A stretch of DNA of 64,000 nucleotides. Source: Sistotremastrum niveocremeum HHB9708 (taxonomy: Eukaryota; Basidiomycota; Agaricomycetes; Sistotremastrales; Sistotremastraceae). Position numbers and translations under genes: made by a program. Positions 1 through 64,000 of the stretch are shown here, one piece after another. The notes under the pieces were generated by a model. That model searched no databases. It was not told where the DNA came from and saw nothing but the letters and a program-made list of their open reading frames with translations. How positions within the stretch are numbered: the first letter of the stretch is position 1; every line of letters starts with the position of its first letter. The stretch spans positions 558,940 through 622,939 of the forward strand of contig KV419400.1 of the NCBI GenBank assembly GCA_001630475.1. Reading direction: 5' to 3'.

Positions 1-2021
1 AGGATATTGTGCTCGTGGCGCACTCTGCAACTATAGCCATGGTGACGACGCCATCGTACCACCTCCCATGTACGGGCCTCCAGGTGCTCCTCCTGTAAAT
101 GGTGCCATGGGAGTGTCACCAATGAATTTCCTCCCTCTGATGATGCCTTGGATGGGGGCGGCCGGCACCTATGACCCCAATGAGTCGGTCATGGATATGG
201 GTCGAAGTAATGGGGATGCCTCCCCCCAGGGGCATTTCAACACATCCGGACAAAGCAGAGATGGAATGGCGGTCGATGGTGCAGATGAAGTGATTCAAGA
301 CCTTACTCCTGTGGGCGGCCCTGTACGATTCCCCCCAGCTCGCAAGCACGCCCAGGCTGCTCATCCGCTCCCCCTCCCCCTTCCGATGCCTATGCCTATG
401 CCAATGGCTATGCAACCACCACCTTTTATCGAACCTATATCAGATGAAACAAACGGTTTCAATCATAATAACGGTCTGAATTCGAATGGTCGACCTTGGA
501 GGGGGCGGGGCGGTCATAGAGGAGGGACTTTCCATGGCGAAAACCCATCTTTTGGATCCCGATCTGTCTCTGGTGAAGACAAGACCCTTGTGGTCGAGCG
601 CATTCCAGCAGAGAATCTCTCTCTTGAATCAGTGAATGGATTCTTCAAACAATTCGGAACGGTCACCAACGTGGCCATAGACAGCAAGACGGCTAAAGCC
701 TTAGTCAGCTTTTCTACCCACCTCGAAGCACAGAACGCCCGAAATTCTAAGGAGGCTATCTTTGGAAACCGATTTGTGAAAGTGTTCTGGCATAAACCAA
801 TGGAAGGGCAGGGGCAGCGCGGAGTCAAAGCTTTGGAGGCGTCCGCACCTGTGGTACAAGGGCTTGGGACCGAGTTACCGCCGGCGGATGAAAAGCCTGC
901 GCAGCCTGCTGCTTCAACGTCGAAGGCTCCTTCAGCGGCTGAAGCAAAAGCCCGCATGAAAGCGTTGGAGGCGATTATTGCCGAAGGGAGAGTTCTGGCA
1001 TCTCGACTCAAAACTGCTCAAGGAGAAGAGAGGAAAACAATTGAAGCTCGAATGAAAGTACTTTTAGATCAGCAAAGTAATCCCCATCCCAAACTCCCGC
1101 CGCCTACCGCGACTCCCCCGAGAGCAGCATCACATCCACCGGCCACGCCTGCGAAATCTACAGAGGCTCTTAGGTTAGAACGTCTGGATAAAGAACTCGA
1201 TCTCCAACAGGCTGTGCAAGAGCTTACGCGCAGAGTGCAAGATCCTAACGAGGATGCTGATGCCATTAGAGAGGAGCTTAGCAGACTATCAGCTAAAGTA
1301 GGTTTCTTGAGTTTTATTATCTATATGCATTGACTTCGCTTCCAGGCTGCTGCCGAGGGAATCGGTCTCGGCGGGGAAGACGGCGATGAGCCTATGCAGG
1401 AAACTCCCTCGTACCCATCGCGAGGCTCTTATCGACCCTACCGTGCCAGAGGACGAGGATTCACTGGTCGCGGTCGATCTTTCTACCGCGGTGCAGCGAT
1501 GGCAGGACCTCCTCGTAACATGAAGCTAGACAATCGGCCCAAGAGGTTGCTTGTCAAGGGCGTGGCATTGGGGGACGAGCAGGCCTTGCAGCATGTTCGT
1601 GAATGGTACTTGGTATGATTATATCGTATGATATCGCGACGTTGAACACTGATTCGATTTTGCCTTCCTATTAAGACTTCTGGCCAGCTCGATTCACCGC
1701 AGCAGCAACCGAATGGCGATATAATTCTCTCTTTCCAGACAAGATCTGCTGCAGAGCAGGTATGTATTATCTTCACCCTCTGTAGAAATTCTGATGGCCA
1801 ATGTTGGATAGGCATTCGCTGCATCTACCCACATCAAAAGCCATGTGAATGACATAAAGATCACTTGGCACTCCGATACCTCTCAAAATAATACCACTCT
1901 TCCGCCACCCCCTTCGACGTCTACAGTCATCGAAGCCGAAAGTGTTGACCACCCTATGGAATCCTCCTTAGATGATGGAAGTCATGGTGATGAAGGAGGA
2001 TGGGGCCATGGCGATGACTGA
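1..2021 (+). CDS. RBM26/27-like CCCH zinc finger and RRM RNA-binding protein (5' end outside window)
   Basis: The reading frame is already open at base 2, so the start lies upstream. The first residues carry the end of a CCCH zinc finger (C-x5-C-x3-H: CARGALCNYSH). A Pro/Met-rich linker follows, then a full RRM at about bases 580-800 (RNP2-like TLVVERIP, RNP1-like AKALVSF). After a charged helical stretch comes an RG/RGG-rich segment and a second, degenerate RRM (RLLVKGVAL ... DIILSFQTRSAAEQAF). CCCH plus two RRMs is the RBM26/RBM27 layout, a family tied to nuclear RNA surveillance with MTR4; that role is family knowledge. Introns read as 1298-1345, 1613-1675 and 1760-1811, each restoring frame. 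The protein ends in a Gly/Asp/His-rich tail. It is convergent with the helicase gene, with about 200 bp between the stop codons. Confidence 0.85.
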
Positions 2022-2224
2022 TCTCTGCATAGTACATTATTTTTCTCGTGCATCTTTTGTATTAAGATATATCTGCCGTTCGCGATATACTAGTTGGGAT
2101 TGGGCATGTCGTTCGATGCCCCGAGCCTCTATATTTCTCCTTCGCGAGTGAGAATCGAGCGTGATATATGCCTCGAGATCCTGCATACAAAATCATAAAG
2201 TAGAATACAATGTCAAGTAAAGCT

Positions 2225-5200
2225 TTATAGTTCGCTAGAGGGTTCTTGGTCCAAGACATTCTCGTTGTCCTCCACCACAAAGCTATCCAACTCATAATCT
2301 CCTACTTCAGAGCTTGGTGCAGGGGAGCTAGAGACCCCTGGTCGTCGAGCCGCCGACTCTCTGGCAACAAACGCAGGATGCTTCAGTTTAGGATTGCGGA
2401 AGAGAGGGGCCTGCAGGTTGATAGGTGCTTGTGTCAGAACACTACTGCGATAAACTTGAGTTTGTGGATAAGACGTCGCCATCTGGGTTTCAGGCAAAGG
2501 CTGCACAAACTCTCGGTCCGACTCGCCTTCTTCCTCGTCGGAACCGCTGCTTCCGACAGAGACCTCGTCGCCAGAATGAACGGCTTCGTTATCGACGAAC
2601 GGGCCACGTCTGTTGAATCTAGCCACAGCTTCAGCGACCTGCTTTCGAGGAGACGGCGAACCACGCTCTCCGGTTTGGTTCTGGCGCTTCAGTCTGCGCT
2701 TGAGCGGCGAGGTACCATTTATCTCGACCAACGATGCTGGCGGTTCAGCGAATCGTTTGCGTTTCCGACCAGGAGCGACAATGGGCTGTGTCGACGTAAG
2801 AGAAGGAGATGACATGGTATCTGGACGCGGGAAGACTCGATCGGGGCTGTCCTCTTTTTGCCATGTCCCGGAATGAGAGGAATGTGACGGTAGCAGTGCA
2901 TCGATGCTGGTGGACTCATTCTCCTTTGGTGTGAAAACCATTGAATTCTGGGGAGAGTCGAAAGGAGTGGCAGGGAACGTTGCCGGAGGAGGTTCCGGAG
3001 GTGATGTACCGGGAAACAGATTTCGCCCATTTTTACTAGCATTCTTGATGAATTGGGCCAGTAAGGGTTCTGGAGAGCTGCTGCGAGCCCGATGTCTCGA
3101 CAAGATGCCATGCAGCCCACGTTCCAACCTCTCGTCCGCTGAATCCTCCTCTGATTCAAGTTGAGGTTCTTTGAACTTCGCCTTGGGCTTCCAACGTGCT
3201 TTGGGCTTCGGGACTGCCTTCACTTTGCTCTTCTTCTCTGTTCCCTTCTTCTCTTTCCCCTTCTTCGTGGAGGAAGCCTTGCTAGACTTCCTTACATCCC
3301 CTGGTTTGCTGGCCAACAGCTCGTCATCCGTACTGTCAGTTTCGAGGTCAGGTTCATCAGGTGCAACGACTTTGCGTCGCTTTGTGAGTTTGGCAGCAGC
3401 AACGAATCCGGTGGTTGCACCTTCCGGGATGTTCCTGGAAACGTCATCGTTTCGCTTTCGCTTGGTAGCCTTCGAAGCTCCTTCGACGCGAGTCTTCCTC
3501 GTCTTCACCTCGGGTTGAATATATTCCTGGATTGGCATCTCCATCTCAAGGACCTTGGGTTGAATCTGAACAGGAAGCAGACGCTCCACATCATCGTAAA
3601 GGTCAATGCCTCGGCCTTGTTGGATGATACCCTGGACGCCTTTGTACGACTCCTGCGCTTCTTTCCAATGTCCTTCTTCGCGAACAGCCGACATTAAAAC
3701 GTGTACGCGCCCTTCGCCTTTACGACCAGTACGACCAATTCTTTGTAACTGAGACAATGTCAGACTCAGGGTTCAAGATTGGGCACAGACATATACCATT
3801 TTGATAGAATCCTTTTGGGCATCGTAACAAATGATCACGTCAATTTCGCCAATGTCAAGGCCTTCCTCTCCAATCGATGTCGAGACCAAGACATTGAACT
3901 CCCCACTCCTAAAGCGTTGGATGACCTGGATCATAGAAGTTAGACAAGGTGAGAAGAAAGTAAGGAAACACTTACACCAAGCTGCTCCTTCTGAGGCATG
4001 CCCTTCTTGCCTCGCACTGTAGTTCCCTGTCCCACAAAACGTGTTGCACGGATCATAGGTTTCTCTTCATTGAGGTATTCCACGATCTCATCGACACAAT
4101 CTCTATAAGAAGCAAAAACCATGATTCGCGCGTTCTCAGAAGATTGTGAAGGACGGCCAGATGAAGCAGCCTCCTCATCATCCATCGCTGCCTGAGCGAA
4201 ATGCTCGATCAAGAGCGATTTGACTTTGTCCATCTTTGGATGTATGACTGGACCAGCATTCCGTTGTCTTTCGATCTCTGTAATCAGCTCCGTGAACTTC
4301 GGGTTCTTTCGCAGGCTGTCCTGCGTCCGTTTGTTTGACGCCTTCTTGCCATCCGACGAAACCCCTTCGCAAGCCTCGATTAAAGTGGTGTAGCACATGT
4401 GGATGCTGCCTTCGATCTAACCAACAGCAATGTTAGCAAATTATACTCTTCAACTGAGCATAACGCACTAGATTCCCCATAGCTCGAGCTAATTTTCCAA
4501 GCGTGGCTAACGCTGGCAACGCCCACTTCATATTCCTGCCACCGCTTTCCTTCTGCCCTCCAACTTGCTTCATGGTCACTTGGCAAAAATAGGGGTGCAA
4601 CTTGACGGGGTCAGAAAATCTGAGGAGCCCAGCATTGTGTACTGGCTTCGCGATATCCTAGAGAAATCGAGGTAAGTCAAGACTTGACACCGTACGCGAG
4701 GACGCACCATAATGAGGTCCGAAAGGAGGTCGCGTATACGCCCAGTATCTGCATCCATCTCAACAACATGTTGTTCTGTATGCTGAGTACCGTTTCCATA
4801 TGCATCTACGGCTCAAGGAAAATGCGACACACCTTTTTGAATAGATAGGGCTGTAAATCTAGGCTTCTCTCGTCACGAATCTCAATGTTACTGATATGTA
4901 AAGAGTCCACGACGGCCTGAACGGCATCGGAACCGTTTCCAGGAGTCGCAGTAAGAGCCAGAATACGATGGTGTGGGTTCGTATGCATCATAAATCGCAC
5001 AACCTCTGCATATGCGTAGTTCCCAGTTCCTCTATGTGCTTCATCTTTGACTTTGTGAGTAAAACTTGCTATCACAATCACGAAAAGCCATACCTACGAC
5101 CAGAAGGACGATGTTAGATGGGTCACAGTATCCTCCCTTCAGGTCGTTCTGAAGTGTCTGTGGGGTCATGAAGAACACTCGTTTCTCGATCCACTGTAAC

Positions 5201-6401
5201 GACGCATTAATTTTGATCCATACAAGACGTACATAGACGTACATATCGTGAGCGAATTTGACGAGAAACGGTTCCCGTCATGACAGCCGTATCTTCTTGT
5301 AATATACCACAGACGTGATGGCACGCCTCAATTTGCTGATTGACCAGGGGTTTCGTCGGGGCCATGAAGATGATCTTTCCTTCAGGGAACCAGTTATAAA
5401 CTATTAACTGTTAAACACATGGACGAATGGATTGAAGACATATCGCCTACAATTTAGCATCACGACGCCGGCGATGAACGTTTTACCTAAACCTGTAGGT
5501 AACGCGACGAGTGTGTTCTGGAAGAGGCATCGCATAATTATGTTGTATTGATAGTCGCGTTTGGGCTTATTCAAGGGATAGGTGATCTGGTTTATTTGAG
5601 ACAGGTCTGGTTTGAGCTTCATTGGAGGTGGCTAGAGCAAAGATCAGGAAAAGACTTCGGAAAGGAGGCAAGATCGAACCGGTTGATTCCTGACGCATAC
5701 ACGCAGTTAAAGATCAGTCTGATGGTCCAGAAATCTGCAAAACTTACGCGTCTACGTCTGCGTTAGCAAAGATCGAGTAAGGTTTCATGATACTCACCGA
5801 ATTGAGGAAGCGGCGGAGGGAACTCTGCAAATCCTTCGTCCTCTTCGTGTTCTTCATCCTCGTCTTCTACCTCGTCATCGTCTGCGACAGCGTCTCGTGC
5901 CTTGTCCTTCTTCGCCTTTGAGCTCCAACCGGTTTTCGCAAATGCAGTACGATCCCATAACTTCTTTGGCTTCGGAGGGGCTGGGGGTGCCGCAGCTTTG
6001 GACTGTGTTCTTTGAAACGATCGTGTCGGTTTCGGAGGCGGATTTGGGACGGTGCCTCCCAAAAGGGTGGTTTGGATTGTCGGCTTTGAAGGTGCTCGTT
6101 TGAATGGCCGCGAGTTGTCTTCGACCAATTGATCTATTTGCTCGAGAGCGGCGTCGTTGAGTTGGATATCATCGAAGTAGTTGTCTGAGTCATCCGAGGC
6201 CAGATTGATGATCTCAGGTTGGGGTCGCGGAGGTGGGGGTAAGGGTGTTCGCAAAGGCTTCGCGGAGGCTGTGGCGGGTGCGGTCTTAGGCACGTTGGAT
6301 GTCGCGGCGGTAATGTTGGCGGTTAGTGAGTCAATTTGATCCCAATCTGCTGCGTGCATTGACATATCCTGGAACATGTCATCGGAAGACGGTATTGCCA
6401 T
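2225..6401 (-). CDS. MPH1: ATP-dependent DNA helicase, MPH1/FANCM family
   Basis: This is an SF2 helicase of the FANCM/Mph1 type, which remodels replication forks and D-loops. Motifs run in order along the minus strand: Q-motif region KPKRDYQ and Walker A LPTGLGKT (near 5480), [10 protein letters not shown] (near 5160), the DEAH box rebuilt across an intron as LVV|DEAH (near 5045-5100), LTATPG (near 4945), and motif [15 protein letters not shown] (near 3740). The acidic N terminus (start 6401) and the long basic, Ser/Pro-rich C-terminal exon (2225-3757) are poorly conserved, as is usual. The gene has roughly ten or more exons. Boundaries between 5640 and 5810 and around 4400-4800 are not all resolved; a short exon may lie near 5765. 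It is divergent from the SSH4-like gene across 551 bp. Confidence 0.9.
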
Positions 6402-6952
6402 CGTCGCGCTGTTGAAGAATAGGTGATTCTAATGGTGGTGTGCTGTGAAACCGCAGCCTGAGTTTGGCAGGAGGAAGGGAAAAAGGAATATTAGTCGCGC
6501 ATAACAAGCGAGCGTGCAGCTCACGTGATCTGACCCGCAACGTCGAATGCATCAAATTGTTCCCAACGCCTCGACAGCTCGACCTCGGCAGCGAAGATGG
6601 CCGTGCATACGAACCGATAACATTGTTGCACAGCATAACATGAAATAGTAACCTAGTGTACACTCAGGAAACATCGGAAGCAATTAGTTATTATTCAGGC
6701 TTGCTCTCTGACAAGCCAACATTGAGACAGTGTTCCCCACACATCCCGGAATCTAGAAACGGCTGCTGACTGGAACGCGTGGAGTCAGAGCGTCGTTGGC
6801 TTCGTCAGTCACGGACGGTTGTGCCTTGCCATCGCCGCACAAGTAAGCAACCTCGAATTGAAACTCCGATCTCGGATTGTCTTGCTCCATCATCGTATAG
6901 CCTTGCACGCGAGTGCATTGCAACCTCTATCACTCTCTTGCTTTCGTCCAAC
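6402..6952. other. Intergenic region between MPH1 and SSH4-like start codons
   Basis: 551 bp between two divergent start codons. I see no credible coding exon, RNA gene or repeat. It must hold both promoters and 5' leaders. Confidence 0.6.
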
Positions 6953-8636
6953 ATGGAGATACCAGAATGGCCAATACCCGCCCCCACCAATTCCCAGTCA
7001 TCGGAGGCCTTCATGATTCTACTACCATTGCTCATCATACTGTCCACGCTCCTCCTCCTACTTCTGCTGTTCCTCGTCGGTGTAATGCTGTTACGAAGAA
7101 GACGAGGAATCGCTCTTAGAGATCACGATGGTCCTGTTGACCTTAGTAGAGATGACCAGATTGAAGGTGACGGAGGGTTTGAAGGTGTTGAGAGTCGCTG
7201 GCTCGAGTCTCAGCCCGAGGAACAACGCAGAATGTATCAGAGGGCCAAGGGTAAGCATATCTCTCAATGTGAGAGTCATTCAACTCATTTTATTTCCAGA
7301 ATGGCAAGCACAGTATGCTCCTAACTCTGAGCCCACGGACATTACTCTCTCCCAGTTCGTTTCCATACAAGAGAAGGGCGTATCGGCATGGTCATTCGAG
7401 CCAGAGTTCGAGGCTCTCTCTTCGCTCATTGTGCACTCTCGAACCGAGTTGACATTCCTACCTGATCCGAGCACTGCCTCTTGCGTTCAGTCAAATCTCC
7501 CCTTACCGAAACTGAACGAAGTCTATTACTGGGAAGTGAAGATGTTCGATTTACCACCCACCACGACAGTCTCGATAGGTTTAGCCACGAAGCCGTACCC
7601 TTTCTTCCGTCTCCCAGGTCATAGCAGGTTCAGCATTGCTTATCATTCCACCGGCGAGAAGTCGCACAACTATCCTTTCACTGCCATGTCTTTTGGGTCG
7701 CCTTTGAAAGAGGGCGATGTGCTAGGTGTCGGCTATCGTCCTCGCACCGGTACAGTGTTTTTCACGAGAAATGGTCGTAAAACCGAGGATGCCTTCGTTG
7801 GCCTCACACGGTGGAACCTTTTCCCAACCGTCGGCGCTGACGGACCTTGCAGTGTCCACGTCAATCTAGGCCAGGCTGGTTTCGTGTTCATCGAAGCTAA
7901 TGTCAAGAAATGGGGTTTGGCTCCCAGCGTGGGCACACGAGCGCCTCCACCTGCTTATGGCAGCGAACGAGGTAGCATCTTACTGGAGTCTGGTGGGTTA
8001 TCACCACCGGCCCGGGCCATCTCTTCTCCTCCTCGTCGCCCGTCACATCGAACGCGACGACCGAAGCCCCATGCCTCCGCGACTCCCACGCAACCCTCAC
8101 CGCTGCGGGACGCTGGAGCTTCCAGCACGGCTCCGCCGATTACGCCTATCCAAGAGGATGAAGCAGAGGGGTCTTCTGCTACTCCTCGATACGTTTCACC
8201 CAGCGATGCTGTATTTGTACCATCACCTCCATCCCTTCCTTCCTCGTCGCCCAATTCATCAAACCACTCCTCCAGATCTGTCACACCCACTGGCGACATG
8301 TACATTCATCTACCTCCTCTGACTCCTGATTCGCCTACCGCAGGCGCAATGAACCCGCCAACGCCTCATCATTCTGATATCCATCTCCAAGCTATGGGCG
8401 GGTCGAATCGCTCAGAGGCCAATCAAGCGACCACAGAAACATTTGTTGTCACTACTCCTGGCGGGTCAATCAGACAGCCACCCGAGTATTCGCCTTTGGA
8501 TGCTTATCAGTATTCCGATGGCGTTCGTATTGATCTCCCCGCCGAGCTCATCGCCGCTGCCTTGGAGGGAAACCCTCTTCCAATGCCCAGTGCTCGACCG
8601 CCGGAGAGTCATTCCCGGCGAAGTCGACGTCGGTAA
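6953..8636 (+). CDS. SSH4: SPRY-domain transmembrane ubiquitin-ligase adaptor, SSH4/EAR1 family
   Basis: A 544-residue protein from two exons; the intron is 7251-7299. The start at 6953 precedes a short N-terminal segment and one strong membrane helix (about residues 20-46), followed by Arg residues. A SPRY domain follows (about 140-290: YYWEVKMFDLP, SIGLATKPYPFFRLPG, VGYRPRTGTVFFTRNG). The Pro/Ser-rich C-terminal half holds two PPxY motifs, PPAY and PPEY, which in this family recruit the Rsp5/NEDD4 ubiquitin ligase. Yeast Ssh4 and Ear1 direct ubiquitination of cargo at endosome and vacuole membranes. Membrane helix, SPRY and PPxY in this order is diagnostic. Which of the two paralogues it matches cannot be told from sequence alone. 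Confidence 0.88.
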
Positions 8637-9013
8637 CGTCATGATCTACCGGTTGGTCTCGTTGTCTGTTGCATCTGCTTCGCTTGTCTAATGTGGGCAC
8701 TCAGATTATTATCACGCTTTTTTACTCTGTATTTCCTGGGCACTGTTCCTGTTGTTGTTAGTAGTAGTCATAGTATACATCCACTTGTTATCCATCTACC
8801 CCCCATATGTTTAAATAAATGCACATTTCCAGTCTTATCGTTGCTCGGCGGAAGATTGCTCGGAACCGATAGCAAGCGAGTGGGAAGGTCCCGTTCGGGA
8901 ACAAGACGTTCGGCCGGCAGCGAAATTTAAATAAATAGGCTCGAGAATGTTCGTGGTTCGCGAGCCACTCTCCTTGTTCCTTGACACTCACCTTCTCAAG
9001 GCCTCGAGGGCAG
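8637..9013. other. Intergenic region downstream of SSH4-like gene
   Basis: 377 bp with AT-rich patches, including AAATAAATG near 8813 and TTTAAATAAATAG near 8927. It holds the 3' end of the upstream gene and the promoter of the next. Nothing else recognisable. Confidence 0.5.
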
Positions 9014-9545
9014 ATGTCCGCCGCCACTGGGGGCTCCTTCCTCTTCCCCGTGCGGACCATCTCTCGCTCAAAGACCATTCCTGTCCTCGTCACCACCGCA
9101 CGCGACTCAATCCAGAACCCCCCGTTCTTGATTACGCTCAATCCGCTTGTCGAATCTTGTACTCAAAGCCCCATCGACCCATTCCTGTGGACTATCACCG
9201 ATAAATTAAAATGGATGGGCATCTCGTTCAACAGCAGCTATAATGCTCGATTTCGCCTGGTCGAAGATGGTGTAGATTGCGAAGTTAATGCTCCCGCTGG
9301 GCTGCACCTACGGAGTAGTTGGAGGGCACGGAATGCCATGGGTGGCTGTGAAGTAACAGAGACCGTTGCAGTGCAGGTTCGTGCTGAGAAATCTCAAGCT
9401 CTTAATATTTCCCTCATACTGAAATTATGTGCAGGGGTTTTTCCTTCTCATGCCATTCGTGCTGCATAACCTACGAGCCTCGCATGCTCAGCTACTAGAA
9501 GCGATGGCCACTGCACTCCAGAAACCTGGGACAGATCGTCGGTAG
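9014..9545 (+). CDS. Small SRPBCC-like protein, resembling fungal DUF7053
   Basis: Start ATG at 9014; exon 9014-9376, intron 9377-9434, second exon from 9435 to a TAG at 9543. The 156 residues include a fold-like core (FLITLNPLVES, ITDKLKWMG, VDCEVNAPAGLHLRSSW, CEVTETVAVQGFFLLMPFVLHNL). This resembles the START/SRPBCC-type fungal DUF7053; the match is from memory and moderate. No function is known. The TAG overlaps a possible splice donor (CG|GTAGTC at 9541/9542). If that donor is used, the frame runs directly into the methyltransferase exon at 9601, so this may be the N-terminal domain of a fused protein (see findings). An AATAAA at about 9552 would suit a transcript ending here. Confidence 0.6.
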
Positions 9546-9600
9546 TCGTGTAAATAAACTCACGCGACACCTTACTGACAAGTTGCCTGTTCGCCTTTAG

Positions 9601-10818
9601 AAAGTTCAGTGTCCAGAGCCCCCCAGTCTCCCAAGAAAATATAAGTTGGAGGGAGACTTTGGTATTTATATTTGGATTGATTCCTATTCCCCTCTCGAGC
9701 ACACTGTATCTCCCCCCTGCATTCAAACATTACATTTTGTTTATCACTGTCTTCTTTTTCGTGGTCTTGGCTCTGAAAAAACTCGCACGTCGAGCGCGTG
9801 ATCCTTATGGCGACTTCCACTTGGTTCTGAATAGGCGTCCTGACCACGATGGCCTGGCGGCGCAGGACACTGAATGGTTGAACATGGGATATTGGAAGGC
9901 ATGTGTGCAGTTCTGCATTTATGGGGGAGTACTTACCCCTGCCCTTAGAACACCAATATATTTCCGGAGGCTTGCGAAGGTGAGCATAGAAGTCTCCGTC
10001 AGAAGCATATTAACCCAGCGTTTCTATAGCACTTGCATTGCGGCTAATTGCAGCGGGAAATTGTGTGCCTGGGGGACATGTCTTGGGTACGTTCGGCATG
10101 TCGCCCCTGAATTTCTGATCTTATTCGAATCTCAGATGTGGGGCACGCATGCGGTGACTCATTGCTATTGCACTTGAGACACCCCTCTGTTCCTCGGCCT
10201 GCCTCGCTCACTGGCATAACAAGCCTGATGCAGCATCATTATCGGTCTGCCCAGCGAATTTCCATGGCCCAACGAAAGGAGGACGCGTCTCCTGCAATAT
10301 ATTTGTACCCAGGAGATGCCGTCTTTCGGCCAGATTGCCGACCCCGAGGCCACCCCCTTGATCCGTCGTCCAATCGCCCGAAATTCACATCCATTCTTGC
10401 TTTGGACTGTGCGTATCATTTCGATACGCGGAAGACATTCCTTGAAGAAAGCTATGCGAGACTGGAGAAGGGCGGGTCTGTTGCCCTTGCTGATTTATGT
10501 TTGTCTATGCAGTCCGGCTCTGTTATGAGTGCGGCTCGTCGATGGCTTCTTGCCACTGCGCTGTCGATCCGGACTGCAAATATTCTGACAAAGGATGAAT
10601 ATGTCAAAATGGTCAAAGACGTTGGGTTTGCAGAATGCCAGGTTGAAGATATCACCCAGGACGTCTTTCCAGGTTTCCGGCAATTTCTTCGGTCCCGAGG
10701 CGGGATGTGGAAAATCATGGAACAATATGGGATTGGGGCTTGGGTAAGGAGTGACGGACGCTTCATCCTCGTCAGTGCCAAAAAAATAGTTCCCGAGGCT
10801 TGTTCGAATACTTTGTAA
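9601..10818 (+). CDS. SAM-dependent class I methyltransferase with N-terminal membrane helix
   Basis: Exons 9601-9898, 9949-9979, 10030-10086 and 10136-10818. A membrane helix (HYILFITVFFFVVLALKK) precedes the family signature EWLNMGYWK and FPEACEALALRLI. Motif I is VLDVGHACGDSLLLH. Later elements are ILALDCAYHFDTRKTFLEESYARLEKGG (split by prediction, seen as one run) and ADLC. It is related to UbiE/COQ5-like methyltransferases; the substrate is unknown. The first intron, 9899-9948, uses a GC donor (AAG|GCATGT), and only this choice keeps the frame through the conserved WKNTNIFPEAC. No ATG lies in frame between 9601 and the GYWK motif, so the start must come from an upstream exon. The best candidate is the DUF7053-like gene, which joins in frame across an intron at 9542-9600 and gives 512 residues in all. 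A start at ATG 9503 is also possible. Confidence 0.85.
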
Positions 10819-10984
10819 CATTTCTACTCGAAAATAAAATCGTTGAGCACTCATGTCATGATCAGGCCGCGTACTCGAGAACTTCGATTCGGACGCCAGC
10901 GGTCTTAGTCAGCACTGCTGCCGATTCCGATCGGCGACAAGCTGACGACTTGGGACGCACATCCAAGCTTTGCTCCAGACCTTC

Positions 10985-13678
10985 ATGATCTCCACCGCTG
11001 CACGAGCACATAGACTCGCCTCGAGACGGCGTATACCTCTCTCTGCGTCACTTATTCGACGTTCATTCGCGACCCCAGCAGAGCCGCAGCGTCCATCCGA
11101 AGATCGTGAGCCTGTGAAGGGAGAGGCAGCGTCCAATGACGTTGAGAGCAGATCTGAGAAATCGGAGCAGTCTGCGTCGTCGAGCGAATCTTCATCATCA
11201 TCACTGGGTAACCCCCAGCCACGGAAGCACGACGAGAAGGGAAAGACTGTTGAGAAGGGTGAGAAACAGGGAGAAAAGGTGAGTCGCTATGCAGCTAGGA
11301 TGCGTGTACCCAGCTCAAATGACTTCAGCTCAAACCTCATGAGCCCCTGATATCTCAATATCTCAACGCTTTAAGGAAAGGATTAGATGATCTCGACGAT
11401 TCTAGCAAGACGCAGGGCCTCAAGAAGAAGCCAGACGCGGACGCCGACGAAAATCCTCCACCCGCTGGTCCCCAGAAACCGCGGGGGGCAAACGATGAAC
11501 CGCCTATCTTTCAGTCACCCCGTGGCACTCCCGGCGGAAAGGGAGGCCCCAGCCTTGCGCAAATGGCTATCATTATGGCTCTCCTAGCCTCCCTGTATGG
11601 CCTCAACTATTCTGACTCACCGCTATCGCGCGAGATCACATGGCAGGAGTTCAGAACAGCATTCCTCGATAAAGGTCTTGTCGACAAGCTTACCGTCGTC
11701 AATCGCACCAAGGTTCGAGTGAAACTGCACTCGAATGCAGGCGCTCTATATCCGAACGCCCCTTCCGGCGGCAACTACTACTTCTCGATAGGAAGCGTCG
11801 AAGCATTCGAGCGGAATCTTGACGAGGCCCAGCGAGAGCTCGGCATTCCCACAAATGAACGAATACCTGTCTCGTATAGCGACGAGATTTCCACCTTCGG
11901 TACCCTTCTTCACTTTGCACCCACCCTCCTGTTAGGTGGCTTGCTCTTCTATATCTCTCGACGTGCTAGTGGGTCATCAGGAGCAGGTGGCGGTCTGTTC
12001 AGCATGGGCAAAAGCCGGGCAAAACTATTCAATAAGGAAACTGACATCAAGGTCAAGTTCAAGGACGTTGCTGGAATGGACGAAGCAAAGGAGGAGATCA
12101 TGGAATTCGTCAAGTTCTTAAAGGAGCCGGAGAAGTACGAGAAACTTGGCGCAAAAATCCCTCGAGGTGCAATTATCTCGGGCCCACCGGGTACTGGCAA
12201 AACTCTTCTCGCTAAGGCGACCGCTGGAGAGGCCTCAGTACCCTTCCTCTCTGTCTCTGGGTCAGAGTTTGTCGAAATGTTTGTTGGTGTAGGACCGTCT
12301 CGCGTGAGAGATCTGTTCGCTTCTGCAAAGAAGCACGCACCATGCATCATTTTTGTCGATGAAATTGACGCCATTGGAAAGGCTAGAGGAAAAGGCGGGT
12401 CATTTGGCGGTAACGATGAAAGAGAGTCCACTCTCAACCAGCTTTTGGTGGAAATGGACGGATTCGGGACCAAGGAGTACGTTGTCGTGTTGGCAGGGAC
12501 TAACAGACCCGATGTTCTCGACCCCGCTCTCCTACGACCAGGACGCTTCGATCGTCGAATCGCTGTGGACCGCCCAGACATGTCAGGTCGCAAGGAGATA
12601 TTCCTTGTCCACCTCGGCCCTCTTCTACTATCGAAGGGTATAACAGACCGGGATCATTTCGCTCACAAGCTCGCAGTGTTGACTCCTGGTTTCTCTGGTG
12701 CAGACATCGCCAACGTCTGCAATGAAGCTGCATTACATGCCGCAAGACACGGCGCAGACTTTGTTGACGAAAAGAACTTCGAGAGTGCCATCGAGAGAGT
12801 GATCGCGGGGCTGGAGCGCAAGAGTAGAGTGTTGAGTAAAGAAGAGAAGAAGACCGTGGCTTATCACGAGGCCGGCCATGCCGTCTGTGGATGGTTCCTC
12901 GAACATGCCGATCCATTACTTAAAGTCTCAATTATTCCTCGCGGTGTGGGAGCTCTAGGATATGCTCAGGTATTCGCAGGTTCATCATTCGGTAACGGAA
13001 GTTGGCTGACTAGTCTTGACAGTATCTCCCTCCCGACCGTTATTTGTTATCTATTCCCCAGCTGGTGGATCGCATCTGTATGACTCTTGGCGGTCGTGTG
13101 TCCGAAGAAATTTTCTTTGGCACGGACCAAATCACCACCGGAGCCCAGGACGATCTTCAGAAGATTACTCGCATGGCTTTCGAGGCCGTTGCTAATTATG
13201 GAATGAACGGTGTCGTTGGACCTGTTAGTTATGGCGGCGGCGAGGGCGCACGGGAAGGCTTCAACAAGCCATTCAGCGAAAAGACCGGCGAGATGCTCGA
13301 CTTTGAAGTCCGCAAAATGATTAGGTGTGCAATACGCTTATTTTGCTGGGTCATATTGCTAATCCTTCGTAGTGACGCCCATCGTCGAACAACAGAGCTT
13401 CTGACCCGTAAACGGCAAGATGTTGAGAAGGTGGCTCAGCGACTTTTAGCGAAAGAAATCCTTACTCGGTTCGTCTCAGTATCCTTTGTGATAAAGGTCG
13501 CTAACAGTTTTGTTCCAGGGAGGATATGATTGCACTCCTTGGAAAACGACCATTCCCTGACAAGGATGATATGGATAAATGGCTTGACGAAGACGAAAAG
13601 AGCCCTGGCCCTGTTATTCCTCCTGCAGATGGTGCGCCCATACCTGTCGCAATGACCAGAGTATTGGGAGTTTCATAG
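10985..13678 (+). CDS. AFG3: Mitochondrial m-AAA protease subunit (AFG3/YTA12 family)
   Basis: An 830-residue FtsH-type AAA metalloprotease. The N terminus is Arg/Ser/Ala-rich with no acidic residues ([16 protein letters not shown]), as in a mitochondrial presequence. FtsH extracellular-type domain and two membrane helices (near ALLASLYGL and LLGGLLFYI) follow. Walker A GPPGTGKT is at about 383, Walker [10 protein letters not shown] near 439, the second region of homology at LRPGRFDRR, and the zinc motif HEAGH at about 611-615. Introns 11279-11328, 12970-13022, 13325-13372 and 13469-13518 each keep frame. The complex works in the inner membrane with its active sites in the matrix, degrading unassembled subunits and maturing proteins such as MrpL32 (family knowledge). 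Assignment to Afg3 rather than Yta12 is uncertain. The start was chosen because 10985 is the first ATG before the presequence. Confidence 0.93.
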
Positions 13679-13845
13679 CCCTGGCTCAACCTCTGTATTT
13701 CGCGCAGTTCTCACTCCTTGTACATTATATCCTTTTGCATATAAACTAAAGCCACTCTTCTCACATCTACTGTCGCTCTGCGTGACGTCACGCGAATTAT
13801 TCTCGTACTTTTCACCACTTTCTGGAGCTTGAAAGCAATCTCAAA

Positions 13846-15783
13846 ATGAGTCTCACATCAATAGAGGAATACCTCACTAAGGAGCTCGTTATCGAACATA
13901 ATGTGGTATGGCACTCTATCGAAGAAACGTGGCGTGGCTCAAATCAAATGGAGGTTACCTTCAGGCTGCTCAGTCGTACTCAGGGCATTCACGTCAACAA
14001 GGCAAAGAAGTGCCGGTTTCAGACATCTCAGTCGCGAAACATCTTCTGACCCCGATGTAGAGAGCTTCAGGCCTTCTATGAAACCGCGCGAACCCAACCC
14101 AACAACACCCTCGAAGCCACATACCTTGTCTCTGGAGAAACACTACCGTGGCATGCTCCTCGATATCACTCCCATTTTGTTAATCAAGACAAGGAAGATG
14201 AAATGGAGATTGATGAGAAAGAAGACGAAAGCATTCCCCGATTTGAGATGATCGTAACGCCAGAGAAACACCTCGAAGGTGAATTATTGGTCGCATTCCT
14301 ATAGTAAACTGATACTAAACATTTGCAAGCCGTCAAGGGACGCTTTACAAAAATCTCAGCCATCCACATCTACAGTCTCTCTCCATCACGGATCATTGTA
14401 GGTCGCGCACTTCATGAGCGCAATGGCCCTGACGCAAGCACACCACAGGATCCTACATTCTTAGTCCCGCCAACGGAAACCGTTCGACAGATTGACCAGT
14501 CCAAAGGAGAAGCCCTGGCAAGAAAAGTCGGACGTGTTGTAGCTCCTCCTATCAAAGGGGCACCCAAGCACAGCAAACCAGTTTTGGGAAAAACCGCGCC
14601 TGTGGCTGCAATCAAGCAGGGCACAACAAGTCAAAAGGCATCACCAGCACCCGATAAACCTGTAAAAACAGAAGAAGTAACCAAATCCGCGCCCCCAGCC
14701 AAGTCAAAAGCTCAGTCCTCTCTGAATTGGAGCAAGGCGAAGAAGCCTGAACCGAAAGAGACGGCCCCCGCGCCTCAAGTAAAGGTGGAAGAAGTGGCAA
14801 CACTTGAAGAAGATCGGAATTCGAAACCAGCCGAGGAAGTCCCAGTCAAGGCGGTTCCAGTTAAGGAACCCTTGAAAGAGGTCAAGGCACAGAAGGTGAG
14901 CAAACCAACCTGTATTGTTTGCTGCATATCCGATGTGAGGGAACAGGTGCGAACCAAATCACCTACGCCACCTCGAAAAGCATCGCCTCAACCAAACCCT
15001 CCACCTAAGCCTGATGCAGCTGGTCCCCGAATACGCAAGGGTAGGGTGGTTTCGGACAGTGAGGATGAGGTTCCAGTCCCCAAGAGAGGGAAGAAACGAA
15101 AGTCGGACATTCTCAGCAAGGAGAGCGACACAGAGAGAAGTCTGAGGGCCATGATGGACATTGACGATGGTCTGCCTCTTTCCAATTTAACTTATAACCA
15201 TAGCTAATTACAGGACTATTCTCAGAGTACGTCACGAAGGCGTCAAGTACTAGTAAAAATGGCTCCGGCGAAAAGAAGAAGACAGGGCCAGCATCTGAAG
15301 TCGAAGATACTGAACCTGAACGAGATCAAACTGAAGAAGCTGCACAACAAACGGAGGAAGAAGATCACTCTATGCAAGTAGATGAAGAGCAGCCTGTATA
15401 TCCAAAAGCCCCTCGCAAGAAGAAGGAAAAGAAGGAGATTCCCATCGGTCGCAACGGCTTGAAGAAGAAGAGAGTGATCAAAACGCGGAAGGAGAAGAAT
15501 AAAAAGGGCTATACAGGTAGGTTCTAAGTTCATTGCCTCATACGACTACTGATGGCCACTGCTAGTGAATGTCGATTATTCTTCTTATGAGTCTGTCGAT
15601 GAAGAAGAGCCGGAGCCAGCGCCTGTGAAGAAACCTCGCAAAAGTGGAACCAAAGTACAAGTCAAAGCGGAGACTCCGGCGTCTGGTTCTGATGCTGAAC
15701 TCAAACCCCCCAAACCTAAACCCAAAGCCGTTGCAAGAGCAGGATCAAAGCAAAGTCTGCTGGGATTTTTCGAGAAGAAATAA
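13846..15783 (+). CDS. CDC27: DNA polymerase delta subunit 3 (POLD3/Cdc27)
   Basis: Seven exons; introns 13906-13953, 14010-14060, 14279-14329, 14896-14946, 15170-15213 and 15517-15565 give 547 residues. The N terminus has the conserved winged-helix-like domain (YLTKELVIEHNVVTFRLLSR, IHVNKAKKELQAFYE). The middle is a long Lys/Pro/Glu-rich disordered tail with a Ser/Asp/Glu patch (VVSDSEDEVPVPK). The last eleven residues are KQSLLGFFEKK, a consensus PCNA-interacting peptide (QxxLxxFF). This non-catalytic subunit links Pol delta to PCNA in the nucleus. The first intron (48 nt) and the fourth (51 nt) lack stops and are multiples of three, so an automatic model might read through them. The conserved N-V-V-T junction shows that the first is an intron. 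Confidence 0.92.
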
Positions 15784-15873
15784 CAATCTTCGTCTGTCAT
15801 TATGTCTGTAGGTGTTATATGTCTAGAAAGCAATATTGTACAACAGGGATGGATAGCAATATAATGGCAACAG

Positions 15874-16665
15874 CTAAAACAAAGTGTCCTAAAGCGGAAT
15901 CAGCAAATGAACGGAATGAAGAACATGTAAATCGGACCTCGTCTCTCAGGTACTCTCCCACATCACTGTAAGGGATGGGTCATTAGGTTCCGACTTCACG
16001 CTCGACAGAGAAAGGACGTACGACTGATGGAATACGAGAATGGCGGTAGGGTCAAGTTTTCTTGTGTCAGCCGTGGACCGAGCAGTGACGCCAAATCCCT
16101 GGCGGCATTTTAACGGCGACTCAATATGAGAGCAGAATAAACTGACCAGGGGTATATCACTCATGTTATAAACCACCACTCCCTGATGCTCTGGCGTATC
16201 CTCCGTGATTCGACCCAGATGTGCTTTTACCACATGGTTCCCATACAAGAAAGGCATCTCTCCATTAGGTTTTATCCAGACCTGGTGGGTGTTAGTGAAT
16301 ATACCTGAGCCAGCGGTAGTTGGACATGCCTTGTACTTGGCGTACTGTGCTAAGTAGTCCAGAGCAGTGATGTGCAATTTGAATTTGCCAGTTTTGCTGA
16401 ATTTGCCAAAACATGTTCCCAACGATATCAGGTTTGGTCGGGCAACAGAGATGGCGAGTCGCATAGCTGATTCGGACACATAGAACACTCGATCTTTGTG
16501 CAGTCTGAAGCAGTAGTCTTCGTCTGAGCGGTCAATGAGTTGTGTTAAGTTTTTGCCCTGATCAGAATAAGTGGCATAAATTAGCATGCAGCTGGCTTGC
16601 CTCACGATGTAGTTAGCCAGTTTAGTAAAAAGCGTTTTAGTCTCTTCTTCGGTTAATGGTCGCAT
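15874..16665 (-). CDS. NIP7: 60S ribosome biogenesis factor NIP7
   Basis: Splicing five introns (16558-16605, 16282-16329, 16099-16146, 15966-16021, 15889-15937) gives 180 residues, the family's typical length. The product starts [20 protein letters not shown] and ends [12 protein letters not shown], matching the family at both ends. Between them are [50 protein letters not shown] and [20 protein letters not shown], including the PUA domain. NIP7 binds RNA and acts in 27S pre-rRNA processing in the nucleolus. The first three introns are each 48 nt, in frame and free of stops. The second has a GC donor (AAG|GCATGT). An unspliced reading wrongly predicts a protein ending MWEST. It is divergent from NRDE2, with 87 bp between the start codons. 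Confidence 0.96.
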
Positions 16666-16752
16666 TGTGAATAAACTGCAAAGCGTTGCAGAACTTGGAG
16701 TTCGGCGCAAAAGAAAATTCGGAAGCGTCTCGCGGCACGTGAATAGGCGCCC
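16666..16752. promoter_or_regulatory. Compact bidirectional promoter of NIP7 and NRDE2
   Basis: Only 87 bp separate the start codons of NIP7 (minus) and NRDE2 (plus). Both core promoters and both 5' leaders must fit here or overlap the opposite coding regions. I see no clear TATA box. The role is inferred from geometry. Confidence 0.6.
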
Positions 16753-19700
16753 ATGGATGTTCCTTCGTTTGCCTCATTTCCCGACGTTCTACCCAGTTTC
16801 AGCTCATTTCCAGATCCAGACGACGCTCCAAAGGCAGGTCCGAGCAACCTAGAGGCATCTTCAAAGAAACACAAATCGCACAAGAAGAAAGAAGATAAAG
16901 AAAAGCGTAAACATCGAGATCGCAGTCGCAGTCGCAGTCACGAACGGCATGCAAAGGTCGCGAGCTCAAGTCGGACTCATCGACACCGACATCGACATCG
17001 CTCCCCGTCTTTCTCTGAGCTACCAGACGACGAACATATCAAGGCTGAAGAAGATGCTATTGCGGCACTTGCCAATGATCCAGCAGACGTTCCAAATGAC
17101 CATTCGTACGATGTCACGGATACTCGCTGGTTCTTAGACAAGTCAGGCGACGTCGACAATGTACGCTATGGGCAACCTGTGAGCAAAGGCACCCCCAAGT
17201 ATTATCGCACTGGAGGTATGTCTCTATGTTGGCTACTGAAACACGTCTCTAAACACTGTCTTTTATAGCTGGGAGGCTCGTTGGCGTCAACACTGAATGG
17301 CGAGTTCAGCGCTCAGGAGATAAACTCGAGCTATCAAACAGTAGAGGGAGGAAGAATCCCAGGATCTCCGACAAAGCCTTCCTTCGCGAACTCAACAAAA
17401 CAAACGACCGTCCTTTACTGAAGCCGGCCGCCAATCGTCAGGTCGAAGATCCGAATACAGATTTTATCCCACTTCCACGAAAGACAGGCATAGGACGGGA
17501 TGGGCTTGATCGGTCGAAGCTTTTGGCTGGAATTGCCAGCGATGAGGATATGGATCTCAGCGATGAGGATTCAGAGGGACGACCCGAAAGCAGCTCGGAG
17601 GAGGAAGACATTGGCCTCACTGCCCAACAAACGCGAATCAAAGAGATCGAAGGCGACTTATCTCGTGACCCTTCCTCAGTTCCGGCCTGGCTCGCGTTGG
17701 TCCGTCATTCCCTGGAAACAGTCCCCCTTACATCCCAAAACTCAACCTGGGCACGAGCGGATATTGCCATTGCCATCCTCAAGCGTGCCATGAACTCCCA
17801 TCCGAGCATAGCTTCTTCGGTGACTCTCCGAATAGCATATCTCTCATATCGAGAGGATTTAGGCGATTTGTCCGCCCTCGATGCAGACTGGAATGCAGCG
17901 CTACGAGACTTGAGGAGCCCCGAAATCGCCATAGAGTGGTTGAACTGGAGGCTCAGGTCAGGGAAAGAGCAGGGTCTTCCTGGCTTCTTTCGCGACGCGG
18001 AAAAATGTTTGAATATGTTTTCAGACGATTCTTCTCGTGTACTGGGACTCTGGCGAATCGCCCTGGCTCTGGTGGACGCTGGTAAGCGGATTCTTACCCG
18101 CACTTGTAACCTCAATCCGACCTCCTACCTCAGGTCACCGAGAACGTGCTACAGCGCTGATGCAAGCCCAATGTGAACTGTAAGTTGAGATCGTCTCTAG
18201 ATATCCAACTGTCTTAACACTGTCTAGAACCTTCAATATCCCTTCGAAGTTCGAAGCTTTGACATTTCAGCAACGCTTAGACGCGCTCGAGGCGTTTTGG
18301 GATTCCGAAGCACCGCGAGTGGGAGAGCCGTCTGCTAAAGGCTGGAAAAATACAGATTTGACGGCGCTCAATGAGCCTCATGTCTCCACGGAGGCCCAGG
18401 AGCTTTCAATCTCCTTGGAGTTCGACCCGTACACAAGATGGCTTAGCGATGAGCGTCTGGCAGAGCGTACTTTCCCTACTAGGTCGACCGATCCTGAGGA
18501 TGCTTCGGATCCTTATGGGACAGTCTTGTTTTCGGACATTCGAGGGCTCCTTGTCAACGTCACTCAGATAGACGCTTTGAAGACACTCCGCCTGGTGTGG
18601 CTTTCGGTGCTGGGCCTTCCCATATTTGGCCTTGGTGAGCATCTGCAGCGAAACGCTGGCTATGCAAGTCCATTTGAAAACGAGTGGGCTAGAACTGATC
18701 TTGCATCACCCGCCTTCGTCAACGGCTTGTTCCCGAACAATGACTCGCTGGCGAAAGTGGAATGGGAGTCACATAGTGGCATCGTTGTCGGTGCTCAATT
18801 GCCTGACAGGTCTGGGTTTGGGATCGTGAAGAATTGGCCATTCGGCCATATCGAGCCTTTAGAAGCTATGGAAGTTGGGCATGAGAGGCATATTAAGTAT
18901 TGGGACGCCCTCGAAACGACGACCTGCGACGTGTCACCCATCAGAAATCTATTCAAGCAGCTCCGGCAACATTGGGATGAAGATGGAGATTGGGATCAAT
19001 TCGCTTTGAGTTTTGAAGCTTCACTCAGTGTCAAGAGGTTGGTTTATAGTGTAACATATTTTTTCGTTGGTACTAATTAGCACCATCTACAGTGCCCTGA
19101 AAGCCTCTCGCGGGCTTCTGTCCGAACACCGGAACTCCCTTCCGCATTGGCGAGCGCATGCTTATCTCGAGAGGGTGCGAGGGAAAACGGATGACGCTCG
19201 CAAAGTCTATGAGGCTGCCCTGAGCGGGACCACGTTGCAACAGGCAGGCGCGATTGAAATGTGGAGGTGTTATGCCGAAATGGAGTGGCTCTCTGGACGA
19301 TCAGACTCAGCCCTTATGTGCCTTTGCCGCGCTGCCAACGTCAATGTCGGAGCTCAGGTCGCTCCCGTCCATATTTTAAAGGCGAAACAAAGGATGGAGG
19401 TCGAACTATCCAATGACATGCCTCATGAAGTTCGAGCCATATGGGTCTATATGCGAGCGCTCCTGGAACTACTGACGTCCGGCCTTGAGGCTGCCCTGGA
19501 CCTGATCGATGGACACTTGAATACTAATTTCGAACTTGGCAGCCCACCTCACGAAAAACTCGTGGTTGCAAGTGTCATGCTGGTATACCATTTCTCGATC
19601 ACGCTTAAAAATGTGTGTCCTAGGGCTATACTGCGTCAGCGGTCGTCGGATGGCATAATTTCTTATCCAAGTAATACAATATTACTAGGATGCTTTTTAG

Positions 19701-20361
19701 AGAGCGAGAAAGGAGAAGGGGTCTGGGGAAGGGTCCGGCATTTGATTGGCGAGGATACGCTGGTGAAGTCGCGGCGGTTGCATAACCAGGTGCAAAGTGA
19801 CGCCCCGGAAGGACCTCTGAGAGAGAAAAGCGTCGTGAGACGAGTCTGGGAGATATGGGTCATGACTCGTTGGATTGGTGGAGGCCGTTTCGCAGTGGAG
19901 ATCGAAAGGATTCGAACCAGTCTGTCAACGGCGCTAAAAACTTCCTCGTGAGTGAAAATGGTTCGATATATAGTCACGGAACCTAAAACTTGTTGCAGCA
20001 TGAGAAGAAGTGCTATTATATGGCGGATATTCATCGAATTTGAGATCCGGGCAGGGGACTTGAAGCGAGCCAAGTCACTGGTTGTGCAAGGGGTGACAGA
20101 GCATCCGCTGTGCAAAGGTGTGTTCTTTCTAAGGCGTCCATTTCCCCAGAAATTCACTAATTGGCTTCCCCAGAATTATATCTTTTTGCATTTGGGGCCT
20201 TGAGAACCGTTTTCACAACGACTGAACTGGACAGTTTGGCGGAACTCATGGCGGACAGGGGCATCAGAATGCGCAAGGATCTTGAGACCTATTTGAGGGG
20301 TTGGAAGGGGCAGGACGTGCAGAGATTTCCGCAGGAAAATAACACGGACGATCTTTATTGA
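16753..20361 (+). CDS. NRDE2: NRDE2-family nuclear RNA regulation protein
   Basis: The N terminus is basic and Ser/Arg/His-rich ([12 protein letters not shown]), typical of nuclear RNA factors. The conserved NRDE-2 signature follows: [18 protein letters not shown] and a Tyr-Tyr-Arg-rich step before [12 protein letters not shown]. The rest is a helical-repeat (HAT/TPR-like) region ([37 protein letters not shown]-like [31 protein letters not shown]). Introns include 17216-17268 and others near 18080-18134, 18180-18228, 19040-19091, 19950-20000 and 20119-20173. NRDE2 is linked to RNAi-guided silencing in worms and fission yeast and to MTR4/exosome control in mammals (family knowledge). The stop is at 20361. 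Confidence 0.88.
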
Positions 20362-20547
20362 TGCTGAGAGAGTATTAGCACTGTATTCCGCGACTAGAAC
20401 GTTTTAGCGGGAGTTGTCAGCAATGATTACATAATTCTGTTCTTGCCAACGCTAAGATCATGCACTGCCGGTCCATCTCTTTATCATAACAAACGCCTTT
20501 GCCTGTCCCTGCCTCAACTCTGTCGCTTTCGTCTAGGAAGGTCGCCA

Positions 20548-21684
20548 ATGGCCTCGTCGTCCCGCTCTCCACCCATCCTTCACCCTTCGCATGAGAAAAA
20601 AGATCCCGTGGCACGCGATCAGTCTCCGCAAGGCGACCTTCCAGTCACTCCTGTTCGTGGTCGAACGCGTTATCCAGCGACTCTGAGCAAAGACGATGCA
20701 AAGAGTCGCACCAAGAGAAATGGTGCACCACAGACGTACGAGAGACTGGAGGACCTGTTAAGAGAGGCAGGCTACAAAGAGACCAGGGTCTTTACGCCTG
20801 AGACAGACAGAGCCGATATTGCCCAAGGGACAGATGGGTCAGGTATCAGGACGTCGTCGCTGCCTTCCAATCCAGCCTCGTCTACAATGGTCAACTTCCT
20901 GCGAGCTTGGATTCCAAGCAAAAGCTCCCTCCTGGATATTTCACGACCTTCGTCACCCAGTCGCATGCCACCTTCACCTTCACCATCCCCACTGACTCGA
21001 ACCCTTTCCAACTCCAATTCATCATCCAACAGCTCTAGTATAGTCAGCCACCAGCAGCCACGCCCTCAATCGTCCCTCAACCCTATCATCGCGCCCCATG
21101 CTCGTGCGCGCCTCCGTCATATAGCTTCTGCTCCGAACGTCCCTAAGCACCAGGGTGCCCGATCACTTCGCCCTTCCCACCCCCTTCCTAAATCGAGTTC
21201 AAGAACCACTTTGGTGCTTAACGAGCGCCATGCTGCGCCATTTCTGCGTGCGGCTCGAGCAGACACGACGCTCGGGCTCGTCACTACGACCAATGTGCTG
21301 TGTCGATCGGCACCCTCCTCGCGTTCTTCATCTCGCGTTCGACGAAAATCAAGCACTCAGCTGCCATGCCTAGCGAAGACGGAGTCTTTGAACGAGCCTT
21401 GGCCCTCTGCGCCCCTATCGCACAGCAGTCGTCCTCCTGAAGAAAGTGATGACGACGATGAAGAGGTTGAGGTCGACCTCACAACTATCCTTATTCCACC
21501 GAAAAGACAGAAATCTATTCGAAGTCTTCGCCGCCATCTCGACCGTTCGAAAGTCGGTGGTCGCCAACTAACCGACCAATTGGAAGCGCAGCTACAGTGG
21601 GAAGCACTGGGTATGCCTCGGAGCGATTCTGGTTCCAAACTTTTGGCCGGCACTCGAAAGCGGAGCAGAGTGTCCAGGAGCTAG
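20548..21684 (+). CDS. Unrecognised Ser/Pro-rich protein
   Basis: A single-exon frame of 378 residues from ATG 20548, in good leader context. I recognise no domain. The N-terminal third has a possible helix (YERLEDLLREAGYKETRVFTP). The middle is low-complexity Ser/Pro with an Asn/Ser run. Near the C terminus is an acidic run (EESDDDDEEVEVDLTTILIP) followed by a basic helix-rich end (KSIRSLRRHLDR, QLTDQLEAQLQWEALGM). The defined ends and codon regularity suggest a real gene, probably restricted to basidiomycetes. The product looks largely disordered and may be nuclear; that is inference. Confidence 0.65.
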   Translation: MASSSRSPPILHPSHEKKDPVARDQSPQGDLPVTPVRGRTRYPATLSKDDAKSRTKRNGAPQTYERLEDLLREAGYKETRVFTPETDRADIAQGTDGSGIRTSSLPSNPASSTMVNFLRAWIPSKSSLLDISRPSSPSRMPPSPSPSPLTRTLSNSNSSSNSSSIVSHQQPRPQSSLNPIIAPHARARLRHIASAPNVPKHQGARSLRPSHPLPKSSSRTTLVLNERHAAPFLRAARADTTLGLVTTTNVLCRSAPSSRSSSRVRRKSSTQLPCLAKTESLNEPWPSAPLSHSSRPPEESDDDDEEVEVDLTTILIPPKRQKSIRSLRRHLDRSKVGGRQLTDQLEAQLQWEALGMPRSDSGSKLLAGTRKRSRVSRS

Positions 21685-22124
21685 GCACGCTACTGTCATT
21701 GGCATTGTTATCGTCGCATATACACACACAACCCGCATATATTGTCTATTGGTCATTCTTTTTATTTGGACGCGGTGTTGACTACTATTGGTAAAGAATA
21801 AACATTTAGTAATTTGTACATTGTGCATTTGTTTGGCTATGTGTATGTCCCGGCTTTGTGCAGCGGAGTTTGATTTCTGTTTAGCCCCCACACCTGCCTC
21901 GAGGCTGCCTGTGCCAGTGTCGACCCATTTTAGCGCGTCTTTTTCTGTGCCCACTCTCATTGTCCCTCCTCTGCCATTGTCTTTCAGTCTACAACTTATC
22001 TCGAAATTGCACCAATCCTTTCCTTAGATTCCCAACCGAGACTTCCGCACCAATCCTTACAGCCCTCCCTATGCCCCCCCAATTGCTTTAATCCGACATC
22101 CACTACTCTTTTTCCGCCCTCAAA
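21685..22124. other. Intergenic region upstream of BYR4
   Basis: 440 bp with pyrimidine-rich stretches just before the BYR4 start (22000-22120), typical of fungal promoters. No gene, RNA or repeat seen. Confidence 0.5.
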
Positions 22125-24842
22125 ATGATGCCCATACCAGCCCCCGCGTCCGCCACTCGCGAAGAGTGGGCAGATACCGACTTTGAATTACCAGAAGGAG
22201 GCGTAATCACGTCAGAGTCACATGAATCGAGCGCGGAAGACGAGGATTGGGATGTAGAGATGGATTTAGGCACTACTGGTGGTGCCAAAGCTTCGCTATT
22301 GCTCCCTCTCGGAAAGCCTCCTGTTACTTCCAATCCCAACTTTGCGAAGATCCAGCTTCGCCCGACCGCTCCTGAAGCGAGTATGGAAGACTTTGACGAC
22401 GACGACGAAGGTATATCGACCATCAAAGTCTCTGCCTTACCTCACATCCACCCGAAATCTCAACGAACTGCCGCTACTATCGTGGAAGATGACATCGAGT
22501 CAGATTTCGCGTTACCGACAGACCTTTCCAAATTGTCACTTCAGCCCCTGAAACACAGATCGTCGAAAGCGTCTTTCGATTGGACAGAAAAAGAACAAAC
22601 TTCTTCCTCTTCCACAACATCCCTTTCCTCCGACGCTTATTCCTCCCTCGGCTTTGCTCAGGGTCCATCGAATTCTTCGAATTCCACCAATTACCAGCTT
22701 GAGACAGAGACCGACGAGGAAGATCCTGATGGCGAACTCGATGGAGTTTGTCTGCCTACTGGTCTTTTCGAGTCTCGCAATAGCGGACGCGACCTGGCGA
22801 AGATCCTGGAGACTAAGAAGAAGTTGCCTGTGATCAATGAGCGCGTCAAGGTGGCGAGTCCCGAGGACGAGGAAGAAGACTTCGAGAGGGGGCTTATCAT
22901 CAGCGACGATGTGCATCTGAGCCCCAGCCGATTATTACTTGCACACCAAGAGCAGAAACTCAAACGCAGCAAAGGCTCGTTTGTTCGGACTCGAAGCGCT
23001 CCCACTCAGTCTGGCGCCCCTTCGGGTTCTGCTCTCCAGACTCGCGAACATGGCAAATCTCAGCCGCCCACCCTTAGATCAAAATCACCTATCAATCAAC
23101 CCTCTTCCTCACGAAATTCTAACACATCACCCTCTCCACGTCCAAACATTCCGACTCGATCCCAGACATTCCAATCGATGGCATTTCCTGCATCCTCCTC
23201 TTCCTCTGCAGACCCCTCTCGACAACCCGCATCATCTTCACTGCGCGGCCAGAAGTCACATGCTGGCTTCACCTCTCCAACATCCCGGGGTTTCAGTCGG
23301 AAAGCGTCCCTGTCTTCACTCATGGACACAAGCCCTACATTACCGTCAACGGCTGAATCTTCGACATTGGGTCATGGCGCACGTTATGAGTCATCGACTG
23401 CTGCATCCCGGGCCAAAGTGCAGCATTCTAATTCGACCAGTCGCGTACATGCACCCGAGCACGCCTCCAGTGGCCTACCTCCTTCACGCCCTCCTACGCC
23501 GTCCTCAAATCCCGCTGCCCTCCGCCTTACTCTCCCTACTTCCCTCCGTCTCCGATCACGCCCTGCTATCTCATCGGTGTTCCCGATGCCTCCTCAACGT
23601 CCAGATCCTCCGCCTTTACCACGAGCACCATCTCCGCTTCCTCCGCGACCTCCGTCATCTGCTTCTTCGCGTACCTTAACAAGAGCTTCACAAGCTGAAG
23701 CCAGTACATCAAATACCGTTCTTGCACCAAAAATTCTTAGAAAACCCAAACGTACAAGGACATACGGAGACGGTACAGAACTTGATGGAATTGAAGACTT
23801 GCCTACGGACCGGGAAAAGGAGAGGAGGTTCAGAGTCGTACCAAAAGGGACTGGAAACCGGGTTCCAGGTAGTTCATACGCTCAGGTAGCTGCTCCAGCA
23901 CCGCCGTCGTCTTTCAAGGATACTATACGGCGTAAGGCTGAGAGCGGTAGTATATGTAAGTTTAACCCAGAACCAGTTAAGAGGTTTCTGTTGACTGTAA
24001 TTTTAGCAAACTCCAAGGCAGGGATTGCTGTCCTGAATGCGCTGCGCAGAAAACCCCGAATAGACTTGTCCACTGAGACCAATGATCCCAACAATATCCC
24101 GCTTGGGGATCCAATAAAGAAGCCATCATTATCTCCTCCAGCCGGCCCTAGAATACGCAAACCTACCCTCATCCGTAACTTGAATGGGGCCTCGGTACCA
24201 AAAGGTACAACTTTTGTTTTCCTCGCCCGCGCACGTATTGACTTATTCTCAGTTGTGGGGGACATGAAATGGAACCCTGAGACCCACCGTTGGGAGGGGA
24301 ATGAACAAGTGTTGCGAGAATTTGATGCTGCTGTTGCGACATCGACGCGTCCTGCTTTGATCACCCATCTCACTGGATCTTCCTTGGGTTCGCCGGTTTC
24401 AAATTTCACCTCTGGCGTACGGGTTGTAGGGAACATGATGTTCGACCCCGTAAAGATGTGTTGGCTGTCACGGCTCCCCCCTGAGGAAGAAGAACCCGAT
24501 GTGTTCGCTAATATGGATGAAGACGAGTCTTGGGAAGCCAAGGGTGGGACCATTCGTGCCAGCCAGCAGAGAATGTCAAATGCGAGTGCCGTATCTCACA
24601 ACTCGCGAGCTTCACAGACTCCCAGTCCTGCGCATAGCCGTGCACGTAGCATGTCCGACTCGGGAAGTGAGCGGGGTTCTCGACCCGCGCTTGTCGTTGC
24701 GGATGTTGACGAAGCTTTCGTACAAGCTTGTCGAGGCGCCGAGGTTCGACACCGTGTTGAGATGCGAGGCTGGAAGTACACTCGAAGTGAAGATAGGCGT
24801 GACTTATATTACATCCGCGAACTTGCCACGAAAAAGTATTGA
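22125..24842 (+). CDS. BYR4: Septation/mitotic-exit GAP subunit, BYR4/BFA1 family
   Basis: 888 residues after removing a 51-nt intron (23956-24006, stop-free, multiple of three). The N-terminal start EEWADTDFELPEGG is characteristic, and acidic DE-rich patches follow. A long Ser/Pro region makes up the centre. The C terminus has the conserved block GDMKWNPETHRWEGNE, RPALITHLTGSS and VVGNMMFDPVKMCWLSRLPPEEEE. In yeasts Byr4/Bfa1 pairs with Cdc16/Bub2 as a two-component GAP for the Spg1/Tem1 GTPase at spindle poles, restraining septation. The last ~90 residues (VRHRVEMRGWKYTRSEDRRDLYYI, read as one run) are also conserved in appearance. No part is missing. Confidence 0.85.
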   Translation: MMPIPAPASATREEWADTDFELPEGGVITSESHESSAEDEDWDVEMDLGTTGGAKASLLLPLGKPPVTSNPNFAKIQLRPTAPEASMEDFDDDDEGISTIKVSALPHIHPKSQRTAATIVEDDIESDFALPTDLSKLSLQPLKHRSSKASFDWTEKEQTSSSSTTSLSSDAYSSLGFAQGPSNSSNSTNYQLETETDEEDPDGELDGVCLPTGLFESRNSGRDLAKILETKKKLPVINERVKVASPEDEEEDFERGLIISDDVHLSPSRLLLAHQEQKLKRSKGSFVRTRSAPTQSGAPSGSALQTREHGKSQPPTLRSKSPINQPSSSRNSNTSPSPRPNIPTRSQTFQSMAFPASSSSSADPSRQPASSSLRGQKSHAGFTSPTSRGFSRKASLSSLMDTSPTLPSTAESSTLGHGARYESSTAASRAKVQHSNSTSRVHAPEHASSGLPPSRPPTPSSNPAALRLTLPTSLRLRSRPAISSVFPMPPQRPDPPPLPRAPSPLPPRPPSSASSRTLTRASQAEASTSNTVLAPKILRKPKRTRTYGDGTELDGIEDLPTDREKERRFRVVPKGTGNRVPGSSYAQVAAPAPPSSFKDTIRRKAESGSICKFNPEPVKRFLLTVILANSKAGIAVLNALRRKPRIDLSTETNDPNNIPLGDPIKKPSLSPPAGPRIRKPTLIRNLNGASVPKGTTFVFLARARIDLFSVVGDMKWNPETHRWEGNEQVLREFDAAVATSTRPALITHLTGSSLGSPVSNFTSGVRVVGNMMFDPVKMCWLSRLPPEEEEPDVFANMDEDESWEAKGGTIRASQQRMSNASAVSHNSRASQTPSPAHSRARSMSDSGSERGSRPALVVADVDEAFVQACRGAEVRHRVEMRGWKYTRSEDRRDLYYIRELATKKY

Positions 24843-25245
24843 TCTTCGGTCTTTTTGTTACTCATGCACAGCTTCATTTTTTACTTCATCCCCGATTCTA
24901 CAACTGCATCTATACTTCATGCTATTTATCCCTTCTTTCGACCGGTTTCGTTCATTCTTTTATGATCACGTTATGTCAGTATCTGTATCAATCTGTTGTT
25001 CTTGGAACCTAGTTTATCGTGGATGAATCACACCACTAGTACTTTCACGGGCCCGCCGTCATCGGTGTGGCTGTGCTCTGAAAACTAGCTCGGAGCTGTG
25101 TTCCGCAATGGACTATGCCTCGCTGTTTCGGTAGTTTTGGCGCATATCTTGGCAGGCCTGCCAATGAGCGTTATATTATATACAACCACAGCATCGACTG
25201 AGCTAGCGTCGAATCCTCACCCACCAGCGAACTGGAGCACTGACG
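24843..25245. other. Intergenic region between BYR4 and C2-domain gene
   Basis: 403 bp, T-rich at first (3' leader side) and GC-richer later. A TATATTATATACA-like patch near 25172-25184 lies about 65 bp before the next ATG and could be a TATA element. Nothing else found. Confidence 0.45.
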
Positions 25246-26700
25246 ATGTCGGGAATCGTCCACCACATACATAATCGCCTGTCGAAGGCCCAGGATACAT
25301 TTCATGAGCACATCAGGCCATTCGCCAAGAGTTATGACCTCAGTATACAATTCATTGGTGCCAGCGGTCTGCCCAAGATGGATGTCATAGGAAGCTGCGA
25401 TCCTTATTTCATCGCGAAGCTTGATGATAAGATCAGTTATACGTATGTACAAGTTCTGATTCTCAATCGCAGCTTCATTGAGACCATAGACTGAATTTGA
25501 TCTAGATCAACTGTGCAGCCAAGAACTTTGAAACCCGTCTGGAATGAGACATGGAATGTCCGAAACGTTCCTTCAACTGCTACACTAACAGTTGAAGTCT
25601 TCGATAAAGACGACGGTCTTATCGACGATTATATCGGAAAGTTCACCACATCAGTCACTGCGGGAGCGAAAGAATGCGAGATCGATGCCACTCTAGTCCG
25701 TGCCCGAGGATCGTTCTGGCTGAAGGTGCGTCTACTCTGCTTCCAGGTAAAAGGATATTTGGCTGAGACATGATTGGCCAGATCAACTCAGATCCATCTG
25801 AAGACGACGCATTCTCCCCCTATACCTTTGATGGCCCCATTCGATATACTGTGCATAGGAGTCCGACCCTTGGTCGCCTGACCTCTTTGAATGATGAACG
25901 ACTTTACTCTACATGGAAGATGTACATCAAGGGGGTGTCAAAGTTCTTTGGGGATACCTATCAGCCCTGGAACCGGGATTACAAGGCGGCCCAGGCCATC
26001 TTTCAGGGACCTGCCAGCATTGCAGTCCGTGCCGGAATCCAAGCGGGCCATCGTCTCTTGTACGCAAGAAACACGACAAATGCCTTTGGCATCATTGACT
26101 CACCTGCCGATACTTTATCCTTGCTTCAAGGTGGGAAGTCTTTGCTTCGCGGAGGGCACCGCGTGAAACCGGCAGTGTACACATATGTACTTTCTGCCGA
26201 CGACGCTACTTTCCGTTTTTCCGAAACGGGTGCCGCATTCTTGGTTGACTTCGCTTCCAAACATGCCCTGCATTCGAACTGCGCAGAGTCAGTCAGATAT
26301 TCCGGAGAGTTTCATCCACGACCTCGTGGCGGTTGGGAGAATTTCAACGACGACATTCCCGATGAACAAGTTCAATGGGAGTTGGTGATCGACAATAACT
26401 CGGGGACATATTCACCCAACTCTTCAATGCTCCCATGCTTGAAGCAACTCTTAGAATATAATTTTCCACAGTGAGTGACTTCTTTCAGTCTTCCTTTTCT
26501 GTACAATGAGAGTTTTATTGACACGATCGTCTAGCTTTGGCATCTTTTCCTTGGACTATAAAGATCCAGAGCTAGAACGAAGTCGCGAAGCATGTCGCGC
26601 ATATGCGATCGCACATCGAGGGGTTCGACAAACAGAACTCCAGCCTCATGTACAGGGTGGCGAAGAATCTTTGATGCACCAAGCGATACAACAATCGTGA
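25246..26700 (+). CDS. C2-domain protein of unknown function
   Basis: 423 residues from four exons; introns 25443-25505, 25726-25781 and 26471-26534. An N-terminal C2 domain (about residues 25-150) contains LSIQFIGASGLPKMDVIGSC, DPYFIAKLDDK, KPVWNETWNV and VEVFDKDDG. The Asp residues at the expected calcium-binding loops are present, so Ca2+-dependent lipid binding is plausible. The C-terminal part (about 160-423) is an unassigned fungal region (YSTWKMYIKGVSKFFGD, NNSGTYSPNSSMLPCLKQLL). An NNSGTY..D-type element occurs in other fungal C2 proteins by memory. The PSD catalytic motif LGST is absent, so it is not a phosphatidylserine decarboxylase. Confidence 0.75.
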
Positions 26701-27645
26701 TCGTGATCGTCAGTCTTCGGTCCGAATCGCAGGATTTCCAGTTGCATCTGAGGCGAAGCGAGGTCATCTCTCTCTGGTCGGGACTCAAACATGGCCACGT
26801 GTGTGTATATGGTGCCTATGTTGTTTCTTATTCTACGTTTTGTTGATTGTAATTTCTAACTCCGCCAACTCCTGGCGCCCACTTCGAACTTGAAATCTTC
26901 TATAGTTTGAGCTCTGGTATTTGTCTGATATGGTGACCTTCATATCTGGTATAATACCCTTTTAATTCTCCCTAGTATTCTAATGCCGCGATCTTTCGAG
27001 GGCCTGAATCTAAGGGAGACGTCAACAATAACACTTGTTGCGCTGGCAGATGCGCGCCGACACCCGAGTCGATCGTATGTCCCCACTTGCGTCTCGGCCA
27101 TTTCTCTCTTCCTGGGCCCTAAGGCGCCATTCAAGTATTCTCGACTTTACCGCATCTGCCGATTGCTGTCGGTGAGTAATGGGCGGAAAAGGAGTTATGA
27201 ACTCAAGATACTGGGCAAACCCGGCCACATTCGTTTCGTAAAAGTACACATGGCATTCAGAACTTCGCCAGTTGGACTTGTGAGATAGCCGTTCTCCTGT
27301 GTCCTCATGGTAAGCCTTTCTTCTAGCGGAACCGTCGGGCGCCCTCTTCCACATTCGCTTGTTTTTTCTTCTTCCTATCCTGAACATCCTATTCCAAATC
27401 GGGTTAAAATATCAAGCTATTACTTCTCATGTTCTTTTCAGGTCGTCGGATCAGTCTTGGATAAGATAAGCGAGAAAGAAGATGTGCTGAATCGCGCAGG
27501 GCCTCGTGGTTATCGTTTTCCCATTGGGGTTCTGGTTTCTTGGTACTGTGAGGAGAAAGTCAATAAATACAGCAAACGTCGAGAGACAAGCCTCATCAAA
27601 AACGTTGTCGTAACGTTCCGCCTCTTCTATAACCACTATCCGACC
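26701..27645. other. Long intergenic region before the 2OG oxygenase gene
   Basis: 945 bp. A frame open on the plus strand from about 27307 runs into the oxygenase start, but codon content is poor and I take it as leader. A short GATCGT-type run sits near 26697-26710. No RNA gene or element recognised. Confidence 0.45.
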
Positions 27646-28774
27646 ATGTCCTCAACGACGGTCTCCTTTATTCCCGATCTTCATCTAGCACCCCTTGTTG
27701 AGCCTCCTCAATATATTACTTTGGCTGAACTTGGCTATGAACCAACTGCCGACTCTCCAATCGCTGCCAGCAAACCATTCCCCCTGTTCACCGCCGAAGC
27801 TGTCCGTCGGATCCGTTCAGAGATAGTTCATCCGGACACCTTGGCAAACCACATGTTCAGCGACGACTACAGTCCGTGCGTTATTCGGGGCCACTGCCCA
27901 GAGCGTGCACCTTTCACCTATAATGCATGGACCCACCCTGAAGTCACCCAGAGAATCAACATGCTGGCAGGGATCTCCATCACACCCGTGTACGACTATG
28001 AAATAGGACATGTGTAATTTTTCAAATATTTTTGTTGCATTTTGCCAATAACAGCTGACAACTTTTTTTTTGAACCGCAGTAACCTTCAATTAGGCCCGC
28101 GTGGGTGGGCTGGCTTGAAAGCCGAGCCTGACTTGCCGGAGGCCCAGGGCCAGATAGCAACTCAAGAAGAAATTTTGCCAACTATTTTCCAGGTTCCAAA
28201 CTGGCACAATGACTCTTATCCCGTAAGTCCCCCAACTGAGGTACAAGGATTTATCAAAAACTCATATTCGTAGTTTGTGTGTATATTGATGCTGAGTGAA
28301 ACGTCGACTTTCAAAGGTGGAAACACCATTTTGCGAAAGGGCGACGGAACCAGCTATATTTGCCCCCTACCCCCAATTGGCCATGCCATGATCCTCCAAG
28401 GTGGACAGGTTACCCATGCGGTCTCGCCAACCGATTCTGCGCAAGAACGTATCTCCATGGTTACATCCTACAGGCCCACAAATCCATTGGTCGCCGACAG
28501 ATGCTTTTTGAAGACAGTCCGCACGGTGAGCGACACTGAAACTTTGCAGAAGCAGTGGCTGGACTATAGGTTGCGGTTGCTCGCCGAACGTATCCTGAAG
28601 GGGACTGGATCAGGGCAGTCGGTGGACTCCATGAGCCAATTCGCCAAGGAGCAGGCCGCCTTTCTGGAGGAAAGTGTGCGACAGATTATGGATCCGGTTG
28701 AGCGAATTCCGACAAACACCCGCGGAGGTTATCTCGACTGGAGGGAGGCCCAATCATCGATGGTGGCGGTATAA
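27646..28774 (+). CDS. 2-oxoglutarate/Fe(II)-dependent dioxygenase
   Basis: 336 residues from three exons; introns 28014-28080 and 28223-28273. The facial triad is visible: WHNDSYPFVCILML gives His and Asp, and QVTHAVSP gives the distal His. The Arg in ERISMVTSYRP is the likely 2OG anchor. Double-stranded beta-helix neighbours GGNTILRKGDG and HAMILQGG also fit. This is a family widespread in filamentous fungi with unknown substrates. It lacks a signal peptide, so it is probably cytosolic or nuclear. It is convergent with ureD, leaving 63 bp between the stops. ATG 27646 was chosen as the first Met before the conserved region with an A at -3. Confidence 0.82.
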
Positions 28775-28837
28775 TGGAGGAAGGCGAACATCGCATTAGA
28801 GTCTCCATCCGGCAATGAGGTTGTGATTTTCTGCGTT

Positions 28838-29798
28838 TTATATGAAAGCTTTTTCGAAGATATCTATTCCTATGACATCTTTGAGCGGCCCTAAAGCCGT
28901 CCTGAGCCATAGGCGTATCATCTGCGCTTCGGTAGCTGCCAGGCGCACGACTGTGCCATGCCCGCCGCAAGAGCTTAGTGACCAAATGAGATCCATTGGA
29001 GAAGGCGATTGGAATTGTGAAACATTAGCCAGGTCGTTGTTTAGTGAATTGACTATGTTTTGGACGTCGCTCCCGAAGAGAAAGAGGGTCGCGAAGCAGG
29101 AGTATGGATATAACCGACTCTCCAAGGGACGCGGACCCAAAGGCGGCAAATTTGATTGTGAATCGTCCAACAGCAATACATCTTTCGCCACTCGTTTCCC
29201 TGACATCCAAAATTCGTTGGTGCTGCGATAACGTGTGAAAGACCACTGCTCGCCGAGAGAAAGACGTCCTGAAGTGATCCAATCTAGGACAACGACCGTA
29301 GAGTCTTCATGGAACTGAAATTTCTGACTCTGGTTATACTGTGCATCCTTGAAACACGTCACGAATTCCGGTAGGAGGAAGAACGAGCCTCTTGATGCCA
29401 CGTTGACATGCAACGCCTGAGTTGTTAAATCAGAGGCAGAAAGAGAGCTCGGGCGGTAGGAATGAGGACGTGTTTTGAACACTTTAGTGGATCCCTGGCA
29501 ATGCGATTGAGAGCTTGTCAACCACCGAAGATAAGCAAGGAACGTGATGCATTACTTGTGTAAGAACGACCAAACCAGCTGCTGCTCCTACATCGATTTC
29601 CAAATCAATGTGGTCCCCACCAACTAACCCGCCGCCATAGCTCATAGCGTACACGATTGCAATGGGTTTGGAAGCAGATGTCTTGGGCGAAAGAAGCTTG
29701 AGAGGATATGTGTACGACATCTCTTCGAATGCCACCTCTGTTCCGTACGCCCTGAGAACGGCCTTGCCTTTTCCATGAACCCTCTGAGCCTTCTCCAT
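28838..29798 (-). CDS. ureD: Urease accessory protein UreD
   Basis: 299 residues from two exons; the intron is 29495-29555. Conserved UreD/UreH features run in order: LKLLSPK near the N terminus, YGGGLVGGDHIDLEIDVGAAAGLVVLTQGSTKVFK (read across the splice), the ALHVNVASRGSFFLLPEFVTCFKDA strand region, VVLDWITSGRLSLGEQW and the C-terminal LWLRTALGPLKD. Length matches the family. UreD binds apo-urease and, with UreF and UreG, delivers nickel to the active site. No other urease gene is in this window. The start codon is only about 50 bp from the end of a LINE, which replaces the promoter it probably shared with SEC39. Confidence 0.92.
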
Positions 29799-29849
29799 AC
29801 ACTAATCGTTACCAAATGACAGTGTTCGTTATAACACCGGCAGCCTGGT

Positions 29850-32835
29850 GGTGGTGGTGGTGGTATTAGACGGTACTGGGTCCCCATATGGGAACGACCG
29901 GGTCTGTGTCACCCCGAAGGGCCACAGGCTACGTAGCATGGGGACCATTGAAGGGCGGAAACCCAACTTCGGTGCCACGCACTACTACGCAACAGATCTA
30001 CCTACAACTAATATATACATGCAGCAGAAGCAGAGGGAGCCGTTAAAACCTTCCGCAGCAAACCCAGTGGGTGAATCCACAGAAGGAAAGGTATCCCCCC
30101 GCAGTAACAGGACCTACAAGCGCATCGCAACCTAACTACGAAACACACAGAATTCATTGCCAGTGAGGCATAGGCGCAGAGACAGGGGAGAGAACCAGTA
30201 ATATTAAGGCAGAAGGTTTACAAAGAAGTTACAACGGAATCAGAGGGACATAAAGTGGGACCTGTTTAAAGCGACGAAAAACAGCGCAGGTGTACGCAGC
30301 CACAGCAGGCAGCAGGGCTTCCTGATTGAGAATGGAAAGTAGGAGAAAATCAAGATTTTGTCTGGCAAAAGGGTGGAGAAGGCCTGGGTCAATGAGCAGT
30401 GCCGCGCGGAGGAAATCCCGGCGCAGAAGGAGCAGCTCGTGGTCGGCCATGCATCCAAGTAGGGCATGACTCTCATCCTCCACTACAGAGCGACAGAAGC
30501 GGCAGAGGCGGAATTCACGTGGTAGGCGAGGGTGCCCGCGGATAGCACGACGCAGTTCTTCGATTGCGAGAGTGTGTGCAGAGAAGAGGAGTTTTGTGAG
30601 TGCCACCCGGTGGTTGTAGTTAGGTAGGGAGAGGTATGAGCGGAAGCGAGGAGCGAAGTCGTGGCGTTGGCAGTTACGGGTTGCACGACGCGACTCGATA
30701 TCGAGGAAGCCAGTGATGAGGTTGATCTTTGTCAGCTGATTGGCAGCATCACCCTGAAAGCGATGTAGGGACGGGCGAATTGATTTGCGGACCGAGTCAA
30801 TATGAGCATGGGAGAGATTGGAGGGGTCAAGGGGCACAAGGAGCCCAGCGCGGGAGCACATAATAACAAGGTCACGAAACCAACCTCGTCTGTGTGGATG
30901 AGATTTGGCCAGAGCGATTGAAGACATGAGAGCGTGATGCGCGGGACGGACGGGAGGGATGGAGAGCAGGAATTGTAGATATCGCAGGCACAGCTCAACG
31001 CGGCGAAACAGAAGTGGCCAGAGACCAGTTTCTGAGAAGAGGAGACAGACAGGAGCAAATGAATTGACTCCAAGAAGACGTCTCAAGTATGTATGCTGAG
31101 CGGCAACGAGAGGGCCAAGCAACTCGTCGGAGACATCGGGACAAATCTCGCATGCATATGAGAGGTAAGGGTCCACAAGGGATTTGAAGAACATAATGCC
31201 ATCATCAACATCGAGTGAGGCGACATCATTGGCAAGGGAGAAGATACGGCCAGCGACAGCACGCGCTTTCAGCGCCTGCGCCTCAGCATGCGGCTGAAGA
31301 ATGTCCGGATGATCAGAGGTAAGCATAGCACCCAGATATGTCGCATCGAGGCACATTGGCAGTGGCTGTCCATCAAGAAAGAAAGGGGGGTAGGGGGAGG
31401 GGGTAGCCGCGAATGGTGTCCAGTAGGACTTTCCAACATTGATTGTCTGGAAATTGAGCAGGCCCCAGGCGGCGATGGCATCAAGGTGTGCCTGGAAGGC
31501 GTAAATAAGAGTGGTGAGTGCGACAAGGTCGTCAGCCTGCGCCACGTAGTTGACCCGCAGGGAGCCCAGTGCGACGTCACCATCAACCGCAGGGAGCACG
31601 AGATCAGATAAGAAGAGGATGAAAAGGAGAGGAGATATTGGATCACCCTGTAGAATCCCTCGAGACGAGGTGAAAGTGTCTGAGGTCTCGCAGCCAAGAC
31701 GGGCATAATACAGGAGCTCATCATAGACCATCCTGAGCCAGTCAAAGATGGGCCCGCGGACTCCCCAGTTCCACAGTTTCATCCAAAGCGCTTCACGAAC
31801 GGTGGACGGGAAGGCGTTAGAAAGATCGATGAACGCGACATAAAGCGGTTCATTGCGTATACGGGCTTGGTCAATCGCACATCGCAGTGTGAAGAGATTG
31901 TCTATAGTGCGAGCAGCAGAGCGGAAGCCATTCTGGGCGTGCGGGATGCGACCAGAGTCCTCGGCCCAGGAGGATAGACGAGCTGCGACCAAGGTCATGA
32001 GCATCTTTAAAGCACAGGACTCCAGTGAGATATGACGGTAGCTGTTGGGATCACGCGGATCTTTCCCAGGCTTGGGAACAGCAACCATGGTCGCCATCAA
32101 CCAGGGAGTCGGTACGGTCTGCTGTGTAATGCAGTCGTTGAATAACTCCAGGAGCAATTCGTTGTCCTGCTCCAGTAGCTTTGAGTATGTGAGGCGATCA
32201 GGGCCGGAGGCAAGATGAGCGCTTTTCTCCATGAGTATGCCTTTGGCATTGGCGACATCGGCTTAGGAGAACTCGTCGGTGAACAGGGGGTGGTTCCACC
32301 CTGCCATAGGGTCATACGAAGCAGGGGGGATCGCCGAGCTGAACAGGAAAACGGCATCGAGCAGGCCTTCAACGATAGGGTTGGCAATATTGTCAGGGAG
32401 GTTGATACGTTCGGCCATGATGGACATAATTGCAGTGAGGGAGACTGAAGCAGGGAGAATACGACTTTTCGGACGTAAGCGAGCTTTTGCCCACTTCCAG
32501 AATCGAGCAAGGGACTCCCGTGCAGCATCAAGCATCTCAGCGCGTTTCGCAGCGTAATGCGCACGAAGGAGCTCACGGCCACGATGAGAAGCGAGAGAAT
32601 GATCGGGGCTGGGGGAGGACGAACGAGAGGAAGAGGGAGAGAAGTGCGGCAGATCGTCGATATCAGGACCGGGTTGTGCAGTTGGCACATTCTGCTTCGC
32701 ACACGACTGAGGAGGGGTATGACGTTCCCGAACGTTCGACGAAATGCACGGTACAAGCTCGGGGGAGGGTGTAAAGTCTCGAGGGTGTAAGGGTGCAACG
32801 AATGGGATATCGTGTGACGAGCGGTCTCGGCGCCT
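29850..32835 (-). mobile_element. 5'-truncated non-LTR retrotransposon (LINE)
   Basis: A minus-strand LINE copy of about 3 kb fills the space between the start codons of ureD and SEC39. The 3' end is marked by a short CCA-type simple repeat (TGG units on the plus strand at 29847-29866) after a ~380-bp 3' UTR. The reverse transcriptase frame is 30229-32232. The same frame continues upstream to about 32830, broken once by a TAA at 32263-32265. No AP endonuclease is present, so the copy is 5'-truncated in the usual LINE way. I could not find a convincing target-site duplication. The ends are approximate to about 20 bp. One stop in roughly 870 codons suggests recent insertion. Confidence 0.85.
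30229..32232 (-). CDS. LINE reverse transcriptase frame
   Basis: A 667-codon open frame. RT motifs appear in order: ASGPDRLTY (motif 0), AVPKPGKDPRDPNSYRHISL (motif 2), AQNGFRS (motif 3), FIDLSNAFPS (motif A with Asp), LQGDPISPLLF (motif B) and AQADDLVAL (motif C with both Asp). The usual aromatic residue before ADD is Gln here. After the thumb, the C terminus has a zinc-knuckle-like CRFCRSVVEDESHALLGC. No RNase H domain is evident. The frame would need an upstream start for the full protein, and the one in-frame stop upstream makes this copy probably non-autonomous. It is listed separately because it is the longest uninterrupted coding part of the element. Confidence 0.85.
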   Translation of the reverse strand: MEKSAHLASGPDRLTYSKLLEQDNELLLELFNDCITQQTVPTPWLMATMVAVPKPGKDPRDPNSYRHISLESCALKMLMTLVAARLSSWAEDSGRIPHAQNGFRSAARTIDNLFTLRCAIDQARIRNEPLYVAFIDLSNAFPSTVREALWMKLWNWGVRGPIFDWLRMVYDELLYYARLGCETSDTFTSSRGILQGDPISPLLFILFLSDLVLPAVDGDVALGSLRVNYVAQADDLVALTTLIYAFQAHLDAIAAWGLLNFQTINVGKSYWTPFAATPSPYPPFFLDGQPLPMCLDATYLGAMLTSDHPDILQPHAEAQALKARAVAGRIFSLANDVASLDVDDGIMFFKSLVDPYLSYACEICPDVSDELLGPLVAAQHTYLRRLLGVNSFAPVCLLFSETGLWPLLFRRVELCLRYLQFLLSIPPVRPAHHALMSSIALAKSHPHRRGWFRDLVIMCSRAGLLVPLDPSNLSHAHIDSVRKSIRPSLHRFQGDAANQLTKINLITGFLDIESRRATRNCQRHDFAPRFRSYLSLPNYNHRVALTKLLFSAHTLAIEELRRAIRGHPRLPREFRLCRFCRSVVEDESHALLGCMADHELLLLRRDFLRAALLIDPGLLHPFARQNLDFLLLSILNQEALLPAVAAYTCAVFRRFKQVPLYVPLIPL

Positions 32836-32844
32836 AACGACCCA

Positions 32845-35800
32845 ATGGCTGAGGAACTCTGCCTCAAGTGGAATGACCTTCACGACAACGAAATTTCATC
32901 TGAAAATATCCAATCGGTCCTCAGTCCTGTTCAAGACGACCTGTGGGTTGCTGCAGCTTGTGCAGACCGACTCCTAGATGACACACGTGTTCAGCGCGAA
33001 CTGCTGGACCTGGGTTTGAGCAGGACTGAATCCGCTCCCCAGCGTGTGCAAGATGCCATCCTCACATATGTACCCCCAACGGAAGACCATCAAGAAGAGG
33101 AGGACCCATCCCTTACACCTTCTTCTCAGGACGCCCTCACCATCCATTTTCGCCACAATGACATCGACAGACAACTATGCCGCATTCGTGCACTCCTTTT
33201 GGACAGACTGGATCGACTATTAACTTACCAAGAGATGGTCGCGGCACATCAACTTCAGATGGATTCTAAGGAGGAGACTGGAGATGCCTGGGAAGACCCA
33301 GACGATCCATGGGCTGATCCAGACGAAGAAGGGACAGTCACCAAAGAAGACCGGGATTTATTCTCGCTTCCAACCTTTCTCATATTGGACATCTCCCAAG
33401 CTTCTTTTATCCTGGCCTCCTTGGGCCATTTTAAGGCTCTAGAGGTTCTCTATGCCAGATATGCCTCGAGTCTTCGGCCATTTCGATTCCAGATCTTGGA
33501 ATACATCCCAAACCACATTTCCCCCACCCACTATCGAAACCTGCTACCAGCTTGTGACCCATCGAGCGACTTCGAATTATTCCAAGAAGCCAAACCTTGG
33601 CGAGAAGTCTTGGATTGGGTCGAATCGGAGACTGTGCAGCGAGCTACCCAGCTTCCTGCGTATCTACCAACTGAAGAAACCCCTACAGACACATCCGAAC
33701 TGGCGAAGCCTCTATCAGGAGAGCAGCTCTCCGCTTGGTACAAAAAGCGCGTGGAAGATACCGAAACTACATGCGGGATGATAGGCCATTGCCTTGCTCT
33801 GATACAACACGGTGCATCACAGAACGTCCCGGATCTCGACCAACTTGGTGAAGACCTCAATCTTCTCGCTCGACTTGTGTACGATGCTCCTCAGCCCGAC
33901 GCCAAACTGGTTCCTCCAAATTGGACGTTGGCTGCATGGCGGCAACTGGAGCCCCTGGACGTCATTCGAGCATATCTTGCATATGCCACCCCGGAAAATT
34001 TCGCTACATGCATCAGGCGTCTGGTCATGCCTTATCTATTCGTTCTGGAATCCCGGAAAGAGCGACAACAACAGCCAGATCCAGAATTGCCGAAGCGTCT
34101 ATTGTACCAATATATACTCCAAGCGCCTCTTGAAACGGTGGCTGTCATTCTTGACGCTTCGAAGCCAACATTGCCTGCAGCTCAACGACTGATCAAGGAC
34201 GATCAAGACATTGCTCGTCTGGCCCTAGCATGCTTGTATGGTAGCAACAGTACATCCGAATGGTCGACCATGAGCAGGATATTTGAGTGCTTGCCAGTAT
34301 GGTCAGACTCTTATGAAGGAGATGAAGACGCCGCAGATACAACTCTGGCATCATTGGGCGATTTCGTCACCCCTTCAACAGCAGGCGTTACGACTTCGCC
34401 CACTGATCTGTTGATTTTTTTCACCCCTCTGCCAGAAATGGCGCTCTCACGAGCATTGGATATTCTGGATGTCCATCTCGAATCGGGCGAAATTTTTGCT
34501 CGGTGGGGTGTTCCTGCGCCCCTGCGCTGGTTCCTTCAAAGTTACAACGATGTGAAGGAGCAGCGTGCATGGGCGACCCGAATGGTTCGACGTTCAGGAC
34601 CCGAGCTTCCGGAAAACTTGGACGAGTGGAGAGACTTGCTTGATGACATGTTGAAGCTTCTTAAAGGGGGCGACGGCCCTCTCAAGGGCGCCTTTGGTTC
34701 TCTGTCCCGCGAGGAAGTCACCCAAATATTCTTCGGGGGTGTCCTTGCGTCTGGTGGTAAGTTGATATATTTCGCATGTCATTATGCTCAAAAGCTTACT
34801 TCCGTCTGTGAATAGATTTCGATATTGCCAGAAAACTGCTTGGTTCTTTGCGCGGAGACCGAGCGCTAGGGCCAAGTGTGATTGAGAACCTATGCCTCAC
34901 GGCTTCGCGCGAATTTTATGACAACGCAAGCTCAGGCAACCTTTATCAAGGAGATATGCGCTTAGCTTACGATTGGTATACCGGTCGTCTTTTGTTGTGT
35001 AAACAGTGCTGATCTAGCTTGCAGTTTATCGGTCGCCTCTCAATCGCCAGTAATACTGAAGGAGAAAGAATTCATCGAAGCTACCAGTCGGATTTGCTCT
35101 TTCAACGTACTTTCGCGATCGGGATTACCCATGACTCCTCTCGAAATCCGCCTTGTAAAGGATCGTCTGAGCCTCATATCGCAGGTTCTTTCTGGTACCG
35201 ACGATGCTTACAAACACTCTCAAGTCATACTGGATCTAGCGGATAAGCTTGGATTCAGAGGAGATATGGGTTCTCGGATCAAGGTCTTTGCGATGCTAGG
35301 TGATGCTGCCCTCCAGGCTGAAGATTTCGTCGCCGCATCTCATTCCAGCGAACAAATGGTCGAAGCTGTTCACACTCTTCAGAAACACCCCGAGGGCGTA
35401 CCCCAATCCTCAATCGACGAGGCAGTGGAAGTTTGTTGGCATTTTTGTTTCCAGCTTGGTCGACAAGCGGAGTTCCGAGATCTGGAGACGAAGCTGAAAC
35501 TTCTAGGACAAGCTTTACAACTGTGTCCCTCTGGAAATGCCGTCGATGTACTGAACGTCTGGCGTCGAGTCGAAGCCGAACAGACCCAAATTCGTCGACA
35601 GATGACAAAGAGTCGAGAGGCTAGACGTGATCGACGACGTCCCGAGAAAACTTTGGCAGAGCTGACTGCTTCATCGATACGGGACCGGTTAAGCAGTTTC
35701 AAGCCTGACTTGACACATTCACACCTTGTTCCCACTGAGGCTGCTGCTATGGCAAGTAGGACACTAGGAAGGGTTACAGCCAGCTTGCCATTTGGGGTTG

Positions 35801-35928
35801 CTCGTGGACGTTCTGATTTGTCTCAAGATGAACCAAGAGCCAGGTCACAATCTCCCGACGTGTCAGCCCAAGCTCGGCAAGTTCTGTCGAAAGGAATTGG
35901 CTGGTTGATTGGTGGGGACGACGAGTAG
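32845..35928 (+). CDS. SEC39: Sec39-domain protein, Dsl1/NBAS-type ER tethering subunit
   Basis: 991 residues from three exons; introns 34757-34815 and 34976-35024. The protein is almost all helical. Its C-terminal two thirds match the fungal Sec39 domain: RWGVPAPLRWFLQSYNDVKE, QRAWATRMVRRS, LKGAFGSLSREEVTQIFFGG, EFYDNASSGNLYQGDMRLAY, KEKEFIEATSRICSFNVLSR and MTPLEIRLVKDRLSLISQVL. Sec39 is the ER-side scaffold of the Dsl1 complex, which tethers COPI vesicles with Dsl1 and Tip20; NBAS is the animal counterpart. The start at 32845 lies about 10 bp from the 5' end of the LINE, so its leader now probably includes LINE sequence. An Arg-rich tail (TKSREARRDRRRPEKT) follows the domain. Confidence 0.85.
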
Positions 35929-36220
35929 AGCTCTCAATAGCAAGTTTTTGTACTGAGAACGAACATATTGATCACGACACGGGTATTATTATAACGCGCT
36001 ATGTCCTGGCTATAGGTGGCAAGAAGAAATAGTGCAATACAAGGAGCGAACAGAACGAAACTGTACAAATCGGACATGTATATATAAGATTAAGAAAATC
36101 GAACCAAAGGAGGGACGGAGAAGAGACAGAGATAGCACTATACTGTTATAGTGTTGAATGTAGTGACAGGATCAATTAGCATGAGTCTGTTCAAGAAATA
36201 CACCGGGATGGTTGGCGGGC

Positions 36221-38418
36221 TTACTCGTCACCGCTCCCAAACAAAGTACGAGTTCCACCGCCAGGAGCACGTCTCGGACGATTCACAACGCTGCCAGCGG
36301 CGGCCACGACTTTCTTGGTCGCCTTGCCCCCTCGCCCACACGTGTTGCATCTTTCACCAGCTCGCAGGATCTCGAGCTCGGCTTTGAGCTCTTTGATCTG
36401 AGACTCATATTCCCATGTCTGCAGTTGCCAGGCTTTTCTGGACTTGACAATCTGGTCCTGTAGGGCGACTATAACGGCTTCGGGATCTTCGTGAGATGAA
36501 GCCGATGAAGATGCCAGTAAAGTCGTAGCCATAGAAGATGCGTCGCCCTTCGTCACGGGGGTCACCGGGAGTGGAGATGTCATTGGCGTAGAGGAAGCGG
36601 TCGTTGAAGATGAAATGGATGATGTTACTCCACTGTCCGACGGAGACACATCGGACAGATAGTGCCCCATGTTACTGAAAAGAGTCGACACAGGTCGTAG
36701 GGAAAGGGTATTAAACGACGTCGTTGAGGGCGGGGCAGAAATTGGAGGCGTGGAATTATGCGATGCAAGCCGAGGAGAGGACTGAGTTCGAGATCGGGGA
36801 GGATGGGGAGATACCGGCACAGGAGGCAAAGGAGTCGTTTTCGTGGGAGGAGAGGATGGATTCACGGAAACTGCTAAGGAAGGAGGAGGTCGGCGGTTGG
36901 GTCTCGGTCGGGAAGGAGTGATTGGTATAGGTGGAAGCTGAGCTTCCGACGACGAGGAACTAACTACATCCGCAAAGCTGGACACGCGAGGTGACGGTAC
37001 CGGAGGCCTAGTACCACGGGTCGCAGTAAGAAGCGAAGGATCCGTAGAGCGAGGCAGTGGCACATGGGTAAAATCCGGCTCCTTCTCCTTCTTCTCCTTG
37101 TGGTTTCCTCCATTGAACAATCGCATAAGACCGCTCTTCTTATGCTTGATGGTTTTGGGAGCTGGACCCAATGCGAATGGCTCTGCTTTGGGAGTAGCAG
37201 GATACTCTACATGCTGGGGAATGGAGGGACCATCTGTGCGTTGAAACCGCTGTCCAGTAATCGTCCCATTCGGCATCATCCATGGCTCTACCTCCGGCAG
37301 AGGCTCATCCATTCCAAGAGCTTTCCTAGCTTTGGAACCCTGTGTTTTCGCTTTGAACCTCATTGAATTATCCGAGTCTTCACTTTGACTGGAAAAGCTA
37401 TCGGAGCGTTCAGTCGGGAGTGGTGGTAACACAGATCGGGGGGATGGCCTTGGTCGCTGACTAGGAGGATTTGAGGAGTTGATGGCTTTTGATGCCATAC
37501 TGCCGCTGTTGTACCTATCATCTTCGGGATAGCTACGAGGTGATGGGAGATTGTCTGGGTCGGCATACGGGTGATATGGCCGACATGGGCTATGCTGCAC
37601 TGATTCGTCGGTGGAAGGACGCAGGGTCTGGACGTATGACGACATGGTAGATTGGGAGTCTGTTCGTGAGATCGCCTCGCGCTCGGACACGGCATAGGGA
37701 TTGGGGTTCGGGGAGTTCGACTGAGACTTTGCGGTTCGAATTGGGAGAAGTTTGCCGAATCGCGGTGTATTTCCAGGAGACGTCGACGCTATGGAAAGCG
37801 CGACAGAAGAAGCCGAAGCTTGTGGGATCCCCCTATTAATGAAAAAAATGCTTAATATGCATAGACTATGCACGACGAAATGAAAGCCACGCACAGGCCA
37901 AGACCGGATCCCTCTTCGGGATGTTGTGAGGACGCGGTGGTCCTGGAGGACTCGATGGATGGCCGTCTGTGAGGTCGCCCACTCGAGCTTGGAAAATGAA
38001 AAGACCTGTTTGATTTAGCTTTCCTGTCCGTCTCCTGGGCCGGCTCGTCTTCGGTTTCCCAGGGTGCGGGACAATGAATTTTCATTTTCGGGCCCAGGAG
38101 GCTCATCGAACGCTGCATATCGATGCTGTCGTCGACGCCGACTGGAGCCATGGTAGGGAAGAGAGGCGAGTCGTCGAGCTGCTCTTTTTCGGATCCGGGT
38201 GACATGTCGCGTACTGGGGTGGCAACTGGTTTTCGGCGAGTTGGGGGGGTGGGCATATGATACAAAGGAGGAGATGGGTCGCTGCGTCCAAAGCTGTCTT
38301 CGAGTCTGGAGCTGGGGGAGAGCTGGGTGTAGATGGACGGACTGGCCGAGTGTGTAGGTTCAACCTGGGCTTTTGTCGAGCGCATTTCGATGAGAGTACG
38401 AATGAGGTCGGCGTCCAT
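36221..38418 (-). CDS. Unrecognised Ser/Pro-rich protein with C-terminal coiled coil
   Basis: 711 residues from two exons; the intron is 37833-37894. Most of the chain is disordered, with many Ser/Thr-Pro sites and poly-Pro runs (PSPRVS, PLPPVPVSPHPPRSR) that could bind SH3 domains. Short conserved-looking blocks are WMMPNGTITGQRFQ and HKKSGLMRLFNGG, a basic amphipathic stretch. A short coiled coil near the end (EAVIVALQDQIVKSRKAWQL, WEYESQIKELKAELEILRAG) leads to CNTCGRGGKATKK, a possible single CxxC knuckle. The pattern suggests a scaffold or polarity protein, but I do not recognise the family. Confidence 0.7.
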
Positions 38419-38624
38419 TATATTGACAATAATGATTGGATATAAAGTTAGGGAAGACACATTAAAAGGAAGACGAGGCGTTGTACAGAAAAGAGCGTAG
38501 TGGAAGAGTTGGGATGAAAGGCTAACACTGTTCCGCTATTCCCGAGCTCTCCTATCTAAACTCCGCTATGTCCATTCGTCAGCCAACGAGCTCTGCATTC
38601 TGCTTCCATCACGCGATGCTCACC

Positions 38625-39233
38625 TCATAACAGTATTCGTTCTGGCGTCGGCGGCCAATACGAGCCAGCTGCATGCTGGAGAGCCACCAGGGGAATCGCG
38701 CCGAATATATGTGTCAAGTCGTGCTCGTTCTCTGCCATCCACCAAAGCGGCGGGAGATATCGAGAGACTCGTGTTGTATCTGATGCCGTGTTGTCGTCGA
38801 GCATCAGACCCAGCATCCCTGGAATCACCAACTGCAGCAAGTAGAAGATGCTGCTCAGCGCCCCTGGAACGCCTGGGCCGCCAATCAAGAGTTCTCCCGA
38901 AGGATCGTATATGGTCTTGAACGCTCCAGCGGTGAACATCTCTCGGTACTTGTCCTTCTCTGTTGCGAACGTGAATGGGCTCGTGGGCAAGATGATGGAG
39001 GCTTTGGTTCTGGGATGTTGGATGTGGAATAGGATGGTGTCTCTCTGTTTCTCGACCTCCTTCCAGCCGTGCTTTTCGACGAGTGTTGTTTTGAGATGGA
39101 CGAGAACGGGGGTGGCTGAAGCGTAGGCCTTTGTCCGAAACTCGAAGGGTTTGCCATCAAAGGACATGGGAGCGTTGCGCTGAGCATATGCTGGTCGGAA
39201 TCGAACGTAGAGGTCTCGAATAGCGTCGCTCAT
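38625..39233 (-). CDS. Unrecognised 202-residue protein
   Basis: A single-exon frame of 202 residues from ATG at 39233. It contains mixed alpha/beta-like text with a well-conserved look (FRPAYAQRNAPMSFDGKPFE, HLKTTLVEKHGW, ASIILPTSPFTF) and one hydrophobic stretch (GALSSIFYLLQLVIPGMLGLML, given as seen near 38790-38855). No signal peptide. I cannot assign a family. Codon use resembles the neighbours and the start lies 40-60 bp after a plausible leader, so I regard it as real. It may have more exons than modelled at its 3' end. Confidence 0.55.
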   Translation of the reverse strand: MSDAIRDLYVRFRPAYAQRNAPMSFDGKPFEFRTKAYASATPVLVHLKTTLVEKHGWKEVEKQRDTILFHIQHPRTKASIILPTSPFTFATEKDKYREMFTAGAFKTIYDPSGELLIGGPGVPGALSSIFYLLQLVIPGMLGLMLDDNTASDTTRVSRYLPPLWWMAENEHDLTHIFGAIPLVALQHAAGSYWPPTPERILL

Positions 39234-40473
39234 GGTGGCAGTTGGGCTAGGAACTCATGCATAGGCATTCTTATAAAGCGTTGTATCGAGCGTGGCAGTG
39301 TAACCCTGGATCCCTTTTGTCTTGTCGTCAATGTTGATCCGCGACGGAAGAGCAGTGTTGCGGTGCAGACTAGACTTGCTTTGTATTGTCTTGTAGTCAA
39401 TCCCATCATAATAACCTTCTCATGGGTACCCAGCCACCTCCGATGAGCTACGGCATCTCATCGCTATTACTAGATGAAAGCGCACGGAAGTCACTACAAC
39501 ATCGAATAGCATGAACAATCGTTGGTGGAGTCCACGAGACAAGGTCCTAAAGACGGGGCGACATTTTCTGCACCAGGGCGGCGACCAGAGGCTAGAGGAC
39601 AATGCGTGCCATTGCGTGGAGAAATGACGAAGAAGGTCAAGTGGACCACTTCCTGAGAATCAGTCTGCACACATAAAATTCAAAAGACATGGAGGGGGCT
39701 CAAACATGCATCACTTGTAGGGGGTCGCTGCATCAAGTGACAGAAATTTAATTACTGCAATTCGTTGAACGTGGGCGCCGTCGGACTCGACGAGCGGAAT
39801 CGGGATCGGAAGTCTGAACCCCTTCAAGTTGATGAAAGTAACCAACGGCGCGATTACTCTTATTGGTCTGCAGCCTCAGCTCGACGTTGAACATGGGGCC
39901 CGCCCAACAATTTACACCCGATCCTAATCAATGTAACTGAAGTCCGTCTCATCCATTTGACACCGCATCCACTGGGCCATCCGCTCTGGTACATATCTCG
40001 TCCTACACGTCAGCGACGACTCATTTCTCATGGTCCAGCGTTTAGCCCTGTTCGTACAGTAACGGACTGACTCGTATATTGGCCTTGGATACTACTGGGA
40101 AATACAATTCGGGCGACGTCGCGTCTGCTTCAGCTTCAGAGTCTGCTCTTGCTTATGGTGCGTGAAACTAACTAGGCGTTCCCAACCTTAATCCAATTGA
40201 TTTTTTTCGGTTTCGCTACTTGTTCAGAAGCACGATGCTGTGCGATAACTCACTTGTCAACGTCTTTTGAGAAGAAACTGCATGTCCAAAGTGTCGCTCA
40301 GACAAGAAGCTCGGCGGCTCCTACTACTTTTCTCTATGGAAACGTTCAGTTCAATCCCCCTTCAACTCATGCTTGCACCGCTCTCGCTTCGTGCGAATTC
40401 CCGCTGTACGAATGTCATATCAACCAGCGGTCACCCGTCACCTCTCTTTCCCTATCCACCACCATCTCGCTCT
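39234..40473. other. Gene-poor interval upstream of the repeat array
   Basis: 1,240 bp without a credible coding exon. Short frames here have no supporting motifs. The last ~250 bp (40200-40473) turn pyrimidine-rich toward the first repeat. If the array is transcribed from the left, its promoter should lie here. No TATA box or Pol III A/B boxes were identified. Confidence 0.5.
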
Positions 40474-41353
40474 CACCTGCTTAGCAGGGCTCATCGTCCG
40501 CCGGACAAAATCCACAATGGCTGCCAGACATTATGTGCTGGGTCAGTGACAGTGGCACGGGACACACCTAGGCTTCGGTCTCGTGTGTCCTCCACTGTCC
40601 GCCGTTATGTGGAGAGCCTAGTGAGAGCTTGCGCACGGTTACATTCCCCTCACCTGCATTGCAGGGCTCCCCGTCTTCTAGACAAAATCCACAATGGCTG
40701 CCAGACATTATGTGCTGGGTCAGTGACAGCGGCACGGGATACACCCAGGCTTCGGCCTCGTGTGTCCTCCGTTGTCCGCCGTTATGTGGAGAGCCAAGAG
40801 AGAGCCGGCGTAACCTATCCACCTCACCTGCTTAGCAGGGCTCCTTGTCTTCGGACGAAATCCACAATGGCTGCCAGACATTATGCGCTGGGTCAGTGAC
40901 AGTGGCACGGGACACACCTAGGCTTCGGTCTTGTGTGTCCTCCACTGTCCGCCGTTATGTGGAGAGCCTAGTGAGAGTCAGCGCTTCCTCCCCCCGCCTC
41001 ACCTGCCTAGCAGGGCTCACCGTCCGCGGACAAAATCTACAATGGCTGCCAGACATTATGTGCTGGGTCAGTGACAGCGGCACGGGACAAAGCGAGGCAT
41101 TGGCCTCGCCTGTCCTCCGCTGTCCGCCGTTATGTAGAGAGCCTAGTGAGAGCCGGTGCGACCCCCTTCCAAGCCTCGCCTGCCTAGCAGGGCTCCCCGT
41201 CCTTGGACGAAATCCACAATGGCTGCCAGACATTATGTGCTGGGTCAGCGACAGTGGCACGGGGCACAACGAAGCTTCGGCTTCCTGTGTCCTCCACTGT
41301 CCGCCGTTATGTGGAGAGCCTAGTGAGAGCCTTCCCAACCCTCATCTCAGCCT
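40474..41353 (+). repeat. Five tandem ~175-bp units
   Basis: Units begin at 40474, 40651, 40825, 41000 and 41177, each at CACCTGC (CGCCTGC in the fifth), so the period is 174-177 bp. Each unit has a conserved core of about 131 nt (40488-40618 in unit 1) and a variable pyrimidine-rich spacer of about 30-45 nt. The most constant blocks are ACAATGGCTGCCAGACATTA, GCTGGGTCAG and GTCCGCCGTTATGT. A degenerate sixth start (CGACTAC) follows at 41354. The period is not a constant multiple of three and the open frame changes between units, so protein coding is unlikely. Differences between units are concentrated in paired positions. Confidence 0.95.
40474..41353 (+). ncRNA. Candidate array of structured non-coding RNAs
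   Basis: Each core can fold into a closed structure: a basal helix GGCTC/GAGCC, a small hairpin GTCC/GGAC, a helix TCCACA/TGTGGA, a hairpin CCAG-ACA/TGT-CTGG, and a long arm made of CAGTGG/CCACTG, GGACACAC/GTGTGTCC and AGGC-TTCG-GTCT. Paired changes keep helices closed: GTCC/GGAC becomes GTCT/AGAC in unit 2; TCCACA/TGTGGA becomes TCTACA/TGTAGA in unit 4; CAGTGG/CCACTG becomes CAGCGG/CCGCTG in unit 4; the arm tip becomes GCGAGGC/GCCTCGC in unit 4 and GAAGC/GCTTC in unit 5. Wobble pairs occur only if the plus strand is the RNA. I find no match in memory to snoRNA, snRNA, SRP, RNase P/MRP or hammerhead consensus. Expression is inferred, not shown. Confidence 0.55.
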
Positions 41354-42048
41354 CGACTACCAAACGAGCGCTGATGTGATCACTCCTGCAAGATCACAAA
41401 AGCTAGTTATTTTCTTAGTATGGGGCTGTCCGTTACATCTGCTCGATTCATCGGTAAGTCATCTTTTATGCTTTTTATCATCTTCCTTATGCATCTCCAG
41501 AGCCAGGTTGTTCCATCAACACCGGCTGGACGGTCGACCTTTAAGCCACTGCCGCTCATTCAAGCGCATTGGCAGGGTACGCCGTTCCTATATTGATTCA
41601 CATGTCCACGAATGATAGCTTCGTTCATTGTTGTACTTAGTCTATTGAACGCTGATTCTATGTATCAACCGTGATATGCATATACATCATTTTGTCGAAC
41701 CACTCCATTCAGAATGATCATACAGCTTAGCCGGCATGTTCGAATTCAGAGGTTATCTTAGTCTGTAGAGACCCCAAGCTATGGCCCACCGGCTCAGATT
41801 AGTCTTGCCTCAATCGACGATCAGTCGTCGCCGTCGTTGCTGCGTTTTGCAGTACTTTATAAATGTCTTAAACAACCTCGTGTGCGTGTGTACAGTATGT
41901 CTACTCAGGCTCAGCGGCACTGCGTTCGCAGGTCATCACAGCTATAGCTAGCATCACTATGGTCAAAATATTTTTGCCTACATGGTACGAGAAAACGTAT
42001 TAGTATATATGCCACACTAGTGTACAGAATAATCCTATGCGATACATA
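41354..42048. other. Interval downstream of the repeat array
   Basis: 695 bp without a supported gene. An intron-like segment at 41454-41500 (CG|GTAAGT to CTCCAG, 47 nt) suggests that a spliced plus-strand transcript continues beyond the array. The remainder to the SNF12 stop is AT-rich with no recognised feature. Confidence 0.4.
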
Positions 42049-43669
42049 TCATCTGCCTGCTTCATGCAATCTGTTCAAAGCGCCAGCTACTCGTAACCCC
42101 TCTTGGATAGAAACAGCCTCGTCAATCCAGGGTAGTCTAAAGAACTCGCTATTTTTCAGATCGTCCTCTCTGACTCCCTGCTCATTTCCGAGGACCAAAT
42201 CAAGATCTCTGGATTGTGAAGCTAACCAATCTTGAATGAACGTTTGAGGATTCGCAGATAAAGCATTCATAAACTCTTTCTTTAACTTCGCGTTTCGGAT
42301 ACTTTGAGCAGCTTGAGCGATCTGAAACATCATGATAAGTATATGTATCACACGCTGAAGCCTTTTGCCATACTTGATCGTCGAGGGCTGTGATACGTTT
42401 CGCAGAATCGCTGACCATGCTTGTGCTGATGGTGTTGAATTTTCCTTTCAAAAACGTATCTTCGGTTTCGATTTCTATATCATAAGCCTGAATTGCAGCA
42501 GGACATTCCGGATCGACCCTATGGATCGAAGATAAGGCTCTGCCGACGAGAAAGAAAGTAGTACTCACTGGATGGTATAGGGCAGTAGCACAGGGTCTGG
42601 TGGTAATAGACAGCTGTTGACCATTTCAGGAAGCTGCCCGAACTGGAAAGCCTCTAACCCGAAGATCTAGGACACGTCGATGAGATTAAGCCCAAATTTG
42701 TAAAAAGTAACTCACAGCTTGAAGTTTGGCATCTGCTTTAACAACTCTTCGGTCGACCTTGTCTTGAAGTTGATTGATCTTGATGTAATTCCAAAGTGCA
42801 GAGATGACGGTGACTCTTGGGGCTTCTTTCAATTGAAGGATGCTTGAGAGTTGTGGTGCCAATTTGTAGCGTTCAGGGGTGTGTTCAAGGTGTAAAACAA
42901 CGCGTGCAGCGATAGACATATCACCACGACGCTTGATCTCGAAACCGTCTTGATCCGGGAGACCCGGATTGCGTCGCCACTCCAGATCCATTCAGTGATG
43001 AAGTGGCCCAAAAGTATCACGTACTCACCTCGACAACGTTAGCGTCACCGTATAACGAAGGGTCGCGGTCCATTTCCACCGTTAAAGATTTTATGAAAGA
43101 GGAGAATTTTCGGGGTGACTGCTCTATTGGACGTGAAGGTTCGGTCTTTGCGAGACATGGTGCGTGTGAGGGGATCATACTGAGTAGGAACGCGATAACT
43201 CACACTCGGGAGCAGGCGCCCCTCAACCTTGAAAGACCAAGATGGTATGCCCTGTCCTGTCTCGAAATCCAACGAATTGGGGGGCAAAGGAGTATCATCT
43301 GAGGCTTGCCACGACTGTCCACTGCACGAGTGTGATAAGAAGATCCTGAGCTTTCGGGTGACCTATTGAATGTCGCGCGTTGAGCGGGACGATGGCCGTG
43401 AAGAACATGGCCTACGGTGATGGGTTTGTGTAGCATTTCTTGCATCTCCACTTTCTTCCGCGTGACAGTCCAGTCCATCTTCCGTTCTATCTCTAGTAAT
43501 TGATTGTATAGGGCGGCGTCCTCGAATTCTGCACCCAGGGACGCTGGCAACGTTCTGTCTGTGATTTTCCGCTTCCTAATTTATATTTATTCAATGCCGA
43601 AGAGTGTTACATCAGGAAAACGCACTTGGCTGCTCTGATTGAGTCTGGAGGGACCGCGTTCATGTTCAT
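42049..43669 (-). CDS. SNF12: SWI/SNF or RSC subunit with SWIB domain (SNF12/RSC6/BAF60 family)
   Basis: Eight exons; introns 43576-43625, 43322-43362, 43146-43203, 42980-43028, 42667-42715, 42519-42568 and 42322-42373 give 423 residues in frame. The family text includes DWTVTRKKVEMQEML, SFIKSLTVEMDRDP, a SWIB/MDM2-type domain (GDMSIAARVVLHLEHTPERY, LSSILQLKEAPRVTVISALW, NYIKINQLQDKVDRRVVKAD) and a C-terminal helical region ending FFRLPWIDEAVSIQEGLRVA. The subunit is a scaffold of ATP-dependent chromatin remodellers in the nucleus. Whether it sits in SWI/SNF or RSC cannot be decided here. The start (MNMNAVPPDSI) is 68 bp from the start of CGR1 on the other strand. Confidence 0.9.
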
Positions 43670-43737
43670 TGTCAACGAGAAAGCTGAGTCGGCAATATGG
43701 GTGGTTTCGGAGCCTTCCGAATCCCCGATCTTCCCAA
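43670..43737. promoter_or_regulatory. Minimal bidirectional promoter of SNF12 and CGR1
   Basis: Only 68 bp separate the two divergent start codons. Both transcripts must start within it or inside the opposite gene's first exon. No TATA box seen. The role is inferred from geometry. Confidence 0.55.
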
Positions 43738-44250
43738 ATGTCTGCACCGACTGTCGACCCTGTTCCATTAGCTTCATCTTCCGGTGGGAGAGTCTCTGGA
43801 AAGGCATGGAAACAACCTAAAACAGCTACGCAGTGAGCATATCTACACCCTTGCCCAAAAGTTTGCTCATAGGTCTCAAGGCGATCGCATCTTCAAGCTG
43901 GGGTCAAGACAAAAAAATGGGAGGATAGAATGGAGAGGGAAAAGGCAGCGAAAGCCATCAAGAAACTTGAGATTGAGTTGAAAGAAGAAAAGCAAGCTGA
44001 AATCCAGAGGTGAGTCTGCTAGCTCCTCGGGTCTCGTCCAGATATTGACTTTGTGAAGGCGACGAGAGGTCACGCTTGAGAGGAAAAAGGCTGCAGAGGA
44101 AAAGGCACATTTAGCGGAGATGATGGCCAAGGTCAGATATCCGTTATCCTGACTTGTATTCCAAATGCTCAATCCCTGACCCAGATGAGCGCGAAGAAAG
44201 CCCTTCGACTGAAACGCAGAGCAGGCCGGACGAAAAAAATCAACGGATAA
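43738..44250 (+). CDS. CGR1: rRNA-processing protein CGR1
   Basis: 120 residues from four exons; introns 43833-43880, 44010-44058 and 44132-44184. The family core is clear: SSGGRVSGKAWKQPKTATQR, GVKTKKWEDRMEREKAAK, IKKLEIELKEEKQAEIQRRR and the basic end MSAKKALRLKRRAGRTKKI. The protein is a highly charged helix acting in the nucleolus in 60S assembly (pre-rRNA processing around 27S). Only splicing with the TCAAG acceptor at 43880 restores the conserved frame; the alternative CATAG acceptor shifts it. Length is normal for the family. Together with NIP7 it makes two 60S factors in this window, but they are not adjacent. Confidence 0.93.
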
Positions 44251-44363
44251 ACTTGCGCCACATCACTCTTCCTTCGTCTTCCATTACCAGCTCTCACACT
44301 AAGTTATTGATTATAATGCCAAAAAAATGAGAAACTGTCAAAACATGGGGTATACAACGATGA

Positions 44364-47300
44364 CTAAATCTGCCACGAACTGTCCGTCTCTCCCTGCGCA
44401 AGGAAAGGCTTATCCAACCCCAACACCGCAGATTCACACAGCGGACAACTGCTCGCCAACAGGTCGTCCAACTCTTCTCTCAACTTCACTACTCTCTTCG
44501 AATCTTTCGTATGATCTGTCTTCTTGTCTCCGCCCCAGCCTCCCACGACGCTCGCCAAGGATTCGGGAACAATGAGATCTCGAAGTTTATCTCCCGCCGA
44601 GAGCATCCCTCGGCCAAGAGTTCCCGCTGCGTTGACAACCGTGCGGCCATTTGGCACAAAGTTGGCCGAGAGTAAGGACCGACCTCCTCGTACACTGCCG
44701 TTTGTGCCATCAACTGAGCCTTGACGCTCATTAGACGGCTTTGCAGTAGCTCGCATGAGCTCTGTCTGAAGGGCTAACATACGTCGGAGCGTAGGAGCAG
44801 GCAGATATTCCTTAACCTGATGTATGCACAGATAAGGAGTCGAATCCTCTCAGCAATAACCACTGCACTTACAATGCCAATGAGACAATCCGCATGGAAG
44901 GCGTGTTGACACGGAAAGACGTAAAATTGTCTGGAGAACAGTGGATACGAACATTTTGTGCACCGTTCATTGATATCCAGAGTGACGAATCGGTTTTTGA
45001 GGTTTGCGATGTCTTCTTTGATGGCTTCCGCACTTCGAGTCGCTTCATCCATTTCGGCTTTGAGGGTCTCGATATGATTGCTATAGCCCTCCAGAGCATT
45101 GCAAATTTCTTCCTTGAAGTCATCTATGACGACAAAGTCGGGGAAGAAAGGCAAAATATCTTCGATCTTGATGAGATCGGTATTCTCAAGGAATTGGATT
45201 GCTCTAGAATAGGGGTTTAAGTCAGAATTCTCAGGCAACTCACAACGCCACCTACGTTTTGATATCCTGCTTGTCTTGCACAACATATTTTGCAATTTTG
45301 AGCCAGAGTTTCTTCCTCAACGGCTGATCATCCTCGGGCTTGTCAGCGTTTAGTTTCGCTAGCTCAACATCTCCCTTCTCTAAAGCTAGGTCAACACTGT
45401 TCTCCCACAATCCCATCTTTGAATAGATATGGACGCAGGGTTGTAATCGTCCATATTTTTTGCATAACCGGAGAGTGTAATCCAGGTCGTAATATGGCTT
45501 TCCAGTGAATGGATCCGAAGGAGCAGTGGAGAGAAATCGCAAAAATGGACCGTCGTCAGTGGATTGGGAGGATGCATAGAGCGTTGCGAGAAGATTGTGG
45601 ATCGTCGGCGAAATATTCCCAGTCTCAAAAATAACATGTGTAAGGAATCGAATGGCATAGTTTGGCGATAACGGGTTGCGGGGGGCACGCTGAAGACGGA
45701 GGAGAGCGGGAATCAGTCGGATGGGATCGAGGGCAGGTTGCTTCATCCAACACTCTACTGTTTCCTTTGGTGAGTTGATGATGAGGACGGGTGCAAAGCG
45801 ATAATACAGCTCCAAGTTGTTCTGTGCTATACATGAGCTCTTTTCAAGGGATGGTTAGCTTGCACTGACCTGCCGATTAAGGACATCAATCGCCTGCAAC
45901 CATTTCTCTTCCAGGACCCAGTGTTCAACTACACGCTCATGATCCCCAACTATAGTGGCAAAGTCTAGGAAGACATCCGTTCGGCCGTGGCCCTGAATAA
46001 GCTCATAAACAGTTGTGCGATCCAGGTTCGCCTAAAAGATTGATGAGTGAACAGGACCATGTGACAAGGCAGATGTTTACCTTGTATGTTTCGAAGAACT
46101 GTTTGAGTTCATCTTCCAGAAGGCTGCGCTCAGCCCGCAGATTATCAACGTCCTGTGTTAATGACTCCGAAGCCACAAGATCGTCTAGCTCATTGCACTT
46201 GCTCAAATAAAACTCCACGAGCCAAGTTGCAAGCATCATTCTCTGGATGAGATCCTAGAATATCCAGGCATGAGCTTGATGAATCACAGAATTGTGACTT
46301 GACCTACTGTTTTCTTCGTACGTTCAAGTCTGGCGACGAGGTAGTAACGCAGTGCGTCTCGTTCTTTAGCGTCAAGGAAACGAAGCACGACTTCTTCGAA
46401 AGGGGTTGAACTTTGAGCGTAAGATTGAGCTGATTGAATATATCGCCCTTCTAGAAAGAACGCGTTTGCTTGCGATGCTAAGACGAGATCTCTTTGACGG
46501 AGACTCTACGCATTAAATATGAGCTCATTAGGCGTATACGAGAAGAGAGGCCAACAAACCTTCGCATAATGCAGGGCTTGAGAGTGCATTCCTTTTTCAA
46601 GGTAAGCACTCCAGACGTCGCGATCTTCGTTCAGCACCCGGAACTCAAATAGTGAGCGATCCGTATAGACCCAGTAGGTTTTCCCGACAAGGTCGGTCGT
46701 CAATCCGCGAACTTCTTCCCCTAGTTTCTACGTGATATAAGACACAGAATTTTGAGCAGCGCGCAGATGAAACCTACTAGAGGTAAAAGTTCCTCATGAG
46801 TCACCCGTTCGTCCAATCGACTGACCGCCACAACCCGGTCGTAGTATAGCAGGATGAAGTGAAATTCAGTCACAGCTATAGAAAGGGGAACGGGAGTTGT
46901 GGTTGGGGATTGTGGAGGTGTGTCATCGGTCGGCGAGAGCGTTGGGAATGGCATTAATTGAGCGCCGTCTATAAAATCGTCGACGCCAGAGGTGAAATTT
47001 AAGGTTCCATGATATATCCCAGGAGCTGGGGTATACGTCTCAGATGGCGTCAAAAACAGGGAAGAGTTTTACTACCTGTAAGCCAAGCCATCGATTTTGG
47101 TAATGACTGTGCCTGATTGGGACGCGAAAGCCAAAACTGAAGCTCCGAATATTTGATATCGCCCGGTAGCTCGAGAATTTCTATTGAGATAGTCAATAAT
47201 GATCTTAAGACTATGAGATGGGACTCACTGGGAACGGATTCACGGTATTTTGAAAAGATTGCATGAAACACTCTCCCCACCTCGTCTGAACGTCGATTCG

Positions 47301-48191
47301 GTGTACCGGTAAACTGATATATTCGCGAGGGCGTGGTGGCAATAATGAGACATTTCTTGGCGTCCGAAGGCGGGAAATATTCGAACTTGATTCCAGTTAT
47401 GGGCGGACGTTCGGGAATCGTATACACATCCTGGAGGAACCTCTCTTGACCCCGGAAGAAATCGTCTTCGGCGTCTACACAAGCTTCGTATATGATGCCG
47501 TCTCTTGCACCAATCAGAAACTCCTTGGTAGACGTTGACGATAATGACGACATGAGTCCCTGCCGATTCCAAGCCACGCTCTCGATAATCATGTTGAAGC
47601 CCTTGAGCCGTTTTGCCTTCTTCCATCCCTTGAAGATGTACCATACCTCTCCTTGCAGCGTGGAAACAAGAAGGTGGCGTCCTGACGGGTCGAGAAAGAG
47701 CTTATAAATCGTAGTCTCCTGAGGCTTCTTGGGGATTTGTATCCGCGTAATCTGCTCAGCTTCCTTGAGCTCGAGCATGAGGATCATATTGCTTGCGAGA
47801 CCCATGGCGACGATGTCGGATGACACGACAAGAGATATCAGGGGGGCAGGCATGTCATACTGAACTCGACCCAGGTCGAATAGCGCGGGAGCCGACGATG
47901 TTGCGCCTGCAGAGAAGCCTCTTTCGAGCTGGAATTCATTCAGAATGCTATAATACGGGTCAGTTATGGTGTGCGCACTGGTGTGAGCAGCTCTGCATTG
48001 GCGTCTGGTCGAGTGTCCACCGCATTTCCGAAAGGTGGAGGCTCGAAACCCTGGAAGCCAAGTTGGGCAAGTTGAGCGTTCGTTCGTTCACGGTTATGCG
48101 CAGGCTCCGAATGTTCTACATCTGAGCAAAAGGAGATGCAGTTAATTGTGCTGACAAGGAAGAAATGAAGATGCTTACAATCGTCGAACAT
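44364..48191 (-). CDS. VPS18: Vacuolar sorting protein VPS18/PEP3 (HOPS/CORVET core)
   Basis: A multi-exon gene. The N-terminal start is MFDDYVEHSEP with introns 48122-48178 and 47929-47978, the second giving LTP|LERGFSAG. A beta-propeller region follows (LERGFS ... FDLGRVQYDMPAPLISLVVS, LFLDPSGRHLLVSTLQGEVW, SVAWNRQ, EFLIGARDGIIYEA, ITGIKFEYFPPSDAKKCLII). The central part is alpha-solenoid with clathrin-type repeats (KYGRLQPCVHIYSKMGLWEN, VDLALEKGDVELAK). The C terminus has a coiled coil and a RING-like finger (CTKCSYPLF, FPCQHAFHADCL, then CPLCESAV after an insertion). VPS18 is a shared core subunit of HOPS and CORVET, tethering endosomes and vacuoles. The insertion between the two halves of the RING is Ser/Gly-rich. 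About twelve exons; not all inner junctions were resolved. Confidence 0.92.
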
Positions 48192-48326
48192 TTGGAATGC
48201 GCTTACGGGGAAGGTCGGCGCTTCGTGGGTTAGGCTTCGCGCGCGACAGTTATTTGAGTCAAGGGTCAACTCGGAGGTGCGCTCGCACTTGATCCCATCA
48301 TTGCATCTCTCTCTCAACGCTCAACT

Positions 48327-49391
48327 ATGGCTAGTGGTGAACCTCGTCTCTTGCTTATTCGTCATGGTATTATACAACACTTTGTCTACAATTCGTTCTA
48401 ATCGTCTTCAGGCCAAACCGAGTGGTCTGTCAATGGTACTGAGCCATCTCTATTCCAGTGAAACATGCACTGATCACACGTCGCAGGGCGTCATGTACAT
48501 CTCGTCCAGTTTACATCCAGGCTGATGGCTCACTTGTGCGCGATAGACCGGCGTGACAGACATTCCATTGACTCCAAAGGGAGTTCAACTCATCCAGGAT
48601 AGAGCAGACAAACTCGTTGGCCCAGCAAGTACGTATCATTGCAGAACAATCCCTAAGACTTGGACTGATGGTCGACAGAGCTCCTTGATCCCGCGAACAT
48701 GTGTCACATCTTGATATCTCCTCGGAGGCGCGCGCATGAAACATTCCACCTCCTTTTTGGCGATGAATCGCAGGCTCCGTCCCACGAAATCACCAACGAC
48801 GTGAGGGAATGGGACTACGGCGAATATGAAGGTCTGACCACTAAAGAAATCGTGAAAGGGCGCCCTGGATGGGATATCTTCAAAGACGGGTGTGTCTCAG
48901 TCTGCCTTGTCGAATTTCGATATCTGAAGTCAAGTAGATGTCCCGGCGGAGAAAGCACCGAAGAAGTGACCGAACGGATCGACCGTGTCATCAGCAAAGT
49001 GAGCCAGACTATGAGACCTCGAAGTGACCCCTCATAGACATCACGCTAGGTCCAAGAGATCCACCGCCAGTACAAGGAGGAGGGTAAGGGTCGACGAGAT
49101 GTTATGATCGTCGCGCATGGCCACTTTACTCGCTGCCTGGTTGCACGATGGATCAAAGCGCCCATTATTCTTGGGCAGGGTAATATGATCTTTATCTCCT
49201 GAGGTATCGGAATTTGGCTGACCGTATTCTGTGCAGGAATCAACGTTGAGCCAGCGGGCGTAAGCTCTACTACCTATCGCACGTTTCACAGCTTCTGACT
49301 CTGACACGTGGATTAGATTGCACTACTCACCTATAACCATCATAGTCTCGACGAACCCGCCATCACTGGCTTGAATTTGCACGCATACTGA
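48327..49391 (+). CDS. SHB17: Histidine phosphatase, sedoheptulose-1,7-bisphosphatase-like (SHB17)
   Basis: Nine exons give 217 residues; introns 48367-48411, 48436-48486, 48495-48546, 48629-48678, 48890-48937, 48999-49049, 49180-49236 and 49260-49316. The catalytic RHG motif is split by the first intron (LLLIRHG|QTEWSVNGRHTG). The acid/base and second His regions are REWDYGEYEG and VAHGHFTRCLVARWI. The C terminus LLTYNHHSLDEPAITGLNLH fits the Shb17 group of the phosphoglycerate mutase superfamily. In yeast Shb17 channels sedoheptulose-1,7-bisphosphate to ribose synthesis in the cytosol. Exon 3 is only 8 nt (48487-48494) and supplies GRH; without it the conserved NGRHTG is lost. It is divergent from VPS18 with 135 bp between starts. 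Confidence 0.88.
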
Positions 49392-49647
49392 CCAAAGAAT
49401 TAGACGAGGAATCAGCGGAACGATTAAAGACTGACTGTACTTGTAGCTGTATATATAAAAGATGTGTGGTACACGTAAATCCTAAATTAGGTGTCTTCGC
49501 GGTCGGAAGCTTAGTTCGTTCATACACGCGACAACAAAAGGCAGACTCTCCTTGCCCACTCACTCGCAAGGACCTCAATCATTCACTCTTTTCAGACCGA
49601 CATCACAACCCAAACGTAATACTAATTTCCAGTTATTATTTTGCAGC

Positions 49648-52600
49648 ATGGCAGAAACGCAAGACCCGCCAACTCCTATTTTACCAGAAGCGGAAGAACA
49701 CGAGGCCACACAGGCAGCTCAAGATACCAACGACTCTCAGAGTGTCACAGCAAATATCGAAGAACCCACTGACGCACAGGCAATGGAAGGCACACAGGAA
49801 CCATCACCTGCGACGACCATAACAGGTCAGAGGGATTTTTCATGAATGAGAGTAGCGCGAACGTCGATCATCCTGCAGGCACGAGCAAGGCCACTCCTAC
49901 ACAAGGCAAGGGCGACCCCAAGTCTGCAACCGCTTCCAAAGGTACTACTAGCACTGCTCGAAAGACCGCAGAAAGTGCCACAACTGCTGTGAAAAAAGTG
50001 CGTGTTCTGAAATTTGAGCGCTTTAGCAGGTCGATTGATATGTTTGTCAGGTTCTCAAGTCCGGCACTTTTGGGCCTGGTGCGGCAAAACCTGCTCCTCC
50101 AGCTGTTTCAAAGTCAACGTCTAGCGGTGCCACAACCAGCAGGACAAGCGCCACCTCGACCTTGAAGAAAGCGTCCAGCACCTCAAGCAGCACTGCTAAA
50201 GCAACTCCTGCGGCAATAAGTACCAAGTCGCCAACTGAATCTTCTTCGACTTCTGTTCGTAAACCTCCGACCCCTAGTGGCACAACTTCTGCAAGAACCC
50301 CTCTATCATCTTCTACCTCTTCGAAGCCTGCTTCCGGGGAAGCTTCGACCACTAAAGCATCACTATCTTCCTCGACTTCAAGAACCCCGATGTCTGCGCC
50401 TTCTTCCTCCCGACCTTCTGCGTCCATCTCGAAGCCAAGCACATCGAGTATCTCGGCCCGTGCTTCAATGGTGTCGCCAACCAGTTCCAATGGTTCACAA
50501 AGTGCGACTCGTCCTCCCGTCGCTCCCAAACCACGTGCGTCTATCTCTGAAGGTCTCCCCTTCAGGAGAAGTGCCGGTCCCAGAGCCAGTCTTCCTGGCA
50601 ATCGTACGTCTACGGTCTCGAGTAATCGCGGTGGCGCATCTGTTTCGTCAATCCGCGAGCTACAGGAAGACAACAGAGATGCGGAGGCTCTCAAAGAATT
50701 GGAGGCAAAGGTAGGATTTTTCCTCAATTTTTATTCCCATTCTCAATCCGACTCGAATTCTGCAGTATCAAGACGCACTGTCCTCGATTTCGACGGCTTC
50801 GGCCAGGGTTGCCGAGCTTGAAGGCCAGCTGAAGGATATCGAATCCAAATTGGAGGCAGCAGTGTCGGAAATTGACGAGAAGCGCTCAACTCTTCAACAA
50901 ACTACGGACGCCCGAAATGCTAGCGAACAAAAGCTGAAGGAAGAGCAAGGGGCGCTCCAAGGAGAGCTTGACTCCGTTAAGGGCGTTCTCGAAGATCTTA
51001 AGGTCCAAACAAGCCAGAGTGCCAGCGACGCCTCTGCTCTTGAAGAGAAAGTACGTGCATATATGCACTCATTCCTTATACAATGTTTACCAATCTTTCA
51101 GCTCAACGCCAAGGAGGCTGAATTGTCCTCTCACAAAGAGCTCGTAGAGCTGAACGTGACCGAGATCAGTACACTGAGAGATCAACTCGCGGAAGAACAG
51201 GCAGCTTTGAAGACTCTCAATGAGAAATACGAAGCTTCAGTCCGCGATGCGTCGACGGCAGCGGCTGTTGAGCACGAAGCACTTTTGAAGGCCAAAGCTG
51301 ATCTCGATGCCATCAAGACAGAGCAGGAAAGCCTGGCCGCCGCGCACTCGGCAGCCATTGCTGAGGCTGGAGCTCGTATCCAAGAACTCGAAGCTCAAGC
51401 TGCCTCAGAGGCTTCGACATTCGCTTCGGATAAGGCTAAGGCCTCCAAAGAGAAAGACCTCATGGAGAATCGTCTTTCAGAGCTCGAGGTCGAAGTTCTT
51501 GAGCTTCGTGAGGCAGTTGAGAAAGCTCAAGACGAACATGAGAAAACCCTGTCTCGCCTTCGTGCTCTAGAAGCCGATCTTTCGAAGGCTACGGAGGCCA
51601 CAAATGACGCCATTGAAGCTGTTAGTGCGAAAGAATCCGAACATGCGGCTAAGCTTCAGAGCATCCAGCATGAGCACGATAGTCAACTTGCCAGTGCCCA
51701 GGAAGAACAAGCTCGCTTGAGGGACCAGATTCAGGTGTTGGACGTTGAGCTCAAAAAGGCGCAAGAGGCTCACGAGGCTTTCGTAGCTGAAGCGAAAGAA
51801 CACGAAGCTTCTCTCCTTCGCTCTCATGAGGAGGCTCAAGCCGAATTGGCTTCTAAAGCAGCTGCCTTGAATGCTGAACTGGAGGTATGCACTTCTCATT
51901 CTCATATTCGGAGCCGAAGCTCACGATCACCTAGTCTCAGCAGGCGCAGTTTGACAAACGGCTTCAGGATATCAACGACGAGCACGCCTCTGTCGTGAAG
52001 CAGACTTTTGATAAAGCCAAGGTAGATGCCATTTCTTAACCTGTGCCTGTCGTTTCTGATTTTTTTATAGAGTGAAGCCGGTGCTGAACACGGAAAAGAA
52101 CTTCAAGACATTCGTGGTCGATATGACGGCATCATCAACGAGCTGCAGAGTTCTCACACGTCGAACTTGGCGGAGGCAAATGCAGCTCATGCGAAGAACC
52201 TGGAAGAAGAGATTCAGTCTCGAGAGAAACAGATGAGTTCTTTGAAGCTCGAACTCAAGGCAACGCAAGAGGATCTGGCTAAAGCTAAAGCCGCCCTCAC
52301 TTCTTTGGCACCTGAAGTCGATAATCTCAAAGCGCAGCTAGAGCAAGCTCAGCATGCGGCTTCAGCCGTCCTTGACGGTACTCGGAGCGAACATGCTGCT
52401 GAGCTTGCCAAGCTCCAGCGAGATCTGAGCGCCTCACAAGATGACGCTGCTGCATTGAGAGCAGCCTTCGATGCGAACCGTCAGTCCATCGAGGCCATGT
52501 CTCAGCGTCATTCTTCCGAACTCGACGAAGCTGCCACGCGACATACTGCTAAGTTGAGCGAAATGGAGGCTCAGTATAGTAGCTCTAGGGCCAACTTGGA

Positions 52601-53095
52601 AAAGGCGGTCATCGTTGGGAAAGAGCGTATTCACGAACTGGAGGTCGAGTTGGAGGTTGCAAAGGTGAAGGCCGCCGAAGCAGCCCAGCCACCGCCCCCG
52701 CCTCGAGCTAACGGCGCCACATCGCCGGGGGTCACTAAGGAAGAACTCCAGTCTTTGCACGAGGCGCACAACCTTAAGATGCATACCATGGAGGCCGAGT
52801 TCCAAAAGAGGATTGCTGATTTGACGCATAGTCTTGAAATCGCGGTCGCTAAAGCAGATGAACTTGAGACAGAAAGCGAGCGGAAGGATATGCGCCTACA
52901 CTTTTTGGAGAAGGATCAGGACGAAAGTCAAGATAGGATAAAGCGGTACGTTAATCTTTGGACATCAACAGCAGTCGTTCTCGGACTTGCAATTTTTTAT
53001 GCACTTATTTAATATCTTTATTTCTGTATGTTTAATGCTCATTCCTCCACAGGCTGGAAGACGAGTGCGACCAACTTAGAGCGGCCCAGAATTAG
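49648..53095 (+). CDS. Large coiled-coil protein with Ser/Thr/Pro/Ala-rich N terminus
   Basis: About 1,007 residues from eight exons; introns 49826-49878, 49998-50050, 50711-50765, 51051-51101, 51885-51940 (or to 51943), 52022-52070 and 52946-53052. The first ~330 residues are low complexity and basic (PTPSGTTSARTPLSSSTSSK, ISEGLPFRRSAGPRASLPGN), a pattern seen in microtubule-binding proteins; no CAP-Gly domain is present. From RELQEDNRDAEALKELEAK onward it is almost continuous heptad coiled coil. The last intron is unusually long (107 nt). If retained it ends the protein with a hydrophobic tail (LWTSTAVVLGLAIFYALI); if removed the end is RLEDECDQLRAAQN. I do not recognise the family; a golgin-like or cytoskeletal tether is inference. 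Confidence 0.75.
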
Positions 53096-53434
53096 GAGGC
53101 GTGATCGTCTGGTGCTGAAGTAATTTCATGGTTTATGTTGATTTTGAGGTGGCTTTCCCATTATACCAAGTTCTTTTATGTGTGCTCTGCTTTCATGTTT
53201 GCTCCACGTCTTTCTCATGTCCATACCCAACGTGTCATACCTGTGCAAAATAATGTGATTTTCTGACCTGCTTGAATATGCGCCGTTTAGATCAACTTCT
53301 GACTTAACTGGCCTGAACTTGGGATATTATAATTACAGCCATGGATATCAAAGAAACGGCCTCGTCGGACACCTAACTCCGCCGAAAAGTCGCGTCGGCT
53401 CAGACTTCGCAGGGCGCGTTCGTTCGAAACTGAC
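53096..53434. other. Intergenic region between coiled-coil gene and TRS85
   Basis: 339 bp, T-rich in its first half, serving as 3' end and promoter. No other feature seen. Confidence 0.45.
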
Positions 53435-56400
53435 ATGTCGGGTGGCCATGTTCTACCCTCGTCGATTAGTCCTCATCTTTGTGTGCTACCGTCTGACGAC
53501 CTTGTTGAGTTCTTAGTCTCATCTGGTTTACCCCCGCTTCACCAACTACTTCAATCATTTTCCCCATTGACCCAAGGTATATAAATGCGTCGTAATTTGA
53601 AACGTGTAGTGTCACTGAACGGCACCAGTCACTACTCGAACGTCCACATATCAGTCTATTCCGCACCAATCTTTTGCCCTAAGATTTTCTGATCTCTCCA
53701 TCATTGAGGATGCATGCAAGGAAGATGAAGAAAGCCGGGCAGGACGAACAATCGACTGGATCGGAAGTCAGATTTCTAAAAAGGCTGAAACATGGGTTGC
53801 CGAAGTGCACAGGAGAGGCGAAAGCAACTATGCAAGATTACCTTGGTGGGAGGAAGTCAGGCGTTGCGTTGAGGGTGACTGGATACCAAATCGTTCCGAA
53901 GGCTGGAATCATCCCGTAGCCAGTCAGTACCAACATTACATTGCCCTACGTATATTTGACAATGATTCAGTTATTCGTGCTGTTTCCACCCAATCCGCGA
54001 ATCCGTTGCAAACCATAACGAACCTACAGTCTCGACCGGTTGATTTACCGGCTTGGGTGGATCAATCGATCCTGCAATTTATCCTAATAGTACACAGTCC
54101 CACATCAACCCTCTCTATCGAAGAGTCAGTGAGCTTCTGCTGATATCCATCCACTTATCTTATCTTCCACAAGGTCGACTGCTCTCTTCAACGCCGTGAA
54201 GAAGCAATATGGAGTGCATACGCACCTTATGAACCTGGAATTGTCGGGAGATGCCCTTCCAACTCCCATAGCACCACCCAATTTATCGATCCCGCCGCCC
54301 ATAAGTGCAAACCAGAAACCTGTCCCGGAGCTTCCCCGGGTGAACGTCCTAAGATTGTCCCAACACGACCTGACGGAGGTTGGGCGGTTTGTCAGGGAAC
54401 TAGTGATTATGAGCTTATTGCCGTGGATGGAACACTGTGTGGTCCACTGGAACGAAGCGGTATATAATCTATATGTCTTATGCTGATGGCAGATGGCTCA
54501 TCTTCTTTTAGTTCAGTTCCACACGACGTCTCCCATCACGTTTATTCTCGTCCACGAAGCGTCTCTTCGGAGGCTCTGGTGCTTCTACTCCGCAGACGCC
54601 AAAATCACCTAGCACATCCTCCTTTACATCTAACGGTCACGCGAATGAAACCCCACCCCAGCAACGACGCTTGGCCGAATTTGCGACATTTTTGGGAGAT
54701 TTCAAACTTGCTATTTCTGTATGGGAGGCATTGCGGAAGGAAGGTGGAGGGGGGTCGGTACGCGACTATACTCTCACCGCGGATATGAATAATAAATACT
54801 CACCAGGAAATACTTCCTTTGCTTCTGGCTCCCTCACCCGCTATCCCTGCCCACGCGTCGTACGCATTGCATTCTTTAGCAGGACCCGATCCACCGGCTT
54901 CCGCACAGCTTCGATCGCTTTTGTATGCGGTCAGATGGGAGATTGGAGTATCACAATTTCATAGCCGTGAACTGGAGGGCGAAAGGTGGCTAATATGGGC
55001 TGCAGGTCAAGTACGAGGCTTCAATTTCCTCCATGTCGCCTGTTGACGTGTTTTAGGCCGACGAGCCTCCTGCGGCTCTCCTTTTCGCACATGCTGCTCT
55101 GCTATGCGAACGAAGAGGCAGGGGCACAACTAGACGCGCCGCTTTGTGGTATGCGCTGGCTGCTCGTAAGCTGGAGAAATGTGGCATCGTTCGTAATCTT
55201 TCTCTCTTTCAGCTATACTCCGCCGTTAATTCTCAGAGACAGAAGCCTTTAACGATTTATTTTCTCCAGAAGTCGCTTGATCTTTATAATCGACCACCAC
55301 GTCTGGAACTGTCGCCTTTGTTCTCTGAAGCGGAGTTTTTGGGCAAACAGAAGGCCCTTGCATTTGATGCTATCACTAGGAGTATCGAAAGTTCTCTAGG
55401 TACTTTATCTCATCTACTGCTGTTCACTTGCTTGACTCAGACAGGGCGACTCAAATATACCACGGGCGATAGTCTTGAGGCTGCAAAACTGTTTCTCGGT
55501 CTTCTCAAAGAATCTCCTAGACTTGCAATGGACCCAGCTGAAGAAGATAATGAGAGCGATAAGCTTGCCTTAGAGAACTTTCGGAACGCACTCGAGGTAA
55601 GCCATTCACTTCCGGTGTGTTCGCATTACTTACTTCTTAGTAGCACTTGTCTAGTACATCCATCGTTGACTCTATTTCTTCCGAGCTTGCCTTGTCATTC
55701 CAGTTTTCTCGCCCTCGAGAGACACGCTTACGTTATGCCGAGATGGACTCAGGTGGAAACGAGAGTTGGGATGATCTCTACGACGACTGGAGAATATTCT
55801 GGAAACAGTCGGGTTCTGAACGTCTCGAGGAAAGTAAAAACGTAAGAGTGGGAGGTAAAGTCGTCATTTTCTACTTTGATTGAGTATCTGACCATCTTTC
55901 GTCAGAAAAACTATGGCTCGATATTTCCTTATACAATCCGTTGAATGCAGTTGTCACGCTCTCTCAAATAGCACTCGAGATTGAAGAAGACGGAGAGCTC
56001 GTGGACCAGACGGTAATTGAGTCAAACGTCGTGGATGGGATTCGCCTCAGTCCATTCGAAAAATCAGTTGTGGGTGAACATTGCCCGCAAGCGTTGGCTT
56101 TTTAATGACGATCTCCGTAGCTCTCTGTTGAGCTCATAGTCAAAAGGCCGGCTAGACTTCAAATTTCGCGATTGACATACGTGCTCTTGGAACGTTTTAC
56201 ATGCACCGAGAATCTGTCGTATCGTGGCCGAAGACTGAACGACACAATCCCTCAGATGCGGACCATATCTTATGCTCCCGACGTCACATTACGACTGCAA
56301 TCCGAGGATAGCAATCAAAGTCTTGTTGCAGTGAACACTTCAGGAGCCTCACCGGTCATATTCGAAGGAGAGTGTAGATCAATAAGTGTGCGTCTACAGA

Positions 56401-58246
56401 ATCAGGGAGAGGAGCCTATCGACGAAATCTGGGTCTTGCATGACTCCGATCACGTCGCATCCTTACAAGACGACGAGCCCATAGAAGGTATTGATTCCTT
56501 CTCGTTTGTTTTGTATGTGTGATTCACCTAATTCGTCGTTTGCCGCACTAGCCGAGAATTACCCGGTTCATTCTCGTCTGCGCAACGATATTCAATCCGC
56601 TTCCCCTCAAAAGATTTCTTTGGCTAAATTAATACCCACTCCATCTCTCTCACCCAAGCAGGAGATTACCGTCCCTTTCCAACTTCATGCTGAGGAGCCT
56701 GGTTTCAAATCTCTGAGACTGCTGTTCGTCTATCGCAAGGTGATATCTTCTCCCCTTTCCGCTTCACAAACTCTGATACAGCTAAAGGGTGGCTTCAACT
56801 TTCGATTTACACGAACTGTATACAACTTTACAGTATCACCTTCTCTTCGACTCTCTGTACAATCTTATCCCGCGGCTTCACATGACATACGTTATGGACT
56901 GAACATAGAGGTCTGCATTCAAGGTCGTATCATAGTTACAGGCTGTTGTGTTGATTGCAACGTTTAGCTTGAAAATTTGACTTCTTCAGCGGAAATAAGC
57001 ATAATGGGCGCGTCTCTCATCAGTGCCACCTGGCAATGTCAACCTTCCACTTCAATGTTGTAAGTTTCACTGAGTTTCAATACTCTTGGTGGCATTAACA
57101 TTATTGGCAGGCTCCCAATTGAAATTTCGCCTTTGCAGCGAAGCCGTATTTTGATGGAGGCCGAGTTCTGGAAGGAAGGTATCCGCAATGAAGCCGTCGC
57201 AGACTACGTAGCACGGAAAGTAGAAGCTCTCTTTTATAACCAAACAATTGAGGCAACATTCCCCCCCGAAACCGACCTTCTACACAGCGTTCCTCATCAG
57301 GTATCTGCGACACTCACTTCTTGCTTCTCTATTTAACAGCTAGTTCTCTGTTTGTAGGCCAGCCCTTCCGTTTCTCAGATTTCCTCGAACATCAAGTCTC
57401 TTTGGCAGCTCCGAAGTCGAGTGAACGCCAGGCAGCGCACGCTCACGGAATATCCGCATATCCCTGCCAGTACCTTGCCGTGCATTTTCCCTGCTATTCA
57501 TCCACATGCGGTGCAAATACTGGTCCTTTGGGAGCAGACGTCAGATAAGCGGGTTGGATTCTTATTATCCGACCCGATACTGCTCGGAGCATTGCATGGC
57601 GGTCTTTCAGACATTGTGGAGGATGTGGACGACGGCAAGCTTGACATGGGTATCTACGCCGAAACTCAGCGCGAGAAGAGGCAGTTTTTAAACGCTGTTC
57701 GCTCTTCTCCTTGGAACGCCGAAATGGATCCGGTCGATGTATCGCTTCGCTTCCCCAGCCATACTGAGCATGACTTTGTGCAAGGGTACGTAGTCTCCTG
57801 AACGACTGTAGAGATGTGTCGCTCAAGTGCAGCCAGGCCCTGTCATATCTCCGTAGATTTCCAGCTTAGAAATTTCTCCCCAACAAACCCTGTTCGATAC
57901 TGTGTGCGTCTGCCCAAGACTAGCTATGAACCAAATGCTACCTCGTAAGTCTCTGTCACCGCAAGTTATTGTCTGTCTTTCATCGCGCTGTAGCCTTTCT
58001 CCTCATTTCATGGGCCTGCTAACAAGACGGGGCACGATTCCACCTTTAGAATCAACACACATCCCAGCGAAGCTTTGGGTGCCAGGACCTGCAACGTATG
58101 ACGTAACTGGATGGACACTAGAAGTCGAAGTAGACGGACCACTTCCTCAGACATCACGGCAACCGACGAGAAATCGCCGCTGTCGATATAGCCAAACATC
58201 TTATCAGCATACTAATACCCTATCGGTTTCTCAGCATATTTCCTAA
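53435..58246 (+). CDS. TRS85: TRAPP III subunit TRS85/TRAPPC8
   Basis: A long gene of more than ten exons. The start is MSGGHVLPSSISPHLCVL, reading GLPPLHQLLQSFSPLTQ|VTTRTSTYQSIPHQSFALRF across the first intron (53579-53630). Diagnostic blocks are WMEHCVVHWNE, RRLPSRLFSSTKRLFGG, RRLAEFATFLGDFKLAISVW, LLLSPSPAIPAHASYALHSL, PPASAQLRSLLYAVRWEIG, WYALAARKLEKCGI and, near the end, HFMGLLTRRGTIPPLESTHI. The C-terminal half carries Ig-like beta-rich domains. TRS85 gives TRAPP III its role in autophagy and Golgi traffic, acting as a GEF for Ypt1/Rab1. Several junctions (54450-55260 especially) are inferred from frame changes and not fully resolved. The C-terminal ~40 residues are Arg/Gln-rich and variable. 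Confidence 0.88.
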
Positions 58247-58387
58247 CGATACACCTAATATATGAGATCTTATGAAAATGGAATTCAACAATATTGCGTC
58301 CAAGTAGAAAGAGTGGAGGAAGTATGATACAAAAGGCAGATATCCTCGGAAAAATTTGAACCACCGACGGTGACCGACGAAAAGTAC

Positions 58388-59328
58388 CTAGTCTTCTCGA
58401 GGCTTGACATCTTTTGCTTCCCTCGCTTTCTGCGCCTTTCGCTCGACTGCCATGGTGTGTTTCTTGATTTTCATATTAACGTATGTCTTGAGAACGACGT
58501 TAGGTATAAGATAATCGTGATGAAAGACTGTATGTGCTTACCCCTATTGTAAAGGCCACCAGATTGAAATAAGGAACCCAAAGCTGCGCGAAAGGTTAGG
58601 CGCGATTGAGGCTGACAAAAAGAGCTCATACTTCAGGAGCAAGGAATCTCTGAGCACTGGCAATCGTCAAAGGCGAAGCGACCCAAGTGATCTTTGATAG
58701 ATAATTCAAGAGAGTTCAATGGAAGAGATGAACCAGCATACCTTGATCACCGATAAGAAACGTGATTTTATAATGTTGAGGATTGTGTTAGGATCCCTGA
58801 CGCCATTGATAACAGCCATCGACGCCAGAAATACTGCATGTATATGCCTCAATCATGGGACGGTGGGGTAAAACAGCATTGGACGCACCGGTGGTCTGGA
58901 TAGGGGCGATGAAAATGTTATTCGCAAGGAGTTGCGCTAGCTTCGCGCGGGCACTAGTTCTTCCAGCAAATGCTTTCTGCAATAAACCAACAAGAACGTG
59001 GCCCATAGGCGCAGAAATGAGGAAACCATAAATGGCCATCTTGATGGCTTTGGCATCTACGCCTGCTTGTGACAAGACGTGCGCAACAATGGGGTGAATC
59101 TTCGACAGTGGAGGCGTGGGTGCTCCAGCTAGTTGCCCAGCGAGGATTTCCTGTAAGAATGAGAGAACGCCTAGACATGGACCAGCAATAAGAACACAAG
59201 GGCTTGATAGATTTCTCTGAGAGCCAAGTACCTCCAGTTATCATCTTCGTACGCAAGGGATGCTTGTTGAGTTGATTCAGATAGGCAGCCAGGAGGCGAG
59301 GACTGGTATTTTTGGAGACTGTAGACAT
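58388..59328 (-). CDS. Mpv17/PMP22-family membrane protein
   Basis: 223 residues from six exons; introns 59171-59231, 58834-58888, 58692-58741, 58584-58631 and 58487-58541. The start at 59328 gives MSTVSKNTSPRLLAAYLNQL, NKHPLRTKMITGGVLSFLQE, ILAGQLAG. Four hydrophobic segments follow, with the family block AIYGFLISAPMGHVLVGLLQ, NNIFIAPIQTTVFLASMAVI and the C-terminal signature PELWVPYFNLVAFTIGTYVN. The family lies in inner mitochondrial or peroxisomal membranes; sequence here does not settle which. The order of the motifs and the basic tail (KIKKHTMAVERKAQKARE) agree with the fungal PXMP2/4 group. It lies head-to-tail behind YHM2, 164 bp away. Confidence 0.88.
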
Positions 59329-59492
59329 GATGGACGAGTGCAAGTCTTGGGAAATCAGGGGCACCGGGTTCAGACCCCCGGTTTGTAGCCGGTTCTGGAA
59401 CGCGCTGTCGGCGCACTCATCATACTGGGTATTGGTCATAAACATTAAAAATTCCATTAAATTGAATCTATAAGACAAGCTAAGGTAGTAGT

Positions 59493-60951
59493 CTATGGAC
59501 GCCCTTTGACCCTACAGCAGTTCAGAATGAGCGAGATGGAAAGATTGAAAGAAGGGACAAAGCGTACCAAACTTTAACATAGTCTGCGAACGAAACCATG
59601 CATATCGTCTGCCAAATGCCCAAGCCGATACGAGGAGTCACACCACGGTACAGGCCCTTGATGCCGTTATTACGATAAATGTAAGCAAGAGTGTTGAATA
59701 TCGTGAGTTTTGCGGGTCGATCCGATGTAGCCGATGCTTTAGCCATGGATTGCATCTGAATGCATTGAATGAGGAAATTAGGCTCTGATTGTTCAGCGAC
59801 CACTCACTTCGACTCTGACAACTTCTATGGGTTGATTCCATGTAGCCAGTGCACCACCTTCTCTTAAGTCAGGTATGGTTGAATAAGTACCGCTCTTTCG
59901 TGCACGCACCAATCGTCGAACTGATGATTTTGTCCATAGCAGCGAGTTGTTCGCCTTCCTTCTTGCCGCGTGCCGAACGGATCCAACTCTCAGCCAGACG
60001 AGCGAAACCCATTCTAAGGAGATGCCATCATCAGACATCATGCATGAGCCAAGTTCACTGTGACTTACCGCGAGCCCCAGTTCGTGCATTGACGGACAGC
60101 CACTGCATTCACGCCCTTGTTGATCCCACGAATACCTTCACGACGATAGATATCTGCAAATACTGCCCAAGTGGACTGAGGCTTGACACCAGCGCTGGCT
60201 TGCTTATGGCGCGTGATCTCAACTGTCTTCATACAAGTCGTGAATCCTGTTAATGTCGCGTCATTAACGCGTTGCTGTCCCGCTCAGAAGAAGAGGAAAT
60301 ATACCCATAGTAGCGTAGGCCTGCGCAATACCACCTGTCATACCTCCCAGGAGACCAGCAGCGCCAGGTCCGACGATGTCAACAGTGGCAGTCTCAACCT
60401 CGGAAGCAGCGAACAACAGAACACCGCCTTTCGTGGACGCTTCAATCCAAGCCTGACGGGATTTATGGGTCAGATTATTTCATGCCCCACAAAATAGAAA
60501 GAATTTACCCAAGGAATGAGGCCTTGGTAGAAACCGGCCACACCACCACGACTCCAGATGGTTTTTGTTGCGGTCAACATGCTTTCCTTACGGTTAGCCG
60601 CCATCTGGGTCTTCAAGACCTCCAAAGGTTGTCCAAGAGTTGTGACCTATGCAACATTTAATTCACGGACAAAGCTTATAGCAAAGCCTATCTTGCCTCC
60701 TACAGAAGCACGTGAATATTGAAACAAGGCCCTGAACAAAAGGCAAACTTACAAACTATGATGGGAGAGAAGATAATAAGGTGACATTAGCTCCCTTGGT
60801 CGTTTCCGGTGGTTGCAAACGCACCATGTTCATAATAGCACCTGAACGGATGTTCACTTCAACTCGAGTTTCGGCAAATTAGACGCGACTCACCGATAGC
60901 AATGTTGGACCAATTGATGCCCTTCTGGCCAGGTTCTCGTTGGACGCCCAT
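59493..60951 (-). CDS. YHM2: Mitochondrial citrate/oxoglutarate carrier YHM2
   Basis: A mitochondrial carrier family protein from multiple exons. It starts [17 protein letters not shown] at 60951 and ends YVKVWVKGRP after the last intron, 59512-59567. Carrier signatures are visible: [136 protein letters not shown] and [20 protein letters not shown]. The [11 protein letters not shown] block is specific to the Yhm2 group. In yeast Yhm2 exchanges citrate for oxoglutarate across the inner membrane and supports NADPH shuttling. Introns lie near 60250-60305, 60463-60510, 60645-60760 and elsewhere; not all are resolved. Confidence 0.92.
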
Positions 60952-61169
60952 TTCTAAGGTGGATGAGTAGAGTAGGAGGGGGAAGAAAAAGTCGTAAGAT
61001 GAGAGTTGAGGGCACGGAGGAAGAGCTAAAAAGTTGGGGATGTAAGGGTCAGGAGTCGGTTCGTGGGAACCGGGTAGCACAGCAACGAACGCCAACGTTT
61101 ACGGTTTAGTGGTACGATCAGTACATTCTTAGACTTATGCTACAGTGGACATTATTATAATTATCGTAC

Positions 61170-62065
61170 TTAGAAGTCGCCGCCGCCGCCACCAAAGTCA
61201 CCTCCTCCATCACCGCCAAAATCGCCACCACCATCGCCGCCGTCAAACCCTCCACCGTCGCCACCGTCGAAGCCTCCGCCAATGAGATCGCCCAATAAGA
61301 AACCGCCTGCAAGGCCACCCAGAAGAGGCATCGCTGAGCCACCACCTAAACCACTGCTGCGTTGAGGTGGTGCATAACCACCGCCTCCGCCATATCCTCC
61401 ATATCCGCCTCCATATCCTTGTTGGGCGTATTGCTGTTGCTGAGCATATTGTTGAGGATATTGCTGAGCGAACGCTTGTTGCTGCTGCAGGCGTTGCTGT
61501 TGCAGAGCTTGTTGTTGAGCGATAATTCGTCTCCTCCTTTCTTCCTCCTGGTAAATATAATGAGTGTGAGATCAACAATCTCCTGCACGATTAATGTAAT
61601 GCTGACCAGCTGTTGTTGATGCAAGCGAGCGAGTTCTCGCTCCTCTTTTGTCCCGATAGCCTTATCTTTCAATTTGCCAAAGAAGCCGCGCTTCTGCGAA
61701 GAGTCTGTTCTGACGTTGGAACTCGATCCAGCGCTTGCCCGATAAGAAGGCGGTGGTGGCGGGCTCGTGGGAGGCCTGTATGAATCTTTCTCGCCGCCAG
61801 ACTTGTATGTGGGATGTTCAGACAAGAATTGTGGATCGTCTAGTGGATGCGTCCAAATTGATCGGGGAGGTGTTGCTCTCGTATCGACCTGGGCCAGCAT
61901 GAACAATCTTGGAGGTGAACTACGAGATCGTACATACCCAAAAATGATGATTCGTGCTGCAATGGCATCGTGAGCTGTTGGCGAGGTGGACGATGCAGTT
62001 CAAGCGTACGAAGGATCAGTTTGTCGTATCCAGCCATCAGGCAGGGGTCTGTCATCTCCAGACAT
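61170..62065 (-). CDS. WW-domain protein with Gln-rich and Gly/Asp-rich tail
   Basis: 244 residues from four exons; introns 61957-62009, 61889-61937 and one of 59 nt near 61551-61609. A WW domain is rebuilt across the first two introns: LPDGWIRQTDPSTNHHFWVD, TRATPPRSIWTHP, with both Trp and the Pro present. Exon 2 (61938-61956) is only 19 nt. After a Pro/Ser linker and a basic helix (FGKLKDKAIGTKEERELARL) comes a Gln-rich stretch (QQQALQQQRLQQQQAF), a Gly/Tyr-rich part and a C-terminal tail of repeated GGGDF/GGDGG units ending DF. A hydrophobic patch (MPLLGGLAGGFLLGDLIGG) precedes the tail. WW domains bind Pro-rich motifs; the partner is unknown. The tail has prion-like composition. Confidence 0.8.
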
Positions 62066-62970
62066 GATTGAAGTGTGAAAGGAGGTCGGTCGTGAAAGGT
62101 GCGAACGTGGTCCTGTTCCTTTATGCAACGAGAGCAAGGCAAGGCAGTGCCGTCACTGCCCTCAGGGGTACTGCGTAATGCGGTTCCACATCTCCAAAAT
62201 TACGTAAGTAAAAACATAACATCGTAGCACGCGGTGCTTTAGCCCACCTCACGAAAGAGAGGTGAATTTAAGTGTCTTATCTGAGCTGGAATTTCTCTTG
62301 AGTTGCTGTACNNNNNNNNNNNNNNNNNNNNNNNNNNNNNNNNNNNNNNNNNNNNNNNNNNNNNNNNNNNNNNNNNNNNNNNNNNNNNNNNNNNNNNNNN
62401 NNNNNNNNNNNNNNNNNNNNNNNNNNNNNNNNNNNNNNNNNNNNNNNNNNNNNNNNNNNNNNNNNNNNNNNNNNNNNNNNNNNNNNNNNNNNNNNNNNNN
62501 NNNNNNNNNNNNNNNNTATCTAGTTTATTTGGCGAATGAGGCTGAGGCAGAGGAGCGGCTGGCAATATGGCCGAGATACACAGATTTCACCTCGAGCACC
62601 CCCCTGCACTCTCTTTCCGCCGTTAACCCCGGGATGACGTAAGAGAAGGACGGACACTTAAATTCACCTCGCATTCGCTCGGTGAATTAGGAAGCCATCC
62701 GATTGTACCAGTACTAGTATTCAGAAAAATGAAAGACAATATACAGAGCATAATGAATACATAGAGATGTGTAGATAAGTTAGGTGAATGCAAATGTGAG
62801 GTTCATTAGGAAGAGGTTGCTCAGCCTCATCATGAGTTCATGAGCGCACAAAGCGCACATACGCAGTTAGACGACCATGCAATGCTGGATACACGGGTTC
62901 TTCGGTCAACCGATTGTCGAGCTAAACCCGAACAACGCAATGCTGGTCGTGCATCCAGTCAAGCAGTGTA
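62066..62970. other. Intergenic region with assembly gap
   Basis: 905 bp with a 205-base run of N at 62312-62516. A perfect 17-bp inverted repeat flanks the gap. The rest of the known sequence shows no supported exon or RNA gene. Confidence 0.6.
62260..62669. repeat. Inverted repeat flanking an N gap; possible MITE-like remnant
   Basis: AGGTGAATTTAAGTGTC at 62260-62276 is the exact reverse complement of 62653-62669. Weaker similarity continues outward for about 20 bp (CACC and CGAA.G.G shared). The pair lies on either side of the unsequenced stretch. This is what a terminal inverted repeat of a small DNA element, or the arms of a large palindrome, would look like. No target-site duplication was convincing and the inner sequence is missing. 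Confidence 0.55.
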
Positions 62971-64000
62971 TTATCTGCCATGGATCATCCACGCAAGGTC
63001 TTCTATGCGGCGGACCTTTTCGGCAGTCGAAAGCTGGAGCAAGTTATCGTATGGCCCAGGCAACAAAAGCTTAGACGCACTTTGAGAAAGTTCCGCATAT
63101 CTCGTCTCCTCTGCTTGTCCATATGGCACGCGTCGGCGCACGACTGCAAAAAAGATCTGAGGCTCTCAGAGAGGTCATCTGACAAAAAGACAATGCGTTT
63201 AGGCATGGCAATTCGGGACAATAGGACGAACTCACTCTTATCGTCCGAAGTCTCCGAATGGGGCGAGTCCCAACCCCATCCTTGACCTTCATCAGCCCAG
63301 CCTCCCCCATCGCCCCAGCCTCGCCCTTCCACTTCAATTTCGACTTTGGCCTCCCGCCCATCATCGTCGGCTGTTCCAGATCCCCAACCTGCATCGTCTC
63401 CCCAGCCTCGAGATTCCCTTTGATCTTCCGGGATATCCTCGAATTCAAGCTCCATCTTCCATTCCTCCCCTCTTTCAGCAACCTCCATGCTCCGCCGCCA
63501 GCTGCTCACGCGGGTTTTCAAGTCCCAGAGATTGTAGTAGGCCGGGTACGAGATCTCGAGAAGTAACTTCTGGACCGTCGAGAGATCTGGGGGTCCCCAC
63601 GCCGTTTCATCGGTGTTGATGACCCAGTCCGACGTCAAACTAACATTGGCGAGGTGACTCGCCGTCCCCTCGTGTTTCGCAGCCTCGACCCGTGTCATCG
63701 AATAGTATTTAGCGTCGACGCTGGGCATACACTGATTGCAGAACCTTTGTGAAGAGATATTAGAGCCGGTGGATCGTTGCGATGAGATTTCGTACCACTG
63801 TCCCTTCGGTCGATCAGAAGGGCGACTGAAGTCTGCTCGGATTGTCAGTGGCACGCTCTGAACATCACCCAAAACTACGAACGTCTGGGATTTTTGAACG
63901 ATGGACCCCGAGATTCTGCTCGTCGAATACCAGACATTTGAAAAGTGGGGTGGATGCTTAAAGCTCGTCAAGCTCAATGCTAGGGCGAAACTCGCCACGG
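62971..64000 (-). CDS. WG/GW-rich protein of unknown function (5' end outside window)
   Basis: The frame is open at the right edge. Three exons are seen, with introns 63179-63235 and 63016-63080; the stop is TAA at 62971. The N-terminal visible part is beta-rich text (FSNVWYSTSRISGSIVQKSQ, TFVVLGDVQSVPLTIRADFS, QRFCNQCMPSVDAKYYSMTR, SLTSDWVINTDETAWGPPDL) of no family known to me. It is followed by an acidic segment with many Trp-Gly pairs (SRGWGDDAGWGSG, GRGWGDGGGWADEGQGWGWD). The end is a basic helix (CHMDKQRRRDMRNFLKVRRI) reading EDLAWMIHGR. Repeated GW in acidic context resembles Argonaute-binding hooks; that is analogy only. Confidence 0.7.

Follow-up and report, generated by a model that had tools for sequence, protein, structure and literature searches.

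Five tandem units on the plus strand of a contig from the fungus Sistotremastrum niveocremeum HHB9708 are very probably copies of a conserved structured RNA. They lie within a 64,000-nucleotide stretch of DNA (contig KV419400.1, positions 558,940 to 622,939), here called the window, whose own numbering is used throughout. The five copies share a plus-strand fold, carry the compensatory substitutions by which a conserved structured RNA is recognised, and retain an invariant core. If the reading is correct, the array represents a structured noncoding RNA outside Rfam 15, from a fungus.

Organization of the array

By TRF, a tandem array with a period of 177 bp and 5.1 copies was located at 40463-41354, within which the units proper occupy 40472-41327, with start-to-start spacings of 177, 174, 175 and 177 (Table 1). 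An earlier note on this DNA had described five units of about 175 bp; the count stands, with the units themselves corrected to 153-154 nt and the value near 175 belonging to the spacing of 174-177. In a MAFFT alignment the five units show a mean column identity of 92%, with pairwise identities of 86.3-95.4%, and each contains the 11-mer CAGACATTATG exactly once, giving five occurrences across the window where 0.03 would be expected. Mean pairwise identity of the linkers is 56% versus 48% for shuffled sequences, the 22 nt 3' of unit 5 being counted as a fifth linker; constraint is on the units, and hardly any is on the linkers. A covariance model scan found no sixth copy elsewhere in the window. 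With filters off, the next score after the five units in 39200-42300 was 12.3 bits (E 0.022, minus strand, within the array) and the top score outside the array was 10.1 bits (E 0.074, minus strand, 39486-39540), both of which we take as noise.

Table 1. Units, linkers, unit 1 helices and neighboring features, in window coordinates (column numbers of pairs refer to the unit alignment)
Feature	Coordinates	Strand	Description
Unit 1	40472-40625	+	154 nt; single-unit fold z -3.7
Unit 2	40649-40802	+	154 nt; z -3.4; P4 pair 28-32 C-G to U-A; P7 pair 82-123 U-A to C-G, next to a G.U; one P1 pair lost (A.A)
Unit 3	40823-40975	+	153 nt; z -3.5; P4 pair is U.G; one inner P6 pair broken (A.C)
Unit 4	40998-41150	+	153 nt; z -4.5; P5 pair 42-140 C-G to U-A; P7 pair 82-123 U-A to C-G; distal arm of altered sequence with AUUG loop, 13 bp retained
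Unit 5	41175-41327	+	153 nt; z -3.5; P9 pair 100-109 G-C to A-U; P1 A-U to G.U; distal arm shifted in register, 13 bp retained
Linker, units 1-2	40626-40648	+	23 nt, pyrimidine 61%
Linker, units 2-3	40803-40822	+	20 nt, pyrimidine 55%
Linker, units 3-4	40976-40997	+	22 nt, pyrimidine 73%
Linker, units 4-5	41151-41174	+	24 nt, pyrimidine 58%
Unit 1 P1	40472-40476/40621-40625	+
Unit 1 P2	40477-40480/40484-40487	+
Unit 1 P3	40488-40492/40614-40618	+
Unit 1 P4	40496-40499/40503-40506	+
Unit 1 P5	40511-40521/40601-40613	+	bulged UA at 40606-40607
Unit 1 P6	40524-40527/40538-40541	+	plus inner pairs
Unit 1 P7	40548-40555/40592-40599	+
Unit 1 P8	40559-40567/40583-40591	+
Unit 1 P9	40570-40573/40578-40581	+	UUCG loop
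FtsH-type AAA protease match	11323-13080	+	ordinary cellular gene
UreD match	28841-29551	-	ordinary cellular gene
Reverse transcriptase frame	30232-32262	-	677 codons; RVT_1, E 1.3e-21; LINE-like; about 8 kb from array
Sec39 match	32818-35925	+	ordinary cellular gene
SWIB/MDM2 domain open frame	42686-42991	-	E 8.2e-17; strand runs towards array
Vps18 beta-propeller match	47053-48087	-	ordinary cellular gene

A common fold with three stacked junctions

One structure of 58 pairs suits all five units, with standard pairs in 96.9% of the 290 cells. RNAalifold, run unaided, also returned 58 pairs, differing in the inner P6 pairs, adding 75-129 and omitting 98-111. The fold comprises three stacked three-way junctions (P1/P2/P3, P3/P4/P5 and P5/P6/P7), each carrying a short side hairpin in its 5' strand, after which the P8-P9 distal arm ends the rod. 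The single junction of the earlier layout is thereby corrected to three three-way junctions. A CAC bulge separates P7 from P8, and the P5/P6/P7 junction is able to close fully, with pairs U51-A74, G52-C73 and G75-C129 possible in all five units.

Folded singly, the units beat their shuffles by 3.4-4.5 standard deviations on the plus strand and 2.1-3.5 on the minus strand; folding 40472-41353 whole gave a z of -9.4 (20 shuffles). When 40400-41400 was folded as one RNA, P5-P9 held at probabilities of 0.81-1.00 and P2 ranged over 0.14-0.99, while P1 fell to 0.00-0.04 in every unit, and P3 (0.00-0.03) and P4 (0.00-0.04) were weak in all except unit 2, where they reached 0.82 and 0.94. In such a fold near-identical copies can exchange partners. 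The lowest-energy folds of slightly trimmed units showed P1-P4 as modelled only in units 1 and 5, the trimming of the ends having cut P1 in units 2, 3 and 4. The basal part of the fold model, with P1, P3 and P4 weak in the 40400-41400 fold, should be regarded as unproven.

We also observed that the 5' strand of P5 (40513-40519) can pair alternatively with the P6 loop (40529-40537), with the UA bulged either way, and that equivalent sites occur in each unit. Units 1, 2 and 5 can form all seven of these pairs, unit 4 does so using one U.G, and in unit 3 one of them is A.C; when unit 1 was folded at 11 increasing lengths, the alternative hairpin was the best only at 66 nt. Since the 5' strand of P5 has two pairing options, its 3' partner or the P6 loop, the module may be a switch.

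Paired substitutions and chance levels

All of the paired substitutions quoted in the earlier note are present in the alignment and pair table. Among the 58 pairs, 44 are invariant, five vary on one side, four are double-changed and five depart solely via unpaired cells. The double-changed pairs sit in P4, P5, P7 and P9 (Table 1), and P1, P2, P3 and P6 have none. When the 3' letters were shuffled, four double-changed pairs were reached in 24 of 500 trials, five double-changed cells in 5, the covariation score in 5 and the paired percentage in none; the count of 10 further pair types was not above these shuffles, being reached in 427 of 500. Sliding the partners by 1-3 columns left 30-47% of cells paired and 0-2 double-changed pairs. 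The same substitutions placed at random gave a mean of 0.42 double-changed pairs (P = 0.00035, 20,000 trials); restricted to the variable paired columns (22 of 116), they gave 1.50 (P = 0.029, 20,000 trials), a modest figure that comes, as does the whole covariation sample, from five paralogous units at a single locus. The scarcity of broken cells had P < 0.001 in both models.

Nine cells are unpaired. The distal arm accounts for seven, with three at 98-111, a further three in unit 4 and one in unit 5; the remaining two are 4-151 (unit 2) and 59-65 (unit 3). Read in its own register, the distal arm nevertheless has 13 of 13 standard pairs in every unit, with differing letters, and its tip loop is UUCG in four units and AUUG in unit 4, consistent with the earlier remark that loops are often UUCG. 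We consider this arm the most telling evidence, because unit 4 has swapped the arm sequence yet kept its length. Paired cells on the plus strand include 22 G.T versus 4 A.C; three invariant pairs supply 15 of the G.T cells, and three of the four A.C cells lie in the distal arm and disappear in the units' own register.

The earlier proposal that selection, and not chance, keeps the helices gains support from the 13-bp arm in all five units, the excess of G.T over A.C and the plus-strand UUCG loops, and the paired changes are best read as selection on the helices of a plus-strand RNA. The array could instead have no RNA function, being a DNA satellite or mobile-element remnant with palindromes synchronized by templated hairpin repair, or a coding repeat. 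Palindrome-templated repair can produce paired substitutions in DNA, a LINE-like reverse transcriptase lies about 8 kb off, and two plus-strand open frames cross the array. Such repair would, however, copy letters without wobble, against the 22 G.T and 4 A.C cells (15 of the 22 G.T being in three invariant pairs), and would not keep unpaired core bases constant. The unit spacings do not preserve a common reading frame across the array, and neither of the plus-strand frames has a Pfam match, so we rejected a coding repeat; absence of any RNA function is, overall, very improbable.

An invariant core at the inner junction

Of the 22 unpaired core columns, 20 are invariant, compared with 4 of 14 among column 97, J3/4 and the hairpin tips (Fisher P 0.0002, with the classes set after the alignment had been seen and J3/1, invariant in 1 of 2, omitted). 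The invariant positions around the inner junction comprise the P6 stem, J5/6, most of J6/7, the CAC bulge, the UA bulge and the A-rich J4/5. An invariant core with variable tips suggests more than simple hairpins, namely a contact site at the inner junction, which the bases there are likely to form. The contrast between core and tips also shows which bases merit mutation first.

An invariant unpaired core with variable peripheral loops is likewise the pattern of catalytic RNAs, and head-to-tail units of about 175 nt would suit a tandem, new self-cleaving ribozyme whose junction core cuts a multimer to unit length, as in hammerhead retrozymes or Neurospora VS RNA. The array has no Rfam match whatever, known ribozyme families included, and a cleavage site in the linkers is unlikely because these are barely conserved; self-cleavage is only putative, and we judge this explanation highly unlikely. 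Also improbable is a new RNA class with a catalytic or ligand-binding three-way-junction core, present in five tandem copies in this fungal lineage.

Searches for known families and relatives

Rfam 15 families gave no match in the whole window at the gathering cut-off, in keeping with the earlier statement that no RNA family with this layout was known. At E up to 5, 40401-41400 yielded a single match, to the SAH riboswitch on the minus strand, scoring 17.4 bits where the cut-off is 37 (E 1.6). No Rfam ribozyme match marked a known ribozyme core in the repeats, and a snoRNA or other catalogued RNA was set aside for want of an Rfam match. ARAGORN found no tRNA or tmRNA gene in the window, which removes a tRNA reading. 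The basidiomycete SRP RNA (PMC4605306) was dropped for lack of an Rfam match.

Searches for relatives covered viral, prokaryotic, plasmid and phage collections, and their null results carry no information on fungi. Six exact patterns run on viral contigs returned at most short matches, 23 in one search, 4 in another and none in the others. The covariance model gave one match among the 23 (L011, 18 nt, E 8.9) and none among the 4, and lacking its support we took these as chance. Two patterns run on prokaryote genome contigs gave no match in one search and two bacterial matches in another, which were rejected, having neither a covariance model match nor an Rfam match. Unit 1 used as a distant-mode query found nothing among plasmids and phages. 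No comparable array was found among the matches listed in open-licence PubMed Central, as judged from titles and the starts of abstracts. With five copies and internal covariation, a covariance model can be built from one locus, which would make the existence, spread and age of the RNA testable at once on other fungal genomes.

Genomic surroundings and the probable transcript

The array is flanked by a minus-strand open frame at 38628-39254, which has no Pfam match, and by minus-strand frames that include the SWIB domain; the only long plus-strand frames between these flanks are the two that cross the array. A fungal genome is consistent with the Sec39, Vps18 and UreD matches and with the shortness of the introns. 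No pol III B-box pattern occurs on the plus strand of 39300-42050, and A-box-like matches there lie only outside the array. Linkers of 20-24 nt leave no room for separate upstream promoters and a B-box is lacking, and a single common transcript would therefore be likeliest.

Just downstream of the array, at 41454-41500 on the plus strand, is a 47-nt intron-like sequence (GTAAGT...CTTAT...CAG) with a chance probability of about 0.13. It alone satisfies a strict pattern; a loose pattern had one plus-strand match against 1.3 expected. Weakly, it might mark a spliced host transcript.

Introns could also lie within the array. The linkers and their flanks would then be introns of 41-45 nt (GUGAG...CUCAC...CAG), P1 and P2 would act as splice signals instead of helices, leaving a mature RNA of five 132-133-nt modules closed by P3. 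The stretches between units 1 and 2 (44 nt, 40621-40664) and units 3 and 4 (43 nt, 40971-41013) do read GTGAGAG...CTCAC...CAG, and a mechanical search for introns joining open frames of the window gave twelve candidates of 43-96 nt, both of which favor structured exons. The pattern is broken in the other two inter-unit stretches, however, and variation in P1 is confined to the two columns most needed for splicing: unit 2 has lost the T of GT, and unit 5 the branch-like A. Splicing also leaves the invariant P2 sequence CTGC unexplained, and we give structured exons scant credence.

A proposed multivalent noncoding transcript

Our preferred mechanism, which we advance tentatively and at somewhat less than even confidence, is a noncoding RNA transcribed from the plus strand that carries one partner-binding module five times over. 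The array would form part of this transcript and supply five independent RNA modules of about 154 nt, each folding by itself into the rod of three stacked three-way junctions that ends in P8-P9. The distal arm would be maintained for its length and stability rather than its sequence, and the inner junction of each module would bind the same protein or other partner. Five modules per transcript would thereby allow multivalent binding, like the repeated modules of some long noncoding RNAs. Transcription, the partner and multivalency as the cause of the five copies are all inferred.

The closest rival, itself unlikely, is a polycistronic precursor, in which host nucleases would free five units from one transcript as separate small RNAs of about 154 nt. 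Each unit is able to close by its own basal helix P1, conservation drops at the unit ends, and the linkers drift yet stay alike in length. On the other hand, P1 shows no double change, one of its pairs is broken in unit 2, and the full-length fold does not favor it; the linkers showed no conserved signal past the bases immediately following P1; and there is no tRNA, snoRNA or other Rfam match.

Comparison with known systems

According to PMC8216456, a fungal covariation screen reported 17 RNAs from 1371 genomes, all Ascomycota, high-quality Basidiomycota annotation being unavailable at that time. PMC5640933 describes 15 fungal structured-RNA motifs, and a term search of its main text returned none of the words basidiomyc-, agaricomycet- or tandem. 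As here, both screens (PMC8216456 and PMC5640933) identified fungal structured RNAs via sequence comparison.

Several copies of one element per locus or transcript, read as repeated modules, are common to the array and to the Firre RRD, which PMC4820808 presents as a local repeat domain of a long noncoding RNA. The array differs from Firre, Xist and roX in that its transcript and partner are hypothetical. The Xist A-repeat and roX are further repeat-domain long noncoding RNAs, all three being mammalian or fly, and to our knowledge none of them has a three-junction module like that of the array.

Retrozymes and hammerhead repeats also comprise copies of a small structured RNA, as the array does, although the array has no Rfam ribozyme match. 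Neurospora VS RNA (PMC6707401), like the array, occurs as copies of a small structured RNA. The VS RNA likewise has three three-way junctions, with a side hairpin on the 3' side of its middle junction, whereas all three side hairpins of the array lie in the 5' strand.
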